The translations under genes were made by a program, and so were the position numbers. Below, piece by piece: positions 1 through 64,000 of a stretch of 64,000 nt of DNA. The DNA comes from Verrucomicrobiales bacterium (GTDB lineage Bacteria; Verrucomicrobiota; Verrucomicrobiia; Limisphaerales; JAYPXF01). The stretch covers positions 1 to 64,000 of the forward strand of contig PBAL01000004.1 of assembly GCA_002715965.1 (NCBI GenBank), given 5' to 3'. Each line of letters opens with the position of its first letter. Position 1 is the first letter of the stretch. The notes beneath the pieces are model-generated. The model did not search any database. It saw nothing but the letters and a program-made list of their open reading frames with translations, and was not told where the DNA came from.

Positions 1-178
1 TCGGGATTGCTGGCGTCCTGATGCGCCTTGATGTGAGTGACATCAATACAGCGCAGTGTGCCTTTGGCCTTGCTTGCCACACATCCCAGAAGCCGGTTCC
101 GCTCTGATTCCACCGGCTCCAACGGGTGCAGGCCGATTTCCAGTTTCCGAAACGCGCGGGCAGATCACGCCAAGGCAT
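1..178 (-). pseudogene. IS5-type transposase remnant (N-terminal part)
   Basis: Read on the minus strand, the stretch from an ATG at 178 encodes PWRDLPARFGNWKSACTRW, which carries the PWRDLP-RFG-W signature near the N-terminus of IS5-family (DDE) transposases. About 30 codons later the matching sequence continues in another frame as CIDVTHIKAHQDASNP, the region holding the first catalytic Asp (ID-T-I-AHQ). The two parts join only if one base is restored around positions 75-85, so the gene is frameshifted. A TAG lies directly upstream of the ATG in frame, and the rest runs off the window edge. It sits 16 bases past the stop codon of the oxidoreductase gene. I see no terminal inverted repeats. 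The family call is from motifs; the frameshift is seen directly but could be a sequencing error. Confidence 0.62.
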
Positions 179-193
179 GCCCTAGTCATACGC

Positions 194-1552
194 TCACGCA
201 AAACTCCAGGGATATCGATAGATCGGCTTCAGCAGACGATTTGCCTCGGCGTCGCCCTTCACGATTTCTTTCTTTGGATCCCACTTCAACTTGCGGCCCA
301 GCTTTGCTGAGACATATCCAAGGTGCCCCGGTGTGATCGAGCGATGCCCGGTCTCGGCCGAACAAATGCATTCCTTCCGCGACTTGATGCCATCGAGGAA
401 GTTCTGGGTGTGGTCGTCAGAAGTATAAGCGCTCTTGCCGGTCTTGAAGTCTTTCTTCACCCACTCTTGGTTCGAAGCCGTGATCTTGCCTCGCGTCACA
501 TAAACCCAGCCGTCTTCTCCAATCCACTTCGTGCCCTTGGTGAACTTAGAATTGATTTCAATCACGGAACCGTTGGCATAGCGACTCTTGACCGAGTAAT
601 CGACCATGGAGTCATAGACATCGGTCTCCGACCAGGTCCAACCGCTCGCGTCCACTTCAATAGGTCCGGTCTTGTCGAACTGCATCCCCCAATGCGCGAT
701 GTCGTTGTGGTGGCCGATCCAATCCATGAGATTCCCACCACCGTAGGCAAGATGCCATCGCCAGTGCCGATGATGACGAGCCGCAATATAAGGCAACTTC
801 TCGCTCGGCCCGCACCAGGCTTCGTAATTCAGATTCGCAGGCGGCTCCTGAACCACCTCCGGTCCCTGGCATTCGTTGTGTCCGGCCGGCAGGCCGACTT
901 CGACCCGGGACACCTTCCCGATCAATCCGTTCTGCACGATTTCAACCGCACGGCGAAAGTTCCAATAGGAGCGCTGTTGCGAGCCGGTTTGGAAAATCGC
1001 CTTTCGTTTCGCAACCTCGCGATAGATGGCCTGGCCTTCGGCGAATGCATGGGTCAGTGGTTTCTCGCAATACACATCCTTGCCCGCGCGGAGCGCTTCA
1101 AGGACCTGCAACGCGTGCCAGTGATCCGGGGTCGCGACGATTACCGCGTCCACGTTCTTGTCGGCGATGAGGTTTCGATGGTCGGCGTAAACCTTGCAGC
1201 CGCGGAACTTCCCGCCCGACTTGTTGCGGGCGTAATGGCTGTTGACGAGTTCCAGGTTCGGTGCCGTCCCAAAAGTTGCCTTGCCCTTGCCCCACTCCCG
1301 GTCGCGATAGTGCTCGTCGTGCACGTCGCAGATGGCGGTGATCTGAACCTCGCTCTTGCCGACGAAGGAGCGAAGCAGGGCATTGCCACGTCCGCCCAGT
1401 CCGATGACGCCGACGTTGATCCGGTTGCCCGGCGCGGGACGATTGGCGAGACCAAGCGCGGAGGATGGAAGGATGGCCGGCGCGGCCACGGATGCTGCGG
1501 CTGCGCGCAAAAAGGAACGGCGATTCATATTCGCATTCGAGCTGGGGTTCAT
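194..1552 (-). CDS. Gfo/Idh/MocA family oxidoreductase, Tat-exported
   Basis: NAD(P)-dependent sugar oxidoreductase of the Gfo/Idh/MocA family, 452 aa, likely periplasmic. The N-terminus has a twin-arginine signal (NRRSFLRAAAA, residues 10-20), followed by a Rossmann fold with GLGGRG at 51-56, TPDHWH at 141-146 and the family EKP motif at 163-165, whose Lys is the usual catalytic residue. The C-terminal half is the beta-sheet substrate domain. The start at 1552 was chosen because it keeps the whole signal peptide; a second ATG at 1528 (MNRRSFL) is equally possible. In Verrucomicrobiota and Planctomycetes these exported members often accompany sulfatases and DUF1080 proteins, which fits oxidation of a sugar at C3 during polysaccharide use, but the substrate is unknown. 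Family call is firm; role is inference. Confidence 0.93.
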   Translation of the reverse strand: MNPSSNANMNRRSFLRAAAASVAAPAILPSSALGLANRPAPGNRINVGVIGLGGRGNALLRSFVGKSEVQITAICDVHDEHYRDREWGKGKATFGTAPNLELVNSHYARNKSGGKFRGCKVYADHRNLIADKNVDAVIVATPDHWHALQVLEALRAGKDVYCEKPLTHAFAEGQAIYREVAKRKAIFQTGSQQRSYWNFRRAVEIVQNGLIGKVSRVEVGLPAGHNECQGPEVVQEPPANLNYEAWCGPSEKLPYIAARHHRHWRWHLAYGGGNLMDWIGHHNDIAHWGMQFDKTGPIEVDASGWTWSETDVYDSMVDYSVKSRYANGSVIEINSKFTKGTKWIGEDGWVYVTRGKITASNQEWVKKDFKTGKSAYTSDDHTQNFLDGIKSRKECICSAETGHRSITPGHLGYVSAKLGRKLKWDPKKEIVKGDAEANRLLKPIYRYPWSFA

Positions 1553-1773
1553 GGCTGGGAGTGTTTCGGAACGAATGGATTTATCAATTCAAATGGATCA
1601 GGCCACGAAGCTCATGAACTCGCGCAATCGGAATCAACTTTCCAACACGATCGGTTACGTTGGTGGCGGTTGACAGAACTTGAGCTCATGCCGGAGCGCC
1701 CGCACCAACCTACTTTGCGTTTTATTCGCCGGATCACGGACGCCGGAATTCTTGACCGGACCGAGATCTGGAT

Positions 1774-2169
1774 TTGAGCAATCAATCCTGCACCTGCAGC
1801 GACTGGAAGGATTTTCGGCAGGGGCAGAACCTGGGAGATCCCGGCCGTCTTTGTTCGCATCTCGCGCGCGCATTTCGTGACACGCTTTCCGGTCAAGACA
1901 GTGTGCCGACCCACACGCGTGTGCTACTGGAAGATCTCGATCAACGCGGTTGCGGTGGCCAACTGGATTTCACCTGGCAGTTGCTTGAATTCCAGGACGA
2001 CAAGATCCTCGCCGGCCATGTCGGCCCGATCTGGTGTCATGTGTATGGACCATCAAAGTCCGGCGACTGCGAACGATTCAGTTACCATCGCGTCGAGCGT
2101 CGCTGGTTCTTCGGCGCCAAGCCAAAGCACGTGCACCAGCTCAAGAAGTTCCTCGACACGCTGAAGTAA
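1774..2169 (+). CDS. small SWIM-like zinc-binding protein (copy A)
   Basis: Small protein of about 131 aa that I cannot assign to a named family. Near the N-terminus it has CxC (Cys6, Cys8), an 18-residue gap, then CxH (Cys27, His29), which matches the SWIM zinc-finger pattern CxCx(n)CxH. Further on are W87-C88, then YGPSKSG and RFSYHRVERRW. The product encoded at 49967-50470 has the same spacing and shares CTC-x-D, GxPGR-x-C, AFRD, WC and the ER-x-x-Y...RW segment, so the two are paralogues. The start is uncertain: TTG at 1774 follows an in-frame TGA at 1753, with no clear ribosome binding site, and the N-terminus may be incomplete. The gene lies between the divergent oxidoreductase and the convergent DUF5069 gene. 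SWIM domains bind DNA or protein; the role here is unknown. Confidence 0.66.
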   Translation: MSNQSCTCSDWKDFRQGQNLGDPGRLCSHLARAFRDTLSGQDSVPTHTRVLLEDLDQRGCGGQLDFTWQLLEFQDDKILAGHVGPIWCHVYGPSKSGDCERFSYHRVERRWFFGAKPKHVHQLKKFLDTLK

Positions 2170-2178
2170 GCCGGCGGC

Positions 2179-2619
2179 TCAGATCCGCCCTTCCTCGATG
2201 TCGTAAACATCGAACCACACGCGGACAATTTTCCCGGCCGGAATGTTTTCCGGAATGTAACCCTCCAGAAACTCCTGCAACTCAATCGGCATGGTGCTGA
2301 TGCGTTTATCGCGCATGTCGTTGTTCCACTGGATGATTTCGCGTTGCGGACGTTCCTTGGCGTTCTTCTGAATCCACTCACCAACCTCGTCATCGCTCGC
2401 GCCGGTTTCAACAAAGGCCCGAAAGTCTTCCGCCGTAATTTCGACGAATCCCAGGAACATGTTGTCGAGCGGACAATCGAAGTGGTAGTCGCCGTTGGTG
2501 CCGGCGATGACCGCGCGGCACTTGTCCAGCATGCGGCCGGCGACGACGTAACCGCCGAGCCTTTCGCGGGGGCTGCGTGGAAACACCTTGGAGAGATCGA
2601 GAGCGTTAATTTCAGACAT
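2179..2619 (-). CDS. DUF5069 domain protein
   Basis: Cytoplasmic protein of 146 aa matching the DUF5069 pattern: an N-terminal segment with FPRSPRERLGGYVVAGRMLDK, then AGTNGDYHFDCPLDNMFL and an acidic region leading to WIQKNA. No signal peptide or membrane segment is present and the biochemical role of the family is not established. ATG at 2619 (MSEINALDL) was preferred over an upstream non-ATG start because family members begin close to the DLxKxFPRSP segment. The gene is convergent with the SWIM-like gene, only 9 bases away, and lies downstream of the hydrolase-peptidase gene on the same strand, so they may be co-transcribed. Confidence 0.85.
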   Translation of the reverse strand: MSEINALDLSKVFPRSPRERLGGYVVAGRMLDKCRAVIAGTNGDYHFDCPLDNMFLGFVEITAEDFRAFVETGASDDEVGEWIQKNAKERPQREIIQWNNDMRDKRISTMPIELQEFLEGYIPENIPAGKIVRVWFDVYDIEEGRI

Positions 2620-2671
2620 GGTAAGGTCTGCGTGTTGTGTATCTGCGGATAGTTGCTTGTGTTCCTGCAAG

Positions 2672-4630
2672 CTACGGCAATTCCAAGACGGCCTTCAAGA
2701 TCTCCCGTCTCGTGGCTTCAATCTCATCGATCTTGCCTTCCCGAATCGCCTCCAGCTCCATGCGCGAAAGGAACTTTCCAACCGGAAGGATATCCGAGCC
2801 GTGCACGTGCCGGGAGAAGAAGGGGGTAAAGTCGCGACCAGTCAGTTGCTGCAGTCCAACGACAATGTCGTCCAGTCCGTACATCTTGTTGGTGCGATTG
2901 TGGTTCTTGTAAAGCCAGCGCATGAGGTCATCGAGTGATCGTTGGTTCTGGGTGAAGTGACGAATTTCGAGATCGAGGATCAGCGCGACCAGCAAGCCGC
3001 CGTGGCAGACGAGGAAGTAGTTCTGCCGCTTGAGATCCTTGCGTCCGGCTTCCCGCAAAGAAACCGAGCCTGCGCCATTGGCGGTGAGATACATCGACAG
3101 CGAACGCGACCAGACATCAACTGCTTCGGCGCGGTCGAGAACGCCGAATCGCAGCGCGTGTTTGATTGCGTAGTATTCGGTGGCGCCTTCGTTGAACCAC
3201 TGTTCCCGATAGTCCTTGTAACGAAAGGTCTCCGCGCTCCAGAGATGAAAGATCTCGTGAATCAAAGCTGTTTCCCAAGTCAGGTAACCGAAAACCTTTT
3301 GCGGCCCAACATCAATGGCGACGAATTGCGGATCCGCCTCACCTGAAATGTTGCCATAGTAGATGTCGAAATCGATGTAGTCGTAGAAGTTGCCATTTTC
3401 CTTGCGGGGCAATCCGCCGAAGAGGTTGGTGTAGGAAGCCAGCGAGCGCCGGATGATGTTCTCGAGGTTGAGTTCGTACTCCAGCGTGCGCCTGTCTTTA
3501 AAGGTCAGACGGATATTCATGTTGGCGAAACGGGTGTCCTTCTGTTTGGCCACCGGTCGGTCGCGTCCGAGCGCGGTCGGAAAGTGCTGTTCGAGAAACT
3601 CCTGAATTGAAATCCAGTATTCCGGGATGGGCCGGAAGGCAGTGCGCGCCTTGATTTCCTCCAGGCTGCCGGTCTTGGCCGCAGCCATGACGTGATCGGC
3701 GTGCTTGAACTCCTTCAAGATGACGTTTCGATTGCCGGCCTGGGTGAGCGCCTTCTTGTAGCCTTCGAAACCCGTGCCCGGGTTCACCTGGGTGTCCTTG
3801 CCGCCAAACATCGCGAGCACCGGCACATTGATTTCCGTGAGATGCCGCAGGGGATTGTAGAAGAAAGACTCCAACCGATTTCGGTTCGTGGAAAGCATGT
3901 TGAAATCCTCGCGCGTGAATGGCGCGAGCCAGGGTTGCTCCACTCCGGCCAGTTGGCGTTGATTGTGCATGGCCGCACGCGTGGCCTCACCAAACGAAAC
4001 GCCGGCGCGAAGCGAAACCCACTTCCGGATATACAACTCGCGGGCGAGCGTGGCTTTCTCTGATTCCACACCCTGCTTGAGCAGTTGTTGTTCGATCAGA
4101 TAGGCCGACTCTTCAACGATCGTCTGCGCGGGACAGGACACAGCGATTACAAACTTCACCTCGTCGATTTCCGCAGCCACGCTGGGCATGACCCAACCGG
4201 CCTGGCTGATGCCCCAAAGTCCCATGAGCGATTGGTCGATCTCCGTGCGATTGGTCAGGTAATCGATGGCCGCAATCAACTGGTCTGCCCGCTCAAAAAC
4301 GGTTTCCTTCTCCCAATCGCCCGGCGATTCACCGATGCCGGGCTTGTCCCAGGCGAAACAGGCAAAACCCATATCCAGGAAGCGTGCCCATTTGCCGACG
4401 GAATGATGCAGCTGATCGTTGCGATTGGTTCCCGGGGTCGAAAACGCTTCCTTGGAAACCGGACCATCGCCAGGAACAAAAAGAACGACCGGATGCTTTC
4501 CGATCCGTTCCGGCAGAGCGAGCAATCCGGCAAGTTGGTTTGTCCCCGAACGGAACGTGATTTTCTCAACAACCGCCGTGGCGTTGAGGCAAAGGACAAC
4601 GATAAGTGCGAATTGGATCAGGACGCGCAT
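2672..4630 (-). CDS. secreted alpha/beta-hydrolase fused to a gluzincin metallopeptidase domain
   Basis: Protein of 652 aa with an N-terminal signal peptide (about residues 1-19). Residues 25-350 form an alpha/beta-hydrolase of the dienelactone/acyl-peptidase type: nucleophile elbow GISQAG (Ser142), acid candidate Asp279 (FGGKD) and His310 or His313 (FKHADH). Residues 370-650 look like an M1/M61-type gluzincin: HEIFH at 458-462 and NEGATEYY with Glu481, giving the HExxH-(18)-E zinc-binding arrangement. The two catalytic modules sit in one open frame with no internal stop, so this appears to be a true fusion. An esterase or peptidase acting in the periplasm is likely. It lies 94 bases from the DUF1501 gene. 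Individual domain calls are well supported; substrate is unknown. Confidence 0.86.
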   Translation of the reverse strand: MRVLIQFALIVVLCLNATAVVEKITFRSGTNQLAGLLALPERIGKHPVVLFVPGDGPVSKEAFSTPGTNRNDQLHHSVGKWARFLDMGFACFAWDKPGIGESPGDWEKETVFERADQLIAAIDYLTNRTEIDQSLMGLWGISQAGWVMPSVAAEIDEVKFVIAVSCPAQTIVEESAYLIEQQLLKQGVESEKATLARELYIRKWVSLRAGVSFGEATRAAMHNQRQLAGVEQPWLAPFTREDFNMLSTNRNRLESFFYNPLRHLTEINVPVLAMFGGKDTQVNPGTGFEGYKKALTQAGNRNVILKEFKHADHVMAAAKTGSLEEIKARTAFRPIPEYWISIQEFLEQHFPTALGRDRPVAKQKDTRFANMNIRLTFKDRRTLEYELNLENIIRRSLASYTNLFGGLPRKENGNFYDYIDFDIYYGNISGEADPQFVAIDVGPQKVFGYLTWETALIHEIFHLWSAETFRYKDYREQWFNEGATEYYAIKHALRFGVLDRAEAVDVWSRSLSMYLTANGAGSVSLREAGRKDLKRQNYFLVCHGGLLVALILDLEIRHFTQNQRSLDDLMRWLYKNHNRTNKMYGLDDIVVGLQQLTGRDFTPFFSRHVHGSDILPVGKFLSRMELEAIREGKIDEIEATRREILKAVLELP

Positions 4631-4724
4631 GACGGAACGCGCAGATTATGCGGTGAGCGCTCAGGTGTCCATCGTCGCCGGCGATTTGGAAGTCCCTTCT
4701 GCTAGTCGTATCGAATGCGCCAAA

Positions 4725-6116
4725 CTACGCCAGCACGGGGTTCACCACATGACCGTGAACGTCAGTGAGGCGGTAGTAGCGGCCTTGGAAGCGAAAAGTA
4801 AGGCGTTCGTGGTTGATACCGAGGCAACGGAGCAGCGTGGCATTGAGATCGTGCACATGAACTCCGTTCTCGGCGACGTTGAAGGAGAACTCGTCAGTGC
4901 TGCCGTGGGAAACGCCGGGCTTGATTCCCCCACCGGCAAGCCAGATCGAAAAGCAGCCGCCATGGTGATCGCGGCCGTAGTTGTTGTACTCAAGCGTTCC
5001 CTGGCTGTAGATCGTGCGTCCGAATTCGCCGGTCCAGACAATGAGCGTGTCCTCAAGCAAGCCGCGCTGCCTCAGATCCCTCACGAGGCCCGCGCAGGCA
5101 CGGTCGATGTCCCCGCATTGAAGGCGGAGATCGGTGGGCAGGTTGTAATGCTGATCCCAACCGCGGTGATAGAGTTGAATAAAACGAACGCCTCGTTCGG
5201 CGAGCCGACGTGCCAGCACGCAGTTACGCGCGAATGAACCGGGCCGTGTCGAATCGCTCCCGTACAGCTCGCGCGTGCTCTTGGGTTCGTTTGAAAGATC
5301 CGTCAGTTCCGGCACGGACATCTGCATGCGGCCGGCCATTTCAAATTGCCTGGTGCGCGTGAGGATTTCCGGATCGCCAGCCAGTTCGTATTGCTCACGG
5401 TTCAGCTTTGCGAGTCCTTCGATCATTTGGGCGCGGGACCCGGCATTGATACCCGGGGGATTGGAAAGGTAGAGGACGGGATCGGTTCCCGAACGAAACT
5501 GAACACCTTGATGGTTCGAGGGAAGAAAGCCTGGTCCCCAAAGCCGCGCATGCAATGGATCGGCGGGACGCGTCGCACTGCCATTGGATAGCAATACAAC
5601 GAATGCAGGCAAATCCCTGTTCTCACTGCCCAAGCCGTAGCTGAGCCACGCCCCAAAGCTCGGCCGGCCCGGTTGTTGGTGGCCGGTCTGCAGATACGTC
5701 ACCGCAGGATCGTGATTGATCGCCTCGGTGTGCATGGACTTTATGAAGCAGAGCTCGTCCGCGACCCCGGCGAGGTGCGGAAGAAGTTCGCTTATGGCCG
5801 CACCCGATTGCCCATGTTGTTCAAACCGAAAACTACCCGGCACGATTGGAAAGGCCTTTTGTCCGGAAGTCATGCCGGTGAGTCGCCGGCTCTTGCGAAC
5901 GGATTCCGGCAATTCCTCACCACGGCGCTTGATCAAGTCCGGCTTCGGATCGAACAGCTCCATCTGGGGCGGACCGCCATGCATGAAAAGATGAATGATC
6001 CGCTTGGCCTTCGGTGCAACGCGCGTTGCCGCGCCAGCGAGAAGTTTCGGACTCAGCAGGGACGCAAGTGCCGTTGTTCCCAAGAATCCGCGACGAGTTG
6101 CAAATGGCGTGCTCAT
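4725..6116 (-). CDS. DUF1501 domain protein, Tat-exported
   Basis: Protein of 463 aa with a twin-arginine signal (TRRGFLGTTALASLL) and the DUF1501 hallmark MHGGPPQMELFDPKP around residues 45-59. DUF1501 belongs to the alkaline-phosphatase/sulfatase-like superfamily; the C-terminal part has WTGEFGRT and GRDHHGGCFS, typical metal-site segments. Its start codon overlaps the end of the PSD1 cytochrome gene by four bases (6113-6116, ATGA), the usual paired arrangement in Planctomycetes and Verrucomicrobiota, so the two are translationally coupled. The biochemical role of these pairs is not established; a periplasmic function in handling complex glycans is commonly suggested. Confidence 0.93.
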   Translation of the reverse strand: MSTPFATRRGFLGTTALASLLSPKLLAGAATRVAPKAKRIIHLFMHGGPPQMELFDPKPDLIKRRGEELPESVRKSRRLTGMTSGQKAFPIVPGSFRFEQHGQSGAAISELLPHLAGVADELCFIKSMHTEAINHDPAVTYLQTGHQQPGRPSFGAWLSYGLGSENRDLPAFVVLLSNGSATRPADPLHARLWGPGFLPSNHQGVQFRSGTDPVLYLSNPPGINAGSRAQMIEGLAKLNREQYELAGDPEILTRTRQFEMAGRMQMSVPELTDLSNEPKSTRELYGSDSTRPGSFARNCVLARRLAERGVRFIQLYHRGWDQHYNLPTDLRLQCGDIDRACAGLVRDLRQRGLLEDTLIVWTGEFGRTIYSQGTLEYNNYGRDHHGGCFSIWLAGGGIKPGVSHGSTDEFSFNVAENGVHVHDLNATLLRCLGINHERLTFRFQGRYYRLTDVHGHVVNPVLA

Positions 6117-9100
6117 GGCTGGGTGATGGCTTCGTCGAGACTGAGGATCATGTTCGCCACCGTCGTCAAGGCAGCGAGTCGAAAGGGATTCAATCCCGCG
6201 GCAGGTTCGGATTCACCAATGGAGATCAGACCGCGCGCCGCATCCAGGTCGCTCCGAAACGCGTTGAGCTGGGAGTGAAAAAGTTGGCTGAGCGTATCGT
6301 GTTCGGAGGACGTGGGTTCGCGCGAAAGAACGACCCTGAATCCAAACCTAAGCGGAGTTGCTTGCGAATACATTCTCTCAGCGAGCGAACGAGCCGCCTC
6401 GAGGAAGGTCGGATCGTTCATCAATGCCAGGGCCTGAAGAGGCGTGTTGGTTCGAGGCCGACCAACCGCGCAGGTTTCGCGCGTGGGCGCATCGAAGAGC
6501 AACATGTTCGGAGGAGGCGCCTGGCGTTTCCAATACGTGTAGAGGCTGCGCCGGTAGAGATCCGCGCCCGAGCCAGTGTCGTATCCAAGTTGTCCATCAT
6601 AGGTCATTTCCTTCCAAAGGCCCGCTGGTTGGTAAGGCTTTACGCTGGGACCGCCCTGGCGCACGACGAGCAGGCCGCCGGCGGCCAGCGCAACATCACG
6701 CAATGTTTCAGCATCCAGTCGTATCCGTGGACCGCGGGCCAACAGGCGATTTCCGGGGTCGCGCTGATTAAGATCGGGCGAGCCGTGGGATGTCTGACGG
6801 TAGGTGGCGGATGTGACGATGAGACGGATCAGGCGTTTGAAGTCCCAGCCCGAATCGCGAAACTCACAAGCCAGCCAATCCAGCAATTCCGGGTGATCGG
6901 GCCACGCGCCCTGTGTTCCGAAATCTTCGGCGGTAGCCACAATGCCGCGCCCGAAGAACCGAGACCAGACACGGTTTACAATCACGCGTGACGTCAGCGG
7001 GTTGTCGTGGTGCATCAACCAACGGGCGAGGTCGAGACGATTGGACATCACGGTGTTGGAAAGGTTCGCCAAGACAGCGGGGACCCCTGCGCTGACTTTG
7101 TCACGCGGCTTGTTGTATTCGCCTCGCTCCAACAGATGAGCCTGCCGGGCTTTCTTCATTTCGGACATGACCATCATGACCGGACGGGACGATTGAAGTT
7201 CGGCAAGTTCCTTCCGCTTGCGGGTGATGCGCTGATCTGCCTGCCGATGCATTTCGCTGGCGTGGTTTGCGACGTAGTGTTCCCGAAGCCGGGCGGTGAG
7301 GTATTTGTCCCGCTTCTTCGTATCCTTGGCGAGCGCGCCACCAAGAAACTGTTCGGTGGCCAACTGCCGGATATCATTCTCTGACAATTCCCGATCGTAG
7401 AATCGCAGCTCGTCGATCACTCCCTTGTAAGATGCGCTTGCCTTGCGTCGACCGATGCGCAGCGGTTCATCGTTCGAAATCGATCCACCGAGTCCGTCGC
7501 GATCGATGCTGAGCGCCTGGCGAACACCGTTCAGATAAATGGCGACTCCCGACGCCGTGGAGGATCCATCGTAGGAAACAATGACGTGGGACCATCGTCG
7601 GCCGGGAACCGATTCAATCGTGCGAACTTCGATGTCGCTTTCCGTCCACTTGTGAACGAGGTGAAAGAGAATCTTGTTCTTCCGATAAACCAGATCGAAG
7701 CCACGCATGTGATCGGCTTCATCCATCCGCGAGAGAATGCACCCGGCTGCGCTTGGCTTTACCCAGACTGAAATGGTGAACGGTTTGTTGGCGGACAGAG
7801 CGGGCGCGGAATCGATTCCAATCACCTCACCGCCCTTGAAGTTCACCCCATTGCCCAGCATCGCCGGAACAGATGCCGGACGGCCCACGCTCTTCTCCAG
7901 CGGATAGTGGGCGACCAGCCCATTGGTCGGTGACGGCGAAAGGTTCTCAAGAGCCGCGTCCTCCCATTCCGCTTGAGCCTCGGAGATTTCCTTTTGGATC
8001 GGTTTAAATTTCGCTTCAGCCTGCAGAAACCGCTTCTTGAAACTCGCGATGACCGTTTCCAGTTCTGGTGACGCGACATTCAATAGTGGAGCTGCGTTGC
8101 CGCGACTCCCGTCGAGACCTCTCTCGGGGACGTTGTTGAAAAACGCGAAGAACCGATAGTAATCGCGCTGTGAAATTGGGTCGTACTTGTGATCGTGACA
8201 GCGGGCGCATTCCACGGTTAGGCCCATCCAGACCGTGGACGTTGTCTTCACCCGATCGGCGACGTATTCGACGCGAAATTCCTCCGGGATGAGACCCGAC
8301 TCGTTGTTCACCATGTGGTTTCGGTTGAAGCCCGTCGCGATCTTCTGCTGTAGCGTAGGCTCAGGCAAAAGATCCCCGGCCAGTTGTTCGATGGTGAACT
8401 GATCGAAGGGCAGGTTTGCGTTGAAGGCGCGGATGACCCAGTCCCGCCAAGGCCACATCGTGCGTTCGTTGTCGGTGAAATAGCCGTTGGTATCCGCATA
8501 GCGCGCCGCGTCCAGCCAAGGCCCGGCCATGCTTTCACCAAAATGCGCCGAGCGAAGAAGACGATCGATCAGCCGATCATAAGCCCCCGGTTGATCGTCG
8601 GATAGAAAGGCGTCGAGTTCACGTATGGCCGGCGGCAGGCTGGTGATCGCGAGCGTCAATCGGCGAATCAACATTTCGCGGCCGGCCTCTTGGGAAAAGC
8701 TCATCCCCTCCCGCTGAAGCCGACTCAGGACGAAGCCATCGATGGCGTTTCGAACGCGTGGGTCCGCGGAGTTCGGGACGCGCGGTCTGGAGGGTGGGAT
8801 GAGCGACCAATGTTTCTCGTAATTCGCTCCCTGAGCGACCCATTGCCGCATTGTGGAAATCTGTTTGGCGCTCAATTTTTGCCCGGAATCCGCCGGTGGC
8901 ATGCGCTCATCGATATTGGAAGTGGTGATCCGCGCGATCAATTCCTCGCCGATGTCGTGTCCCGTCCGATCCAGCCGAAGGCCCGCCTTGCGCGTGGCCT
9001 GGTCCGGACCGTGACAACGAAAGCATTTGTCCGAAAGTATCGGCCGGACGTCGCGATTGAAACCCACCGGTTGCGCTGAAGCGGGAAGCCACGCACAGAG

Positions 9101-9124
9101 CAAGACCAAGACGGGTGGTTTCAT
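6113..9124 (-). CDS. PSD1 / DUF1549-DUF1553 cytochrome c protein with LamG insert
   Basis: Exported protein of 1003 aa. After a signal peptide (1-18) comes a Planctomycete cytochrome c domain with CFRCH at residues 34-38, then the DUF1549 domain (roughly 130-335), which holds a second CxxCH (CARCHDHKYDP), a concanavalin/LamG-like domain near 410-590 (AHYPLEKSVG... EPLRIGRRKASASYKGVIDELRFYD), a helical linker, and DUF1553/PSD1 (about 670-930; SRVIVNRVWSRFFGRGIV). The LamG insert suggests carbohydrate binding. The gene is four-base overlapped with the DUF1501 gene and lies 80 bases downstream of a sulfatase gene on the same strand, making a plausible three-gene unit. Length is usual for the family. 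Electron transfer partner and substrate are unknown. Confidence 0.94.
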   Translation of the reverse strand: MKPPVLVLLCAWLPASAQPVGFNRDVRPILSDKCFRCHGPDQATRKAGLRLDRTGHDIGEELIARITTSNIDERMPPADSGQKLSAKQISTMRQWVAQGANYEKHWSLIPPSRPRVPNSADPRVRNAIDGFVLSRLQREGMSFSQEAGREMLIRRLTLAITSLPPAIRELDAFLSDDQPGAYDRLIDRLLRSAHFGESMAGPWLDAARYADTNGYFTDNERTMWPWRDWVIRAFNANLPFDQFTIEQLAGDLLPEPTLQQKIATGFNRNHMVNNESGLIPEEFRVEYVADRVKTTSTVWMGLTVECARCHDHKYDPISQRDYYRFFAFFNNVPERGLDGSRGNAAPLLNVASPELETVIASFKKRFLQAEAKFKPIQKEISEAQAEWEDAALENLSPSPTNGLVAHYPLEKSVGRPASVPAMLGNGVNFKGGEVIGIDSAPALSANKPFTISVWVKPSAAGCILSRMDEADHMRGFDLVYRKNKILFHLVHKWTESDIEVRTIESVPGRRWSHVIVSYDGSSTASGVAIYLNGVRQALSIDRDGLGGSISNDEPLRIGRRKASASYKGVIDELRFYDRELSENDIRQLATEQFLGGALAKDTKKRDKYLTARLREHYVANHASEMHRQADQRITRKRKELAELQSSRPVMMVMSEMKKARQAHLLERGEYNKPRDKVSAGVPAVLANLSNTVMSNRLDLARWLMHHDNPLTSRVIVNRVWSRFFGRGIVATAEDFGTQGAWPDHPELLDWLACEFRDSGWDFKRLIRLIVTSATYRQTSHGSPDLNQRDPGNRLLARGPRIRLDAETLRDVALAAGGLLVVRQGGPSVKPYQPAGLWKEMTYDGQLGYDTGSGADLYRRSLYTYWKRQAPPPNMLLFDAPTRETCAVGRPRTNTPLQALALMNDPTFLEAARSLAERMYSQATPLRFGFRVVLSREPTSSEHDTLSQLFHSQLNAFRSDLDAARGLISIGESEPAAGLNPFRLAALTTVANMILSLDEAITQP

Positions 9125-9204
9125 TCCGCGCAGGTTACCCCAGCTTCAGGCACGCCACCATCGATATTCAACAGCATCCGAGCCACAGCCCTGTCGATTT
9201 AGTT

Positions 9205-10626
9205 CTACCTGGCCGGGACGAGCGGTTTGGCGTTTTTCACGAACCCGGCTGGGCGGCAGTTCTTGGTGAGGTTGTTGCCTTTGCCAAGTTCGGTTTCGAA
9301 GGCGTTCATGTATCCGCGCAAGCGCTTGACGACATGGGGATGTTGCGCGGCGCGATTAATCTTCTCACCAATGTCGGCGTTGAGGTTGAAGAGCGTCGTC
9401 TGAACCTTCTGCTCGCCGCGTTTTCCAATGGGACCGACGTAGAGCTTCCACTTGCCGGCGCGAACAGCACGCAGGTTGTTTGCCTGATGATAGAAGAAGC
9501 GATCGTGCGGAGATTTGCCCTGACGGTTGAGCAGCACATTGGAGATGTCTTTGCCGTCAATCTCACGATCGGTCGGTGCTTGGGCGCCGGCCAGGATTGC
9601 GAAGGTCGGCAGCAGATCCATCGCGGTGACAAGTTCGGCGCTTTCGTGGTTGGCGGGGATTTTGCCCGGCCACCAGGCGACCGTTGCCTCGCGCATCCCG
9701 CCTTCGAATGCGCTGCCTTTCTTGCCGCGGAGTGGACCGGCTTTTCCGACCGCGGGTCCGTTGTCCGACGTAAAGATCACGAGTGTGTTGTCGTCGAGCT
9801 TGTACTTCTTCAGGGTATCGACAATGCGGCCGACGGAGTCGTCGATCTCTGTGATCGCCTGCCGGAACAATCCATTGCGCGTGCGGTAATCGACGGTGCC
9901 TTCCTTTTCATCGGCAAGCTTGAGTTTCAGTGCCTGGCTCACGTTCTTCATGTAGGGCGGGGAAACATGCAGGGGCACATGGGGAATCGGATGCGGTATA
10001 TACAGGAAGAACGGCTTTTCCGTGTTTCGCTCGATGAACTTGACCGCGCGATCGGTGATGCGCTTGGTCAGGTAATCCGCGTCCGGATCCGATTCGATGA
10101 CCTTCTCGCCGTCCAGAAGCGGAAGCGGGGTGAACTTGAAGCGATTCTGGCGGGGATGAAAGGGATGGATGTCATGGCTGTACGGCACGCCGAAGAACTC
10201 GTCGAATCCCTGCCGCGTGGGGAGAAAATCCGGTTGGTCGCCAAGATGCCATTTGCCAAAGATTCCCGTCGCGTATCCGCGGGTTTTCAGCACTTCCGCA
10301 ATGGTGATTTCATTCGGATGCAATCCTTTCGGATCGCCAGCCAGCACGACCACGAAATCCGAACCGGTGGCCATGTTCACGCGTTTCGGGTAGCAACCGG
10401 TCATCAGGGCGGCCCGCGACGGTGTGCAGACCGGAGCTGCGACGTAGAAGCTGGTCAGCTTCGTTCCCTCGCGAGCGAGCCGGTCGATGTGTGGTGTGTT
10501 TACATGCGTGGCGCCAAAGCAGCTCAGGTCGCCGTAGCCCTGATCATCGGTGAAGATCACAACAAAGTTTGGCCGCTCGGCGAGAGCCGTCAGTGAAATC
10601 AGCAGGGCAAGGAGAAAAGCTTTCAT
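9205..10626 (-). CDS. secreted arylsulfatase (S1 family)
   Basis: Sulfatase of 473 aa with a short signal peptide (1-16), then NFVVIFTDDQGYGD (metal-binding Asp27 and Asp28) and the formylglycine motif CTPSR, Cys67 to Arg71, so it needs oxidation of Cys67 by an activating enzyme that is not in this window. GKWHLGD and HPIPHVPLH follow in the order expected for type I sulfatases. It would remove sulfate esters from carbohydrate substrates in the periplasm or outside the cell. It is first of a likely minus-strand unit with the PSD1 cytochrome and DUF1501 genes. Roughly 250 bases without another gene separate it from larE; that gap holds an imperfect inverted repeat but no promoter I could defend. 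Confidence 0.95.
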   Translation of the reverse strand: MKAFLLALLISLTALAERPNFVVIFTDDQGYGDLSCFGATHVNTPHIDRLAREGTKLTSFYVAAPVCTPSRAALMTGCYPKRVNMATGSDFVVVLAGDPKGLHPNEITIAEVLKTRGYATGIFGKWHLGDQPDFLPTRQGFDEFFGVPYSHDIHPFHPRQNRFKFTPLPLLDGEKVIESDPDADYLTKRITDRAVKFIERNTEKPFFLYIPHPIPHVPLHVSPPYMKNVSQALKLKLADEKEGTVDYRTRNGLFRQAITEIDDSVGRIVDTLKKYKLDDNTLVIFTSDNGPAVGKAGPLRGKKGSAFEGGMREATVAWWPGKIPANHESAELVTAMDLLPTFAILAGAQAPTDREIDGKDISNVLLNRQGKSPHDRFFYHQANNLRAVRAGKWKLYVGPIGKRGEQKVQTTLFNLNADIGEKINRAAQHPHVVKRLRGYMNAFETELGKGNNLTKNCRPAGFVKNAKPLVPAR

Positions 10627-10874
10627 GGCTGAGGCGGAGCGTAGGCTCTGAGGTGGTTTGTGTGAATGACGGAGTGGAACCAGTCCTCCGTCAGCAATTA
10701 AATGACAGTTTGCCTGGTTCGTAATCGTTGTCTTAACTCCTCGTCTTGATCTCGGATTGGTGAGGAGATTGAGACAAGGATCAGGAGCAACCCGTCAATT
10801 CACGAATGACGCAATACTAGTAAATAATACGCCACGATGCTGCCGTGAAGTGCGCGCTGCCGCAGCCTCCGCGG

Positions 10875-11699
10875 CTACTTCTTTACGGAGTCGGGATTGA
10901 GGCTTCCTCGCCGATAGCCTCGAAGGTCAATGGTGATATCGGCGTAACCCATCTCGGTGAGCCGAGCTGTGAGGGTTGGTTCCAGTTCGCGTTCTTTGAA
11001 GATTCGCATTTCTTCTTCACCCAGCTCGATCCGGGCGATTGGCCGGTCGTTTGTGGGTTGGTGGTGACGAACTCGGATTTCGCGCAATCCCAGGTCGTGA
11101 AGGCAGTCTTCGGCCTGCTCGACCATGGCGAGTTTGTCTCGATCAACAACTTCACCGTAGGGAATGCGCGAACTCAGGCATGGAGCAGCCGGCTTGTCGG
11201 CGGTCGGCAGTCCCAGTTCGGCTGAGATGGCGCGGATCTCGTCCTTGGTGAGACCTGCCTCTTTGAGGGGGGATCGGACTTCAAACTCGCGGGCGGCCTG
11301 AGCGCCGGGGCGATAATCCCCGGCATCGCTGGCGTTCTCTCCGTAGGCGACTACGGAAAAACCCCGATCCGCAGCCAGTTTCTCGAGGTGCGTAAAAAGT
11401 TCGGTTTTGCAAAAATAGCAGCGGTTGACGGGATTGGAGGAATAGTCCGGGTTGTCGAATTCGCCGGTGCGGATGATTTCGAGTGGAAAACCGAATTTAC
11501 GGGCAAGTTCCTCGGCTTCCTTCAATTCCCGACGGGGGAGACTGGGAGAATCGGCAATCACAGCGAGGGCGTTCTCCCCCAGAATCCGGGCGGCCAAGTG
11601 CGCCAGCAGCACGGAATCTACCCCACCTGAATAGGCCACAAGGCAGGATTTGAACGAGCTGATCAGCTTCGTAAGCCGGTCGTACTTCGCGACTTGCAC
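10875..11699 (-). CDS. larE: ATP-dependent sacrificial sulfur transferase LarE
   Basis: Cytoplasmic PP-loop enzyme of 274 aa. SGGVDS at residues 24-29 is the ATP pyrophosphatase loop, PVNRCYFCKTELF (CxxC at 94-97) follows, and PCLSSRIPYG contains Cys174, which aligns with the Cys that is sacrificed as sulfur donor in Lactobacillus LarE. In the Lar pathway LarE thiolates the LarB product during synthesis of the nickel-pincer cofactor. Neither larB, larC nor a LarA racemase is present in the window. The gene is transcribed divergently from the NHL/Ig gene across about 200 bases. Confidence 0.93.
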   Translation of the reverse strand: MQVAKYDRLTKLISSFKSCLVAYSGGVDSVLLAHLAARILGENALAVIADSPSLPRRELKEAEELARKFGFPLEIIRTGEFDNPDYSSNPVNRCYFCKTELFTHLEKLAADRGFSVVAYGENASDAGDYRPGAQAAREFEVRSPLKEAGLTKDEIRAISAELGLPTADKPAAPCLSSRIPYGEVVDRDKLAMVEQAEDCLHDLGLREIRVRHHQPTNDRPIARIELGEEEMRIFKERELEPTLTARLTEMGYADITIDLRGYRRGSLNPDSVKK

Positions 11700-11722
11700 A
11701 AATTCACACTGACATCCGGGAA

Positions 11723-11751
11723 TTGCTTTGCAAAGGGATTTCAGGTATAAG
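11723..11751 (+). promoter_or_regulatory. possible sigma-70-type promoter for the NHL/Ig gene
   Basis: TTGCTT (11723-11728) and TATAAG (11746-11751) are separated by 17 bases, a good housekeeping promoter layout. It lies in the divergent larE / NHL-Ig gap and would give a leader of roughly 145 bases before the ATG at 11905. Seen by eye only. Confidence 0.35.
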
Positions 11752-11904
11752 GCGAAATTGACCAGTTGTCAGTTTATGACGAAGATTTGGCACCGAACCG
11801 ACTCCGGGCCGGCCCCTCTTGTGGCGTCATGATCCTGTCATATTCAGGATCGAGAATTGACCGATCGTCCGACCGGCCGGACCGAGCAACCGCTTGACCA
11901 GTAT

Positions 11905-14900
11905 ATGAGCCATCCCATCAATCGCCGACGAATCCGAACTTTGGGTTTGTTGCTTGTTTCCCTCTTGCCCCTCACTGCCACGGCCCAGCGGATTTCCACC
12001 TTTGCCGGTGGTGGATTTCTCAGCAGCGACGGAGTCAATGCCCTTCAGGCACGCCTCGACCGGGTCCAGCAGATCACCTTCGGTCCCAATGGTTCACTTT
12101 ATCTGACCGACCAAGGCAGCAGCCGGATTCGTGCGATCGACACCAACGGGATCATTTCCACCATCGCCGGAACCGGTTTCAGCGGCTATTCGGGAGACCT
12201 CGGATCCGCAACGACTGCGCAGATCGCCGGTCCATGGGGCATGACGGTATCCAGTGGCGGTGATGTCATCATATCAGATTCCAGCAATTACCGGATTCGT
12301 CGCATCACCGCCGGCATCATCAGGACAATTGCTGGCAATGGCGTTCCAGGATTTGGCGGAGACGGTGGCCTGGCAACCTTCGCGCAGATCAACTTTCCAA
12401 TGCATGTCGCGGTAACCCCGGCCAACGAGGTGTTTTTTGCGGAATGGGGAAATCATCGCGTGCGAAAAATAGACCCTGCGGGGGTGATCACCACGGTCGC
12501 CGGCACGGGGACTTCTGGATTTTCTGGAGATGGCGGCGCAGCAACCGTTGCAGCGCTCGATCGTCCGTGGGGTCTGGCCCTCATGAACACCAACCAAACC
12601 CTGCTCATTGCCGATCGGAACAATCATCGCATTCGGGCACTGGATCTTACGACCGGTATCATCACCACCTTCGCGGGTGGGGGAGCGGGCGGTGGAGGGT
12701 TCGGTTCAGCCGGCTTCTTCGGAGATGGCGGCTTGGCGATCAATGCACGTCTGTCGTCCCCTCGAGGAATCGCCGTGAGTTCATTGAACGAAGTTTTTAT
12801 CGCGGATAACTCCAATGAGCGTGTTCGAAAGGTCGATACCAACGGCATCATATCCACCGTCGCGGGCAATGGGTCCAGCACGGCCTCCGGAGACGGCGGG
12901 CTTCCGATATTTGCCGGCATCGGCCGTCCGAGCAGCGTGACCATGGGGCCAGACGATTCCCTGTACATTGCCGATGATGCCAATGACCTCATCCGTCGGG
13001 TGGAGTTCGACGTAAAGCTGACCGAGTGGCAGAACGTGAACCTGTACGGAACTGAACAGGGTGGGTTGGGCAATCTGTTGTTCCGCCTGCCCTATTCCGC
13101 AACGATGGGGAACCGGGTTTATTTTGCGGGCGGGTTCAGCCAGGGGAATCTTACGCTCGGCTCGACGGTCTTTCAGAATACCGACGCCCTTTCCGATCCG
13201 ATCATGGTCAGCTTCAACGAGAACGGCGTGGTGAACTGGGGCGCCCATGTTACGGCAACCCAGGACGCCACCTCGTCCGGAATCGTTGCCGCCGAATCGG
13301 AGAACCGTCTCTACGCAGCCGGCACGTTCCGAGGCACGGCCACGTTCGGTGCGACACTCCTGCAGAATTTCACAGCGTTGAATCGTGGCTGGCTCACGAA
13401 GCTGCGCACTTCCGGGACCTTCGACTGGGCGGTTCCCATTCCCATGACCTTCACTGGCAGCATCGCCGGGGTGACGATCAGCGATCTTGCCCGCGACACC
13501 AACAACACGACCGTGGTGTTGGGAGAATTTGCAACGGGTACCGCGGATTTCGGTAATGGAGTTGTGCTCAGCAATGCTGCGGGCAGTCATGCGTTTCTCG
13601 CAAGATACGACACCAACGGGCAAGCGGTATGGGCGAAGCTTCTCGCTGAAATCAGCACGACGTCTTCCTACCCATCCGGAGGCCGGCTGGTCATTCACAC
13701 GAACAACAGCATCTACGCTGCGTTGCCTCATTTCACCTCCTCACTCGGCCCGGCCGGCGGAGTCGATGTGACACTCGCGAACTTTGACGAGCTCGGCAAC
13801 ATGCAGTGGAAGATCCGGTTGGGCAGCGCCGAAAACGAAAGCGCGGGGGACCTGGCCCTGACGCCGGACGGTGATCTGTTTTTCCTGTCCGATTTTGGTG
13901 CTGCGGCTCCGGTCTTCGGCGCCCAGGCGTTGGGAACGAACGGCATCACTTCCACCAATCTGATTTTGGCCAAGGTGAGTTCGACTGGCAGCTTGACGTG
14001 GCGACTGGAATCATACGCCTCCGGTGGTGCGAGAGGGCACGGTCTCTTCTACGACATCACCTCAGACACGGTGCATCTCGCAATGAAGTATTCGGGCTCA
14101 ATGGCCCTGTCCGAGTTCAATTTTAATTCAGTGCAGGACGCGTTTGCGCAGCCCTCTGATGACGGACTGCTGGTTCGTGTGCGTGCGGCAGATGGCGCGG
14201 TGCTGTCAACCTTGAACGTGAGTTCCGATTCGAGTGATGCCGTCCGGACAGTCGGCCAGCTGTCGGATGGAGCCATCTTCGGTTCCGGTGAGGCGACAGC
14301 AACCATCACTGAGTTTACCGGCACGCTTATCACCAACACTCTGGTTGGTGACGTTCAGGCGTTCTTTGCGAGAGTGAACGATCTGCCAGTTATCGGCCTG
14401 CATCCGGTTTCACAGACGAACGACGCCGGGACAAACGTCACCTTCAACGTCGTCGCAGGTGGCGGAGTGCCACTCTCGTATCAGTGGCAGAAGGATGGAT
14501 CGGATTTGCCGGGACAGACGAATTCGTCCCTGACCGTCAGCAATATCTCAATTCTGGATCAGGGCGGCTACGCGGTGGTGGTCACCAACAATCTCGGTGC
14601 CGTGACGAGCAGCAATGCCATGTTGACGGTAAACCAGTCGGTTACGATTATTTCGCATCCGGCCAGCAAATTCGGCATCGAGACATTCAGCACGAACTTT
14701 TCAGTCACACCATTCGGGTCTCAGCCATTCTCATATCAATGGTTCAAGGACAGTAATCCAATCAACGGAGGGACGAACAATCCGCTCGTGCTGTCCAATC
14801 TGATGGCCGCCGACGCCGGAAATTACCACGCTGTCGTCAGCAACCCCTTCGGCAGTACGAACAGTTTTGCCGCTACCTTGACGATCTTTTCGACCAACGT

Positions 14901-15930
14901 CCTGCCGCGAATCACCGCCCATCCGCAGGACGTCACTACGAATGCCAGCCGCGTGGTGTCGTTCAATGTGACCGCAGAGGGCCAGGCTCCGTTGAGCTAC
15001 GCCTGGCGACGGAACGGCTCGATCATCCCGGGTGCATTGCAGAGCCAGTACTTTGATTTCGATGTGCAGCCCGCCGACGCCGGAACATATCAGGTGGTGG
15101 TTTCTAATGCGTTCGGCACGGTGACCAGCAGCAATGCCACGCTGTCGGTGATCATACCGGAATTCCCCGGCATCGTGCTTCAACCGAACGATCTCACGAT
15201 CAATGCCGGCAACACCATGACCCTGGCATTCACCAATTCCGGAACGCCACCGTTCAATTTCCAATGGGTGAAGGATGGCATTGTCATCCCCGCGGAAACC
15301 ACCACGTCGATCACCCGCGCCAATGTCACGCTCGCCGATGGGGGCGTTTACCAGGCGATCATTTCAAACGATGCGGGATCGACCAATACACGTGAGATCC
15401 AGGTCACGGTCTGGACGGTGCCGACCATCACACAACAGCCCTTGTCGATCGTCACCCGCTCCGGCTTGTCAGCGACCTTCACCGTAGCCGCCCAAGGCGT
15501 GCCGGAGCCACAGTTCCAGTGGTTCAAGGACGGCTCGCAGGCGACCAACATCGTGGGATTCGTAGGTGCGCAATCGATGCGACTGTCCACGGTCAGTTCG
15601 GCCACCGAGCACGTGGGCAACTACTTCGTCCGGGTGTTCAATCCGGCTGGTTTCATCGACAGCACACCGGTCAGCCTGACCGTGCTCTACCCGCCCAAAC
15701 TGGACAAGCCCGGCATCGTCGGCGGAAAGTTTTCCTTTGCACTCACCAATGCGCTCGGTTCGCAGTTCACGCAGGGCAACCTGCCCCCCTTCCAGGTTCA
15801 ATTCTCCTCGGACCTGACTTCGTGGCAGACCCTGTCGAACGGCTTGGTGTTTACCAATGGTCAGTTCCGATTCGAAGACGTGCCCGCCGGATCAGTAACG
15901 CGGCGCGTCTATCGGATCATCGAGCCTTGA
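11905..15930 (+). CDS. giant secreted NHL-repeat / SBBP / immunoglobulin-like protein
   Basis: Extracellular or surface protein of 1341 aa. ATG at 11905 gives a clean signal peptide (RRRIRTLGLLLVSLLPLTA); in-frame codons extend upstream to 11857. Residues about 30-360 form an NHL beta-propeller with five or six units of the type GIISTVAGTGxxGFSGDGG...NHRIRxID. Residues about 370-800 contain SBBP-like repeats (LYAAGTFRGTATFGATLL, FLARYDTNGQAVWAKLL). From about 810 to 1270 there are five tandem Ig-like domains, each with the pattern HPxxxxxxxG...YQWxKDG...LxxxxxxDxGxYxxxVSN and lacking the usual disulfide cysteines. The C-terminus (FQVQFSSDLTSWQTL) is a module common in verrucomicrobial surface proteins. 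Likely adhesion or binding; no enzyme motif was seen. Confidence 0.92.
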   Translation: MSHPINRRRIRTLGLLLVSLLPLTATAQRISTFAGGGFLSSDGVNALQARLDRVQQITFGPNGSLYLTDQGSSRIRAIDTNGIISTIAGTGFSGYSGDLGSATTAQIAGPWGMTVSSGGDVIISDSSNYRIRRITAGIIRTIAGNGVPGFGGDGGLATFAQINFPMHVAVTPANEVFFAEWGNHRVRKIDPAGVITTVAGTGTSGFSGDGGAATVAALDRPWGLALMNTNQTLLIADRNNHRIRALDLTTGIITTFAGGGAGGGGFGSAGFFGDGGLAINARLSSPRGIAVSSLNEVFIADNSNERVRKVDTNGIISTVAGNGSSTASGDGGLPIFAGIGRPSSVTMGPDDSLYIADDANDLIRRVEFDVKLTEWQNVNLYGTEQGGLGNLLFRLPYSATMGNRVYFAGGFSQGNLTLGSTVFQNTDALSDPIMVSFNENGVVNWGAHVTATQDATSSGIVAAESENRLYAAGTFRGTATFGATLLQNFTALNRGWLTKLRTSGTFDWAVPIPMTFTGSIAGVTISDLARDTNNTTVVLGEFATGTADFGNGVVLSNAAGSHAFLARYDTNGQAVWAKLLAEISTTSSYPSGGRLVIHTNNSIYAALPHFTSSLGPAGGVDVTLANFDELGNMQWKIRLGSAENESAGDLALTPDGDLFFLSDFGAAAPVFGAQALGTNGITSTNLILAKVSSTGSLTWRLESYASGGARGHGLFYDITSDTVHLAMKYSGSMALSEFNFNSVQDAFAQPSDDGLLVRVRAADGAVLSTLNVSSDSSDAVRTVGQLSDGAIFGSGEATATITEFTGTLITNTLVGDVQAFFARVNDLPVIGLHPVSQTNDAGTNVTFNVVAGGGVPLSYQWQKDGSDLPGQTNSSLTVSNISILDQGGYAVVVTNNLGAVTSSNAMLTVNQSVTIISHPASKFGIETFSTNFSVTPFGSQPFSYQWFKDSNPINGGTNNPLVLSNLMAADAGNYHAVVSNPFGSTNSFAATLTIFSTNVLPRITAHPQDVTTNASRVVSFNVTAEGQAPLSYAWRRNGSIIPGALQSQYFDFDVQPADAGTYQVVVSNAFGTVTSSNATLSVIIPEFPGIVLQPNDLTINAGNTMTLAFTNSGTPPFNFQWVKDGIVIPAETTTSITRANVTLADGGVYQAIISNDAGSTNTREIQVTVWTVPTITQQPLSIVTRSGLSATFTVAAQGVPEPQFQWFKDGSQATNIVGFVGAQSMRLSTVSSATEHVGNYFVRVFNPAGFIDSTPVSLTVLYPPKLDKPGIVGGKFSFALTNALGSQFTQGNLPPFQVQFSSDLTSWQTLSNGLVFTNGQFRFEDVPAGSVTRRVYRIIEP

Positions 15931-15962
15931 GGCTCGGATGAATTGATCTCAGAAGAAAACAA

Positions 15963-16421
15963 TCAACTGCACCAATCCCATGACGCAGCCGATTGAAAAA
16001 ACACCGCGCTAACCACCCCGAAGCCGGAAGCAAAATTCGCCACCTTCAGCGTTTCCTTCTCAAGATAGAACATCACGTCCTCCCGCTTGAGCTTGCCCTT
16101 GGTGAACTGGAGCAGTGCGGTCTCCATTCCACGGGCTTCGCGCACTGTCACGGCCGTGACAAAAATCTGGGTCAGCGCGGCCGCCAAAGCGCCCACAATG
16201 AAGAAGCACATCGTCGCCAGTGACATCCAGTGGAATGATTCTTCGCCGATCGTTCCGGGAAAAAAGCCCACGATCAACTCAATGCCGCCAGCATTGGCGA
16301 AGACCAGCATCCGCACGGTCTCGGCGATGTAGCGATACATTGTCCCGCGGCGCATGACGACCATCTCCTGCAGCTCGCGCAGCCACTGCTCGTGCTCGGC
16401 GGGTTTCAGGTCGGATTTCAT
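15963..16421 (-). CDS. small membrane protein, probably frameshifted at the 3' end
   Basis: Protein of 152 aa of unknown family. An acidic cytoplasmic N-terminus (PAEHEQWLRELQEMVVM) is followed by hydrophobic segments near residues 40-55 and 65-90 and another near 130-145. As read, it ends VVSAVFFQSAASWDWCS. A run of six T at about 15994-15999 immediately precedes the change; adding one T gives SIGCVMGLVQLIVFF and a stop at 15949-15951, which would complete a final membrane helix. The frameshifted tail therefore looks like the true C-terminus. It could be a real mutation, a slippage-regulated end, or a sequencing error. The gene is convergent with the NHL/Ig gene. Confidence 0.7.
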   Translation of the reverse strand: MKSDLKPAEHEQWLRELQEMVVMRRGTMYRYIAETVRMLVFANAGGIELIVGFFPGTIGEESFHWMSLATMCFFIVGALAAALTQIFVTAVTVREARGMETALLQFTKGKLKREDVMFYLEKETLKVANFASGFGVVSAVFFQSAASWDWCS

Positions 16422-16476
16422 TCCCTGTCATTCTCCTCCGGTTCCGCTTCGTTTCCGGGCGGCAACACGGGACGAT

Positions 16477-16841
16477 TCAAATCCACATCTCAGTTTCCTG
16501 CGCGTAACTCGCGCGCATGTTGATGACGTTCGTGTAGTTGGGCCGGCGCAGAAACCCCGCGCCGGTGAATGGTCCGATGCAGGGAATCCCGGTGCTGGCA
16601 ATCCCGGGAAGACTTTCTCGCATCATCGGCGTGCCGACGTATCCAGCCAGTACAAACACCCCGTTCGTGTGGATCAGGTCGCGCGTGTTCCGCAAGGCAA
16701 GCGCGGGCTCGTAGCCATCGTCCAGAGACTGCAATTCCAGTCGGCGTCCGTTGATGCCGCGAAGCTGCGTGCTCCCATCAACGCGAACGCGAACAAGCCG
16801 ACCGCCAGGACGACTCGCGGAGGATGGTATGGGAACGACAT
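16477..16841 (-). pseudogene. decayed ABC-type solute-binding protein gene (Peripla_BP_6)
   Basis: Minus-strand remnant. ATG at 16841 begins a good signal peptide (SFPYHPPRVVLAVGLFAFAL...ARSFAA). Just after the predicted cleavage site, a different frame reads GINGRRLELQSLDDGYEPAL, then VFVLAGYVGTPMMRE, GPFTGAGFLRRP and MRASYAQETE, the ordered hallmarks of branched-chain-amino-acid-type receptor ligand-binding proteins. The stretch normally between signal peptide and GINGRRL is absent, the frame changes, and the protein stops at MWI where the family continues for about 250 more residues. This is an internally deleted, frameshifted, 3'-truncated gene and cannot make a working binding protein. 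Family call is from motif order. Confidence 0.72.
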
Positions 16842-16920
16842 ATTGTCCGAAGCCGCCATTGTTTTTAAAGACCCCCAGCTGTCGAGCAAAGTGGAAGCAG
16901 CGAAAGCAGCTTGGGCGCAT

Positions 16921-17246
16921 TCGAGAGGTGCCCCCAGAATTTGGCCGTTTCTACGGAGTTTGGATGCCAGTGCAATCCAATTTTGAATTTGGACCCCATT
17001 GGCACGAGGCCAATGGGGTCTGCTCGATAAGCCTGCTCGCTAGCCAGCCAGTCTTTCTCACCACCGAGGCAAGCTCGGTGGGCTCGTGGTCACTGCCAGC
17101 ATGGTCGGAGTGCTCTACAAAATCGCGACAGACAGAATTCACTCAATTCGGGGACCTCTCGAATGCCCCAAGCGGCTTCGGCTACACGCAATGTGCCGAC
17201 AAATACTCTGCAGTCGGCGGCTCAGAGGCCACCGCTACCGGTAAAA
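16921..17246. other. intergenic stretch without recognisable gene
   Basis: About 325 bases between the decayed binding-protein gene and the sulfatase-DUF1080 gene. It contains a perfect 12-bp inverted repeat (listed separately) and short open frames on both strands that I do not recognise. It may hold further gene debris. Confidence 0.4.
16992..17020. repeat. perfect 12-bp inverted repeat with 5-base loop
   Basis: GACCCCATTGGC (16992-17003) and GCCAATGGGGTC (17009-17020) are exact reverse complements around ACGAG. The stem would be strong in RNA or single-stranded DNA, but no T-run follows on either strand, so an ordinary intrinsic terminator is not supported. Confidence 0.75.
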
Positions 17247-19439
17247 TCACTTTGCGGCCGTGTCTCCGTATACCGGCGGCTTCCATCCCTTGGGCAGGCG
17301 GCCTTGTGGTCGCACCCCATAGGCATCGATGGGGATCGAATGGTCCACTGCTTTGAGCAGTGGAAGATTGTCGGGGAGGTGTTTGATGCGGAGATCTTTG
17401 TATTGGATGGTCATCGCAGGTCCGACGTGGACCTGCATCGCGAGTACGCCTTCGAGTTTGCGGCCCTTCTCGTCAAAATCGATCAGGTCGGCAGTCGGGT
17501 GTCCGTTGATCCAGTGCTGATGGTGATTGCCCCGTGCGAGCACGCGATACTCGTGCCATTCACCGGCATTGAACTCCTTGAGTGGCAGTTTCCCGACCAC
17601 CCAGGAACGGCCTTGGTCGTCGATGATCACCTTTTCGCCCGTGTGCGACAGGATGCGACGGCCTTTTTCCTCGTAAAGCATGCCGTTGTATTTGGGAACA
17701 TTGGCAACAACATCGCATTGATAACCGGTCACGATATCCAGACCCAGGTCCGGGCGGGAGGTGCCGCGATATTGAATGCCGCTGTTGCCCCCTGGTGAGA
17801 CCTTCACCTTCATGCGCAGGTCGAAGTTGCGGACGGTCGAGCCCTTCCACGTGATGAAGCGGTTTTTCTTCAGGGAACCATCGGTGACTCCGGTCAGCAC
17901 GCCCCCTTTCATGGACCAGTAGTTTGAGTCGCCGGACCACTGGCCGAGGCGATTGCCGTTGAGCAGTCTTTGAAAACCGTCCGCTCCAGGCTTCACCGTG
18001 ACGGCAGCCGAGGCCCTTGGATGCGGTGGCGTGGACAGAGTGAACTCGCGCTTCATGGGAGCCAGGGGACCACCGAGTTCAGCCACACGTTTGTCGGTAC
18101 GCTCGCGCATGGCCTTCAGCGTCTTGGCGTGCCTTGGATCGTCGGCAAGGTTGACCAGTTCGTCCGGATCGTTCTTCAGGTCGTGCAGGAACTCACGATT
18201 GCCGTGGTCGAAGTATCGGACGTATTTGAAGTTTTCGTTGCGCAATCCTTCGAAGGGCGGAATGCGAAAGCGCACGGCAAAATGTTCGTGAAAGGTCTCC
18301 GTGCGCCAATCGTCGGGTTTGCCTGAATTGACCACGCGCCGAAGGCTGTGCCCCTGATAACGCTTGGGAACGTCGATGCCTGCCCAATCGAGAAAGGTTG
18401 CGGGCAGATCGACGTTCAATGCGGGGGCATCCGTCTCTTGGCCGCGTTGTGACTTTGGCACTCTGGGATCGCAGATGATCAGTGGCACGCGCAGGGATTC
18501 CTCGTAGTGCGACCACTTGCCGGCAAAGCCACGGTTGCCCATGTGGTAGCCATTGTCCGCCGAGTAAACGATGATGGTGTTGTCCGCCAGCCCGAGCTTC
18601 TTCAGTTCCTTCATGAAGCGCCCGATGGCGCCGTCGATGCCGCTGACCATTCGCAAATAAGCGCGCATGTTGGTCTGGTACTTTTGTGAAGTGTTCCAAC
18701 GCCAGAAGAAGCGTTCGCGATTGATGGTGGTCTTCAGGAAGTCCGGCTGACTCTCAAAGATCGCGGGATCATTGAGCCGCGGTTTGTACACCTCTACATT
18801 GTCATACATGCCGTCCACAGCGCGCGGCCACGGAAAATGACCAATGCCCGGTCGACGATCACCATCCTCGGCATGGCAGGCATTGAACCACATGTTCAGG
18901 GCAAAGGGCTTGCCCTTGGGTTGCTCGCGAATGAATTCAATTCCACGATCGACGATCAGTTCCGTCTCGTGTCGCAGACTGCCGTCGGGTTGCCGCTTGT
19001 AGAACGGCTTGCGTCCGATGGCTTCAAACTCATCGAAATGATCCTCGCGCTTGAAACCCCGAGGCGCCCGGACGTGCCACTTGCCGAAGTAACCCGTGCG
19101 ATAGCCGTTGTCGCGGAGAATGTCCGAATACAATTCCCTGGCCACGTCCGGACGGGCCTGTTCCGGATTCTCCGGTGTGCCGGCGCTCCGACCGTAGAGC
19201 CCCGTAAGAATTGTCGTGCGACTTACCCAGCAGATGGAATGACTGACAAACGAGTTCCGGAACAAGGTTCCCCGCCTGGCGAGGGAATCGATGTTCGGCG
19301 TCTGCACGATCGGATTGCCGTAGCAACCCAGCGTGCTCGTTGTCTGGTCGTCGGTGAAAAAGAAAACGATGTTTGGCTGCCGGGCGGATTGCGCGAGGCA
19401 CGCACCGAGCAGGAAGACAGCTAGGGTCAATCGGATCAT
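17247..19439 (-). CDS. secreted sulfatase fused to a DUF1080 (3-keto-disaccharide hydrolase) domain
   Basis: Protein of 730 aa. ATG at 19439 gives a signal peptide (MIRLTLAVFLLGACLAQS); open codons upstream to 19571 are not needed. Residues 22-470 are a type I sulfatase: FFFTDDQ (Asp30, Asp31), then Cys70-Trp-Val-Ser-Arg74 as the formylglycine site, GKWHVR and SADNGYHMG. The third motif position is Val rather than the usual Pro or Ala. Residues about 488-690 are a DUF1080 domain (FQRLLNGNRLGQW, NSGIQYRG, GEWHEYRVLARGNHHQHWING). The fusion suggests that desulfation and glycan binding or hydrolysis occur on one substrate. No signal for a separate start of the second domain was seen. Confidence 0.93.
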   Translation of the reverse strand: MIRLTLAVFLLGACLAQSARQPNIVFFFTDDQTTSTLGCYGNPIVQTPNIDSLARRGTLFRNSFVSHSICWVSRTTILTGLYGRSAGTPENPEQARPDVARELYSDILRDNGYRTGYFGKWHVRAPRGFKREDHFDEFEAIGRKPFYKRQPDGSLRHETELIVDRGIEFIREQPKGKPFALNMWFNACHAEDGDRRPGIGHFPWPRAVDGMYDNVEVYKPRLNDPAIFESQPDFLKTTINRERFFWRWNTSQKYQTNMRAYLRMVSGIDGAIGRFMKELKKLGLADNTIIVYSADNGYHMGNRGFAGKWSHYEESLRVPLIICDPRVPKSQRGQETDAPALNVDLPATFLDWAGIDVPKRYQGHSLRRVVNSGKPDDWRTETFHEHFAVRFRIPPFEGLRNENFKYVRYFDHGNREFLHDLKNDPDELVNLADDPRHAKTLKAMRERTDKRVAELGGPLAPMKREFTLSTPPHPRASAAVTVKPGADGFQRLLNGNRLGQWSGDSNYWSMKGGVLTGVTDGSLKKNRFITWKGSTVRNFDLRMKVKVSPGGNSGIQYRGTSRPDLGLDIVTGYQCDVVANVPKYNGMLYEEKGRRILSHTGEKVIIDDQGRSWVVGKLPLKEFNAGEWHEYRVLARGNHHQHWINGHPTADLIDFDEKGRKLEGVLAMQVHVGPAMTIQYKDLRIKHLPDNLPLLKAVDHSIPIDAYGVRPQGRLPKGWKPPVYGDTAAK

Positions 19440-19844
19440 GCGCGGAGTGTATGATTCGAATGCTCCAAGGCAACCCAGTATCCGGACGCCACACTGGACT
19501 TCCGGTCGGAGTGCCGGTGTAAGCGAATCGAGTGGTGCGCTTCCGGTCCGAGCCGCGGTGTTCAGCACCAATCTCGCAAGCTTCCTCGTGGACGTCGCGG
19601 GATACGTGGATGTTGAATTGAGCTTTGACTGGCGTTCCCTAAATGACGAAGTCCACGACTATTCCCCCGGCGTGCCCGCGTTCGACGGGATCAGCTGAGT
19701 TCTCGAACCAACGCTGGCAACAGTTCTGGTCCAAAATCTCTCAATACGGCATCTGAAGTTCAACTCACAAGACCCTGTGCTGACGGCATACCATAGAACA
19801 TCAAACTTAGGTCCAACCCAGGGACTCTTGCATTATTTGAAAGC
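19440..19844. other. intergenic stretch of about 400 bases
   Basis: Lies upstream of the sulfatase-DUF1080 gene and downstream of ppdK. A plus-strand frame ending near 19698 (VSESSGALPVRAAVF then VDVELSFDWRSLND) is open but matches nothing I know. Promoter for the sulfatase gene should lie here; I could not pick one. Confidence 0.4.
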
Positions 19845-19874
19845 AAAAAGCCCCGGCGTTTCCACCGGGGCTTA
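19845..19874 (-). terminator. rho-independent terminator of ppdK
   Basis: On the minus strand AAGCCCCGG (19873-19865) pairs with CCGGGGCTT (19856-19848) around an 8-base loop and runs into TTTTT, 27 bases past the ppdK stop codon. Confidence 0.85.
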
Positions 19875-19900
19875 TGAATCACACTTGGTTTAGTACCGGC

Positions 19901-22669
<2,769 letters not shown>

Positions 22670-22734
22670 TTGATGGTGTGTGATTTAGTGCATTGATTGG
22701 GGTTTTCAGGGGGAAAACCGCAAAATGAGCGGCG

Positions 22735-22762
22735 AACTTATCAGAGGCTTTTAACGTGTCAA
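22735..22762 (-). promoter_or_regulatory. possible promoter of ppdK
   Basis: On the minus strand a consensus TTGACA (22762-22757) is followed after 16 bases by TAAGTT (22740-22735), about 65 bases before the ppdK ATG. The -35 is perfect and the -10 weak. Confidence 0.4.
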
Positions 22763-22800
22763 CGGAAACACCCCCGTTTGGCACGGTTTTTTCTTCGCTG

Positions 22801-22824
22801 TAAAAACACCCCATTCCATTGGGG
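22801..22824 (-). terminator. possible terminator of the upstream sulfatase gene
   Basis: On the minus strand CCCCA and TGGGG enclose a 6-base loop and are followed by TGTTTTTA, about 30 bases past the stop of the sulfatase ending at 22853. The stem is short, so the call is tentative. Confidence 0.4.
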
Positions 22825-22852
22825 AATCCGTCCACGTAGGACTGGTTGTGGG

Positions 22853-24439
22853 TCAATCCAACGGACCCTTTTCGAAATCCGAATTATTGACCCAACCCGT
22901 CCTCATCTTCTCGCCACTGACGTATCGGCGGTAGAAGTCCTTGGTCGCCGGATGGGCGTAAGGGTATTCGTCGAAGATGTGTCCCTTGCCCTGTATGCGC
23001 GGATCGCCCTGCTCGGTGAGTTCGCGAACCATCTGCTTTTCGAGTTCGATCTTCAGGCGTTTCATACCGGCACTGTCGGCGAGGTTGTTCACGCAATCGC
23101 GGTCGGTGTTGACGCGATACATCTCCTCTTCCGGACGCATGCCGAAGTTCAACTGCCAGAAGCCGCCCTTGTCGGTGTGATTGCGTCGGGCATTGAGAAG
23201 CACGGTCTTGGTCGCGCCACCGTCACAGTTGAGGTAACCGGTTTCGGGATTGCCGGCGGGCCAGCGGGTGGACTCGTAGTTGCGCAGAAAAAGCACATCA
23301 TTCTTGATGATGCCGCGGATCGGATAGCCCCAATCGTACGGCCGGCCGATGTCGTGGCGTTCCTTGCCGATGAGCACGTGATCGCGACCCGGGACGACGC
23401 GACCGGACTTGGTCGACTTGAAGATCTCGGTGAGGCTGCGCCCGGTGATGGGTTGCATGCCGGCCTTTTTCGCGTCGAGTCCGGCGAGTTCGAGGAAGGT
23501 CGGTGCAAAGTCGATGAAGCTCACGTAATCGGAAACAGTGCGGCCCGGGTTCTCAATCCCGCGCGGCCACATGATGGCGAGTGGCAGGTGATTGGAGAGT
23601 TCGTATTCCTGTCCCTTGATGCGCGGGAAAGGCATGCCGTTGTCGGCGGTCACCACGACCATGGTATTGTCCAGTTCACCACGTTCCTCCAAGAGGTCGA
23701 GCATGCTGAGGAGATGCTTGTCGAAGTACTCGATCTCAAATGCGTAATCGAGCATGTCATTGCGAACCTCCTCCGTGTCCGGCCAGAAGGAGGGCACCTT
23801 GTCGATGTCGCTGAGCTTCTTGCCGCCAAGCCGAACGCCGACCCCATATTCGTAGGCACGGTGCGGCTCGGTCGATCCGTACCAGAAGGCCCAGGGTTTT
23901 GAGAGGGGCTTCTTGTTCAGGAAGTCGCGGAAATTGCCCGCATAATCGTTGGCCGAGATGTGCTTTGCCGGCGGCTTGGTTTTCTTGCTCTCGTACTGAA
24001 TCCCGGTAATGAGTCGGCGTTTGCCGTTCTTGTCGTTGGCCACACCTGGCGCCCAGCCTTTGCCGGTTTCCCCAACCGTGTAGCCGTTGTCCATTAACGC
24101 TTCGCAATACGATTTGAACTTGGCCGGGAAGAAAGGGACGTGGTTGCAGGCATTCTCCAATTGCCACGTATTGCGCCCGGTAAGGATGCACGCGCGTGAG
24201 GGCGAACACTTCGCGTTGGGCGTATAAGCACGGGTGAAAAGGATTCCCTTCTCCGCCACGCGGTCGAAACCGGGAGTCTTCACCCAGCTCGTTCCATACG
24301 CGCCCATGTGCGGGAACGATGCATCGTCCGCGATGCAGAACAGGATGTTGGGTCGCTTGTCGGCAGCAGAAAGAACGGCGACGGTAGCGAGCATCACCAA
24401 GGCGGTGATAATTCGGGTGATTTTGTTTTTCGGAGTCAT
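22853..24439 (-). CDS. secreted sulfatase, heparan N-sulfatase-like
   Basis: Sulfatase of 528 aa with a signal peptide (about 1-26). [19 protein letters not shown] supplies metal-binding Asp38 and Asp39, and [12 protein letters not shown] the formylglycine site (Cys78 to Arg82). The ADDxSFPHxGAYG pattern and the later [10 protein letters not shown] and GKGWAPG segments resemble N-sulphoglucosamine sulphohydrolase-type (S1_8) enzymes. It would act in the periplasm or outside the cell on sulfated sugars. Its start is 91 bases from the start of another sulfatase on the opposite strand, suggesting a shared, divergent regulatory region. Confidence 0.94.
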
Positions 24440-24530
24440 GACGGGCTTAGGAAGCCGCGAAAATACGCGGAATCAACCTCCATGCAAACGTGAAGTTGAT
24501 TCGCCTGCCACGATTGGTACAACCGGGGCC

Positions 24531-26045
24531 ATGCCGTTTCGCCGACTCGTTTTCACCGCGCTGAGTTTCGTCCTCGGAGTTGCGTCCCTGAGAGCGGCGT
24601 CCTACACGGGCGATCGTCCTAACATGATCCTGATCATTGGCGATGACCAGGCGTGGGATGACAGCAGCGTTTACGGTCATCCGCATCTCAAGTTGCCGAG
24701 CCAGGAACGACTGGCGCGCGAGGGTATGCGCTTCGATCGCGGATTCGTGACCAGCAGTTCCTGCAGCCCGAGCCGTTCCAGCATCATCACCGGTCGCTAC
24801 CCGCACCACACCGGGGCCGAGCAACTTCACTGGCCGATCCCCGAAGGCACGCTGACCTTTGTGGAACTGCTGCAGAAGTCCGGTTACTGGACGGCAGCCG
24901 CCGGCAAGTGGCATCTGGGCGAGGCGGTGAAGAAACACTTCGACGTGGTAAAGGAAGCGGACGTGTCGGGCTTTCAACTCCCTACCGGTGCGGCCGAGGC
25001 ACAGGGCAAATTCATCCAGCAGATGCAAGGCGATGCGCGCAGTGGCTGCGATCAATGGGTGCCCACGTTGAAGGCGCGTCCCAAGGACAAACCATTCTTC
25101 CTCTGGCTTGGCGCACTCGATCCGCATCGGCCTTATGACGAGAACATTCGTGAGCATCCGTTCAAGCCGGAGGACATCGTGATTCCCCCGTATGTGATCG
25201 ATCATCCCAGCGTTCGAAAAGACTTGGCGCTCTATTACGACGAAATTGCGCGGCTCGACGATTATATCGGGCGAGTAATGGACGAACTGGACCGGCAGGG
25301 AATCGCAGACAACACCTTGATCCTCTACCTGAGCGACAACGGGCGTCCCTTCGTGCGTGACAAGACGACATTGTATGACAGCGGCATCCGCACCCCTTGG
25401 CTGATGAAGTGGCCACGCGGCATCAAGCCCGGCACGTCAACCATGAGCGTGGTGAGCGCGGTGGACATTGCACCGACGTTCCTGGAGCTGGCGGGATTCC
25501 GACCATCGCCATTGTGGGAAGGGAAGAGCTTCGCCCGTTTGTTCAAGAATCCGAAGGTGAAGATCCGGCAATATGCCTACGCGGAAAAACACTGGCATGA
25601 TTATGAAGATCAGGCGCGCGCAGTCCGTTCCGAGCAGTTCAAATACATCCGCAATTTCTATCCCGACCTTCCGCTCACCCCATCCGCCGATGGAGTCCGA
25701 AGCCCGATGTATCGCGAGATGATCAAGCTGCGTGACGCCGGCCAGTTGAAGCCGCATCAAAAGCGGACCTTTGTCACGCCTCGCCCGGAGGAAGAACTCT
25801 ACGATTGCAACGCCGACCCGCATGAGCTGAAGAACCTGGCGACCGACCCGAAGTATGCTTCCGTTTTGAAATCCATGCGGAGCGCGTTGAGCGACTGGCA
25901 AAAGGAATTCGACGACTACATCCCCAAGATCCGAACGCTCGATGAATTCGATCGTGAAACCGGATTGGCCACACCCGCCCGAATTCGCCCACGACCTTCA
26001 AAGGCGGACATGCTGAAAGGTGTGCTCAAGGGACGTCCGCGTTGA
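24531..26045 (+). CDS. secreted sulfatase, divergent partner
   Basis: Sulfatase of 504 aa. ATG at 24531 (MPFRRLVFTALSFVLGVASLRA) gives a clear signal peptide; open codons reach upstream across the neighbouring gene's start but are not used. Motifs: MILIIGDDQAWDDSS (Asp38, Asp39), SCSPSRSSIITG (Cys78 to Arg82), GKWHLGEAV, and DPHRPYDEN. The catalytic Cys lies at the same residue number as in the divergent neighbour, though the surrounding sequence differs, so the two are distinct subfamilies rather than a recent duplication. A C-terminal tail rich in Arg and Pro follows the fold. Confidence 0.94.
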   Translation: MPFRRLVFTALSFVLGVASLRAASYTGDRPNMILIIGDDQAWDDSSVYGHPHLKLPSQERLAREGMRFDRGFVTSSSCSPSRSSIITGRYPHHTGAEQLHWPIPEGTLTFVELLQKSGYWTAAAGKWHLGEAVKKHFDVVKEADVSGFQLPTGAAEAQGKFIQQMQGDARSGCDQWVPTLKARPKDKPFFLWLGALDPHRPYDENIREHPFKPEDIVIPPYVIDHPSVRKDLALYYDEIARLDDYIGRVMDELDRQGIADNTLILYLSDNGRPFVRDKTTLYDSGIRTPWLMKWPRGIKPGTSTMSVVSAVDIAPTFLELAGFRPSPLWEGKSFARLFKNPKVKIRQYAYAEKHWHDYEDQARAVRSEQFKYIRNFYPDLPLTPSADGVRSPMYREMIKLRDAGQLKPHQKRTFVTPRPEEELYDCNADPHELKNLATDPKYASVLKSMRSALSDWQKEFDDYIPKIRTLDEFDRETGLATPARIRPRPSKADMLKGVLKGRPR

Positions 26046-26075
26046 TCCGTATCGGATTCCAGTCCATCTTCAGGC

Positions 26076-26738
26076 GTGGCCATTGAGATTCCAGACAACG
26101 TCCCGGTGATGATTCTTCCAGAGGTATCGTTGTTCCCGGGAATGATGCTTCCATTGTTCATTTTTGAGCCGCGCTATCGGCAGATGTTGAAGGAGGCATT
26201 GGAAGGAGATCGTTTGTTTGCGGTGGCGATGCGGTCGCCTGATGACTCGGGTGAAGTCCCAGAACCCGTGGCGGGCGTAGGGCTGATCCGCGCTTCGGTC
26301 GAAAACGATGATGGAACGAGCCACCTGATTCTCAATGGTTGGTCTCGCGTGTTGGTAAAGCGCGTTTCCGGATACGATCCGTATCCCCGAATCGACGTGG
26401 AGCCGGTGGTTGAAAACGACGAACCGAGCATGAAGGCGATCGCCCTCGCAACAAAGGTGAAGGAACTGGCCGGAGACCTGATTCGCAGGCAGGCGCCAAA
26501 AGGCGGGACGGGTGATGACGAGGCAGCCTATGTATCAAAGATGGGCAGTGAATCGTTCAATCAATTCGCCGACCAGCTCGAAGCCGCCGATTCACCTCAC
26601 TTGATATCAGACATGCTTCCGCCTGCCCTGGTCGCCGATCCGAGGCGAAAGCAGGAGTTGTTGGCGACGCTGGATTTGGAGGAGCGTTTGGAAAAGCTCC
26701 TGGGTCTGTTGATGGAGTTCGGGAATCAGTCCAATTAG
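26076..26738 (+). CDS. LON substrate-binding domain protein
   Basis: Stand-alone Lon N-terminal (LON/PUA-like) domain protein, 220 aa, without AAA or protease parts. It begins with a GTG, then VPVMILPEVSLFPGMMLPLFIFEPRY, the hallmark of the domain, RLFAVAMRS and GVGLIRASVENDDGTSHLIL. A helical bundle with DLEERLEKLLGLL ends the protein. Stand-alone members may present or sense substrates for proteolysis, but function is unproven. It is 30 bases after the sulfatase stop and 22 bases before a truncated second copy, so duplication in tandem is likely. Confidence 0.88.
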   Translation: MAIEIPDNVPVMILPEVSLFPGMMLPLFIFEPRYRQMLKEALEGDRLFAVAMRSPDDSGEVPEPVAGVGLIRASVENDDGTSHLILNGWSRVLVKRVSGYDPYPRIDVEPVVENDEPSMKAIALATKVKELAGDLIRRQAPKGGTGDDEAAYVSKMGSESFNQFADQLEAADSPHLISDMLPPALVADPRRKQELLATLDLEERLEKLLGLLMEFGNQSN

Positions 26739-26760
26739 CCTCCGCAGCAGCAACGATTGA

Positions 26761-27063
26761 TTGGCCGATGGCGGATACCAAGAACCTCGCGGAACCGTGG
26801 ATATCGAGATCCCCTCCAGCCTCCCGGTAATGATCCTGTCTGATGTGTGCCTGTTTCCAGGAACGCCTTGTTCGTTGTGTATGTTCGAACCGCGAAATCG
26901 GTTCATGCTCGCGGACGTGCTGGACGGGAACCGCCTGATCGCCGTGGCGATGCGTTCTCGCGATGAATATGAACAGATGGAACCGGTGGCAAGTGTCGGC
27001 GTGATCGTGCAAACCGGCGCACCACCACATCAAGAAACACCACCCGTTTGGCGGGGAAGTTGA
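26761..27063 (+). pseudogene. truncated tandem copy of the LON-domain gene
   Basis: The product of about 100 aa repeats the start of its neighbour: DIEIPSSLPVMILSDVCLFPG, MFEPRNRFMLADVLDGNRLIAVAMRS and VASVGVI line up with EIPDNVPVMILPEVSLFPG, IFEPRYRQML, RLFAVAMRS and VAGVGLI. After VIV it loses all similarity and stops at 27063 where the intact copy continues for about 140 residues. It has two extra Cys residues in the sheet (TPCSLCMF). I read it as the 5' part of a duplicated gene that lost its 3' end; a short functional protein cannot be excluded. Confidence 0.68.
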
Positions 27064-27231
27064 CGCTGATGTGCTGCGCTTCGGCTTGGGGATTGGAGGA
27101 TCAATTCTTGGGATTCATGACACTGCTTTCGCTTGCCATGAACGATACGTCTGGGGCAATGACTCTCAATCGGGGTGCACGCCCCACTCCTCATTAGGGC
27201 GCAGCCGCAGGCGGAGTTGCGAACCGGCGGA

Positions 27232-29661
27232 TCAGGCGGCTTTCCGTTCTGACTTGAGGTGTTGGTCGAATTGCCTGACCAACTGGGTGGTTTGCTCATC
27301 GAGTTTCTGAATCGAGCTGTCCAGTCCGGTGAGCTGATTCTCCTTCCCGGCCCGTTCGATGCTGGCGGCCAGCTCGGCCAGCTCGGCCGCATTGAACTCG
27401 ATCAGGGATCCCTTGAGCGTGTGGGCTCGGGCCTGCACGCGCGACGCATCGTTTTCCTCAAGTCCCTCACGGATTTCACCGATCAACGAGGGCGCCTGCT
27501 GGATGAAAATCGTTGCGAGTCGTTTGAACAGCGCGGGCTTTATATCGGGAATGCGGAACGCGGGTTTCTTCCGCGGTTTCCGGTTCTCGATGAACGGCGT
27601 CAGTTTCTCGCGCAATGCATCCTCATGAATCGGCTTGGCCAGATGTTCGGTCATGCCTGCCTCCAAACATGCCTGCCGGTCTTCGCGTGCGGCGTTGGCC
27701 GTGATGGCGATGATCGGCGTAATTTCGTCCATCGATTTTTCGCATTCACGAATCGCTTGGGTCGCTTCGAACCCGTCCATGATCGGCATGTGCACATCCA
27801 TCAGGATGAGGTCGAATTCACCAGAGCGCCATGCTTCCACGGCCTCACGTCCGTTGACCACGGTGGTCACTTCATGGCCGAGGGAATCGAGCATGCCGAT
27901 CGCGACCTCACGATTCACTTCATTGTCCTCTGCCAGAAGAATAGCCAGTGGTCGACGAGTCAGTTTGGTATCCGAAGTCGTGGAGGCGTCCGGTTGGGCC
28001 GGCGCGGTGTTCTTTGCCAGGTCCAGCAGTTTTTCCTTCAACTCCGCATGGCTCGGCGGGTTGGGGATGGCTTCAAATTCAATCTGTTCCTTGCGCAGGA
28101 ACTGGGTGCGGCTTTCGGCTGACTGATTCGCCAACAGAACCGCGGGCAGGTTTTCCCCGGTTTCCTTGCCAATGATGGAAGCCAGCTGCCAACCGCTCAC
28201 GTCGCTCATCTCGGCCTCCAGAATAACTCCCCGATATTGCGGATCGGCTTTCTCAATGTGGTCAAGCGCGGCAATGCTGTTGTCGACGGAGTCCACATCC
28301 AATCCCCAGGAGGAGATCATTTCGGAAACGATCCTTCGGCTGCTGTCCGATTCCGCGACGAGCAGGAAACGATGTCCGGCCAGAGCGAGGATACTTTCAT
28401 CGACCCAGGCGGTTTTCGGTTCGGGATAGGTGTCGAGCAGGACCTCGACATGAAAGCAGGTTCCCACATCGACTTCGCTGTCGAGCCAGATGCGTCCGTT
28501 CATGGCGTCCACCAGGTTGTGGCTGATGGCCAGCCCCAGGCCCGTTCCGCCATAACGCCGGGACACGCCGGAATCTGCCTGCGTGAAGCGTTGGAAAATG
28601 ACTGTTTGCTGGTCGGCCGGAATGCCGCAGCCCGTGTCCCGAATGGAAACATGCAGGCGAGCCTGGTTGGTGTCTGCGGGCGGTATCTCCGCGTGCTTGA
28701 TTTCAATCAGGATTTCTCCCTGAGTGGTGAACTTCACTGCATTGCCAGCCAGGTTCACCAGGATCTGGCGAACGCGACCGACATCACCGACGAGCCTGTC
28801 GGGCACGTCGGGCGCGATTCTGATGTGAAACTCCACTCCCTTGCTCTGCGCCTTCACTGCCAGCGGATTGACCGCGCGCGTGACAATCTCGCGAAGCTCA
28901 AAGGGGTTGTAATCGAGATCAAATTGGCGCGCCTCAATCTTCGCGAAGTCCAGGATGTGGTTCACGATCTGGAGCAGGCTTTGTGAAAGATCGTTGACGC
29001 TGGTCACGTAACGTCGCTGGCGATCGGATAGCTCCGTTTTCAGGACCAGTTCCGTCATGCCGATGATGCCATTCATCGGTGTCCGGATCTCGTGGCTCAT
29101 GTTCGCGAGGAAGTCTGTCTTGGCTTGGCTCGCTTCTTCGGCCTGACCTTTTGCGGATTCCAGATCCTTCACCGACTTGCGAAGTTCCAGTTCGGAAACC
29201 ACGCGCCGACCCAAGGCCATCAGGCTGTTGCGTTGGTCTTCGTTCAGCGTTCGGGGATGGTGATCAATCACGCACAAGGTCCCGATCGCAAATCCATCGG
29301 GCGTGACGAGCGGCGCGGCTCCGTAGTATTCGATGTTCGGTTCTTCAACGACCATCGGATTGTCTCGAAATCGCTTGTCCGCGTAAGGATTGGGTATTTC
29401 GAAGAAGCCGTCCTGGTGAATGGCATGACCACAGAACGAGAGTTCTCGCGGGGTTTCTCTTACACCGAGTCCGACGCTAGACTTGAACCACTGCCGATCC
29501 TCGTCAACAAGCGAGACGAGGGCAATCGGCGCATCGCAGATCTGAGCGGCCAGATAGGTGAGATCGTCGTAGGCATGTTCGGGAAGGGTGTCGAGAATGT
29601 TGTAACGCCGGAGCGCTTCGAGCCGGGCTTCCTCGTTTTCAGGAATTTCAGGCGGAGTCAT
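27232..29661 (-). CDS. soluble hybrid histidine kinase: GAF-HisKA-HATPase-REC-REC-HPt
   Basis: Cytoplasmic phosphorelay protein of 809 aa without membrane helices. An N-terminal GAF domain (about 20-160; [20 protein letters not shown]) senses an unknown signal. HisKA has [15 protein letters not shown] with His190, followed by the ATPase domain ([17 protein letters not shown]). A first receiver (about 430-550) reads [13 protein letters not shown], with Glu where phospho-accepting Asp is expected, so it is probably inactive. A second receiver is canonical ([20 protein letters not shown] with Asp622). The HPt domain ends the protein (ARAHTLKGS, His747). Phosphate would flow His190 to Asp622 to His747 and then to an external regulator that is not nearby. 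Domain calls are firm. Confidence 0.95.
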
Positions 29662-29715
29662 TCTGCTCTGAAAGCTTCAGGATTACGCGTTCCCCGTTGC
29701 CCGTCAGTTCTCATC

Positions 29716-30582
29716 CTATTCTCCAACAAGTCCCTTCATATAAGCCAACACCAAGCCCGGAAGATCATCGCTGTAACCGCCCTCGAGGCAACTCACCGTC
29801 GTGATACCGATCTTGCGAATGGATTCGCCCAGCCAGTGGAAGTCCTCGGCTTCGAGCGTCTCCTGCGCGAGCGGATCCCGCGCATACGCATCAAAGCCCG
29901 CGGAAACGATCACTACATCGGGTTTGCCCTTCTTGAGTTGCTCCAGCGCGCGCTCCAACACCTTGCGGTATTCGACACGCGGCGTGGCAGGAGCCACCGG
30001 GAAGTTGAAGCAATTATTGCCCACATCTTTTGTCCCCGTTCCCGGATAGCAGGGATGTTGATGAATCGAATAGAACTCCGTGTTCCGCTGGTTCAGCAAA
30101 ATCGCTTCCGTGCCGTTGCCGTGATGAACGTCAAAATCAAACACAGCCGCCTTCTTCGCCCCGGTCGCCAAGGCTTCCATCACCGTGATCGCAACTGAGT
30201 TGAAATAGCAGAAACCCATTGCCCGATTCTGCGTCGCATGATGCCCGGGCGGACGGATGAGACTGAAAACCGTTTCACCGGCCCGCGCCAACTCAAGTGC
30301 CTTCAGCGCTGCACCGGCCGAACGATTTGCGTGGTCGAAGATGTTTGGGTAATTCGGCGTGTCGCCATCGAAGGCCTGCTCGGGATTCTTGATCGTTGCG
30401 AAGTGCGCGTCGGAATGAGCGCGCACTATCTGCTCTCGGGAAACCTCGACCGGCTTCTCCCAGACAATCTCGATCTCTTTCTGCTTCTTCAAATGCTCAA
30501 CCGATCCCGAAATGCGTGAAGGACGCTCGGGATGACCGATCGCGCGATATCGCGTGCAACGTTCGTCGGTGATGACTTTCAT
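29716..30582 (-). CDS. histone deacetylase family amidohydrolase (AcuC/APAH-like)
   Basis: Zinc-dependent deacetylase-like enzyme of 288 aa, cytoplasmic. RPPGHHA (His114, His115), FDFDVHHGNGT with zinc ligands Asp151 and His153, GFDAYARDPL (Asp231) and a C-terminal EGGY segment complete the active site. HPERPSR near residue 17 is typical of bacterial members. Substrates of bacterial relatives include acetylpolyamines and acetylated proteins; the substrate here is not known. It lies 54 bases from the histidine kinase gene on the same strand. Confidence 0.94.
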   Translation of the reverse strand: MKVITDERCTRYRAIGHPERPSRISGSVEHLKKQKEIEIVWEKPVEVSREQIVRAHSDAHFATIKNPEQAFDGDTPNYPNIFDHANRSAGAALKALELARAGETVFSLIRPPGHHATQNRAMGFCYFNSVAITVMEALATGAKKAAVFDFDVHHGNGTEAILLNQRNTEFYSIHQHPCYPGTGTKDVGNNCFNFPVAPATPRVEYRKVLERALEQLKKGKPDVVIVSAGFDAYARDPLAQETLEAEDFHWLGESIRKIGITTVSCLEGGYSDDLPGLVLAYMKGLVGE

Positions 30583-30701
30583 TGAGCAGGCGGGAACATA
30601 GCCGGTTCCGGCCGAATAGAAAACTACCGAAAGGTATGATGGGTAGACCTACGCAGGATGAAGCTCCGCAATGCGTGAGACAAGGGATGCCTAAGTTTGC
30701 C

Positions 30702-32090
30702 TCACTTGTCGGAGTTCAACTGTTCATACAATCGGCGTGCAGCGAACCCGATGCGATCTTCCACATCGGCTTTCCAACGATGGGCGGGCATGCCGTACAC
30801 GGCCATCGAGGTGCTGCCCTCGTAACCCCAGCGACGACTGTGACGCGGAGGGATGTCTTCCACCAATACACGGTGCGAGGGGATATAAGCCATCACGTCA
30901 TTGCAGTAGCCCGCGACCCAAGTTTGCGGACCATATTCGTTTTTGAAGCGGAGCGAATAGTCGACCACCACCTCGCCACCCATCGTGAACCAGAGCTGAC
31001 TGCCCAGGCGCCAGGCCTGAAGCGGGAACGGATACTCCTTGATGAACGGCTTGCCCTCATCCATCTCCTTCAACAACCGGCGAGCCCAACGGCCGCGATA
31101 GTTTTTCGATTTGGCCGTGGTCTCAAGTTCTTCGCGTGCAGGAGGATCATCGAGTTCGAGCGAGACCATCTCCATCGTGGTTTGAAGCTTCGGCGCAAGT
31201 CCGCGCGGATTGTCGAGCAGGACTTCCTCCACCGCGGAAGCCAGCATGTTGCCATAACGCTGGGCCAACTCGACCGTGCGCCGGGGGAGCGGATTGATGT
31301 CCGCGCCGCAGCCGGCGAAAAACATCGCCACGATTCCCGGATGATGTTTCTCCAACGCGATCTGCGCAAAGCCCGCATAATCCCCGCACCAGTTGTAGAA
31401 ACTCAGTGTCGTGTTGTGACAGGCATAGCCGAACACCAGCGTCTTCAACTTGTTTTCCATGTCGCGGACAATCAGCACGGGAACGGAGTGATCCACCGGT
31501 CCGCGCAGTTTTCCAGCAGCGCGCAGTTTGGGAACTTCGTTCTCCATATTATTTCGACGATTTACACCGAAGCGAGAAATGCCCTGACCGGAAAAGACTT
31601 TCGCCGGTTCCAGGTTTTCCAATGCCTTGCTCACCGTCGCGACAATATTGCTTTCGAGCTTTGTGGAATACTTCTCGATGCGGGCAGTCTGTTCCTCGTC
31701 CAGCGGGTAGATGTCGAGCAAAGCCCCCCGGAGCACCGGACCACAATGCGTGTGCGAGGCGTGCAACATGATCTGCCGGCGCTCAAGGCCAAATTTTTCC
31801 TTCAATGCAGCGCAGGTGTTGTCATAGATCGTCTTCGGAATCCCAAGCGTGTCGCTGGATAGGATGATGCCCTTCTCTCCGTTGGCATCCTCGAGCGCGA
31901 GCACCTTGATCCATAGCGGATGAACGATTCCCTCGGCCGGTTTTGTTCGACCTCCATAGCCCGCCATCCAAAGCGGCTTCTCCGGGGTGATCAAGGTCGT
32001 GGCGCTGCCCGCCTTCCACGTGGGTTGCCCGGCGGCAGTGACAATCGATTGAAGTGCAAACAGCAGCAGTAGGGTCAGTCGGAATTGCAT
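30702..32090 (-). CDS. neutral/alkaline ceramidase N-terminal-domain protein, secreted
   Basis: Exported protein of 462 aa with signal peptide (1-19). It matches the N-terminal catalytic region of neutral/alkaline non-lysosomal ceramidases: KAGSATTLITPEKPLWMAGYGGRTKPAEGI, the metal-binding LHASHTHCGP, YACHNTTLS and FFAGCGADINP. Full ceramidases have a further C-terminal domain that is missing, as in many Planctomycete and Verrucomicrobial homologues, whose activity is unproven. An amide or ester hydrolase acting in the periplasm is the likely role. Confidence 0.9.
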   Translation of the reverse strand: MQFRLTLLLLFALQSIVTAAGQPTWKAGSATTLITPEKPLWMAGYGGRTKPAEGIVHPLWIKVLALEDANGEKGIILSSDTLGIPKTIYDNTCAALKEKFGLERRQIMLHASHTHCGPVLRGALLDIYPLDEEQTARIEKYSTKLESNIVATVSKALENLEPAKVFSGQGISRFGVNRRNNMENEVPKLRAAGKLRGPVDHSVPVLIVRDMENKLKTLVFGYACHNTTLSFYNWCGDYAGFAQIALEKHHPGIVAMFFAGCGADINPLPRRTVELAQRYGNMLASAVEEVLLDNPRGLAPKLQTTMEMVSLELDDPPAREELETTAKSKNYRGRWARRLLKEMDEGKPFIKEYPFPLQAWRLGSQLWFTMGGEVVVDYSLRFKNEYGPQTWVAGYCNDVMAYIPSHRVLVEDIPPRHSRRWGYEGSTSMAVYGMPAHRWKADVEDRIGFAARRLYEQLNSDK

Positions 32091-32236
32091 CGGCGGATGC
32101 TAACCACGCCGGAGCCGATGTAAATGCAGACAGTTCATAAACTTTCCGGAATGCATCGACCGGGACATCCACAAATTCCGTTGATTCGACCGAGCCGATT
32201 TGAACGATGGGCGCTGCATAGAGACACGAGCGTTCC

Positions 32237-32712
32237 ATTCGTTTCGAAACAGTTCTGTTGGCAACCACCTTGCTTTGCGCTGGCGGTTGCCTCATGGGGC
32301 CGAAGCAGGAACGGCCGGAGGTGGAAGTCACGTTCAAGATCGCCGAGCGCCGCCTTGCCGAAATCAAGGTCGGCCAGCTCGTGAACGTTTCTGTGGCTGC
32401 CTACGACGACCGGTCGTTCCCGAGAGTTCCCTGATCGCCGGCCTTCGTGGTTTTTCGATCTTTGTTGTCTCGAACAAGACCGCTGTGCAGCGAATGGTAC
32501 AGGTTGGCGTTCGCATGCCGGGCAAAGTGGAGGTGCAGAGCGGAGTTGCTGTAGATGAACGAATCGTAGTCGCGGGAACTCAGAAACTGGTTGAAGGCAT
32601 GTTGGTGACAGATTCCTCACAACCAAACACCTCAGCGGACTCAAGCGAAGAGTGCCCCTCAAATCACCCGGCACCACAAGAGCTTCAGGTATCGGCTCTC
32701 AGGACTGTTTGA
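32237..32712 (+). pseudogene. decayed RND-efflux periplasmic adaptor (lipoprotein) gene
   Basis: Remnant in two frames. Frame one starts at ATT (32237, apparently a mutated ATG): RFETVLLATTLLCAGGC, a lipoprotein-type signal, then PEVEVTFKIAERRLAEIKVG and LVNVSVAAYDDR, the beta-barrel start of HlyD/AcrA-type adaptors, ending at TGA 32432. Frame two continues with RPVVPESSLIAGLRGF, FVVSNKTAVQRMVQVGVR, VEVQSGVAVDERIVVAGTQKLVEGM, the adaptor C-terminus. The lipoyl/hairpin segment after the signal and about 50 residues of barrel are missing. Thus the gene has two internal deletions and a frame change. The 3' end overlaps the rlmI-like gene on the other strand. No RND pump gene is nearby. Confidence 0.74.
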
Positions 32713-33924
32713 CATGGTCGGATGATCCGGGCCGGCGCCGGTTCGATCGAGAATCTGGAGGCGTTTGCCTTTGCGATGCGCGGCGCGGATGACGTGTTTT
32801 TCAAAGAGTTCCGCGGGCAACAGACCGGAACACGAACACGTCACCAGCAAGCCGCCCGACTCGACGATTTCAACGGCAAGCGAATTGAGGTCTTCGTATT
32901 TGCGGATGCCTTCCTCCTGTTCTTCGCGCGACAGGACGAACTTCGGCGGGTCGAGCACCACCACGTCCCACTTGCGGCTGTTCGTCTGCATCTGGCGCAT
33001 CCAGGAAAAGGCATCGCAATGAACCCACTCGATTCTTTCCTGGTTGAGGTTGGCGTTCCGCTTCGCCTGCGCTATCGCCTTCTCGTCCAGATCCACGCCT
33101 GTGACTTCGGTCGCCTTGCCGGTGATCTTTGCGTTCAGGGAGAAGCCTCCGGTGTAGCAACAGATGTCGGCCACGCGCTTGTTTTCCGTAAACTCTGAAA
33201 GCCGGCTCCGGTTGTCACGTTGATCGCAGAAGAAACCGGTCTTGTGTCCTTCCTCAAAATTTACCTCGTAGCGAATTCCGTGCTCTTTGATCTTCAGCGG
33301 CCGGAGCCTGGTCTTGGGAATCTTGTTCCGGTCGATCCCTTCAAGCTTCGCGATTTCCGGATCCACCCGGATGGCATGTTCCTTCGTGCCCAGTCGCTCG
33401 TGAAGCGCCGGCAGCCAGCGATCGATGCGCTGGAAGATCCCCAAGCTGTGAATGTCCACGACCAGCACATCCGCATACTTGTCGACGATCAGTCCACTCA
33501 GCCCGTCGCCATCCGAATGAATCACGCGGAATGCCTCGGTGTTCCGAGGCAGATCAAACGATTCGCAGCGTAGAGCGAGGGCGCGATCCAACGCGATATC
33601 GAGGAAAGATTCGTCAATATCGTCCTTGCCGTGATGGATCATCCTCAACGGCACCTTTGCCTTGGGATTATAGAGCCCGTGTCCGAACTCACCGCCTTCC
33701 TTGTCGTAAACCTTGATCAAATCTCCCGCCTTCGCTTCTGTGGAGACGGACGAAATCATGTTCGGAAAAACTGCGGGAGCAAAACTCCAATACTTGATCT
33801 GTGCCCAAGCCCCTTCGCGATCGGGGAAATCGTCCGGCGCGGCAATCTTTTTTCCCAATCCACCCCCACGGAATTCACGGGGGCGCAAACTCGTCTTCTT
33901 CCGATTGAATCGCCGGACAGCCAT
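32659..33924 (-). CDS. class I rRNA methyltransferase, RlmI/RlmK-like
   Basis: S-adenosylmethionine-dependent methyltransferase of 421 aa, cytoplasmic. The N-terminal basic segment and PUA-like region (about 40-100) precede EEGHKTGFFCDQRDNR (225-239), the SAM-binding CCYTGGFSLNA, and DPPKF at 325-329 with TCSCSG after it. This set is typical of 23S rRNA m5C1962 methyltransferase RlmI and relatives. Length is slightly greater than E. coli RlmI. The start at 33924 is the only sensible ATG. Exact base modified cannot be told from sequence. Confidence 0.93.
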   Translation of the reverse strand: MAVRRFNRKKTSLRPREFRGGGLGKKIAAPDDFPDREGAWAQIKYWSFAPAVFPNMISSVSTEAKAGDLIKVYDKEGGEFGHGLYNPKAKVPLRMIHHGKDDIDESFLDIALDRALALRCESFDLPRNTEAFRVIHSDGDGLSGLIVDKYADVLVVDIHSLGIFQRIDRWLPALHERLGTKEHAIRVDPEIAKLEGIDRNKIPKTRLRPLKIKEHGIRYEVNFEEGHKTGFFCDQRDNRSRLSEFTENKRVADICCYTGGFSLNAKITGKATEVTGVDLDEKAIAQAKRNANLNQERIEWVHCDAFSWMRQMQTNSRKWDVVVLDPPKFVLSREEQEEGIRKYEDLNSLAVEIVESGGLLVTCSCSGLLPAELFEKHVIRAAHRKGKRLQILDRTGAGPDHPTMSNSPESRYLKLLWCRVI

Positions 33925-34198
33925 CCAGCGAATCTTGATTGTCTGCGGAGGATTTGTGAAACGATTTATCGGACCGCCAAATCACTCGCTCAATTGCTGG
34001 GGAGAAGCTCCTGCTGATCCGGGAATGGTGATGAGTCTCGATCGAGGCTTCCGGCCTTCGTCGTCCTTGAAATCCCGGAACATGGCATTTGCTCAGCCGC
34101 GAGCTGCCGACATGTGTTGCCAATGAATACTGTTTCGATCTAACTCGGTCCTATCTGTTGGCAAGTATAGAATGTGCCACGACCAACAGAAACAACTC

Positions 34199-37100
34199 AT
34201 GAGAAAAAGTCTCCCGGTATTGTTGGTTCGTTCGCTCGTCTCAATGGCATTGATCGCGGGGGCGGGGGCAACGGAACCAAAGTGGCTTGAGCCAGGCGAT
34301 GAGTACGTGACGCCGCATATCAAGTGGGCCAAGCCGCACGCGCAGGGGCCGATGAGAGTGCTCTTCATCACCTATCGCGTGGGAATGCGTGAGGTTGTGG
34401 AGATATGTCAGCGTTTCGATGTCGAGAGTGAGGTGTTCGCGTTCGAGCGCCCCAGGGCTTTTGCCGGCGAGGTGAATCCAACGCAGTTCGAGGTTTTTCC
34501 CGGAACTTCCCCAGCCGATCAGGAAAGGCGTCTGCGTGAAAAGCTCGCGCTGGACTACGATTGCATTGTCATCGGGAATCTGCCGTGGAAAGCGTTTCCC
34601 GAATGGGCGCGTAAAACCATCCGGGAAAAGGTCGCTGCCGGTACGGGGCTGACCGGCTACATCAACGATAAATATGACGCTGCGCTGGGCGCTATCATGG
34701 CCAACAAAGCGGACGTTGATCCCGATGTGATTGTCGGGGCATTTCCCTTCGCTGGTTTGCCGGCGTTTTCCTCGCACAAGAATCGAGGTGAGTTCGCGAC
34801 CGCCACGCTCGATCTGGCTCAGCACGGACGGGGGCGCGTCGCACTGTTGAAGGGTTTTGAGTCTACGACCTATCAGATGGTCGTGCCTGCGATCACATCC
34901 TCTTTTGCAGACTGGCATCAGGTTCATTATGACTACTACCTGGCTTTGGCTGGGCGTCTGATGGCTTGGACCTCACAGCGAACGAGTTCCATCCGAGTGC
35001 TCGGTGGAAACTCTGCGTCCCTTAGCGCCGACCGGACAGAGTTGTCCCGAGTTTCGTTCGTGATCGAATCGGAGCAAGTGGGACAGTTCGAAGTCAACTT
35101 CGCCCTGCGGCATGGCTTGAGCGGGAAGGTGTTGAAAACGGAGGAGCGATCGGTCGAGGTGCGAGCTGGCACCAATACCATCATCTTCCCGTTGCCGGTG
35201 TTGGTGGCCGGTGCCTATTTTGCGGATCTGTGGGTAGAGCAGAAGGGCAAGACGGCCGCCTTTGGTTCGCGTCATCTGGTGGTGACTTCGAAGAGCCGCG
35301 TTACGGATCTCGTGCTTGTGGGCGACGACTTCAAGAAGGACGACATCGTCAGGAGTTTTAGTTGCGAAGACGCGATCACCGGACGGTTCAATGTTGCCGG
35401 CGCGCGCGAGGGACAGGTGGCCGAAGTGTGTCAGCGCGACAACCATGGGCGATTGGTGGCGCGCCGACGGATTCCGATTGCCGGCGACGAAGTTCAGGAA
35501 GGGATCGAATTCAGCCTGCGCCCGTCAACACCGCTTTCCGTGCTGCAGGACGTCGAAGTCCGCTTGATCGATGGCGATGCCGTTCTGGACGCGCGCAGCC
35601 AAACCTTCGCCTATAACGACCTGTTCGCGTGGGACGACGACGTGCATGTCGTCTTGTGGCAGGGCTACAGTGGGGACACCTATCTCAACCCCGCGCTGCA
35701 CAAAGTCATCAGCGACGCGGGCGTCACCCTGTTTTGGCTGCCGTACTATTCCGACTATCCCGGCAAGAAGTATCTTACCGACGCCAGCCTGTTGCGCGCC
35801 AACATGCACGAGATGGCCACGCTCTTCGGTCCCAGCGCCAGCGACGCCGAAACCATCCGAATGCGTTCTTACCACGATCCGAAACCGGCGCCTGGAGGCG
35901 GTTTCATTCGCACACCTTGCGTGAGTGATCGGGCCTACCTGGAGCGCAGTGTCGACATGCGAGCCGAGGCGATCCGGAACTGCCAAAAGTTTTCCACCCG
36001 TCACTACACCCTCGGCAGTGAGTTGGCGCTGACGCACGGCGAACGCGAGGTCTGCTTCGGTCCTCATTCGGTGCAGGCTTTCCGACGGTATCTGAAGGAC
36101 GAATATGGCAACATCGATCGGCTCAACGAAGAATACGGCAGCAAGCATGCCGACTGGGAGCAGATCAAGCCCGTGCCTTACGCCCATGCGGTCGAGACGG
36201 ATCAGATTCCATTGTGGATCGATTTCCGACGTCATATGGACCGTGAATGGGCGCAGCAATATGCGTTGATCAAGGAGCGCGCGACCGAATTCCTGCCTGA
36301 GATCAAGATCGGCAGCGACGCGTCCAACGATCCCGGACATTCGCCCCGGCTGGGCGGCCTCGGCGGCGACGACTTGTGGCAACTCACGCAAAACATGTCT
36401 TTGTCCGGCCCGTACTTTTGGCCGCTGCAACTGGATTGTGTTCGCGACTTCGCCGATCCCGGCACCCTGATCGGAGGCGGCTGGTTCGGCGGGTATTCCG
36501 GCATGTTTCGCGGTGCGCGCCACGGCCCGTGGCATCGGTGGATCATCTGGTACACGTTTCTGCGCGGCGCCAACTCGTTCTGGCTATGGCAAGGCAGCGG
36601 GGGAGCCTCCGGACACACCATTGGCGCCACGATCGCGCCCGATTTCACGTGGTATGACCACATGAGCGAAGGGCTCAGCGAGATCAATCGCATCCAGGGC
36701 GGCATTGGCAAGCTGGCCATGTCTCTACGCCGCAGCGATGACGGCGTGGCCGTGCTCTACTCACCGGCGAGCATGCTGATGGCGAACCTGACGCCGGAAT
36801 TCCCCAAACGCTGGGACAGCATGTCCGCGCTGACAGTGATCCTGCCCGAAAGCAATTTTCAATATCGCATGATCGCCTCCGAACAGGTGGAAGGAGGCGT
36901 GCTTCGCGAGGGAGATATTCGTTTGCTGTATCTGCCCAATGCCCAGGCTCTTTCCGCCGCCGAGGTCGAGGAGATTCGCGCATTCGTCAAGGACGGTGGA
37001 GCGATCGTGGCTGATCTGCGACCCGCTGTCGCCGATGAGCACGGCAAAGCTCACGCGCTCGGCGCGTTGGACGATCTCTTCGGCGTCCGGCAGGACACGA

Positions 37101-38023
37101 GAAACCCCGCGCCGCGGAAAGGCGCCGTCGAGTTGTTCGATGCCATTGGGGAGATTGATGGGAAGCTTCCGATGACCCATGCGGACGCTTCGATCAAACT
37201 GTCCGGTGGAACAGCGCTGGCCAAGGTGAACGAAATCCCGGCGGTTATCGTGAACGACGTTGGCGCGGGTAAAGCCGTTCTGTTCAACTTCGCCATCTCC
37301 GATTACGTGGTCCACAAGTTGATGTTCGGTTCCCGCTCGCTCATCCGTTTTACCGACGAAGCGACAGCGGAAAAGAGCGCGCAATTTATCCGGGGTGTTT
37401 TCAAACTTTGCGGGATTGCTCCCGAGGTGCCGATGACACCCCAGATACCCGGTTGCCACCTCTACCGATTTCAAAGCGACGGCGTTCATCTAATGGGTCT
37501 GCTGCAGGAAGCCGCGCCCTTCATGCCCGGGGTGGGTTACAACCCAATGCCGGTGCTCGAGAAGATCGCGCAGCGCCGCAGCGACATCACGCTCCAACTG
37601 GGCGAACCACAGCACGTTTACGACGTGCTGGCAGGAAAATATCTCGGACTCATCGACCAAATCTCGCGCACCGTTCAACCGGGGGAGCCGCACCTGTTCG
37701 CCGCGCTGGACTACCAGATCGATTCGCTGTCGGTAACACCATCCAACGCCACAGTCGGGCGGGGAGAGGTCATGACTTTCGACGTCCAAGTGCAAACCAG
37801 CGGCGCGGAGGCCGGATCACACGTGTTACGAATCCATTTGACTGATCCCGACGGCAAGCCGTCCAAAATGTACGCCTCCAAGGCATTGGCGCAGCGCGGA
37901 AAATACACGGGCCGTATTCCCATGAGTCTCGACGAAAAATCAGGAGATTGGACGATCTCGGCGCTCGAAGTAGTGTCAGGCAAATCGGCGCATGCGATCG
38001 TGAAGCTCGTGGGAGACAATTGA
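34199..38023 (+). CDS. secreted GH42-like beta-galactosidase family protein with trimerisation domain
   Basis: Exported protein of 1274 aa. ATG at 34199 gives a good signal peptide (RKSLPVLLVRSLVSMALIAGA); an upstream ATG at 34172 adds nine residues. The first 420 residues contain a Rossmann-like segment and beta-sandwich without a name I can give. The middle has GH42-barrel features: FRRYLKDEYGNIDRLNEEYG, PLWIDFRRHMDREWAQQY, and TLGSELALTHGE near residue 604, the place of the acid/base Glu. Residues about 850-1050 are a beta-galactosidase trimerisation domain (GVAVLYSPASML; LLYLPNAQALSAAEVEEIRAFVKDGG). A clear nucleophile Glu is not evident, so activity is uncertain. The barrel is spaced normally; whole length is about twice the family norm. 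Confidence 0.82.
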   Translation: MRKSLPVLLVRSLVSMALIAGAGATEPKWLEPGDEYVTPHIKWAKPHAQGPMRVLFITYRVGMREVVEICQRFDVESEVFAFERPRAFAGEVNPTQFEVFPGTSPADQERRLREKLALDYDCIVIGNLPWKAFPEWARKTIREKVAAGTGLTGYINDKYDAALGAIMANKADVDPDVIVGAFPFAGLPAFSSHKNRGEFATATLDLAQHGRGRVALLKGFESTTYQMVVPAITSSFADWHQVHYDYYLALAGRLMAWTSQRTSSIRVLGGNSASLSADRTELSRVSFVIESEQVGQFEVNFALRHGLSGKVLKTEERSVEVRAGTNTIIFPLPVLVAGAYFADLWVEQKGKTAAFGSRHLVVTSKSRVTDLVLVGDDFKKDDIVRSFSCEDAITGRFNVAGAREGQVAEVCQRDNHGRLVARRRIPIAGDEVQEGIEFSLRPSTPLSVLQDVEVRLIDGDAVLDARSQTFAYNDLFAWDDDVHVVLWQGYSGDTYLNPALHKVISDAGVTLFWLPYYSDYPGKKYLTDASLLRANMHEMATLFGPSASDAETIRMRSYHDPKPAPGGGFIRTPCVSDRAYLERSVDMRAEAIRNCQKFSTRHYTLGSELALTHGEREVCFGPHSVQAFRRYLKDEYGNIDRLNEEYGSKHADWEQIKPVPYAHAVETDQIPLWIDFRRHMDREWAQQYALIKERATEFLPEIKIGSDASNDPGHSPRLGGLGGDDLWQLTQNMSLSGPYFWPLQLDCVRDFADPGTLIGGGWFGGYSGMFRGARHGPWHRWIIWYTFLRGANSFWLWQGSGGASGHTIGATIAPDFTWYDHMSEGLSEINRIQGGIGKLAMSLRRSDDGVAVLYSPASMLMANLTPEFPKRWDSMSALTVILPESNFQYRMIASEQVEGGVLREGDIRLLYLPNAQALSAAEVEEIRAFVKDGGAIVADLRPAVADEHGKAHALGALDDLFGVRQDTRNPAPRKGAVELFDAIGEIDGKLPMTHADASIKLSGGTALAKVNEIPAVIVNDVGAGKAVLFNFAISDYVVHKLMFGSRSLIRFTDEATAEKSAQFIRGVFKLCGIAPEVPMTPQIPGCHLYRFQSDGVHLMGLLQEAAPFMPGVGYNPMPVLEKIAQRRSDITLQLGEPQHVYDVLAGKYLGLIDQISRTVQPGEPHLFAALDYQIDSLSVTPSNATVGRGEVMTFDVQVQTSGAEAGSHVLRIHLTDPDGKPSKMYASKALAQRGKYTGRIPMSLDEKSGDWTISALEVVSGKSAHAIVKLVGDN

Positions 38024-38071
38024 CCGCATCGGCTCGACACGGAACTTGAGATTTGCGCGCCTCCTATTGTT

Positions 38072-39520
38072 TCACCAAGGCAACGAGAAGGTCTTGACGC
38101 TTGTCATGTACTTCATCGCCTCGATGACTCCTTCCTTGATGCCAAGGCCGGAATCTTTGATGCCGCCAAAGGGCGACAATTCGATTCGATAACCGGGAAT
38201 CTGGTTGATGTTCACGGTGCCAGTTTCGAGCGCGTTGATCGCCTTGGTGGCGGCAGCGAGGTCGTTGGTGACCACGCCGGAGGAGAGGCCGAAGTTCGAG
38301 GAGTTCGCCACATCGATCGCGTCATCGAGGTCCCGGACTTGGAGAATCGGTGCAAGCGGGCCGAATGATTCCTGGCAGACCATTTCGGTCGTACGTGGGA
38401 CATCGGAGATGACGGTCGGCTCGAGCATGGCTCCGGTGCGGGTGCCACCGAAGAGCACACGAGCGCCTTCGTCAACCGCTTGCTGCACGCGATTTTCCAA
38501 GACCTTGGCCGCTTCCTCATCGATCACCGTGCCGACTCGCGTCGCTTCGTCGGCCGGATCGCCGCAGGTGTATCCAGCGGTCTTCGCCACCAGCCGTTCG
38601 GTGAATTCTTCGACGATACGCTCGTGAATCAAAAGTCGTTTGACCGCGGTGCAGCGTTGTCCGCTGTTCCGGTAACAGCCTTCGGCAGCCAGCGTTACGG
38701 CCAGATCGAGGTCCGCGTCCGCGAGCACGATCAGCGGTGAGTTGCCGCCCAATTCCAGGCAGAGCTTTTTGTAGCCGGCGATGGACGCGATGCGTTTGCC
38801 GACGGGCGTTCCGCCGGTGAAGGTCACGAGGTTGATGCGTTCGTCGCGGATCATCGGCTCGACCACGTCGCCGATTTCGCCGACGAACACGCTGAGCATC
38901 CAGCCGGGCAGTCCGGCTTCGTAGAGAAGTTCGGCGAAGCGGATCGCGGTCAAGGGAGTCTTGGCCGATGGCTTGAGAAGGATCGGAGCGCCGACCGCGA
39001 TCGCGGGAGCGACTTTGTGCGCGACCTGGTTCAGCGGATGATTGAACGGCGTGATTGCGGCGATCAGCTTCAACGGCTCCCGCTGCGTGAAGATCTTGCG
39101 CGCCTTTCCTTGGGGCGAAATGTCGCCGGAAAACGTCTGGCCATCGTCGTTCAACGCTTCCATCGCCGCGAATTGAAGCACGTCCTGCGCGCGGCCGGTT
39201 TCGTAGCGGGATTCGCGCATGCAGAGTCCGGTTTCGAGCCGGATAAGATGCGCAAATTCTTCGGCCCGCGCGGCCAGCAGCTGCCGGGCTTGGTCAAGAA
39301 TTTCAAATCTTTGGTAACGCGTCAGGCGCTCGCGTTTGGTTAGGGCCGCGGTGATCGCCTGCTCGAGTTCCTTGGGACCGATCATCGCGACCGCGCCGGT
39401 CAACGAACCGTCCCAAGGATAAGAGACGTCGAGCTTACGCCCCGTGGAAACAGCCTCACCACCAATGTAGGAAGGAAGGTCGAGGGGCGTGTCGATCGTG
39501 CTCATCGAATCAAGGATCAA
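38072..39520 (-). CDS. phnY: phosphonoacetaldehyde dehydrogenase (aldehyde dehydrogenase family)
   Basis: NAD-dependent aldehyde dehydrogenase of 482 aa. CLELGGNSP places catalytic Glu256, and NSGQRCTAVKR catalytic Cys290; TPFNHPLNQVAHKVAPA and FTGGTPVGKRIA are cofactor-binding segments. The first four bases overlap the end of phnA (ATGA at 39517-39520), so translation is coupled. Next to phosphonoacetate hydrolase, it fits PhnY, which oxidises phosphonoacetaldehyde to phosphonoacetate. ATG at 39505 is an alternative start. The assignment rests on family plus partner gene. Confidence 0.9.
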   Translation of the reverse strand: MILDSMSTIDTPLDLPSYIGGEAVSTGRKLDVSYPWDGSLTGAVAMIGPKELEQAITAALTKRERLTRYQRFEILDQARQLLAARAEEFAHLIRLETGLCMRESRYETGRAQDVLQFAAMEALNDDGQTFSGDISPQGKARKIFTQREPLKLIAAITPFNHPLNQVAHKVAPAIAVGAPILLKPSAKTPLTAIRFAELLYEAGLPGWMLSVFVGEIGDVVEPMIRDERINLVTFTGGTPVGKRIASIAGYKKLCLELGGNSPLIVLADADLDLAVTLAAEGCYRNSGQRCTAVKRLLIHERIVEEFTERLVAKTAGYTCGDPADEATRVGTVIDEEAAKVLENRVQQAVDEGARVLFGGTRTGAMLEPTVISDVPRTTEMVCQESFGPLAPILQVRDLDDAIDVANSSNFGLSSGVVTNDLAAATKAINALETGTVNINQIPGYRIELSPFGGIKDSGLGIKEGVIEAMKYMTSVKTFSLPW

Positions 39521-40761
39521 GAGGTTGCGACACCGTTGCAGACGAAATCGAAAATGTCGAAGTTGCGCGGATCGGCCGCGGCGCGCGCGCGGTAATCGGC
39601 GTTGAGCGGCTCGGACAGAACCAAAGGCACCATCTCTTCATAGCGTCCGCCGTGGGAACGCAGCGAACCGTCCAGCTTCGACAAATCGTGGTGTTCCGGC
39701 GTCCGGCCGATGACCGCGTTCCGGGTGGACAACACGAAAAAATCGCCGATCCGGTTCGCGGGGAGTGCGAGCTTTTCGGCGGCCGATTCGCGATCGTAAA
39801 CCTCGGCCACGCCCGGTTGCGCGAGAATCCAGCGCCCGACGGCTGCGCGGTCGTGTCCGTCGCTGAGATAAACATTCACCGCCGCACCAAGCGCTCCGTG
39901 ATGCACGACGTAAGGATCGGTGATCGGACAAATAACCCGACAACCTTCTCCAAATTTTTTCTCCAATTCGGTCTCCAGATAAAGCACGTTGATCGAGCCG
40001 TCCGCGTGGCATTTGCCGTTCATTCCGTGGTCCGCTGTCGCGCCGACAATCGCGCCCAACTCAAGCAGCTGGCCGATTTCCCGGTCGATGCCTTCGTAAA
40101 AATCGAGCGACTCCGGTTCGTCCGGCGCGTACTTGTGCTGCATGTAATCAGTCAGCGAAAGGTAAAGAAAATCCGACGTTCCCTGCTCCAGCAACTTCAC
40201 GCCGGCGCGCAAAACGTAAAGACTCGCGTCAGCGGAATAAATCTGCGGCATCGGTCCGACCAAACCCACCACATCTGCGATTCCATGCACTTCCTCGGAC
40301 ACCTCGTCGGCCTTTTCGGCACTGAACGAAATGCCGTCCATGTTCTTCGCGAGCAACTCGCGCAACTTGTCCTTCGCAGTCACCATCGCCACCTTGCGAC
40401 CCGCGTGTGAGGCCGCGGCCAGAATCGTTTCGTTCTCAAGAAACTTGCTCGAGTTCGTCATGACCTCCTCGCCGGTCTCCGGATCGAGAATGTAGTTTCC
40501 CGCGATTCCGGTCTGGTTGGGCGGCGTGCCGGTGACGATGGCGCAGTTGTTCACGTTCGTGAAGGTCGGCAAAGCCGCCCGTGTCATTCCTCGATAACCG
40601 GCCGCTGACATCCTCAGCAGGTTCGGGGCTCGCCCGTGAGCGATCGCCACGTTGATGTATTCGTCTTCGCAGCCGTCGATGCAGATCACGGCAACCGGGC
40701 GGTTGGGAATCCGGTACTCGCGGCCGTTGGCGGATATGGTTGTTGATTTTGGGTTCATCAA
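39517..40761 (-). CDS. phnA: phosphonoacetate hydrolase
   Basis: Alkaline-phosphatase-superfamily enzyme of 414 aa that cleaves the C-P bond of phosphonoacetate to acetate and phosphate, using two metals. VAVICIDGCEDEYI, LPTFTNVNNCAIVTG (nucleophile Thr66 or Thr68), GATADHGMNGK and HHGALGAAVNVYL are family signatures. With phnY it makes a two-gene unit converting phosphonoacetaldehyde to acetate. The 2-aminoethylphosphonate transaminase (PhnW) expected upstream is not in the window. It is divergent from an MFS transporter across 179 bases that include a perfect inverted repeat. Confidence 0.94.
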   Translation of the reverse strand: MMNPKSTTISANGREYRIPNRPVAVICIDGCEDEYINVAIAHGRAPNLLRMSAAGYRGMTRAALPTFTNVNNCAIVTGTPPNQTGIAGNYILDPETGEEVMTNSSKFLENETILAAASHAGRKVAMVTAKDKLRELLAKNMDGISFSAEKADEVSEEVHGIADVVGLVGPMPQIYSADASLYVLRAGVKLLEQGTSDFLYLSLTDYMQHKYAPDEPESLDFYEGIDREIGQLLELGAIVGATADHGMNGKCHADGSINVLYLETELEKKFGEGCRVICPITDPYVVHHGALGAAVNVYLSDGHDRAAVGRWILAQPGVAEVYDRESAAEKLALPANRIGDFFVLSTRNAVIGRTPEHHDLSKLDGSLRSHGGRYEEMVPLVLSEPLNADYRARAAADPRNFDIFDFVCNGVATS

Positions 40762-40785
40762 TGCGGAGCGGTAAGATGCAGTAGC

Positions 40786-40849
40786 ATGGATTGCCTAATC
40801 CGTGCTGGTCGACTTTCAATGCCTGAATCGAACGGATTAGGCAATCCAT
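40786..40849. promoter_or_regulatory. perfect 18-bp inverted repeat in the phnA / transporter promoter region
   Basis: ATGGATTGCCTAATCCGT (40786-40803) and ACGGATTAGGCAATCCAT (40832-40849) are exact reverse complements separated by 28 bases; flanking GTAG/CTAC extends the pairing with one mismatch. It sits between two divergent genes, as an operator for a dimeric regulator would. No regulator gene is adjacent. Confidence 0.6.
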
Positions 40850-40940
40850 TCTACCACTCGCGTGTGCCTCCGCCTCCTCCTTTCATGTCGGGTCGAAAGG
40901 AGTTGGAACGCACAACCATTTCGCGTCAAGGTTCCTCCCG

Positions 40941-42170
40941 ATGTCTTCCTCGACCGCCAACTTCCGCAGTGCCCAATGGCGGATTCTGTTGGCGACGATG
41001 TTCTGCTACCTCTTCTTCTACACCGGGCGGCAGACCTTCGGCTTCGCGATTCCCGGCATCGAGCAGGAACTCGGCATCTCCAAGACGGCGCTCGGATGGG
41101 CCAGCGCGGCTTTGCTCTGGGCTTACGCCCTCGGCCAGTGGATCAACGGCAATCTCGGAGATCGCTTCGGCGGTCGACGGATGATGAGCCTGGGCGCCGT
41201 GCTTTCCTGCGGCCTTAACTGGGTGGTCAGCTTCGGCTCCAGCCTCGTGACCTTGGTCGTCCCCTGGGCCGCCAACGGTTACGCCCAATCGATGGGCTGG
41301 GCGCCGGGCAGTCGCGTGCTCTCCAACTGGTGGAGCCATCGCGAACGCGGCAAGGTCTACGGACTCTACGTCTTTGCCGCCGGCCTCTCGTCAGTGCTGG
41401 CCTTCTCCACCTCCACCTTGATCCTCGAACTCGAACTCGACTGGCGTTGGATTTTCCGCCTGCCGGTGTTGTTGCTTTTGATTGGTGGGATCGGCTACTT
41501 CCTCATCGTCCGCGATCGTCCGGAGGATCTCGGATTCACGCCTCCGGATGACGATGAGAAAAGCGACAACGAGCAGACGACCCAGACATCCTGGAGCCGC
41601 TACCGGAGCGTCCTTTCGAATCGTCGATTCCTGATTGCGTCCCTCGCGATCGGTTTTCAAAGCGCGGCTCGCTACGGATTGCTCATCTGGGTGCCCGTGC
41701 ATTTTCTCGGTGAAGACTGGAAAAACTCGGACACCAAATGGATCAGCATCTCGCTGCCGATCGGCATGGCGTGTGGCGCCATCACCAGCGGTTGGATGTC
41801 CGACCGGCTCTTCGGCTCGAACCGCTCCAAGGTGATCGTGTTGTTCATGATTCTGGCAGCCGCGTCGTCGCTGGGAATGTTCTTCCTGCCCAAGGACAGC
41901 TCCCTCGGGATTGCCCTGCTGTTCCTCACCGGCTTCTTTGCCTACGGACCCCAATCCGCGTTTTGGGCGCTCTGTCCGGACCTGCTCGGCAAAACCCGCT
42001 CCGGCACGGGGACTGGCGTGATGAATACCTGCGCCTACATCTTTGCCGGCTTCGGCGAACCCTTGATCGGCTGGATCATCGAAACGAATCACAGCACCAG
42101 CCTGGTGTTTGTCATCGTCGCCATCGCGTGTGTTTGCAGCGCGCTTATTGCCCTGCCGATTCGCCGGTGA
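40941..42170 (+). CDS. MFS transporter, organophosphate/phosphonate (OPA) type
   Basis: Inner-membrane transporter of 409 aa with about twelve membrane segments. ILLATMFCYLFFYTGRQTFGFAIPGIEQELGISKTALGW and LGDRFGGRRMMSLGAVL, WWSHRERGKVYG and VRDRPEDLGF are typical of the OPA branch (GlpT/UhpT relatives). A hydrophilic linker with DDDEKSDNEQTT separates the halves. Divergent from phnA across a shared control region, it is a good candidate for uptake of a phosphonate or organophosphate, exchanging with phosphate. Substrate is inference. Confidence 0.9.
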   Translation: MSSSTANFRSAQWRILLATMFCYLFFYTGRQTFGFAIPGIEQELGISKTALGWASAALLWAYALGQWINGNLGDRFGGRRMMSLGAVLSCGLNWVVSFGSSLVTLVVPWAANGYAQSMGWAPGSRVLSNWWSHRERGKVYGLYVFAAGLSSVLAFSTSTLILELELDWRWIFRLPVLLLLIGGIGYFLIVRDRPEDLGFTPPDDDEKSDNEQTTQTSWSRYRSVLSNRRFLIASLAIGFQSAARYGLLIWVPVHFLGEDWKNSDTKWISISLPIGMACGAITSGWMSDRLFGSNRSKVIVLFMILAAASSLGMFFLPKDSSLGIALLFLTGFFAYGPQSAFWALCPDLLGKTRSGTGTGVMNTCAYIFAGFGEPLIGWIIETNHSTSLVFVIVAIACVCSALIALPIRR

Positions 42171-42180
42171 GTAAAGCAGG

Positions 42181-42198
42181 ATGGATCGCCTCATCCGT
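42181..42198 (+). repeat. second copy of the 18-bp arm, after the transporter gene
   Basis: ATGGATCGCCTCATCCGT differs at only two of 18 positions from the left arm at 40786-40803. No matching right arm follows. It lies just past the transporter stop, so it may be a genome-wide intergenic repeat or a further half-site. Confidence 0.5.
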
Positions 42199-42244
42199 CT
42201 GCCAATGTCGTCTACGACCGGTTTTGCGTTCTCTTCGTCTGCTC

Positions 42245-42297
42245 CGTTCAACCAACCCAAAGCAGTTTTGATCTGTGAAAACGCGGACGGTTGAACG
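42245..42297. repeat. 9-bp inverted repeat upstream of the HAD gene
   Basis: CGTTCAACC (42245-42253) and GGTTGAACG (42289-42297) are exact reverse complements, 35 bases apart, ending 16 bases before the ATG of the HAD gene. It could be an operator or leader hairpin that would partly cover the start region. Confidence 0.35.
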
Positions 42298-42313
42298 AAC
42301 AATCTGAAAACGA

Positions 42314-43195
42314 ATGAGCGCACCGATACTAATCGATAGCCTGGAGGAAGTTCTGGAGTCGTTCGATGTTGTGGTGCTCGATCAATTTGGCGTGCTGCAC
42401 AACGGATCAGCCTGCTACGCTTCAGCCGGAGGGGCGATGCGAATGCTGCAGGCGCGGGGAAAGGAAGTCTTCGTTCTTTCCAATTCCGGCAAACGTTCTG
42501 ATCTGAATCTGAATCGGATCGGGAAGATTGGCTTGCCGGTGGAGACCATCTCGTGGGTTGTCACTTCCGGCGAAGCATTGTGGCAGGATGTCAACGAATC
42601 GAGAATTCGTGTGGCCGGACAGATTCCCAAACGCTTTTATCCCATCTGCGGGCACCCGGATGATCCGAAAGTTTGGGCGTCCGGCAGCAACGCGGAGATC
42701 TCCGACGAGATCGATCCATCTTGCGACGCCATTCTGTTGATGGGCTTGACCGATGACACAGGCGAAACGGAGTACGATGGGGCATTCCAGCAAGCGCTGG
42801 AATTCAAGGTTCCCTTGATCTGCTCAAACCCTGACAAGACTTCTCCCCGCGCCGATCGCTTTGTCATGTCACCCGGAGCGTTGGCGGATCGCTACGCAGC
42901 GATGGGAGGCGAAGTGATTTGGTATGGCAAACCTCACGCTCCCGTTTTCCAAGCCGTCATGCGTTGTCGGCCGGAACTGGCTGCCAACCGTTTCCTCATG
43001 GTTGGCGACAGTCTGGAACACGATATTGCCGGCGGGCAGAACGTTGGTTTCAAAACAGCCTTTGTTCGTGGGGGAATCCACACCAGTGATTTCCCAAATT
43101 CAGCCGGCAACGATCAAATCGAGGCGACGTTGCGATCGCTCGCCAAACAAAACCGCATTCAACCGCCCGACTTCAGCCTGAACATGCTCGCGTGA
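42314..43195 (+). CDS. HAD-IIA phosphatase, TIGR01459-type
   Basis: Haloacid-dehalogenase-like hydrolase of 293 aa, cytoplasmic. VVLDQFGVLHNG supplies nucleophile Asp23; the second acidic residue of the usual DxD is Phe25, which is normal for this subfamily (Asp-x-Trp/Phe-Gly-Val). FVLSNSGKR is motif II and MVGDSLEHDIAGGQNVGF motif IV. The reaction is likely removal of phosphate from a sugar phosphate or overflow product. It is first of a tight operon: 9 bases to the aldolase, then 2 to the kinase. Confidence 0.88.
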   Translation: MSAPILIDSLEEVLESFDVVVLDQFGVLHNGSACYASAGGAMRMLQARGKEVFVLSNSGKRSDLNLNRIGKIGLPVETISWVVTSGEALWQDVNESRIRVAGQIPKRFYPICGHPDDPKVWASGSNAEISDEIDPSCDAILLMGLTDDTGETEYDGAFQQALEFKVPLICSNPDKTSPRADRFVMSPGALADRYAAMGGEVIWYGKPHAPVFQAVMRCRPELAANRFLMVGDSLEHDIAGGQNVGFKTAFVRGGIHTSDFPNSAGNDQIEATLRSLAKQNRIQPPDFSLNMLA

Positions 43196-43204
43196 TCATC
43201 AAAA

Positions 43205-44194
43205 ATGAAACTGCCTCCTGAATTTATTTCGCTCTCCCAGGAAATCGGCGCCCGGCCCTTGCTCGTGCAGGGTCCGGGTGGAAATACTTCGGTCAAGATC
43301 GACGGTCAGCTGTGGATCAAGGCATCCGGGACGGAACTCGCTGAGGCATTGGACAAGAACATCTTCGTGGCGGTTGATCCGGCCAAGGCGATGCAGGAGT
43401 TGCATGGAGCCGGCGATGGCAGTTGCCGTTCTGCTCTGATCGATTCCGACTGTGGCTTGCGGCCGTCGATCGAAACGACCTTCCACGCGATGTTCGACCA
43501 CAAGTTCGTCTTTCACTTCCATTCCGTGGCTGCGATCTGTCATGCGATTGCGGAGGAAGGACGAAATGCCTTGGCTGAGAAGCTGTCCGGATTGCAGTGG
43601 GTTGCGGCCCCTTACCGAAAGCCCGGAATACCTCTGACCAAGGCCATCCGCGAAGCAGTCGGCACGCGAGACATTCAAGTCGTCGTGCTGAACAACCATG
43701 GCATCATCATCGTGGGCAACACGATCGACGAAGTCAGAGATCAGATTTATGACATCGAGGAGCGCCTGGATTTGCCTGTTCACGAAAGCAAGACCGTGAA
43801 CTCGCCGGCCGATTACCCGGGTTGGATGTGCGTTCCCGACGTAGCCGCCCTGGCCACCGATCCCAATCTGTTCCAACGCGCAACCTCGGGAACGTATTAC
43901 CCGGACCACGTTGTTTTTCTGGGGCCGGCGATGCCTGCCCTGTCTCGTTCGGAACTGGCAGAACTGGACCCCGCAGAATTTCCCGTTCCGACCGTGCTGG
44001 TCGAAGGCGAGGGAGTGTATATCAAAACCGATGCCAAGCCGGCTCAGCGAGCCATGTTGGACTGCATCTACAACGTGCTCACCCGAATTCCAGCGGATTG
44101 GGCGTTGCTTCCAATTGGCGAAGATGCGGAAGCAGAGCTATTGAACTGGGATGCGGAAAAGTATCGCCAGGCACTGGCCAAACGGAACGGCTGA
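43205..44194 (+). CDS. class II aldolase/adducin family protein
   Basis: Zinc-dependent class II aldolase/adducin protein of 329 aa, cytoplasmic. GPGGNTSVK (23-31) and IKASGTE bind phosphate; HFHS with His104 and His106 and NNHGIII with His165 provide metal ligands. The family splits ketose 1-phosphates (fuculose, rhamnulose type) into dihydroxyacetone phosphate and an aldehyde, or decarboxylates related acids. The C-terminal 100 residues extend beyond short aldolases. Placement between a HAD phosphatase and an FGGY kinase supports a sugar-phosphate role; substrate is unknown. Confidence 0.9.
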   Translation: MKLPPEFISLSQEIGARPLLVQGPGGNTSVKIDGQLWIKASGTELAEALDKNIFVAVDPAKAMQELHGAGDGSCRSALIDSDCGLRPSIETTFHAMFDHKFVFHFHSVAAICHAIAEEGRNALAEKLSGLQWVAAPYRKPGIPLTKAIREAVGTRDIQVVVLNNHGIIIVGNTIDEVRDQIYDIEERLDLPVHESKTVNSPADYPGWMCVPDVAALATDPNLFQRATSGTYYPDHVVFLGPAMPALSRSELAELDPAEFPVPTVLVEGEGVYIKTDAKPAQRAMLDCIYNVLTRIPADWALLPIGEDAEAELLNWDAEKYRQALAKRNG

Positions 44195-44196
44195 CC

Positions 44197-45483
44197 ATGC
44201 CGCTTTACCTGGGAATCGACATCGGGACATCCGGCGTTCGCACCTCCGTAATCGGCGATACCGACACGGAGGTGGCATCGGCCTCTGTGAATATGCCGGC
44301 TCCGATTCGCATCGACGAGCGTCCCTGCCAGGACGCCACGATCTGGTGGGAAGCGGTCCGTCAGTGCCTGCGGGACCAAGCCACGAGTCTTCGTGAAGCT
44401 GGCCGGCAATTTGACGAAATCACGGCCATGGCCGTCGATGGAACATCCGGGACCTTGCTGCTGACCGATGCCGACCTGAATCCGCTCACCCTCGGCTACC
44501 TGTACAACTCGGCAAACTTCACATCCGAGGCCGAAGCCATCGCGCGGTACGCACCTGAAACATCCATGGCTCGCGGTGCTGGATTCTCATTGGCTCGATT
44601 GTTGTTTTTGCAAAAGCAGGTCAATGCAGGAACGGCGAAACACGCTCTGCATCAAGCCGATTGGATCGCCGCGAAACTGATGGGACAGGGTGGATTCTCC
44701 GATGAAACCAACGTGTTGAAAATGGGCTTTGATCTTGAGCAACGAATTTGGCCCGATTGGTTCTGCGCCTGCGGGGTTGAACTCGATCTGCTCCCTGACG
44801 TGAAACCAGTCGGCGAGATGTTTGGCGTTGTGGAAGGTGCGATTGCGAAGCAGTTCGGCTTTTCGCACGATGTGAAAGTGATCGCTGGAACGACTGACAG
44901 CAATGCCGCGTTCCTTGCTTCCGGAGCTTCCCAAATCGGGGAAGGCGTCACCTCGCTGGGAACGACCTTGGCGATCAAATTGTTGTCCGAAAAACCCGTC
45001 ACCGATGCATCCCGAGGCGTTTACAGTCATCGCATCAAGGACATGTGGCTCCCCGGTGGAGCGTCAAATTCAGGAGGCGGAGTCTTGCTGGATCATTTCA
45101 CGGCCCAACGGATGAGTGAGATGGAAACCGAACTGATACCCGAATCACCAACCGGTCTTGACTACTACCCGCTTTCGCGACCGGGCGAACGGTTTCCCAT
45201 CAACGATCCGAACTTGCAACCTCGTCTAACTCCTCGTCCGGAAAACGATTTGAAATTCTTTCAAGCCTTGCTCGAGGGATTAAGCGAAATCGAACGAATC
45301 GCATACACCGCACTCGAGGAGCTTGGCGCTCCAACTTTAAAACGTGTTTTTACGGCCGGAGGCGGAGCGCAGAATCAAGCATGGACAAGAATTCGCTCGG
45401 CCAAGCTCGGGGTCCCCGTCGTCGATGCCCAATCCAGCAACGCCTCCACTGGAGTCGCCAGAATTGCTGCTGGTTTGATTTGA
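44197..45483 (+). CDS. FGGY-family carbohydrate kinase
   Basis: Sugar kinase of 428 aa, cytoplasmic. The N-terminal phosphate-binding loop is LGIDIGTSGVRTSV, with MAVDGTSGTLLL and AGTTDSNAAFLASGA later. The second half has TSLGTTLAIKLLS and FTAGGGAQNQAWTRIRS, the ATP-binding fold. ATG at 44197 starts two bases after the aldolase stop; open codons upstream are inside the aldolase gene. It would phosphorylate a ketose or polyol whose phosphate is then cut by the aldolase. Slightly shorter than typical FGGY kinases (about 480-520 aa), but all key motifs are present. Confidence 0.93.
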   Translation: MPLYLGIDIGTSGVRTSVIGDTDTEVASASVNMPAPIRIDERPCQDATIWWEAVRQCLRDQATSLREAGRQFDEITAMAVDGTSGTLLLTDADLNPLTLGYLYNSANFTSEAEAIARYAPETSMARGAGFSLARLLFLQKQVNAGTAKHALHQADWIAAKLMGQGGFSDETNVLKMGFDLEQRIWPDWFCACGVELDLLPDVKPVGEMFGVVEGAIAKQFGFSHDVKVIAGTTDSNAAFLASGASQIGEGVTSLGTTLAIKLLSEKPVTDASRGVYSHRIKDMWLPGGASNSGGGVLLDHFTAQRMSEMETELIPESPTGLDYYPLSRPGERFPINDPNLQPRLTPRPENDLKFFQALLEGLSEIERIAYTALEELGAPTLKRVFTAGGGAQNQAWTRIRSAKLGVPVVDAQSSNASTGVARIAAGLI

Positions 45484-45675
45484 TTCTCCCACATAATGCT
45501 CACCTGCGTAACTGTACGCGATCATAAGTGGAAACGACGTTCAAGGATTGGGAACGAGAATCACCGGTAATTGCGTTCCATCATTGCGACGAATCGGGAA
45601 GATCACCGCCCCAGCAGGCAAACCTGTATTGGACTTATCCTGACATTTGGCGAAGACTCCCGGTCCGTTACGCGA

Positions 45676-47028
45676 ATGCATCGCCATCTGTCAGTCTTCC
45701 TGCTCGTCTTCACCGCGCACTTTGTTCGGGCGCAGGACGACGTGTATTTCATGGACGGTTCGCGCCTGCGTGGGCAATTGCTTTCGTTTGGTTCGGAGAG
45801 AATCCAGTGGAATTCACCGGCTGCCAGCGAGGCGATCGGCATGACACCGGAGTCGGTGCATCGAATCGCATTCTCTCAAGTGCCGAATCTCGCGAGTGCC
45901 TCCGGCTATTCCTGCCGCTTTCAATTCTTCAACGGGGATCTGCTGTTTGGTGATCTGATATCGCTCAGCCAGACCGAATTGAAGTTCCGTTCGTGGTTTG
46001 CGGGCGAACTCACGGCGCCGCGGGAAGCTCTGAAATCGATCTCGTTGCTGCACAGTGGTCCGGCGGTTTATGCCGGGCCAAGCTCACTGCAGGAATGGCG
46101 CGTGGGTGCGCCCAACACCTGGTGGCTGCGCAACGGAACGCTGGTGGGCGGTCAGGGCGCGTTCATCGCCAAGCGACTGGAACTGCCCGAGCGCGTGAGC
46201 TTGAAGATGCGCATCGCGTGGGAGGGCTCGCTCAATCTGCGCGTGGGATTGTTCACGGACAATTTCGAACGGCACAACTACGGGCACAGGGGGTACGAAT
46301 TCGGCTTCGGGGGCAGCTACGTGAATGTGAGCCGCGGAACGGGATCGGGCATGGTCGTGATCGGCAGCTCGCGCGCTTTGCCGGTCATGAGCGGCCGGCC
46401 GATGAACGTCGAGCTTCGGGTGGACAAGGTTGCGTCGGTGGTGGCCCTGCTGATCGAGGGGAAGTTGGTCCAGAAGTGGAAGGACAACGGAAAACTGATC
46501 GGCGATCACAAGGGACTCACCTTTCTCAGCCACACCTACTCCGCGCATATCGGGCCCATCCGCGTTTCAGAGTGGGACGGTGGGTTTGAGGATGCCGGTT
46601 CCATCACCAAGACCAATGCGATCTTCCCGACGATACGCCTGATGAACCGTGACACCTTTGCAGGCGAGGTGAAGGTGATCGATGGCAGCAGTCTTTCGTT
46701 CAAGGCGGACAAGCTTGACCTGGACGTGCCGATTGAACGCGTCCGCGAAATCGAGTTTCCCCAGCCGCTGTTTTCCATCTACGGGTTGGAGATCAAGGGA
46801 GTGCAATCGACGCTTTCGACCGACGAACGCCTGACATTGAAGTTGAAGGACCTCGAATGGCCCGACCGAGGAGTGACCAATCGCCGCGCGAGCGGACATG
46901 CGGTGTTGTTTGGTCCGATGAAATTTGCCGCGGATTGGGTGACTGAGATGAAGTTTGGCGTGCTGCCGGAAGCCGTTCGGAAGGAGCAGGCAGCCCGCGT
47001 TCAGAATGCGAGGTGGTTGTTTGATTAA
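45676..47028 (+). CDS. secreted beta-sandwich protein with NGD-x-L-x-G modules (copy 1)
   Basis: Exported protein of 450 aa that I cannot assign to a named family. ATG at 45676 gives a signal peptide (HRHLSVFLLVFTAHFVRA). Two short repeats open it, VYFMDGSRLRGQLLSF...VHRIAF and FQFFNGDLLFGDLISL...LKSISLL; a further one is near the C-terminus (IRLMNRDTFAGEVKVI...VREIEF). Between them lies a concanavalin-like sandwich (LKMRIAWEGSLNLRVGLFTDN; VELRVDKVASVVALLIEG). The next gene encodes the same layout. Possible role is binding of a carbohydrate or surface polymer. Confidence 0.82.
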   Translation: MHRHLSVFLLVFTAHFVRAQDDVYFMDGSRLRGQLLSFGSERIQWNSPAASEAIGMTPESVHRIAFSQVPNLASASGYSCRFQFFNGDLLFGDLISLSQTELKFRSWFAGELTAPREALKSISLLHSGPAVYAGPSSLQEWRVGAPNTWWLRNGTLVGGQGAFIAKRLELPERVSLKMRIAWEGSLNLRVGLFTDNFERHNYGHRGYEFGFGGSYVNVSRGTGSGMVVIGSSRALPVMSGRPMNVELRVDKVASVVALLIEGKLVQKWKDNGKLIGDHKGLTFLSHTYSAHIGPIRVSEWDGGFEDAGSITKTNAIFPTIRLMNRDTFAGEVKVIDGSSLSFKADKLDLDVPIERVREIEFPQPLFSIYGLEIKGVQSTLSTDERLTLKLKDLEWPDRGVTNRRASGHAVLFGPMKFAADWVTEMKFGVLPEAVRKEQAARVQNARWLFD

Positions 47029-48367
47029 GCGAACGAATGCGTTTGCGCTCGGGCTGATCCTCATCGGCCTGTCGGCGTTCGGAGCCGGCCACGGAGCCGA
47101 AGCCCAGCGGATCTACTTCCGCAATGGCGACACCCTGAGCGGCCAGATGCACGGATTCGATTCGAGGCAGGGCGTGCAATGGCAACACGCTTCGTTCACC
47201 AAGCCGGCCTGGTTTGGGCGGAGCAATTTGTCAGGCGTTTTCCTGCGCTCGTTGGGAAGCACCAACGATGTGGGCTGGGGACGCAGCGTCATCCGCTTTG
47301 CCAACGGCGATGAATTGATGGGCAGGCTGCATTCCATCACCACCAATGGCTTCGAACTCGAAACCGAAGCCGCCGGGAAGCTTCTCATACCCCGGAACCA
47401 GGTGGCGACTGTTTGGCCACGCGGCACGAATGATTCCGTGTTGTATGAAGGACCAAACAGCGACGCGGTCTGGACTCATGGCGACATCAACACAACGGCC
47501 GGGGTCAATGTTGGCAAATGGACCTTCAACAACGGTGCGTTTGTTTCGGCCATCCCGGCCTCCGTTGCACGCAACTTGAACCTTCCCAACGAAGTGCGAT
47601 TCGACTTTCGCGTGCAATGGCAGGGCTTCTATCGGCTGGCGATTGGGTTGCACACGGATTCACTCGAACCCATCAGCCTCGGCGCACGCCATCTGGAGCC
47701 GGACTTCGCTCCGTTTTACAGTCTCTGGCTGGACAACTCGGTGACGGAACTCCGCGTCATTCCCAAGGAGGGCGACATCCGAAACATGGCGCGCGTGCCG
47801 CTCAATTTTCCCCCTGCCAAGACCAACGCGTTGATTTCCGTCTTTGGCAGTGCCAAGCGAAAGTCCGTGAGCATCATGGCGGATGGCCGACTGATCCATG
47901 AATGGGTCGATACCAACGGTTGGAGCGCCGGTGGGAAGGGCATCCGTTTCGTTCACCAGGGCCAGGGCGCAGTTCGCCTGAGCGAGTTTCGCGTGAGCAC
48001 TTGGGACGCCAAGACTTTCCCGCCACTGACCGTCATTACGCATCCGAAAGTCGATCTCCTGCTGGATCACGCGGGCAAGGTGGCCGCCGGACATCTGGAT
48101 GTGATGACGAATGGCGTCTTTCGTTTTCAATCAAATGGACAATGGCAGGAGCGGAAGTACGACGATGTCCGCCAGCTGAACTTTGCAAACGATGCCGTGT
48201 TGAACAAACACAGCACCAACGAGTCACGTGTATACCTGCAGGGCCGAGGACGTCTTTCCGGAACCCTTTCCCGCATGAACCAGACGAACGCATTGATCAG
48301 CGTTCCGGGAGTCGGAGATCTTTCGCTGAACTCAGACCGGGTCGTTCGGCTTCGCTTCGTGCCGTGA
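47006..48367 (+). CDS. secreted beta-sandwich protein with NGD-x-L-x-G modules (copy 2)
   Basis: Paralogue of the preceding gene, about 453 aa. It shares the module IYFRNGDTLSGQMHGF, IRFANGDELMGRLHSI and C-terminal LQGRGRLSGTLSRM, around a similar sandwich (VRFDFRVQWQGFYRLAIGLHTD; SVSIMADGRLIHEW). A hydrophobic signal follows KRTNAFALGLILIGLSAFG. Start is unclear: ATG at 47006 overlaps copy 1 by 23 bases, while TTG at 47021 has AGGTGG at 47011-47016 in ribosome-binding position and also overlaps. Either implies translational coupling. Function unknown. Confidence 0.8.
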   Translation: MRGGCLIKRTNAFALGLILIGLSAFGAGHGAEAQRIYFRNGDTLSGQMHGFDSRQGVQWQHASFTKPAWFGRSNLSGVFLRSLGSTNDVGWGRSVIRFANGDELMGRLHSITTNGFELETEAAGKLLIPRNQVATVWPRGTNDSVLYEGPNSDAVWTHGDINTTAGVNVGKWTFNNGAFVSAIPASVARNLNLPNEVRFDFRVQWQGFYRLAIGLHTDSLEPISLGARHLEPDFAPFYSLWLDNSVTELRVIPKEGDIRNMARVPLNFPPAKTNALISVFGSAKRKSVSIMADGRLIHEWVDTNGWSAGGKGIRFVHQGQGAVRLSEFRVSTWDAKTFPPLTVITHPKVDLLLDHAGKVAAGHLDVMTNGVFRFQSNGQWQERKYDDVRQLNFANDAVLNKHSTNESRVYLQGRGRLSGTLSRMNQTNALISVPGVGDLSLNSDRVVRLRFVP

Positions 48368-48429
48368 AGGCGTGAAAAACCTTCAATCGAGAACTTCCCT
48401 CTCTTGCATTGTTGTGCTCGAATCCGCCC

Positions 48430-49863
48430 ATGCACAAATTCATTGCTTGTCTGGCTCTATCTCTCTGCCTTGCTTCTGCCGTCGGCGCTGCGCCGAAAAA
48501 GCCTGATCCGAATCGCGTTGCTGCCGAGCGCGCCTTGGGGATCCTGAAATCTGCCAAGTGGACTTCGTTGTTCAACGGCAAGAACCTCAATGGTTGGACC
48601 GGCGACACGAAGGGCTACATCGTCAAGGATGGCGTGCTGGTCTGCCAAAAGGGCGCGAAAATTTTGCAGACCGCCAAGGACTACAGCGACTTCGCGTTCT
48701 CGTTTGAATTCAAGCTGGAGGAGAGCGGGAACAACGGCATCGGCATTCGGGTGCCGGAAAACGGCTACCCTTCACGCGACGGCATGGAAATCCAGGTCCT
48801 CGATCACAACGGCAGCAAGTATCAGGGAGAAGCCGAGATCGCCGGCAAGAAGCGCAAGGTCAGCTGGCTCAAACCATGGCAATATCACGGCTCCATCTAC
48901 GGCATCTATCCCGCCAGGACCGGTTACCTGAAGAAACCTGGCGAATGGAATCAGGAGACGATCGTCGCGATCGAAGATCATATCCTGGTCATCCTGAACG
49001 GTGCTGTGATCGTCGATGTGTTCCTCGAAGACGTTACCCCCGTGAATGGTCTGCCGCACCAGGGCATGCGGAGCAAGAAGGGGCGCATCCAATTCGCCGG
49101 ACACAACGACCATGTTGAGTTCCGCAACATCAAGCTCGCCGATTTCACACCGAGCCGTTCCACTCCGAACACCAAGCCGGACAACACCCCGCCTGCCGGA
49201 TTCAGCGCGCTGTTCAACGGCAAGAATCTCAAGGGCTGGAAAGGCCTGGCCCATGGCAACGCACCGAAGCGTCGGGCGCTGAAAGGCGCGGACTTGAAGA
49301 AAGCCCAGTTGGCTGCGGATGACTTGATGAACGCCCACTGGTCGGTGATCGACGGCGTGCTGACCTACGACGGCAAAGGCAGGAGCCTCTGCACGGCGAA
49401 GGATTTTGGTGACTTCGAAATGTACGTCGACTGGAAGATTCCCGCCGGTGCCGACAGTGGCATCTACCTGCGCGGCACCCCTCAGATTCAGATCTGGGAT
49501 CCCTGGAAACCCCAGTCGCACAAGGGCGGGAAACCCACCAACGCAGAGGAATGGGTAAAGGCCTACCGCCTCGGGCACAACCTCGGCTCCGGCGGCCTCT
49601 GGAACAATCGCCGCGCCCGCAACATGCCCACCATCGTCGCGGACAAGAAACCCGGCGAGTGGAACACCTTCTTCATCCGCATGGTTGGAAAAAACGTCAG
49701 CCTCTGGCTCAACGGCAAGCAGATCCTTGATCGCGTCGAACTCGAAAACTTCTGGGATCGTTCACGCGTCGAACCCCTCGCCCGCGCCGACCAGATCGAA
49801 CTTCAGCACCACGGCAGCGAGCTGTTCTTCAAGAACATCTATATCCGCGAATTGCCCTACTGA
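48430..49863 (+). CDS. secreted protein with two DUF1080 (3-keto-disaccharide hydrolase) domains
   Basis: Exported protein of 477 aa. ATG at 48430 starts a signal peptide (HKFIACLALSLCLASAVGA). Two tandem DUF1080 domains follow: SLFNGKNLNGWTGD...GIGIRVP...GEWNQETIVAIEDHILVILNG and ALFNGKNLKGWKG...SGIYLRGTPQIQIWDP...PGEWNTFFIRMVGKNVSLWLNGKQI. DUF1080 is a concanavalin-like fold with 3-keto-glycoside hydrolase activity in some members. The two halves differ considerably, so they may act on different positions or one may only bind. Same strand as the upstream sandwich pair. Confidence 0.92.
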   Translation: MHKFIACLALSLCLASAVGAAPKKPDPNRVAAERALGILKSAKWTSLFNGKNLNGWTGDTKGYIVKDGVLVCQKGAKILQTAKDYSDFAFSFEFKLEESGNNGIGIRVPENGYPSRDGMEIQVLDHNGSKYQGEAEIAGKKRKVSWLKPWQYHGSIYGIYPARTGYLKKPGEWNQETIVAIEDHILVILNGAVIVDVFLEDVTPVNGLPHQGMRSKKGRIQFAGHNDHVEFRNIKLADFTPSRSTPNTKPDNTPPAGFSALFNGKNLKGWKGLAHGNAPKRRALKGADLKKAQLAADDLMNAHWSVIDGVLTYDGKGRSLCTAKDFGDFEMYVDWKIPAGADSGIYLRGTPQIQIWDPWKPQSHKGGKPTNAEEWVKAYRLGHNLGSGGLWNNRRARNMPTIVADKKPGEWNTFFIRMVGKNVSLWLNGKQILDRVELENFWDRSRVEPLARADQIELQHHGSELFFKNIYIRELPY

Positions 49864-49966
49864 TCAGGGGGCACGGGTTCGCAAATCGTCCGGATTGGCA
49901 GAAATAGAACGAGCGGGTTTTGCTCAACCTGTATGAAACCGACGTGCAGGTTGAACTTCTGTCTTC

Positions 49967-50470
49967 TTAAGACGGCGTCTGGAAAATCGAAGTCTCTCCC
50001 GTGAACGAAGCGCTGGGGTTGTTCGAGGCGAAGTAGGCGCGGAGTGCACGGGCGCCGAAAAGCATCGAGCTGTAGGACCACCGGCCTTCCCGGATGTCGT
50101 AGCAGTAGCGCTCCACACCCGTTCTGCTGTCGATGTAGATGTTGCACCATTCCCGGTCGCCCCAGGAAACGAGCCACTCGTGTTTTTCATGCCGCAGAAT
50201 CTTCCAGGCCGGCGCGGGATCGAAGCTTCCCCCGGTCTCGGTGAAAAGATCCAGGAGCTGGAAAAACTTGGTGTTCCAATCCGTTCGGGGAATCTGTGAC
50301 TCCACGTCCGGATCCCGAAAGGCGGCCACCATGCAGCGGCAGGCGCGACCGGGCGAACCCACCGGAAAGGAGAATCGTCGTGAGGAAAAGTCACCACAGG
50401 TGCATTCCTGGGTCATGAGGTTGACTTGGGAAGATTTGCCGCCCTCGGCGGACTGCACCTCGATCTGCAC
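49967..50470 (-). CDS. SWIM-like zinc-binding protein (copy B)
   Basis: Homologue of the product at 1774-2169. From GTG at 50470 it has 167 aa. CTCGDF (Cys23, Cys25), an 18-residue gap and CRC (Cys44, Cys46) align exactly with the CxC...CxH of copy A, with Cys instead of His in the last place. WCNIY (W108, C109), TGVERYCYD and RWSY also match. No standard start lies further upstream, but the frame is open to about 50590 and reads ALGIKEAVDDGLPKHINFEV, IDLKFPALN, which looks like genuine protein. The gene may continue from the TerB-like ORF at 50574-50786 after a frameshift. Function is unknown. Confidence 0.68.
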   Translation of the reverse strand: MQIEVQSAEGGKSSQVNLMTQECTCGDFSSRRFSFPVGSPGRACRCMVAAFRDPDVESQIPRTDWNTKFFQLLDLFTETGGSFDPAPAWKILRHEKHEWLVSWGDREWCNIYIDSRTGVERYCYDIREGRWSYSSMLFGARALRAYFASNNPSASFTGETSIFQTPS

Positions 50471-50573
50471 GTTGAGCGCCGGAAACTTAAGATCGATTAC
50501 CTCAAAGTTGATGTGCTTGGGAAGTCCGTCATCGACTGCTTCCTTGATACCGAGCGCGCCCGCGCATTGCAGC

Positions 50574-50786
50574 TCAATGCCGCGATGCCTTCAACTCATG
50601 GGCGTCGAGCCGGCCATCGGCAAAAACCTGTTGAAGCACGTCGAAAAGCACGTTGCCCGGCCATGACTTGCGGGCCGGCATGCTGTCGTTCAGGTAGTTG
50701 CCCAGCGACAAAACTTCCTCGTCCGTCACGATCCCGTCCTCGGTGATATGACGAATTCGTCGCATGGTTTCCAGGTTGGGCTTCAT
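50574..50786 (-). CDS. TerB-like/EF-hand-like small ORF upstream of copy B
   Basis: From ATG at 50786 about 70 aa: RRIRHITEDGIVTDEEVLSLGNYL, ARKSWPGNVLFDVLQQVFADGRLDAHELKA. Two DG-x-(V/L)-x-x-(D/A)-E segments resemble TerB-like domains of tellurite-resistance-type proteins. It ends at TGA 50576-50574, inside the open part of the SWIM-like frame; the two overlap by 17 bases and differ in frame by one. An upstream frame to 50915 (MKTCPSCLKP) is open but not supported. It may be the first half of one protein. Confidence 0.5.
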   Translation of the reverse strand: MKPNLETMRRIRHITEDGIVTDEEVLSLGNYLNDSMPARKSWPGNVLFDVLQQVFADGRLDAHELKASRH

Positions 50787-50942
50787 GGTTTGGCTGTGGG
50801 AAAGTCCCGCTGGAAATGATGTGCCTGCTGGTCCGGCTCTGGATTTCCAATCAAAGCACCAAAACCAATTGTCACCCAAGTGATTGGGCTTCAGGCAACT
50901 AGGGCATGTCTTCAAAGTAGTTCAATCTAAGAAAACCGTGAT

Positions 50943-51080
50943 TGGTGGCGTCGAACTGCGCGACGAATCAAAAAGGCCCGGCGTATCGCCACCCGATACG
51001 AAAAACTGGATGCCCATTTTCTGGGTTTCGTGCAGTTGGCCGCGATCCTGGACTGCTCAAATGAGACGTTAAAGACACGC
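50943..51080 (+). pseudogene. IS5-type transposase remnant (C-terminal part)
   Basis: One frame reads RRIKKARRIATRYEKLDAH, FLGFVQLAAILDCSN, close to the RRIATRYxKL...F(L/I)xxxxLAAI ending of IS5-family transposases. Nothing upstream carries the catalytic part, and the remnant butts against the DUF1552 gene end. It is a fragment of the same family as the remnant at positions 1-178, but on the other strand and 51 kb away. Confidence 0.62.
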
Positions 51081-51081
51081 C

Positions 51082-52443
51082 CTAACCAGACAACTGGCTT
51101 ATTGTTCCCGTGCTGTCCGCGAAGCGCTCGCGGGAGACACCCATCGCGCGTGCCTGGGTAAGCCAGAGGTTTGCGAGCGGCGTGCCTTTGGGAACCGCCA
51201 GATGTTTCCCTTGTGCGTTCTTTAATCCGGCGCCCCTACCCGCAACGATGATCGGCAGCTTCTCATACTGGTGAGTCGCCCCATCACCCAGGCCGGATCC
51301 GTAGGTGAACACCGTGTTGTCCAACAATGAACTTCCATCCGCTTCCTGGATCGCGTCCATCTTACCAAGCATGTAGGCGAACTGGTCCATGTAGAAGCGA
51401 TCCACATCAGCCAGCTCATCGATGAAGGTCTTCTGGTTGTGCGACATCTTGTGATGGCTCATCGGCTTGTCGAAGATGCCGTCGTACATGAACGGTGTGT
51501 TCCAACGCTCGGGCCCGACCATCATCGTGGCAACGCGCGTCAACCCGGTCTGGAAAGCGGCAATCAGGAGATCCCCCATCAACCGGATATACCTGCTGCG
51601 CGGTAGATGCGCGGCTGCCGGTTCGGAAATCGGAGCTTCTTCCAACTCCGATTTCATCTGCTCCAGCTTGTCCATCTGCCCCTCAATCGCGCGGATGGAT
51701 TCAAAGTACTCCTCAAACTTCTGCCGGTCCGAATAACCCAGTTCACGATTTAACGAATGCGCGTCTTCGAGGACGAGGTCGGTGATGTTCCGGAAGTTCT
51801 CGATGTCCTGCGTGCTGAACAGGCGACGATACGCCTTGCGTGGATCCCGGATGGACGGCGCAACGTGTCCCGTGCCGTACCAGGATATATTGTCAAAATA
51901 GATGGATTCGAGATTGTCCTTGTGGCTGTTGCAGCTCAATTCCAGCGTGCGAAAGGGAGTCGAACCACCGACCTCATCCGCGATGAGGTGATCGAGCGTG
52001 CGGTCCAGCGGCCAGGCCGAACGCTTGATGGCGAAAGGTGCCGCGCTGCTCATGTAACACGAGGCGCACTGGGCATGCACATCCGTTCCGTGCTGAAAAG
52101 TCCGGTCCAGACCGGTTACGAGCGTGAATTTGTCCGTGGCAGCCGCCAATCGCTTCAAAGTTGGCGTGAGCTGCAGATCGCGGAAACCCGTTGCGTATTC
52201 CGGCCCCTTCCACCTTGCAGTTTCCGTTCCCTGATACTTGGCAACCTTGAAGTCCTGCTCGCCCGGAAAGAAGTCCCGGCGCACCACGCCGATCGGGACG
52301 TACATGAACGCCACCCGTTGTGCCGGCTTGACGGTCTTGGGAGTCCGGGCCAAGGCATCGAGGGATGGCAGGGCCATGGCCGCGCCCCCAACTCCCCGGA
52401 GGAAGGCGCGTCGCGAAAGCCGGTCTATGAAATCAGTTGGCAT
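51082..52443 (-). CDS. DUF1552 domain protein, Tat-exported
   Basis: Protein of 453 aa with a twin-arginine signal (SRRAFLRGVGGAAMALP) and the DUF1552 core: VAFMYVPIGVVRRDFFPG near the start, GTDVHAQCASCYMS, NSHKDNLESIYFDN and PMSHHKMSH, TVFTYGSGLGDGATH later. DUF1552 belongs to the sulfatase/alkaline-phosphatase-like superfamily and usually accompanies DUF1592 cytochromes, which are not present here. The amidohydrolase gene lies 59 bases upstream on the same strand. Role unproven. Confidence 0.93.
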   Translation of the reverse strand: MPTDFIDRLSRRAFLRGVGGAAMALPSLDALARTPKTVKPAQRVAFMYVPIGVVRRDFFPGEQDFKVAKYQGTETARWKGPEYATGFRDLQLTPTLKRLAAATDKFTLVTGLDRTFQHGTDVHAQCASCYMSSAAPFAIKRSAWPLDRTLDHLIADEVGGSTPFRTLELSCNSHKDNLESIYFDNISWYGTGHVAPSIRDPRKAYRRLFSTQDIENFRNITDLVLEDAHSLNRELGYSDRQKFEEYFESIRAIEGQMDKLEQMKSELEEAPISEPAAAHLPRSRYIRLMGDLLIAAFQTGLTRVATMMVGPERWNTPFMYDGIFDKPMSHHKMSHNQKTFIDELADVDRFYMDQFAYMLGKMDAIQEADGSSLLDNTVFTYGSGLGDGATHQYEKLPIIVAGRGAGLKNAQGKHLAVPKGTPLANLWLTQARAMGVSRERFADSTGTISQLSG

Positions 52444-52502
52444 GCTGAATCAACGCGTCTCACGAGTATATACCACAGGCCATTCTGGCCAAGTGGATTG
52501 GT

Positions 52503-53441
52503 TCAGAGCTTGAACAGCTTCTTGGAATTCTCGTAGAAGATCTTGCGCACTATCTTCTTGTTCTTCGCCAGGCGACGAATGGTTGCCAGCGTGCGAGAGC
52601 CTTGGCAGGACGGACCACGACCAAGGGTGTCCGCGCAATCACTGCCGTAGAGGATCTTGTCCTGGTTGCGATCGAGGAAGCCGATGGTGTGTTCCTCGTC
52701 GCGGAGCAGGGAGTTTAACCCCGAGCCAGCTGACATGTCGGCAAACATGTGCGGATAGTTTTGCAGGTATTGGTCGGTCAATCCCCCGGCGGCCACCGGG
52801 CCCTTGGGATAATTGCCGGTCTTTGGATCGTACTTCTTGTCAATGTTTGCCCACCAGGTCTGCGCGTGTCCGATAAAGGTGGTTTTGGGGTGCTTCTCCA
52901 GCATCTTCCAGAAGTTTTCAAAGCCACGATTGTAGGTCTTGTATTGGAAGTGCATGAGGATCGGCACGCCATGATCGGCGGCCAGGCGATACAGGTCCTG
53001 GCTCTCCGCGGAATCCACCTGCACATCGAACTTCTGCTCGCCGATAACAACACCACCCAGTTTCAGATACTTCTCAATCTCCTTGCGCGCGTCCTTGTGG
53101 TCGGTGATCTCGTTCGCGCCGAAGTAGAACTCTTCTGGAAGTTGATCCGCGATTTCCTTGGCACTGCTGTTGGGAAGCACGCGGGCGGCCAGTCCGTTGG
53201 AGCGGCCGGCGCGGGTTGAGGGGCGGGTCATTGGACGTCCCGACGGCAGGAGGATGGTTTGCGTGATACCCATTGCCTGCTGGTGTCCGATCAATTGTTT
53301 GTCGGATCGCCCGTGATAATGGGTGTGTTGGTGGATATCGATGATGGGTTCCTTGTCGGCCGCTTCTGCGCCGGTTGTGCAAAGAAAGCCTACACCGATG
53401 GCGGATTGTCTCAGGAAGTCGCGTCGTGAGGTTTGTTGCAT
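52503..53441 (-). CDS. Tat-exported amidohydrolase family protein
   Basis: Metal-dependent hydrolase of 312 aa. ATG at 53441 (MQQTSRRDFLRQSAIGVGFL) gives a Tat signal; the longer frame to 53486 is not needed. Metal site: DIHQHTHYH (His37, His39), then GVPILMHFQ, FIGHAQTWWAN and ILYGSDCADTLG, the order seen in amidohydrolase-2 (TIM-barrel) proteins. Substrate unknown. It is next to a sulfatase and the DUF1552 gene on the same strand. Confidence 0.9.
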   Translation of the reverse strand: MQQTSRRDFLRQSAIGVGFLCTTGAEAADKEPIIDIHQHTHYHGRSDKQLIGHQQAMGITQTILLPSGRPMTRPSTRAGRSNGLAARVLPNSSAKEIADQLPEEFYFGANEITDHKDARKEIEKYLKLGGVVIGEQKFDVQVDSAESQDLYRLAADHGVPILMHFQYKTYNRGFENFWKMLEKHPKTTFIGHAQTWWANIDKKYDPKTGNYPKGPVAAGGLTDQYLQNYPHMFADMSAGSGLNSLLRDEEHTIGFLDRNQDKILYGSDCADTLGRGPSCQGSRTLATIRRLAKNKKIVRKIFYENSKKLFKL

Positions 53442-53459
53442 GAGAATGTCTAGTATTTG

Positions 53460-53497
53460 ATAGGACCTATGGGCCGTATAGGACAAATTGGTCCTAT
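53460..53497. repeat. ATAGGAC heptamer repeats and hairpin between genes
   Basis: ATAGGAC occurs at 53460-53466 and 53478-53484, and its reverse complement GTCCTAT at 53491-53497. The last two form a hairpin with a 6-base loop that covers the stop codon of the sulfatase gene. The first also forms the palindrome ATAGGACCTAT... in reading TAGGACCTA. Confidence 0.55.
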
Positions 53498-55257
53498 GAG
53501 CCGACCCGTTTGAGCAGCAACAACCTGAAATCCATGACGGCCTTGCCCGGAATATCCGTGGCCTGGAGTTTCAGTTCGCCGTTGCCCTTGCGAAGCTTGA
53601 TCCGACCGAGGTTCATCTTCTTCCAATCTTTCACGTAGGACTCCACGCGAGACGTGCGGTCGTTCTCCCCGCCTTTCTCGGGAACCTCGTTTGCCTGGGT
53701 GATCTTGCTACTGAGCTTGCTCTTCCCAAAGGTCAGGTCGAACGACGCTCCGACATTGGACTTCTTGCAGGCGTAGTGAAGCTCGACCTCGAAGGTGCCG
53801 TTCTCCGGTACCTGGACCTTCCATGAGATCGTGTCGCGGAGGCTGGTCCAGTTGCTCAGGTAGGAGCAGTTGGGAAACTTGTTGGAACGCTTGATTTTGC
53901 CCGTCCAGTTCGCGTCGCGGGCAGGAATCTGCGTGTAGGTGTGGCCGGGATGTCCGATTACGAATGGGCGGTTGTCGATGTCGTAACCCTTGACGACATT
54001 CTCACGGAAATCATCGGCGATCTTCTGGAGGCAGGCGGTGAGCTTGGGCATCCTCCTGGCGAGGTTGCGGTATTGGCCGGGATCACGATCGATGTCGTAA
54101 AGGCCGCCCTTGTTGTCGAGACGGTGCCTCTCCGTGCGAACACTGATGCGGTTGCGCCAGTGCGAGATGATGGTCCGGTTCTTCCACTTCGTGGCCGTGC
54201 CGAGAAGCAACGGCTTCAGGCTGATTCCGTCGAGCGGCTTCTTGCTGGCGACCTTGATACCGGCCATGTCAGCCAGGGTCGAAAGGAGATCGATGGCCGC
54301 ACCGTTCTTGGTGACCTGCGTGCCGGGTTTGATCTTCGCCGGCCAACGGATGTGCATGGGAGAACGAACGCCACCTTCATCGGTCGAACCCTTGCGGCCT
54401 TTCATGCCACCGTTCCAACGCGTGCCGTTCGGACCGTTGTCGCAGAAGTAAAGGATGATCGTGTTGTCGGCGATCTTGAGGTCATCGAGTTTCTTCAGGA
54501 TGCGTCCGACGTTCCAATCGATGTTCTCGCACATGGCCAGCGCGGCGCGGATGTGCGGGACGTTCTGCTTCTTGGGTTCGCGGTTGTTGTTGAACAATTC
54601 CTTGTCCTTGAATTTGTTCCACCAGCGATCCGGAACCTGCATGGGTGAGTGTGGAGTGTTATAGGGAATGTAGCAGAAGAACGGCTCACCCTTCCTGGTG
54701 CTGTCTTCCATGAAGCCCATGGCCTTGTCGGTGAAATCGTCGATGCAGAAGCCCGTACCCTGAACGACCTTCCCATTGTGGTCGAGAGGTGGGCTGAAGT
54801 AATTGCCCCAGTGGCCCGAACAGAAACCGTAGAACTCGTCGAAGCCGCGTCCATTGGGATGATAGGGATACTGCATCCCGTTGTGCCACTTGCCGAATGC
54901 ACCCGTTGCATAACCACCCGCACGAAAGGTCTCCGCGATCGTCATCTCATCGAGATCCAGACGTTCTCCGCCAGCCGAGGTGCTGTAGACACCGCCACGT
55001 GGATGATAGCGGCCGGTCAGGAATTCGGCACGGGTGGGCGAGCAGACGGGACACACGAAGAAGCGATCAAACATCGCACCGTCGCGGGCGATGGAATCGA
55101 TGTTCGGAGTTTCGAGATTGTAATTCCCATTAATGCGCAGATCGCCCCAACCCTGGTCATCGGTGAGGATGGCGATGACGTTAGGTCGCCTGGCGGCCTG
55201 GCCCTGAATCGAGAGCGCGAGCAGGAGGAGCGTAAAAATGAACCTGACGAGTTTCAT
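53494..55257 (-). CDS. secreted sulfatase with C-terminal beta-sandwich domain
   Basis: Sulfatase of 587 aa, signal peptide 1-21. AILTDDQGWGD (Asp33, Asp34), VCSPTRAEFLTG (Cys72 to Arg76), GKWHNGMQYPYHPNGRGF and TPHSPMQVP are the expected motifs. After about residue 450 an extra domain begins (TISWKVQVPENGTFEVELHYAC; FDLTFGKSKLSSKI; IPGKAVMDFRLLLLKRV), a probable carbohydrate-binding sandwich. The CSPTR site needs formylglycine formation by an enzyme encoded elsewhere. Confidence 0.94.
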   Translation of the reverse strand: MKLVRFIFTLLLLALSIQGQAARRPNVIAILTDDQGWGDLRINGNYNLETPNIDSIARDGAMFDRFFVCPVCSPTRAEFLTGRYHPRGGVYSTSAGGERLDLDEMTIAETFRAGGYATGAFGKWHNGMQYPYHPNGRGFDEFYGFCSGHWGNYFSPPLDHNGKVVQGTGFCIDDFTDKAMGFMEDSTRKGEPFFCYIPYNTPHSPMQVPDRWWNKFKDKELFNNNREPKKQNVPHIRAALAMCENIDWNVGRILKKLDDLKIADNTIILYFCDNGPNGTRWNGGMKGRKGSTDEGGVRSPMHIRWPAKIKPGTQVTKNGAAIDLLSTLADMAGIKVASKKPLDGISLKPLLLGTATKWKNRTIISHWRNRISVRTERHRLDNKGGLYDIDRDPGQYRNLARRMPKLTACLQKIADDFRENVVKGYDIDNRPFVIGHPGHTYTQIPARDANWTGKIKRSNKFPNCSYLSNWTSLRDTISWKVQVPENGTFEVELHYACKKSNVGASFDLTFGKSKLSSKITQANEVPEKGGENDRTSRVESYVKDWKKMNLGRIKLRKGNGELKLQATDIPGKAVMDFRLLLLKRVGS

Positions 55258-55332
55258 GATTGTGCGCGGGAAGAATGGGTTTCAGTTGCGAAACGCCAAG
55301 TAGAAACACACAACGCGGGTCCGTGAATAATC

Positions 55333-56499
55333 CTATCCCCCAGCCTCCGGGATCACCACGACCTGTTCGATCATTTCTCCGCTGAGGATCGTCTCTTTCT
55401 TGCCGGTTGGACCGAGTGAAAAGATCTTCGATCCAGTGGAGTAGATGATCGTTCCATCGGGAGCGATGTCATAGGAGAGGACGGCTTTGGCGAGGGTGCT
55501 TTCCTGTCCGTTGGGTTTGCGGTGAACGAGTTGCCAACTGGACGGCACGAGCTCGGCTGGTTGATCTTCGTCGTTTCGTTGCGCGGCGATGACATTTCCC
55601 CAGATGCGCATCTGTTTCATGTCCGGCCCGGCTTTCTTGGGTCCGCCCGCCGTGCTGAGTTTCTTGCCGGTGTACATCTGTGAGAAGATGTTCATCCACT
55701 GGAAGATGGCGAAGAGGATTCGAAACGGGAGCAGGAAGAAGTCCTTGATGACGTTGAAGGGACGGATGCGATCGTGCTCACCCCGGGGCCGGCGGATGTA
55801 ATGGAGATCACCGTTCTCGGTCATTCGCGGCGCGAGGAAATCAAAGTTCCGGCTGTGGGCCAGCGTTCGAAGTTCCGCGGTGTCGACGTTGAGCAACTCG
55901 ATGCCGAACGGTCCGAAGCCACCGAAGTCACCATCCTGGTTTCGGCCGACACCGGCGGATTGGTAAACGATGCGTCGTTCGTCACCGGGAACCCAGCGAG
56001 GTGCCGTATCCATCGAATCACCTTCAGTTACCTCGGAGATTCCGGATTCGTCTTTCAGCTTCACGCCTATGTTGGCAGTGACGTTTTCGTGCTGGACACT
56101 GAAACAGTGGTTGCCCGATGCGGGGCAGGTGTCCACGTGGATGACGTGATCGCGATTGTCATTCCAGATTCGCTTTTCTTCCTCTCCCAGGTTCTCGGCT
56201 TGAAGCAGTGCGCAAAGGCTTCCGCTGGTAAGTGAGTAGACAAGTTGCTTGTCTTCCGTACCGCGACAAATGCTGGTGATCAACACCGGGGCCGGACCTG
56301 TGCCTGAATTACCTCCCCACAGCATCGGACCGGAGAGAACTCCTCCACCGTCCGAACTCTTCCAGGAATGACGTTGCTGCGAGCGAACTGATCGATCGTG
56401 AATGGTCGATGCAAACGGGCTTTCCAGCAATCGCGCGTTCTTGCCGGGCTCCTTGATCCGCACCTTGCCCAGCGCGAGGTATGCAATGGTAGGTTGCAT
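55333..56499 (-). CDS. TolB/WD-like beta-propeller protein
   Basis: Protein of 388 aa, no signal peptide. It starts PTIAYLALGKVRIKEPGKNARLLES, then QQRHSWKS, SGNHCFSVQHENVTANIG and VPGDERRIVYQSAG, and ends with IAPDGTIIYSTGSKIFSLGPTG, in blade-like repeats. A hydrophobic stretch near residue 240 (FNVIKDFFLLPFRILFAIFQW) may be a membrane anchor inserted between blades. I do not know its family name or partner. Confidence 0.75.
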   Translation of the reverse strand: MQPTIAYLALGKVRIKEPGKNARLLESPFASTIHDRSVRSQQRHSWKSSDGGGVLSGPMLWGGNSGTGPAPVLITSICRGTEDKQLVYSLTSGSLCALLQAENLGEEEKRIWNDNRDHVIHVDTCPASGNHCFSVQHENVTANIGVKLKDESGISEVTEGDSMDTAPRWVPGDERRIVYQSAGVGRNQDGDFGGFGPFGIELLNVDTAELRTLAHSRNFDFLAPRMTENGDLHYIRRPRGEHDRIRPFNVIKDFFLLPFRILFAIFQWMNIFSQMYTGKKLSTAGGPKKAGPDMKQMRIWGNVIAAQRNDEDQPAELVPSSWQLVHRKPNGQESTLAKAVLSYDIAPDGTIIYSTGSKIFSLGPTGKKETILSGEMIEQVVVIPEAGG

Positions 56500-56567
56500 G
56501 AGCGGATGTTAGGTATGGTGCCGGGGATGGCAATGCGGATCGACCGGCGGCCACGAACAGGGCCGGC

Positions 56568-57041
56568 TCAGTTCGCCCACTTATTGAGGAACGCCAGGAT
56601 GGCAGCTTCCTTGTATCCGCCCCGGCTTTCCATCTTCGAACCGCTCTGCGAGTGCAGCAGCCTGCCTCTGGAATCCAGAATGTAGAAGTGTGGAAAATCG
56701 CTGATGTCCGGGTAGTCCACGAGGAAGTCACCGTTGGTGTTATCGTCATCGTAATTCACCTTCATGATGAGGTAGTTCTCCGCCAACACCTTCGCCAAGG
56801 CGGGTTTCTCCGAGAAGTAACGTTCCAATCGACGGCACCAACCACACCAGTTCCCGCCGACGATGATCATGATGCGTTTCTTTTCCTCGCTCGCGCGCTT
56901 CACCGTTGCGTCCAGGTCCACCTCCGGGTCCCGCTTGGAATCGTACTTGGCCACGGTGTAGACGGGCCGAAGCTTGCTGTCGGCGGCTTGAAGAGGAAGC
57001 AGGGTCAACGCGAAGCAGAAGAGGAGAACGAATCGGATCAT
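56568..57041 (-). CDS. secreted thioredoxin-like protein
   Basis: Exported thioredoxin-fold protein of 157 aa. ATG at 57041 gives the signal peptide IRFVLLFCFALTLLPLQA; upstream codons to 57245 are unlikely. The redox motif is WCGWC (Cys66, Cys69), in the DsbD/thioredoxin_7 style (IMIIVGGNWCGWCRRLE), and the cis-Pro segment is SDFPHFYIL. It may keep periplasmic cysteines or cytochromes reduced. It is divergent from ychF across about 127 bases. Confidence 0.9.
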   Translation of the reverse strand: MIRFVLLFCFALTLLPLQAADSKLRPVYTVAKYDSKRDPEVDLDATVKRASEEKKRIMIIVGGNWCGWCRRLERYFSEKPALAKVLAENYLIMKVNYDDDNTNGDFLVDYPDISDFPHFYILDSRGRLLHSQSGSKMESRGGYKEAAILAFLNKWAN

Positions 57042-57168
57042 GTTCGATTGGACGCTCGCAGATGCGTTTTGTTCCGACAAACAGGGCCTTTTCCGCTTGC
57101 AAGCCAGCGCGTGATTCGCACCCTGTCCCACCCGCTGATCCGGCGCATTGGATCGGCGGGATTTAACC

Positions 57169-58272
57169 ATGCTGAAAGCCGGAATCGTCGGTCTGCCCAA
57201 CGTGGGCAAATCCACCCTGTTCAACGCCCTCACCCGCACGCGCAAGGCGGAGTCGGCAAACTACCCCTTCTGCACGATCGAACCCAATATCGGGGTGGTC
57301 GTCGTCCCCGATGAGCGACTCGAACCGCTCGCCAAGATCGCGAACACCACGACAATCATCCCTGCAGCCATCGAGTTCGCCGACATCGCCGGCTTGGTGA
57401 AAGGCGCGGCCGATGGCGAAGGTCTGGGCAACAAATTCCTGAGTCACATTCGCGAGACCGATGCGATTGTGCAGGTCGTCCGTTGCTTCGAGGACGGCGA
57501 CATCACCCACGTTGACAACAACATCGATCCGATCCGTGACATCGAGACCATCTTCACCGAACTGGTGCTCGCCGACCTGGAATCCGCCAACAAACGCCGC
57601 GAAAAAATCTCCCGGGACGTGAAGCGCGGGGACAAGGAAGCTGCGGTCATCGATGCTCTCCTTGAAAAGCTCATTCCGCACCTCAACGAAGGCAAGCCCG
57701 CGCTCACCGCAGACCTCAGCGACGAGGAACGCGCAACCGAGAAGGAACTGCATCTGCTCACGAGTAAACGCACGATCTTTGCTGCGAACGTGAAGGATGA
57801 GGAGTTGGCGGACGCAGACAACAATCCGCACGTGCAGAAGGTCCGCGACTACGCGAAGGATCATGTCGGCTGCGAGACCGTGGTGATCTCCGCGCAGATC
57901 GAAAGCGAGCTGATTGATCTGGAAGAGGCAGAAGCCAAGGAGTTTCTTTCGGACTTGGGCGTGGACGAATCAGGGGTCGGAAAACTCATTCGGGGGGTGT
58001 ACGACCTGCTCGGGCTGCGCACCTACTTCACCGCCGGTGAAAAGGAAGTTCGCGCGTGGACCATTCGCACCGGAGACACGGCACCAAAAGCGGCCGGTGC
58101 CATCCACACGGATTTCGAACACAAGTTCATCAAGGCCGAGACCGTTGCCTACGACGATCTGTCCGCCGCCGGTTCAGTGGCTGCCGCGCGCGATGCCGGC
58201 AAGTATCGTATGGAAGGAAAGGACTACCTGGTGAAAGACGGAGATGTGTTGCTCTTCCGTCACGGCGCTTGA
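57169..58272 (+). CDS. ychF: redox-regulated ATPase YchF (Obg-like)
   Basis: Cytoplasmic ATPase of 367 aa. ATG at 57169 starts [21 protein letters not shown] with P-loop, then [33 protein letters not shown], and the C-terminal TGS domain ([15 protein letters not shown]). YchF binds ribosomes and proteasome-like partners and prefers ATP over GTP. Its last 13 bases overlap the 3' end of the ROK gene on the opposite strand. Confidence 0.97.
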
Positions 58273-59150
58273 GCGTTTCGCGCTGCGCCGAAGGCACCGG
58301 CAAGTTCGCCCAACTGCGCGGCTTCCAGGCGCAGATCGTGCCCGCAGACTTTCCACTCCACCTCGTTGACGATGTTGCGAAGGGGTTCAAACAGGGCATC
58401 TCCCGCCCGAGCAATCCCTCCCCCAATAACACAGACTTCGGGATCGAGGATGTTGGAACAGGAACCGATCGCACATCCAAGCGCGCGCACTGACTCCAGC
58501 CACACCTTCGTGGCGAACGCGTCGCCTGATTCGTGCGCGCGAATGAGGTCATGCGTGGTTTTGAATCGGCCATTGCTGCGTTTGCCGATAGTGCAGTTGC
58601 CCATCAATGTCTCAATGCTTCCAGGCGTGCCGCAAATGTCCGGTTCTCCGTTGGGATTCAGCGATTGATGTCCGAGATGCCCGGCTTTGCCGGTGTGACC
58701 ACGAAGCAGTTTTCCGTCGACCATCGCCGCACCACCCACGCCGGTTCCAAGTGTGAACATGATCACGTTGGTCAATCCCTTCGCGGCGCCAAGCCAAACC
58801 TCTCCCAACAGAGCAGCGTGGGCGTCGTTGAGAACGGGAATGGGGTGGGAACGATCCAGGTAGTCGGACCAGACCAAGCCCTCGATTCCGTCCAGACGGT
58901 TGGGAAGGTACGCCGTGGAGCATCCGTCCTTGGCCGCAAGTCCTGGAGCTGAGAGTCCGATGTGTTGAACCTCTCCATGCGCCGACTCGAGATGGGCGAC
59001 GACGGCGCGAATGGTCTCCGCAAACGACATCCGTTCAGTGGGGTCGAAGGCACAATTTCGATCGTCGATCTTTTCACCCTCGCGATCGACCAGCACGGCC
59101 TTGACGCTCGAACCGCCAAGGTCGATTCCGATGATGTTGGATTCACTCAT
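58260..59150 (-). CDS. ROK-family sugar kinase-like protein, zinc motif degenerate
   Basis: ROK (repressor/ORF/kinase) protein of 296 aa, no DNA-binding helix-turn-helix, so kinase-like. GIDLGGSSVKAVLVD is the ATP loop; FTLGTGVGGAAMVDG and VCVIGGGIARAG follow. The ROK zinc motif CxCGxxGCxE is reduced to DICGTPGSIE, with only one Cys, so zinc is probably not bound as usual. Its start overlaps the end of the octaheme cytochrome gene by four bases (ATGA at 59147-59150), implying coupled translation. Sugar substrate unknown. Confidence 0.92.
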   Translation of the reverse strand: MSESNIIGIDLGGSSVKAVLVDREGEKIDDRNCAFDPTERMSFAETIRAVVAHLESAHGEVQHIGLSAPGLAAKDGCSTAYLPNRLDGIEGLVWSDYLDRSHPIPVLNDAHAALLGEVWLGAAKGLTNVIMFTLGTGVGGAAMVDGKLLRGHTGKAGHLGHQSLNPNGEPDICGTPGSIETLMGNCTIGKRSNGRFKTTHDLIRAHESGDAFATKVWLESVRALGCAIGSCSNILDPEVCVIGGGIARAGDALFEPLRNIVNEVEWKVCGHDLRLEAAQLGELAGAFGAARNAQAP

Positions 59151-61039
59151 TCCAGCAGCGAAATCTCCACGTCGTTTCGCTGGGCGAACAACTCCTCAAA
59201 CAGTTCATGAAGTTTGCCATCCTTGCCGATCAGCACGGTCGGTGGCGCATCAGCGGCCTTCTTAATATCCCAGTCCGCATGGGCTTGGCTGGCGAACTGT
59301 TCCAATTGCTCGGCTCCGGCTATGTAGTCGTATTCGAAGCCGCGATGCCCATCGAATGTCCGCAACGAACGCGCGGCAATGTAGCGGACCGCGTCGTAGG
59401 GATCCTTGAGCAGGCGCGCCAGATACGGTTGCACCCAGGTCTCCGCCTTGGACGCCTCCACCGCCGGTTTCCAGGACATGTGCCACGCGGCCAATGCCCG
59501 CAAGCTGGCATCACCGCGTAGAGTCTCAAGGACGCTTTGCGCGACTTCCTCATGTTCTGATTTGAACTTGGGTTGTTCATGGCCATACCACTCGTGCAGG
59601 TGCTTCGAGGTCCAAGCGAGCGGTTTGTCGAGGTGACACAAGTTGCAGGCGTTGGGACGGCCGACATTCAGCGTCTCCCTGACACTCGGGCTCTTGATGG
59701 TGTGGCTGCGAATCGCCTTTACCAAGCCGTAGGTCGTATGAGGCATGTGGCAGTTGTAGCAAAGGCTTCCGCTGGATCCGGCCGCATGATGGGTGTGTGC
59801 CGGCGTTTCGAATTCCTTCGACTCGTGGCATTGGACGCAGGCCTTGTTCCCGTATTTGTCGCGCTGCATCTGGTCGTTTGCCCATTCCTTGGGTGGACGC
59901 GGATCATTCCTGTCCTGATGAACGGAATGACAGGACATGCAGGAAAGTTCGCCCTTGGTGTAACAATCGGTGATCGCGAGGCCGCTGAACTCCCGGCCGG
60001 ACACGCGAACCATCCCGTCGGGCCAGAAGGTGACCTGCTGGTGAGAATCCTCGTCAACAACATCTCCGCTTCCCGCATACTTGCCATCCTGAAGCTCACG
60101 CTTGGCATGGAAGTCCATGCCCGGCTTGTAGTCGCGCCAACGATCGTCATTCGTGTGCAGATTGCTGACCGAGTGGCAGGCGCCACAGACCTGCGATGAC
60201 TTCTTGTTGTCCATCACGCCGGGATCCACGATGCGATCCACGAGATCGGCCACCGTTGACTTGTCCTTGGCGGAATGGATCTTCACATGATCGGCACCGG
60301 GCCCATGGCAACTTTCGCAGGTGATGCCCAATTCAGATACGCGGGTGTCATATCGTTGCCGCCCCAGGCCGTCGGTGAGATGCGCCGGGTCGGGATTCGT
60401 CGAGTGGCATTTCAGGCAGGTGAAATTCCAGCGCGAGATCTCATTAACATAGTAGCCACCATCAGGTGGCATCAGGAAGACCGAGTTTCGCGGCACCCAG
60501 CGTTGATCCTCCTTGAGATAAACCACCGGCATCATCGCGAGCGTGCGTTCCTTGCCCGCGGGATACCAATAAATCTGCATGTGATGCGAACCGGTCATCA
60601 TCACAATCGGATACTCCTCCCGGGAGGTGTTTTGCCCGATGAAAAGAATATCCTTGAATCGTTTGCGAAACCACGCGCGGCCGTCGCGCTTGAAGAGATC
60701 CACCGACTGTCCGTGACCGTTGGTCAGCGATACGTTGTCGAAGTTGCCGATGATGTTATCCAGGCGCGCTTCCTGGGTCATGGTCCGATGCCAGGATTCG
60801 AACCAGGTCTGGTGGTTGTGCTCATGGCAATCGCGGCAGCTGTCCGAACCCGCATACCCTTCATAGGGCTCGACTTTTGGCCGCAAGGTCACCAGTTCCG
60901 CGTCGGGAACCGGAGGAAGCAATTTGCGGACGTCGGTGTCTTTCGGCGTAATCAGCCAGGACGCGGCCGCTGCGATCAGCATCACCGCAATGAGCGGCTT
61001 CAGCAGGGACCGCTTCGGGCTGGATGACGCGTCGCTCAT
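59147..61039 (-). CDS. octaheme c-type cytochrome with HEAT-like C-terminus
   Basis: Protein of 630 aa anchored by an N-terminal membrane segment (LLKPLIAVMLIAAAASWLIT). Eight CxxCH haem motifs: CRDCH (68-72), CLKCH, CESCH, CGACH, CMSCH, CVQCH, CYNCH and CNLCH. Several carry the doubled-CxxCH/cytochrome c554 arrangement. After residue 520 the protein becomes helical with DPYDAVRYIAARSLR, a HEAT-like repeat. It would carry electrons in the periplasm. The rhodanese gene lies 33 bases upstream and the ROK gene overlaps downstream, so all three may be one operon. Confidence 0.92.
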   Translation of the reverse strand: MSDASSSPKRSLLKPLIAVMLIAAAASWLITPKDTDVRKLLPPVPDAELVTLRPKVEPYEGYAGSDSCRDCHEHNHQTWFESWHRTMTQEARLDNIIGNFDNVSLTNGHGQSVDLFKRDGRAWFRKRFKDILFIGQNTSREEYPIVMMTGSHHMQIYWYPAGKERTLAMMPVVYLKEDQRWVPRNSVFLMPPDGGYYVNEISRWNFTCLKCHSTNPDPAHLTDGLGRQRYDTRVSELGITCESCHGPGADHVKIHSAKDKSTVADLVDRIVDPGVMDNKKSSQVCGACHSVSNLHTNDDRWRDYKPGMDFHAKRELQDGKYAGSGDVVDEDSHQQVTFWPDGMVRVSGREFSGLAITDCYTKGELSCMSCHSVHQDRNDPRPPKEWANDQMQRDKYGNKACVQCHESKEFETPAHTHHAAGSSGSLCYNCHMPHTTYGLVKAIRSHTIKSPSVRETLNVGRPNACNLCHLDKPLAWTSKHLHEWYGHEQPKFKSEHEEVAQSVLETLRGDASLRALAAWHMSWKPAVEASKAETWVQPYLARLLKDPYDAVRYIAARSLRTFDGHRGFEYDYIAGAEQLEQFASQAHADWDIKKAADAPPTVLIGKDGKLHELFEELFAQRNDVEISLLE

Positions 61040-61072
61040 GTCTCGAATTGGACCCGAGGTCCGCAGGCTCGT

Positions 61073-61444
61073 TCAACCTTGGGCCGTCGTCCAGCCCGCC
61101 GCGAGCAGGCCCTTGTAGCCGCCGGAGATGGAATACACATTCGGGTAACCCATCTTCTGCGCGGCATCACAGGTAAGGATGGATCGATAACCGCCACCAC
61201 AATACATCAGGATCTCCGCATCGGTATCCGGAAAACGCTGCTCCAGATCGCGCTCAATGATCCCCTTGCCCAGATGCTCCGCCTCCGCGATGTGGCCCCC
61301 CAGCCACTCATGATCCTCGCGGACATCAAGCAGAATCACCCTGGGATTCTTGTCGAGACGTTCCTGCGCCTGCTTGGGATTGAGTTCCTTTACGCGCGGC
61401 TGCGCCTCTTCAACAAGCTTCAAAAAGCCGGGGGAATGTTGCAC
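61073..61444 (-). CDS. single-domain rhodanese (sulfurtransferase)
   Basis: Rhodanese-like protein of 123 aa. From GTG at 61444 (VQHSPGFLKL) the fold is VILLDVREDHEWLGGHIAEAEHL, then MYCGGGYRS with active-site Cys82, and GYPNVYSISGGYKGLLAAGW. The open frame runs to 61564 but the upstream part belongs to another remnant. No signal peptide, so cytoplasmic. It would transfer sulfur or bind it as persulfide. First gene of the likely operon with the octaheme cytochrome. Confidence 0.9.
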   Translation of the reverse strand: MQHSPGFLKLVEEAQPRVKELNPKQAQERLDKNPRVILLDVREDHEWLGGHIAEAEHLGKGIIERDLEQRFPDTDAEILMYCGGGYRSILTCDAAQKMGYPNVYSISGGYKGLLAAGWTTAQG

Positions 61445-61841
61445 GCCGCGAAGGTATCGGTTCGATGGCAGGCGGCAATGGAATTTGTCGCGCGATCGGT
61501 GTGGACGGACCAGTTGCGAAGCTGATCGGCGTTCCAGCCTTCCGTGGTATTGACGCGCTGCCAAACTCGTCGCTCAAAGGTGCGAGGTCGTCGACGTACG
61601 GTTCCCAATTGACAGCGAACGGAAGGATCGCCGGATTCATTTGGCCTCCGCCATCGGTCACCGCGTCCGCGACAACCCCGAGAGAAATGGTTCCGGACTG
61701 GGTCATGCCGGAGAAGTCCACGCGATAAGTGCGACCAGGATTCAAGGCGATCAGATTGATCGTCTGAGGATTTGCTGGCGAAGCAACATGGTGGTGGTGG
61801 CATGTATGCCCGCGTCGTGCTGGAAGTTGAACCCGGTGCAA
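61420..61841 (-). pseudogene. frameshifted remnant of a secreted sandwich-domain protein
   Basis: Frame one: INLIALNPGRTYRVDFSGM, DAVTDGGGQMNPAILP, YVDDLAPLSDEF. Then the related sequence changes frame: WQRVNTTEGWNADQLRNWSV. Motifs DEF...W-R-N-TEGWNADQL-W resemble DUF1349-like or concanavalin-type domains seen in this phylum. No start, no end and a one-base frame change indicate decay. It overlaps the antisense EF-G remnant at one end and the rhodanese start at the other. Confidence 0.5.
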
Positions 61842-62062
61842 CCGATTCAGGCATCGTCATCGAAAACCGTGTCACGGGCGGTGCGATCCCGACCGAGTTC
61901 ATCTCGGCCTGCCACCTCGGCATTGCGATTGCGACGAGCAAGGGCGTTCTTGGTCATCCGGTGATCGGCGTCAAAGCGACGCTCCTGGATGGCAAGGCAC
62001 ATTCGGATGACAGCAATGGCATGTCATTCCAAATCGCCGCGGAAGCGAAAGCCATTGGATAA
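61781..62062 (+). pseudogene. EF-G domain IV remnant
   Basis: KQHGGGGMYARVVLEVEP, ENRVTGGAIPTEFISACHLG, GVLGHPVIGVKATLLDG and SNGMSFQIAA follow, in order and spacing, the EF-G domain IV pattern KQxGGxGQYAxVxIEVEP...GGxIPxEFIPAxxxG...GVLxGxPVxxVKxTLxDG...SxxMAFxIAG. Upstream GTP-binding domains and domain V are absent, and the frame stops at 62060-62062. It is too small to act in translation. A weak terminator follows. Fragment of a fusA-type gene. Confidence 0.74.
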
Positions 62063-62071
62063 AACAAACGC

Positions 62072-62106
62072 AGGGAGAGAGCTGTTCCTGGTTCCCTCCC
62101 TTTTTG
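62072..62106 (+). terminator. possible terminator after the EF-G remnant
   Basis: AGGGAG (62072-62077) and CTCCCT (62096-62101) can pair, followed by TTTTG. Stem of six with an 18-base loop; tentative. Confidence 0.4.
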
Positions 62107-62177
62107 TTAAGTGAGGGGCACTGCGTTGTGAATGGGTCTCCTGACCCACAACATCGCACGCACCAAATCAACAATCC

Positions 62178-63317
62178 CTACTCCTCACTGATCACGTCAC
62201 CCTTCTCGGATTCGGACTCTTCCTTATTGTCGTCGTCCTTTTCTTCCTTCTCTGATTCGTCGTCCTCAGGTTCAGGATCAGGTTTGCGATCAAACTTGAT
62301 CTTGCCGAGGTAGATCGCGGCTTTGCCTTCGTGGGAGGAGTAGTAGGTGATCCAGAGAACGTCGTCATGAAAGAGCAATCCCGGGTAGCTGTTGTCGCCT
62401 CCGCTGGGCAGTGAACTGAGGGGAATGAGCTTTCCAGTTTCGACATCAAGTTCGCAGATGACGGTGCGGTTCTTGCGTTGCTTGCCGACGTTGCGCATAC
62501 GGCCACAGGCGATCCATTCGCCGGTGGGAAGCTGGATGAAATTCGGACCGCCGAAGTAGAGATTGAGGTCGAGCCATTTCCATTCGGTGTATGGGGCTTC
62601 GCTGGAGCCGAGCATGGCGGATTCGATCTCGCCGTCGCGACGATGCAGGCAGAAGGCCGTTCCATCCTGGCCGAAACGAACAGTCGCCTCGGTGGGACGG
62701 GATTCCTTGCCACTCAACAGTTCCGGAACGGCGACCTCGAATTCCCGTCCATCTTCGCTCTTCAACAGCATGCTGTCGTACTCGCCGGACTCGCGACTCT
62801 GCGGACTGACGTCGTAAGCAACGCCCCATGCGGTGTCATCCTTCCAAGTCACCCGCCATAACCAGTAATCTTCGGGCCCGACAAAATTGATGTTCTCCCA
62901 TTCCTTCCCATTCTTAGTGAACGCGGTCAGGGACAGGGTCGCGTTTGCGGCCTTGCTTTCCTCGCGAATTGCCGCGGCAGCCGTGACCATCATGCGGTCG
63001 CCTTCCGGGGTGATTGAGAGCTTCGGATCGCGCAGGTCGAAGCCCTCCATCTTCAATTTCGCAGTGGATTCCCACCAATGCCCATTGGAAGTGGACAGGA
63101 CCTGAAGGTATCCGTCCGCAGACACATGCGCCGCGCCGCAACGAAAGACACAATACCACTTGCCCTTGAAATAGGCGACATCCGTGAACGCACTATGTGG
63201 CGCCTTGTCCCAGATGCGCCTGAACTCGACGAAGTTGGGAATCAGTTTCGAACCTTCGGCCGCGGAGAGGGATACCGCCATCAGGAGGAGGCAGTGCGCG
63301 GCGAATCGTGTGATCAT
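62178..63317 (-). CDS. secreted sialidase-like beta-propeller with acidic tail
   Basis: Exported protein of 379 aa with signal peptide (about 1-20). Blade-like repeats (HSAFTDVAYFKGKWYCVFRCG; GFDLRDPKLSITPEGDRMMVT; GPNFIQLPTGEWIACGRM; YPGLLFHDDVLWITYYSS) resemble exo-sialidase/BNR propellers, but full Asp-box motifs are not seen. The last 35 residues are almost all Asp, Glu, Lys and Ser (EDDESEKEEKDDDNKEE). Role in glycan use is likely, but a catalytic site is not evident. Confidence 0.82.
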   Translation of the reverse strand: MITRFAAHCLLLMAVSLSAAEGSKLIPNFVEFRRIWDKAPHSAFTDVAYFKGKWYCVFRCGAAHVSADGYLQVLSTSNGHWWESTAKLKMEGFDLRDPKLSITPEGDRMMVTAAAAIREESKAANATLSLTAFTKNGKEWENINFVGPEDYWLWRVTWKDDTAWGVAYDVSPQSRESGEYDSMLLKSEDGREFEVAVPELLSGKESRPTEATVRFGQDGTAFCLHRRDGEIESAMLGSSEAPYTEWKWLDLNLYFGGPNFIQLPTGEWIACGRMRNVGKQRKNRTVICELDVETGKLIPLSSLPSGGDNSYPGLLFHDDVLWITYYSSHEGKAAIYLGKIKFDRKPDPEPEDDESEKEEKDDDNKEESESEKGDVISEE

Positions 63318-63591
63318 GGGAGCACTCGTTTAAACCGCTTCCGGGACTTTGGCCAGAGAATAGAATTCACATCCCAGCGCGGAACACGGCTGATCTGAGC
63401 CGACAATAAACAAGTCACATATGTTACATGTTGTTGTCGCGGCCATTCAAGTCAATTTCGATCGAACTGGCGCCGACATTTCCCATGTGAGTCCGTTTCG
63501 GGACAATGGATTTGAACGGACACTGGCCAAAGCCACCCCCTTGCGTTATCTATCCGCGCTCGGTCGCCGTGTGCGGTCGGAACTCCCGAAC

Positions 63592-64000
63592 ATGTTGAAC
63601 GAAGCATCCATCATGGAAACGCTCAAGGGCGTGAGTTATCCGGGCTATTCCCGGGACATCGTCTCATTTGGGCTGGTAAAGAAGGTCGCGGCCAATGCCG
63701 GCGCGGTGAGCCTTGAACTCGAACTGACCACGGGCGATCGCGCAGTGGGACAGAAGATCAAGGCGGACTGTGAGGCGGCCTTGAAGGCGGTCGACGGCGT
63801 GGACATGGTCAGCATCCAGGTCAAACAGCCTCCTCCACAACAGGCCGGCGCACCGGCGCCGGAAGGCGCGACCGGCCCGGAGAAGGTTGACACCATCAAG
63901 CGCATCGTTGCGGTAGCCAGCGGCAAGGGTGGCGTGGGCAAATCCACCTGTTCGGTGAACCTCGCCTGTGGCCTGAAGCTACTTGGCGCGAAGGTCGGCC
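63592..64000 (+). CDS. Mrp/NBP35-type iron-sulfur carrier ATPase (5' part)
   Basis: Runs off the window end. From ATG at 63592 about 136 codons: an N-terminal MIP18/DUF59-type domain (METLKGVSYPGYSRDIVSFGLV), a Pro/Ala/Gln linker, then RIVAVASGKGGVGKSTCSVNLA, the Walker A deviant of Mrp ATPases (residues 111-119). This family binds and transfers Fe-S clusters in the cytoplasm. Start could also be GTG at 63571. The 274 bases upstream hold no gene; no promoter was picked. Confidence 0.93.
   Translation, partial: MLNEASIMETLKGVSYPGYSRDIVSFGLVKKVAANAGAVSLELELTTGDRAVGQKIKADCEAALKAVDGVDMVSIQVKQPPPQQAGAPAPEGATGPEKVDTIKRIVAVASGKGGVGKSTCSVNLACGLKLLGAKVG

Follow-up and report, generated by a model that had tools for sequence, protein, structure and literature searches.

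The zinc-ligand pattern CxCx(n)CxH is the definition of the SWIM motif (PMC11216215), and prokaryotic SWIM-associated SWI2/SNF2 ATPases have been mentioned previously (PMC5512222). Here we describe a bacterial family that has CxC-x(n)-CxH in the same sequence context as the Pfam SWIM family (PF04434) but differs from it in that the flanking N- and C-terminal domains are in no named family and partner domains of the ATPase, kinase, or transposase type are absent. The SWIM-associated SWI2/SNF2 ATPases, such as the one on contig C251 of genome G001 introduced below, likewise have a SWIM motif, near the N terminus; however, they are about 930-1200 aa long and contain a helicase core, whereas the present proteins have about 265 aa and lack one, and no intact member gave a Pfam match to a helicase core. 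RNase_T (DEDDh exonuclease)/GYF_2 proteins of the same class (G087, G084, and G168) share a DG..E..L....WPG..L.....DG....E domain with the family (profile E values of 8e-7 to 6e-11), but in place of SWIM they contain RNase_T (PF00929) and/or GYF_2 (PF14237).

The two loci that led to this family, copies A and B, lie in the window, i.e., the whole stretch of 64,000 nucleotides analyzed. Its genome (G000) was compared with G001, the sole other genome of the genus returned, and G002, a genome of the same bacterial family, both being uncultured Verrucomicrobiota metagenome-assembled genomes. The PF04434 cut-off of 19.6 bits was exceeded by distant members (G484, 22.5; G414, 23.9; G531, 22.5), and 8 of the 12 intact members from G001 and G002 matched the model at E ≤ 1, SWIM being the main recurring Pfam match. 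The intact protein G001_C176 fell below threshold as a protein scan and above the cut-off in the genome search, copy A reached 10 bits, below the gathering cut-off, and copy B had no match to PF04434. We conclude, with a probability of about 0.82, that A and B are 3' remnants of pseudogenes from a lineage-expanded SWIM family, every detectable copy of which is disrupted in the window's genome and which the sister species keeps intact.

Copies A and B are split over two frames

Both open frames were located at the positions reported earlier (1774-2169 and 49967-50470). Two-sequence BLASTP, a single comparison, aligned their products over 134 columns at 26% identity (E = 6e-13), and CxC-x18-Cx(H/C), AFRD, WCx(V/I)Y, ERxxY, and RW are common to both. 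These data bear out the proposal of an earlier note that A and B are paralogues, and the Pfam and NCBIfam searches agree with its description of them as SWIM-like proteins without a family name. The features are as follows.

1688-1771 (+): 5' piece of A, MPERPHQPTLRFIRRITDAGILDRTEIW, opening part of the N-terminal helical domain (translated frame; frameshift-aware alignment to G001_C176)
1774-2169 (+): 3' piece of A, in another frame, carrying the SWIM motif and the C-terminal domain (profile match, alignment)
1789-1860 (+): SWIM zinc motif of A, CTC-x18-CSH (sequence)
49967-50581 (-): 3' piece of B, in another frame, carrying a linker, the SWIM motif, and the C-terminal domain; 50018-50581 matched (profile match, alignment)
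50333-50404 (-): SWIM zinc motif of B, CTC-x18-CRC (sequence)
50582-50585 (-): frame break of B, a loss of about 14 nt compared with G001_C176 (frameshift-aware alignment)
50586-50786 (-): 5' piece of B, MKPNLETMRR...HELKA, with the N-terminal helical domain (60% identical to G001_C176 residues 1-67)

All four zinc ligands are retained in A, and the two copies scored 110.3 (A) and 138.8 (B) bits against the family profile. All-frame translation revealed a recognizable N-terminal domain directly 5' of each, in a different frame. At A, 14 of 25 residues of the 5' piece were identical to intact G001_C176 by tblastn, and frameshift-aware alignment to the same protein indicated that about 102 codons are missing between the two pieces. 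At B, the two pieces together scored 245 bits against G001_C176, with the 3' frame staying open upstream to about 50590. A continuous frame of about 263-289 aa is therefore absent in both copies, each being split over two frames, and the listed ORF starts, TTG at 1774 (A) and GTG at 50470 (B), are not gene starts, since the N-terminal halves are encoded in other frames. The earlier note would have given up its proposal if no homologues existed outside this genome or if either ORF was out of frame with a different conserved gene; the outcome is mixed, as homologues do exist elsewhere, whereas either ORF lies in a frame different from that of the remainder of its gene. The view of two working zinc proteins is thus not supported, and A and B read instead as the 3' parts of frame-broken genes, 2 of 13 degraded loci in the genome. 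A working product should not be expected from either in this species. Downstream of A lies a gene for a DUF5069 protein (PF16798, E = 3.8e-40; window 2179-2670, minus strand).

The intact family in related genomes

A contig scan with a two-row alignment as query matched only the two query loci. Searching with B returned paralogues in its own genome and longer, intact relatives in G001 and G002. The 12 intact sequences could be aligned across 263-289 aa, the residues W-P-G, CxC, and C being invariant, and their architecture consists of a helical N-terminal domain, present in all 12 of these family-level copies, the SWIM motif, and a W/Y-rich beta C-terminal domain. The paralogues are deeply diverged, with 27-36% identity to the first row of the 12-sequence alignment. 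The spacing between the two ligand pairs, previously seen to be identical in A and B, is x18 in all 15 intact relatives examined, and CxC-x18-CxH occurs in A and 14 of those 15. The reported difference of His in A and Cys in B was likewise confirmed, but the Cys is not peculiar to B, since intact G001_C171 also ends in CxC.

No Pfam or NCBIfam family covers the 12 intact members, PADLOC anti-phage defense models gave no match to them at E 0.01, and a literature search found no paper on a SWIM family with a helical N-terminal and a beta C-terminal domain. Two AlphaFold2 models, of moderate confidence (mean pLDDT of 67 and 77), show helices, a hairpin with the zinc motif, further helices, and a five-strand sheet; fold searches of both against the PDB gave no match at E ≤ 0.001. 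Histone H2B matches to the family profile (best E = 0.0019) were taken as chance. Among distant members, some have a zinc ribbon at the N terminus, and two (G531 and G538) have SWIM and the C-terminal domain without the helical domain. At one locus (L133, G538:C177, 4470-5816), the SWIM motif and the C-terminal domain of the family occur together with a zinc ribbon and ankyrin repeats.

No full-length copy was detected in the window's genome

The earlier count of two loci did not hold, as the family profile identified 13 in the window's genome, none of full length; this genome is a single metagenome-assembled genome, 92.7% complete, and an intact copy could sit in the missing part. G001, by comparison, has eight full-length copies, one locus with only the N-terminal domain (C161), and two at contig ends, and G002 has four full-length copies and one at a contig end. 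Full-length copies thus number 0/13 in G000 versus 8/9 in G001 (Fisher P = 2.8e-5). Two G001 loci (L100 on G001:C171 and L107 on G001:C17) hold near-identical versions of one family gene together with its flanking sequence at contig ends, probably strain variants in one assembly. Lesions in the window's genome, read locus by locus by frameshift-aware alignment, are listed below.

A: deletion and frame break
B: frame break
C22: truncated at the 5' end
C45: 6-aa and 23-aa deletions, with loss of zinc ligands
C24: frame break
C92: deletions and frame break
C27: 83-aa deletion
C17: 101-aa deletion and TAG
C10, C28: N-terminal domain only
C38, C71, C86: scraps

At A, C27, C92, and C45, which have no close intact orthologue, deletions were judged against diverged paralogues and part of them could be ancestral; the frames of C45 and C27 are still open after in-frame deletions. 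C10 may be a genuine short form, given the N-domain-only locus of G001, and the contrast between the two genomes would survive if it were counted so. The remaining coding stretches show a third-position excess, the pattern expected had selection on the protein persisted until fairly recent times, with uncorrected pN/pS of 0.28-0.59, values that are only indicative because synonymous sites are near saturation. At C22 (L002, G000:C22:64023-67562, about 778-2082), a 435-aa chimeric ORF fuses the 5'-truncated SWIM/C-terminal remnant to unrelated sequence upstream of it and could pass for a gene in annotation.

As a control, DUF1501 matches were counted by hand in the same genome: 107 of 121 were full length (≥85% of the model, no stop), the others being fragments or distant relatives, although DUF1501 and the SWIM family are unlike in size and function, so that the comparison has its limits. 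The fraction of the window covered by ORFs is about 0.94. Altogether, these two figures make general genome decay or poor assembly unlikely. One DUF1501 region lies in the window itself (4725-6116).

Distribution and phylogeny

The family is rare in the order, with a match in 22 of 320 genomes, mostly as a single copy, and in a phylum-wide sample of 388 genomes only the window's own genome matched. Multi-copy expansion was seen only in this bacterial family, and the tree sets its copies apart from the rest (support 100/99). Remnants of the window's genome interleave with intact genes and pair with different ones of the sister species: C24 with C206b (100/97), C22 with C176 (100/97), C17 with C237 (97/90), and C28 with C164 (98/96). 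Four well-supported one-to-one pairs among scattered remnants indicate that duplication predates the species split, and since well-supported branches force at least seven label changes for G000, the losses were separate and many. No operon partner conserved across the family was found in the neighborhoods compared.

Alternative explanations

It is conceivable, though unlikely, that A and B each encode a functional short SWIM protein translated from an internal start, with a dispensable N-terminal domain. Their 3' pieces are open for 131 (A) and at least 167 (B) codons, A has its full ligand set, and the domain composition of G531 and G538 offers a precedent; yet the N-terminal halves are still recognizable directly upstream in other frames, every intact family-level copy has this domain, and the remaining copies in the genome are broken too. 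Sequencing or assembly errors account for the frame breaks with very low probability: the data come from one metagenome assembly, and one short frame-breaking gap would suffice for B, but most lesions are large deletions or truncations rather than single-base errors, and neither the DUF1501 count nor the ORF coverage suits a faulty assembly.

It is also improbable, though slightly less so than sequencing error, that the family represents a selfish or mobile element which first spread and later died out in this genome. Dispersed single genes, mostly without conserved neighbors, a patchy distribution, and wholesale decay would all fit such an element. Against it, the phage, plasmid, and viral collections searched contained no match, a transposase or integrase domain is absent, and the deep divergence of the paralogues, together with neighbors shared between G001 and G002 by two pairs, indicates that the copies are old and stably placed.

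Proposed history and function

Decay of an old gene family is thus the reading we prefer. In this reading, the expansion within the bacterial family predates the separation of the two sampled species of the genus; all 13 detectable loci of one species were later disrupted, whether by frame breaks, by internal deletions, or by truncation, while the sister species retained eight full-length copies. The most economical cause may be relaxed selection on one function common to all paralogues. It is plausible, at somewhat below even odds, that about 13 diverged, scattered paralogues formed one functional system whose loss made all of them dispensable at once, leading to parallel pseudogenization in one species. 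If so, identifying the common partner or trigger that was lost would show what the family does.

The ancestral protein may tentatively be pictured as a soluble, zinc-stabilized adaptor binding nucleic acid or protein, a suggestion drawn from the SWIM motif and the occurrence of the N-terminal domain in RNase_T/GYF_2 proteins; zinc binding by the family is predicted from sequence. The SWIM-SNF2 protein of G001:C251 was considered as the common partner and rejected: the window's genome has no full-length counterpart, yet the same holds for G112, G410, G414, G415, G514, and G505, all of which retain a single intact copy of the family. This protein is thus not an obligate partner, and the distribution of C251-type genes does not follow the presence of the family. 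The weak SWIM signal of the window's genome was likewise not taken as loss of all SWIM genes, since its SNF2 proteins may hold SWIM motifs below detection.

The interest of the system lies in family-wide decay in one species versus retention in its sister, a natural experiment in which one lost every copy found and the other kept at least eight. Gene families gained and lost in step could point to the role of ATPase-less bacterial SWIM adaptors. For annotation, ORF callers will label such remnants as short SWIM proteins. Lastly, single-copy relatives in G410, G514, and G505 (L085, L129, and L130) have a conserved flotillin-like gene, identified by eye, one or two genes away, and a functional link between this neighbor and the family is possible.
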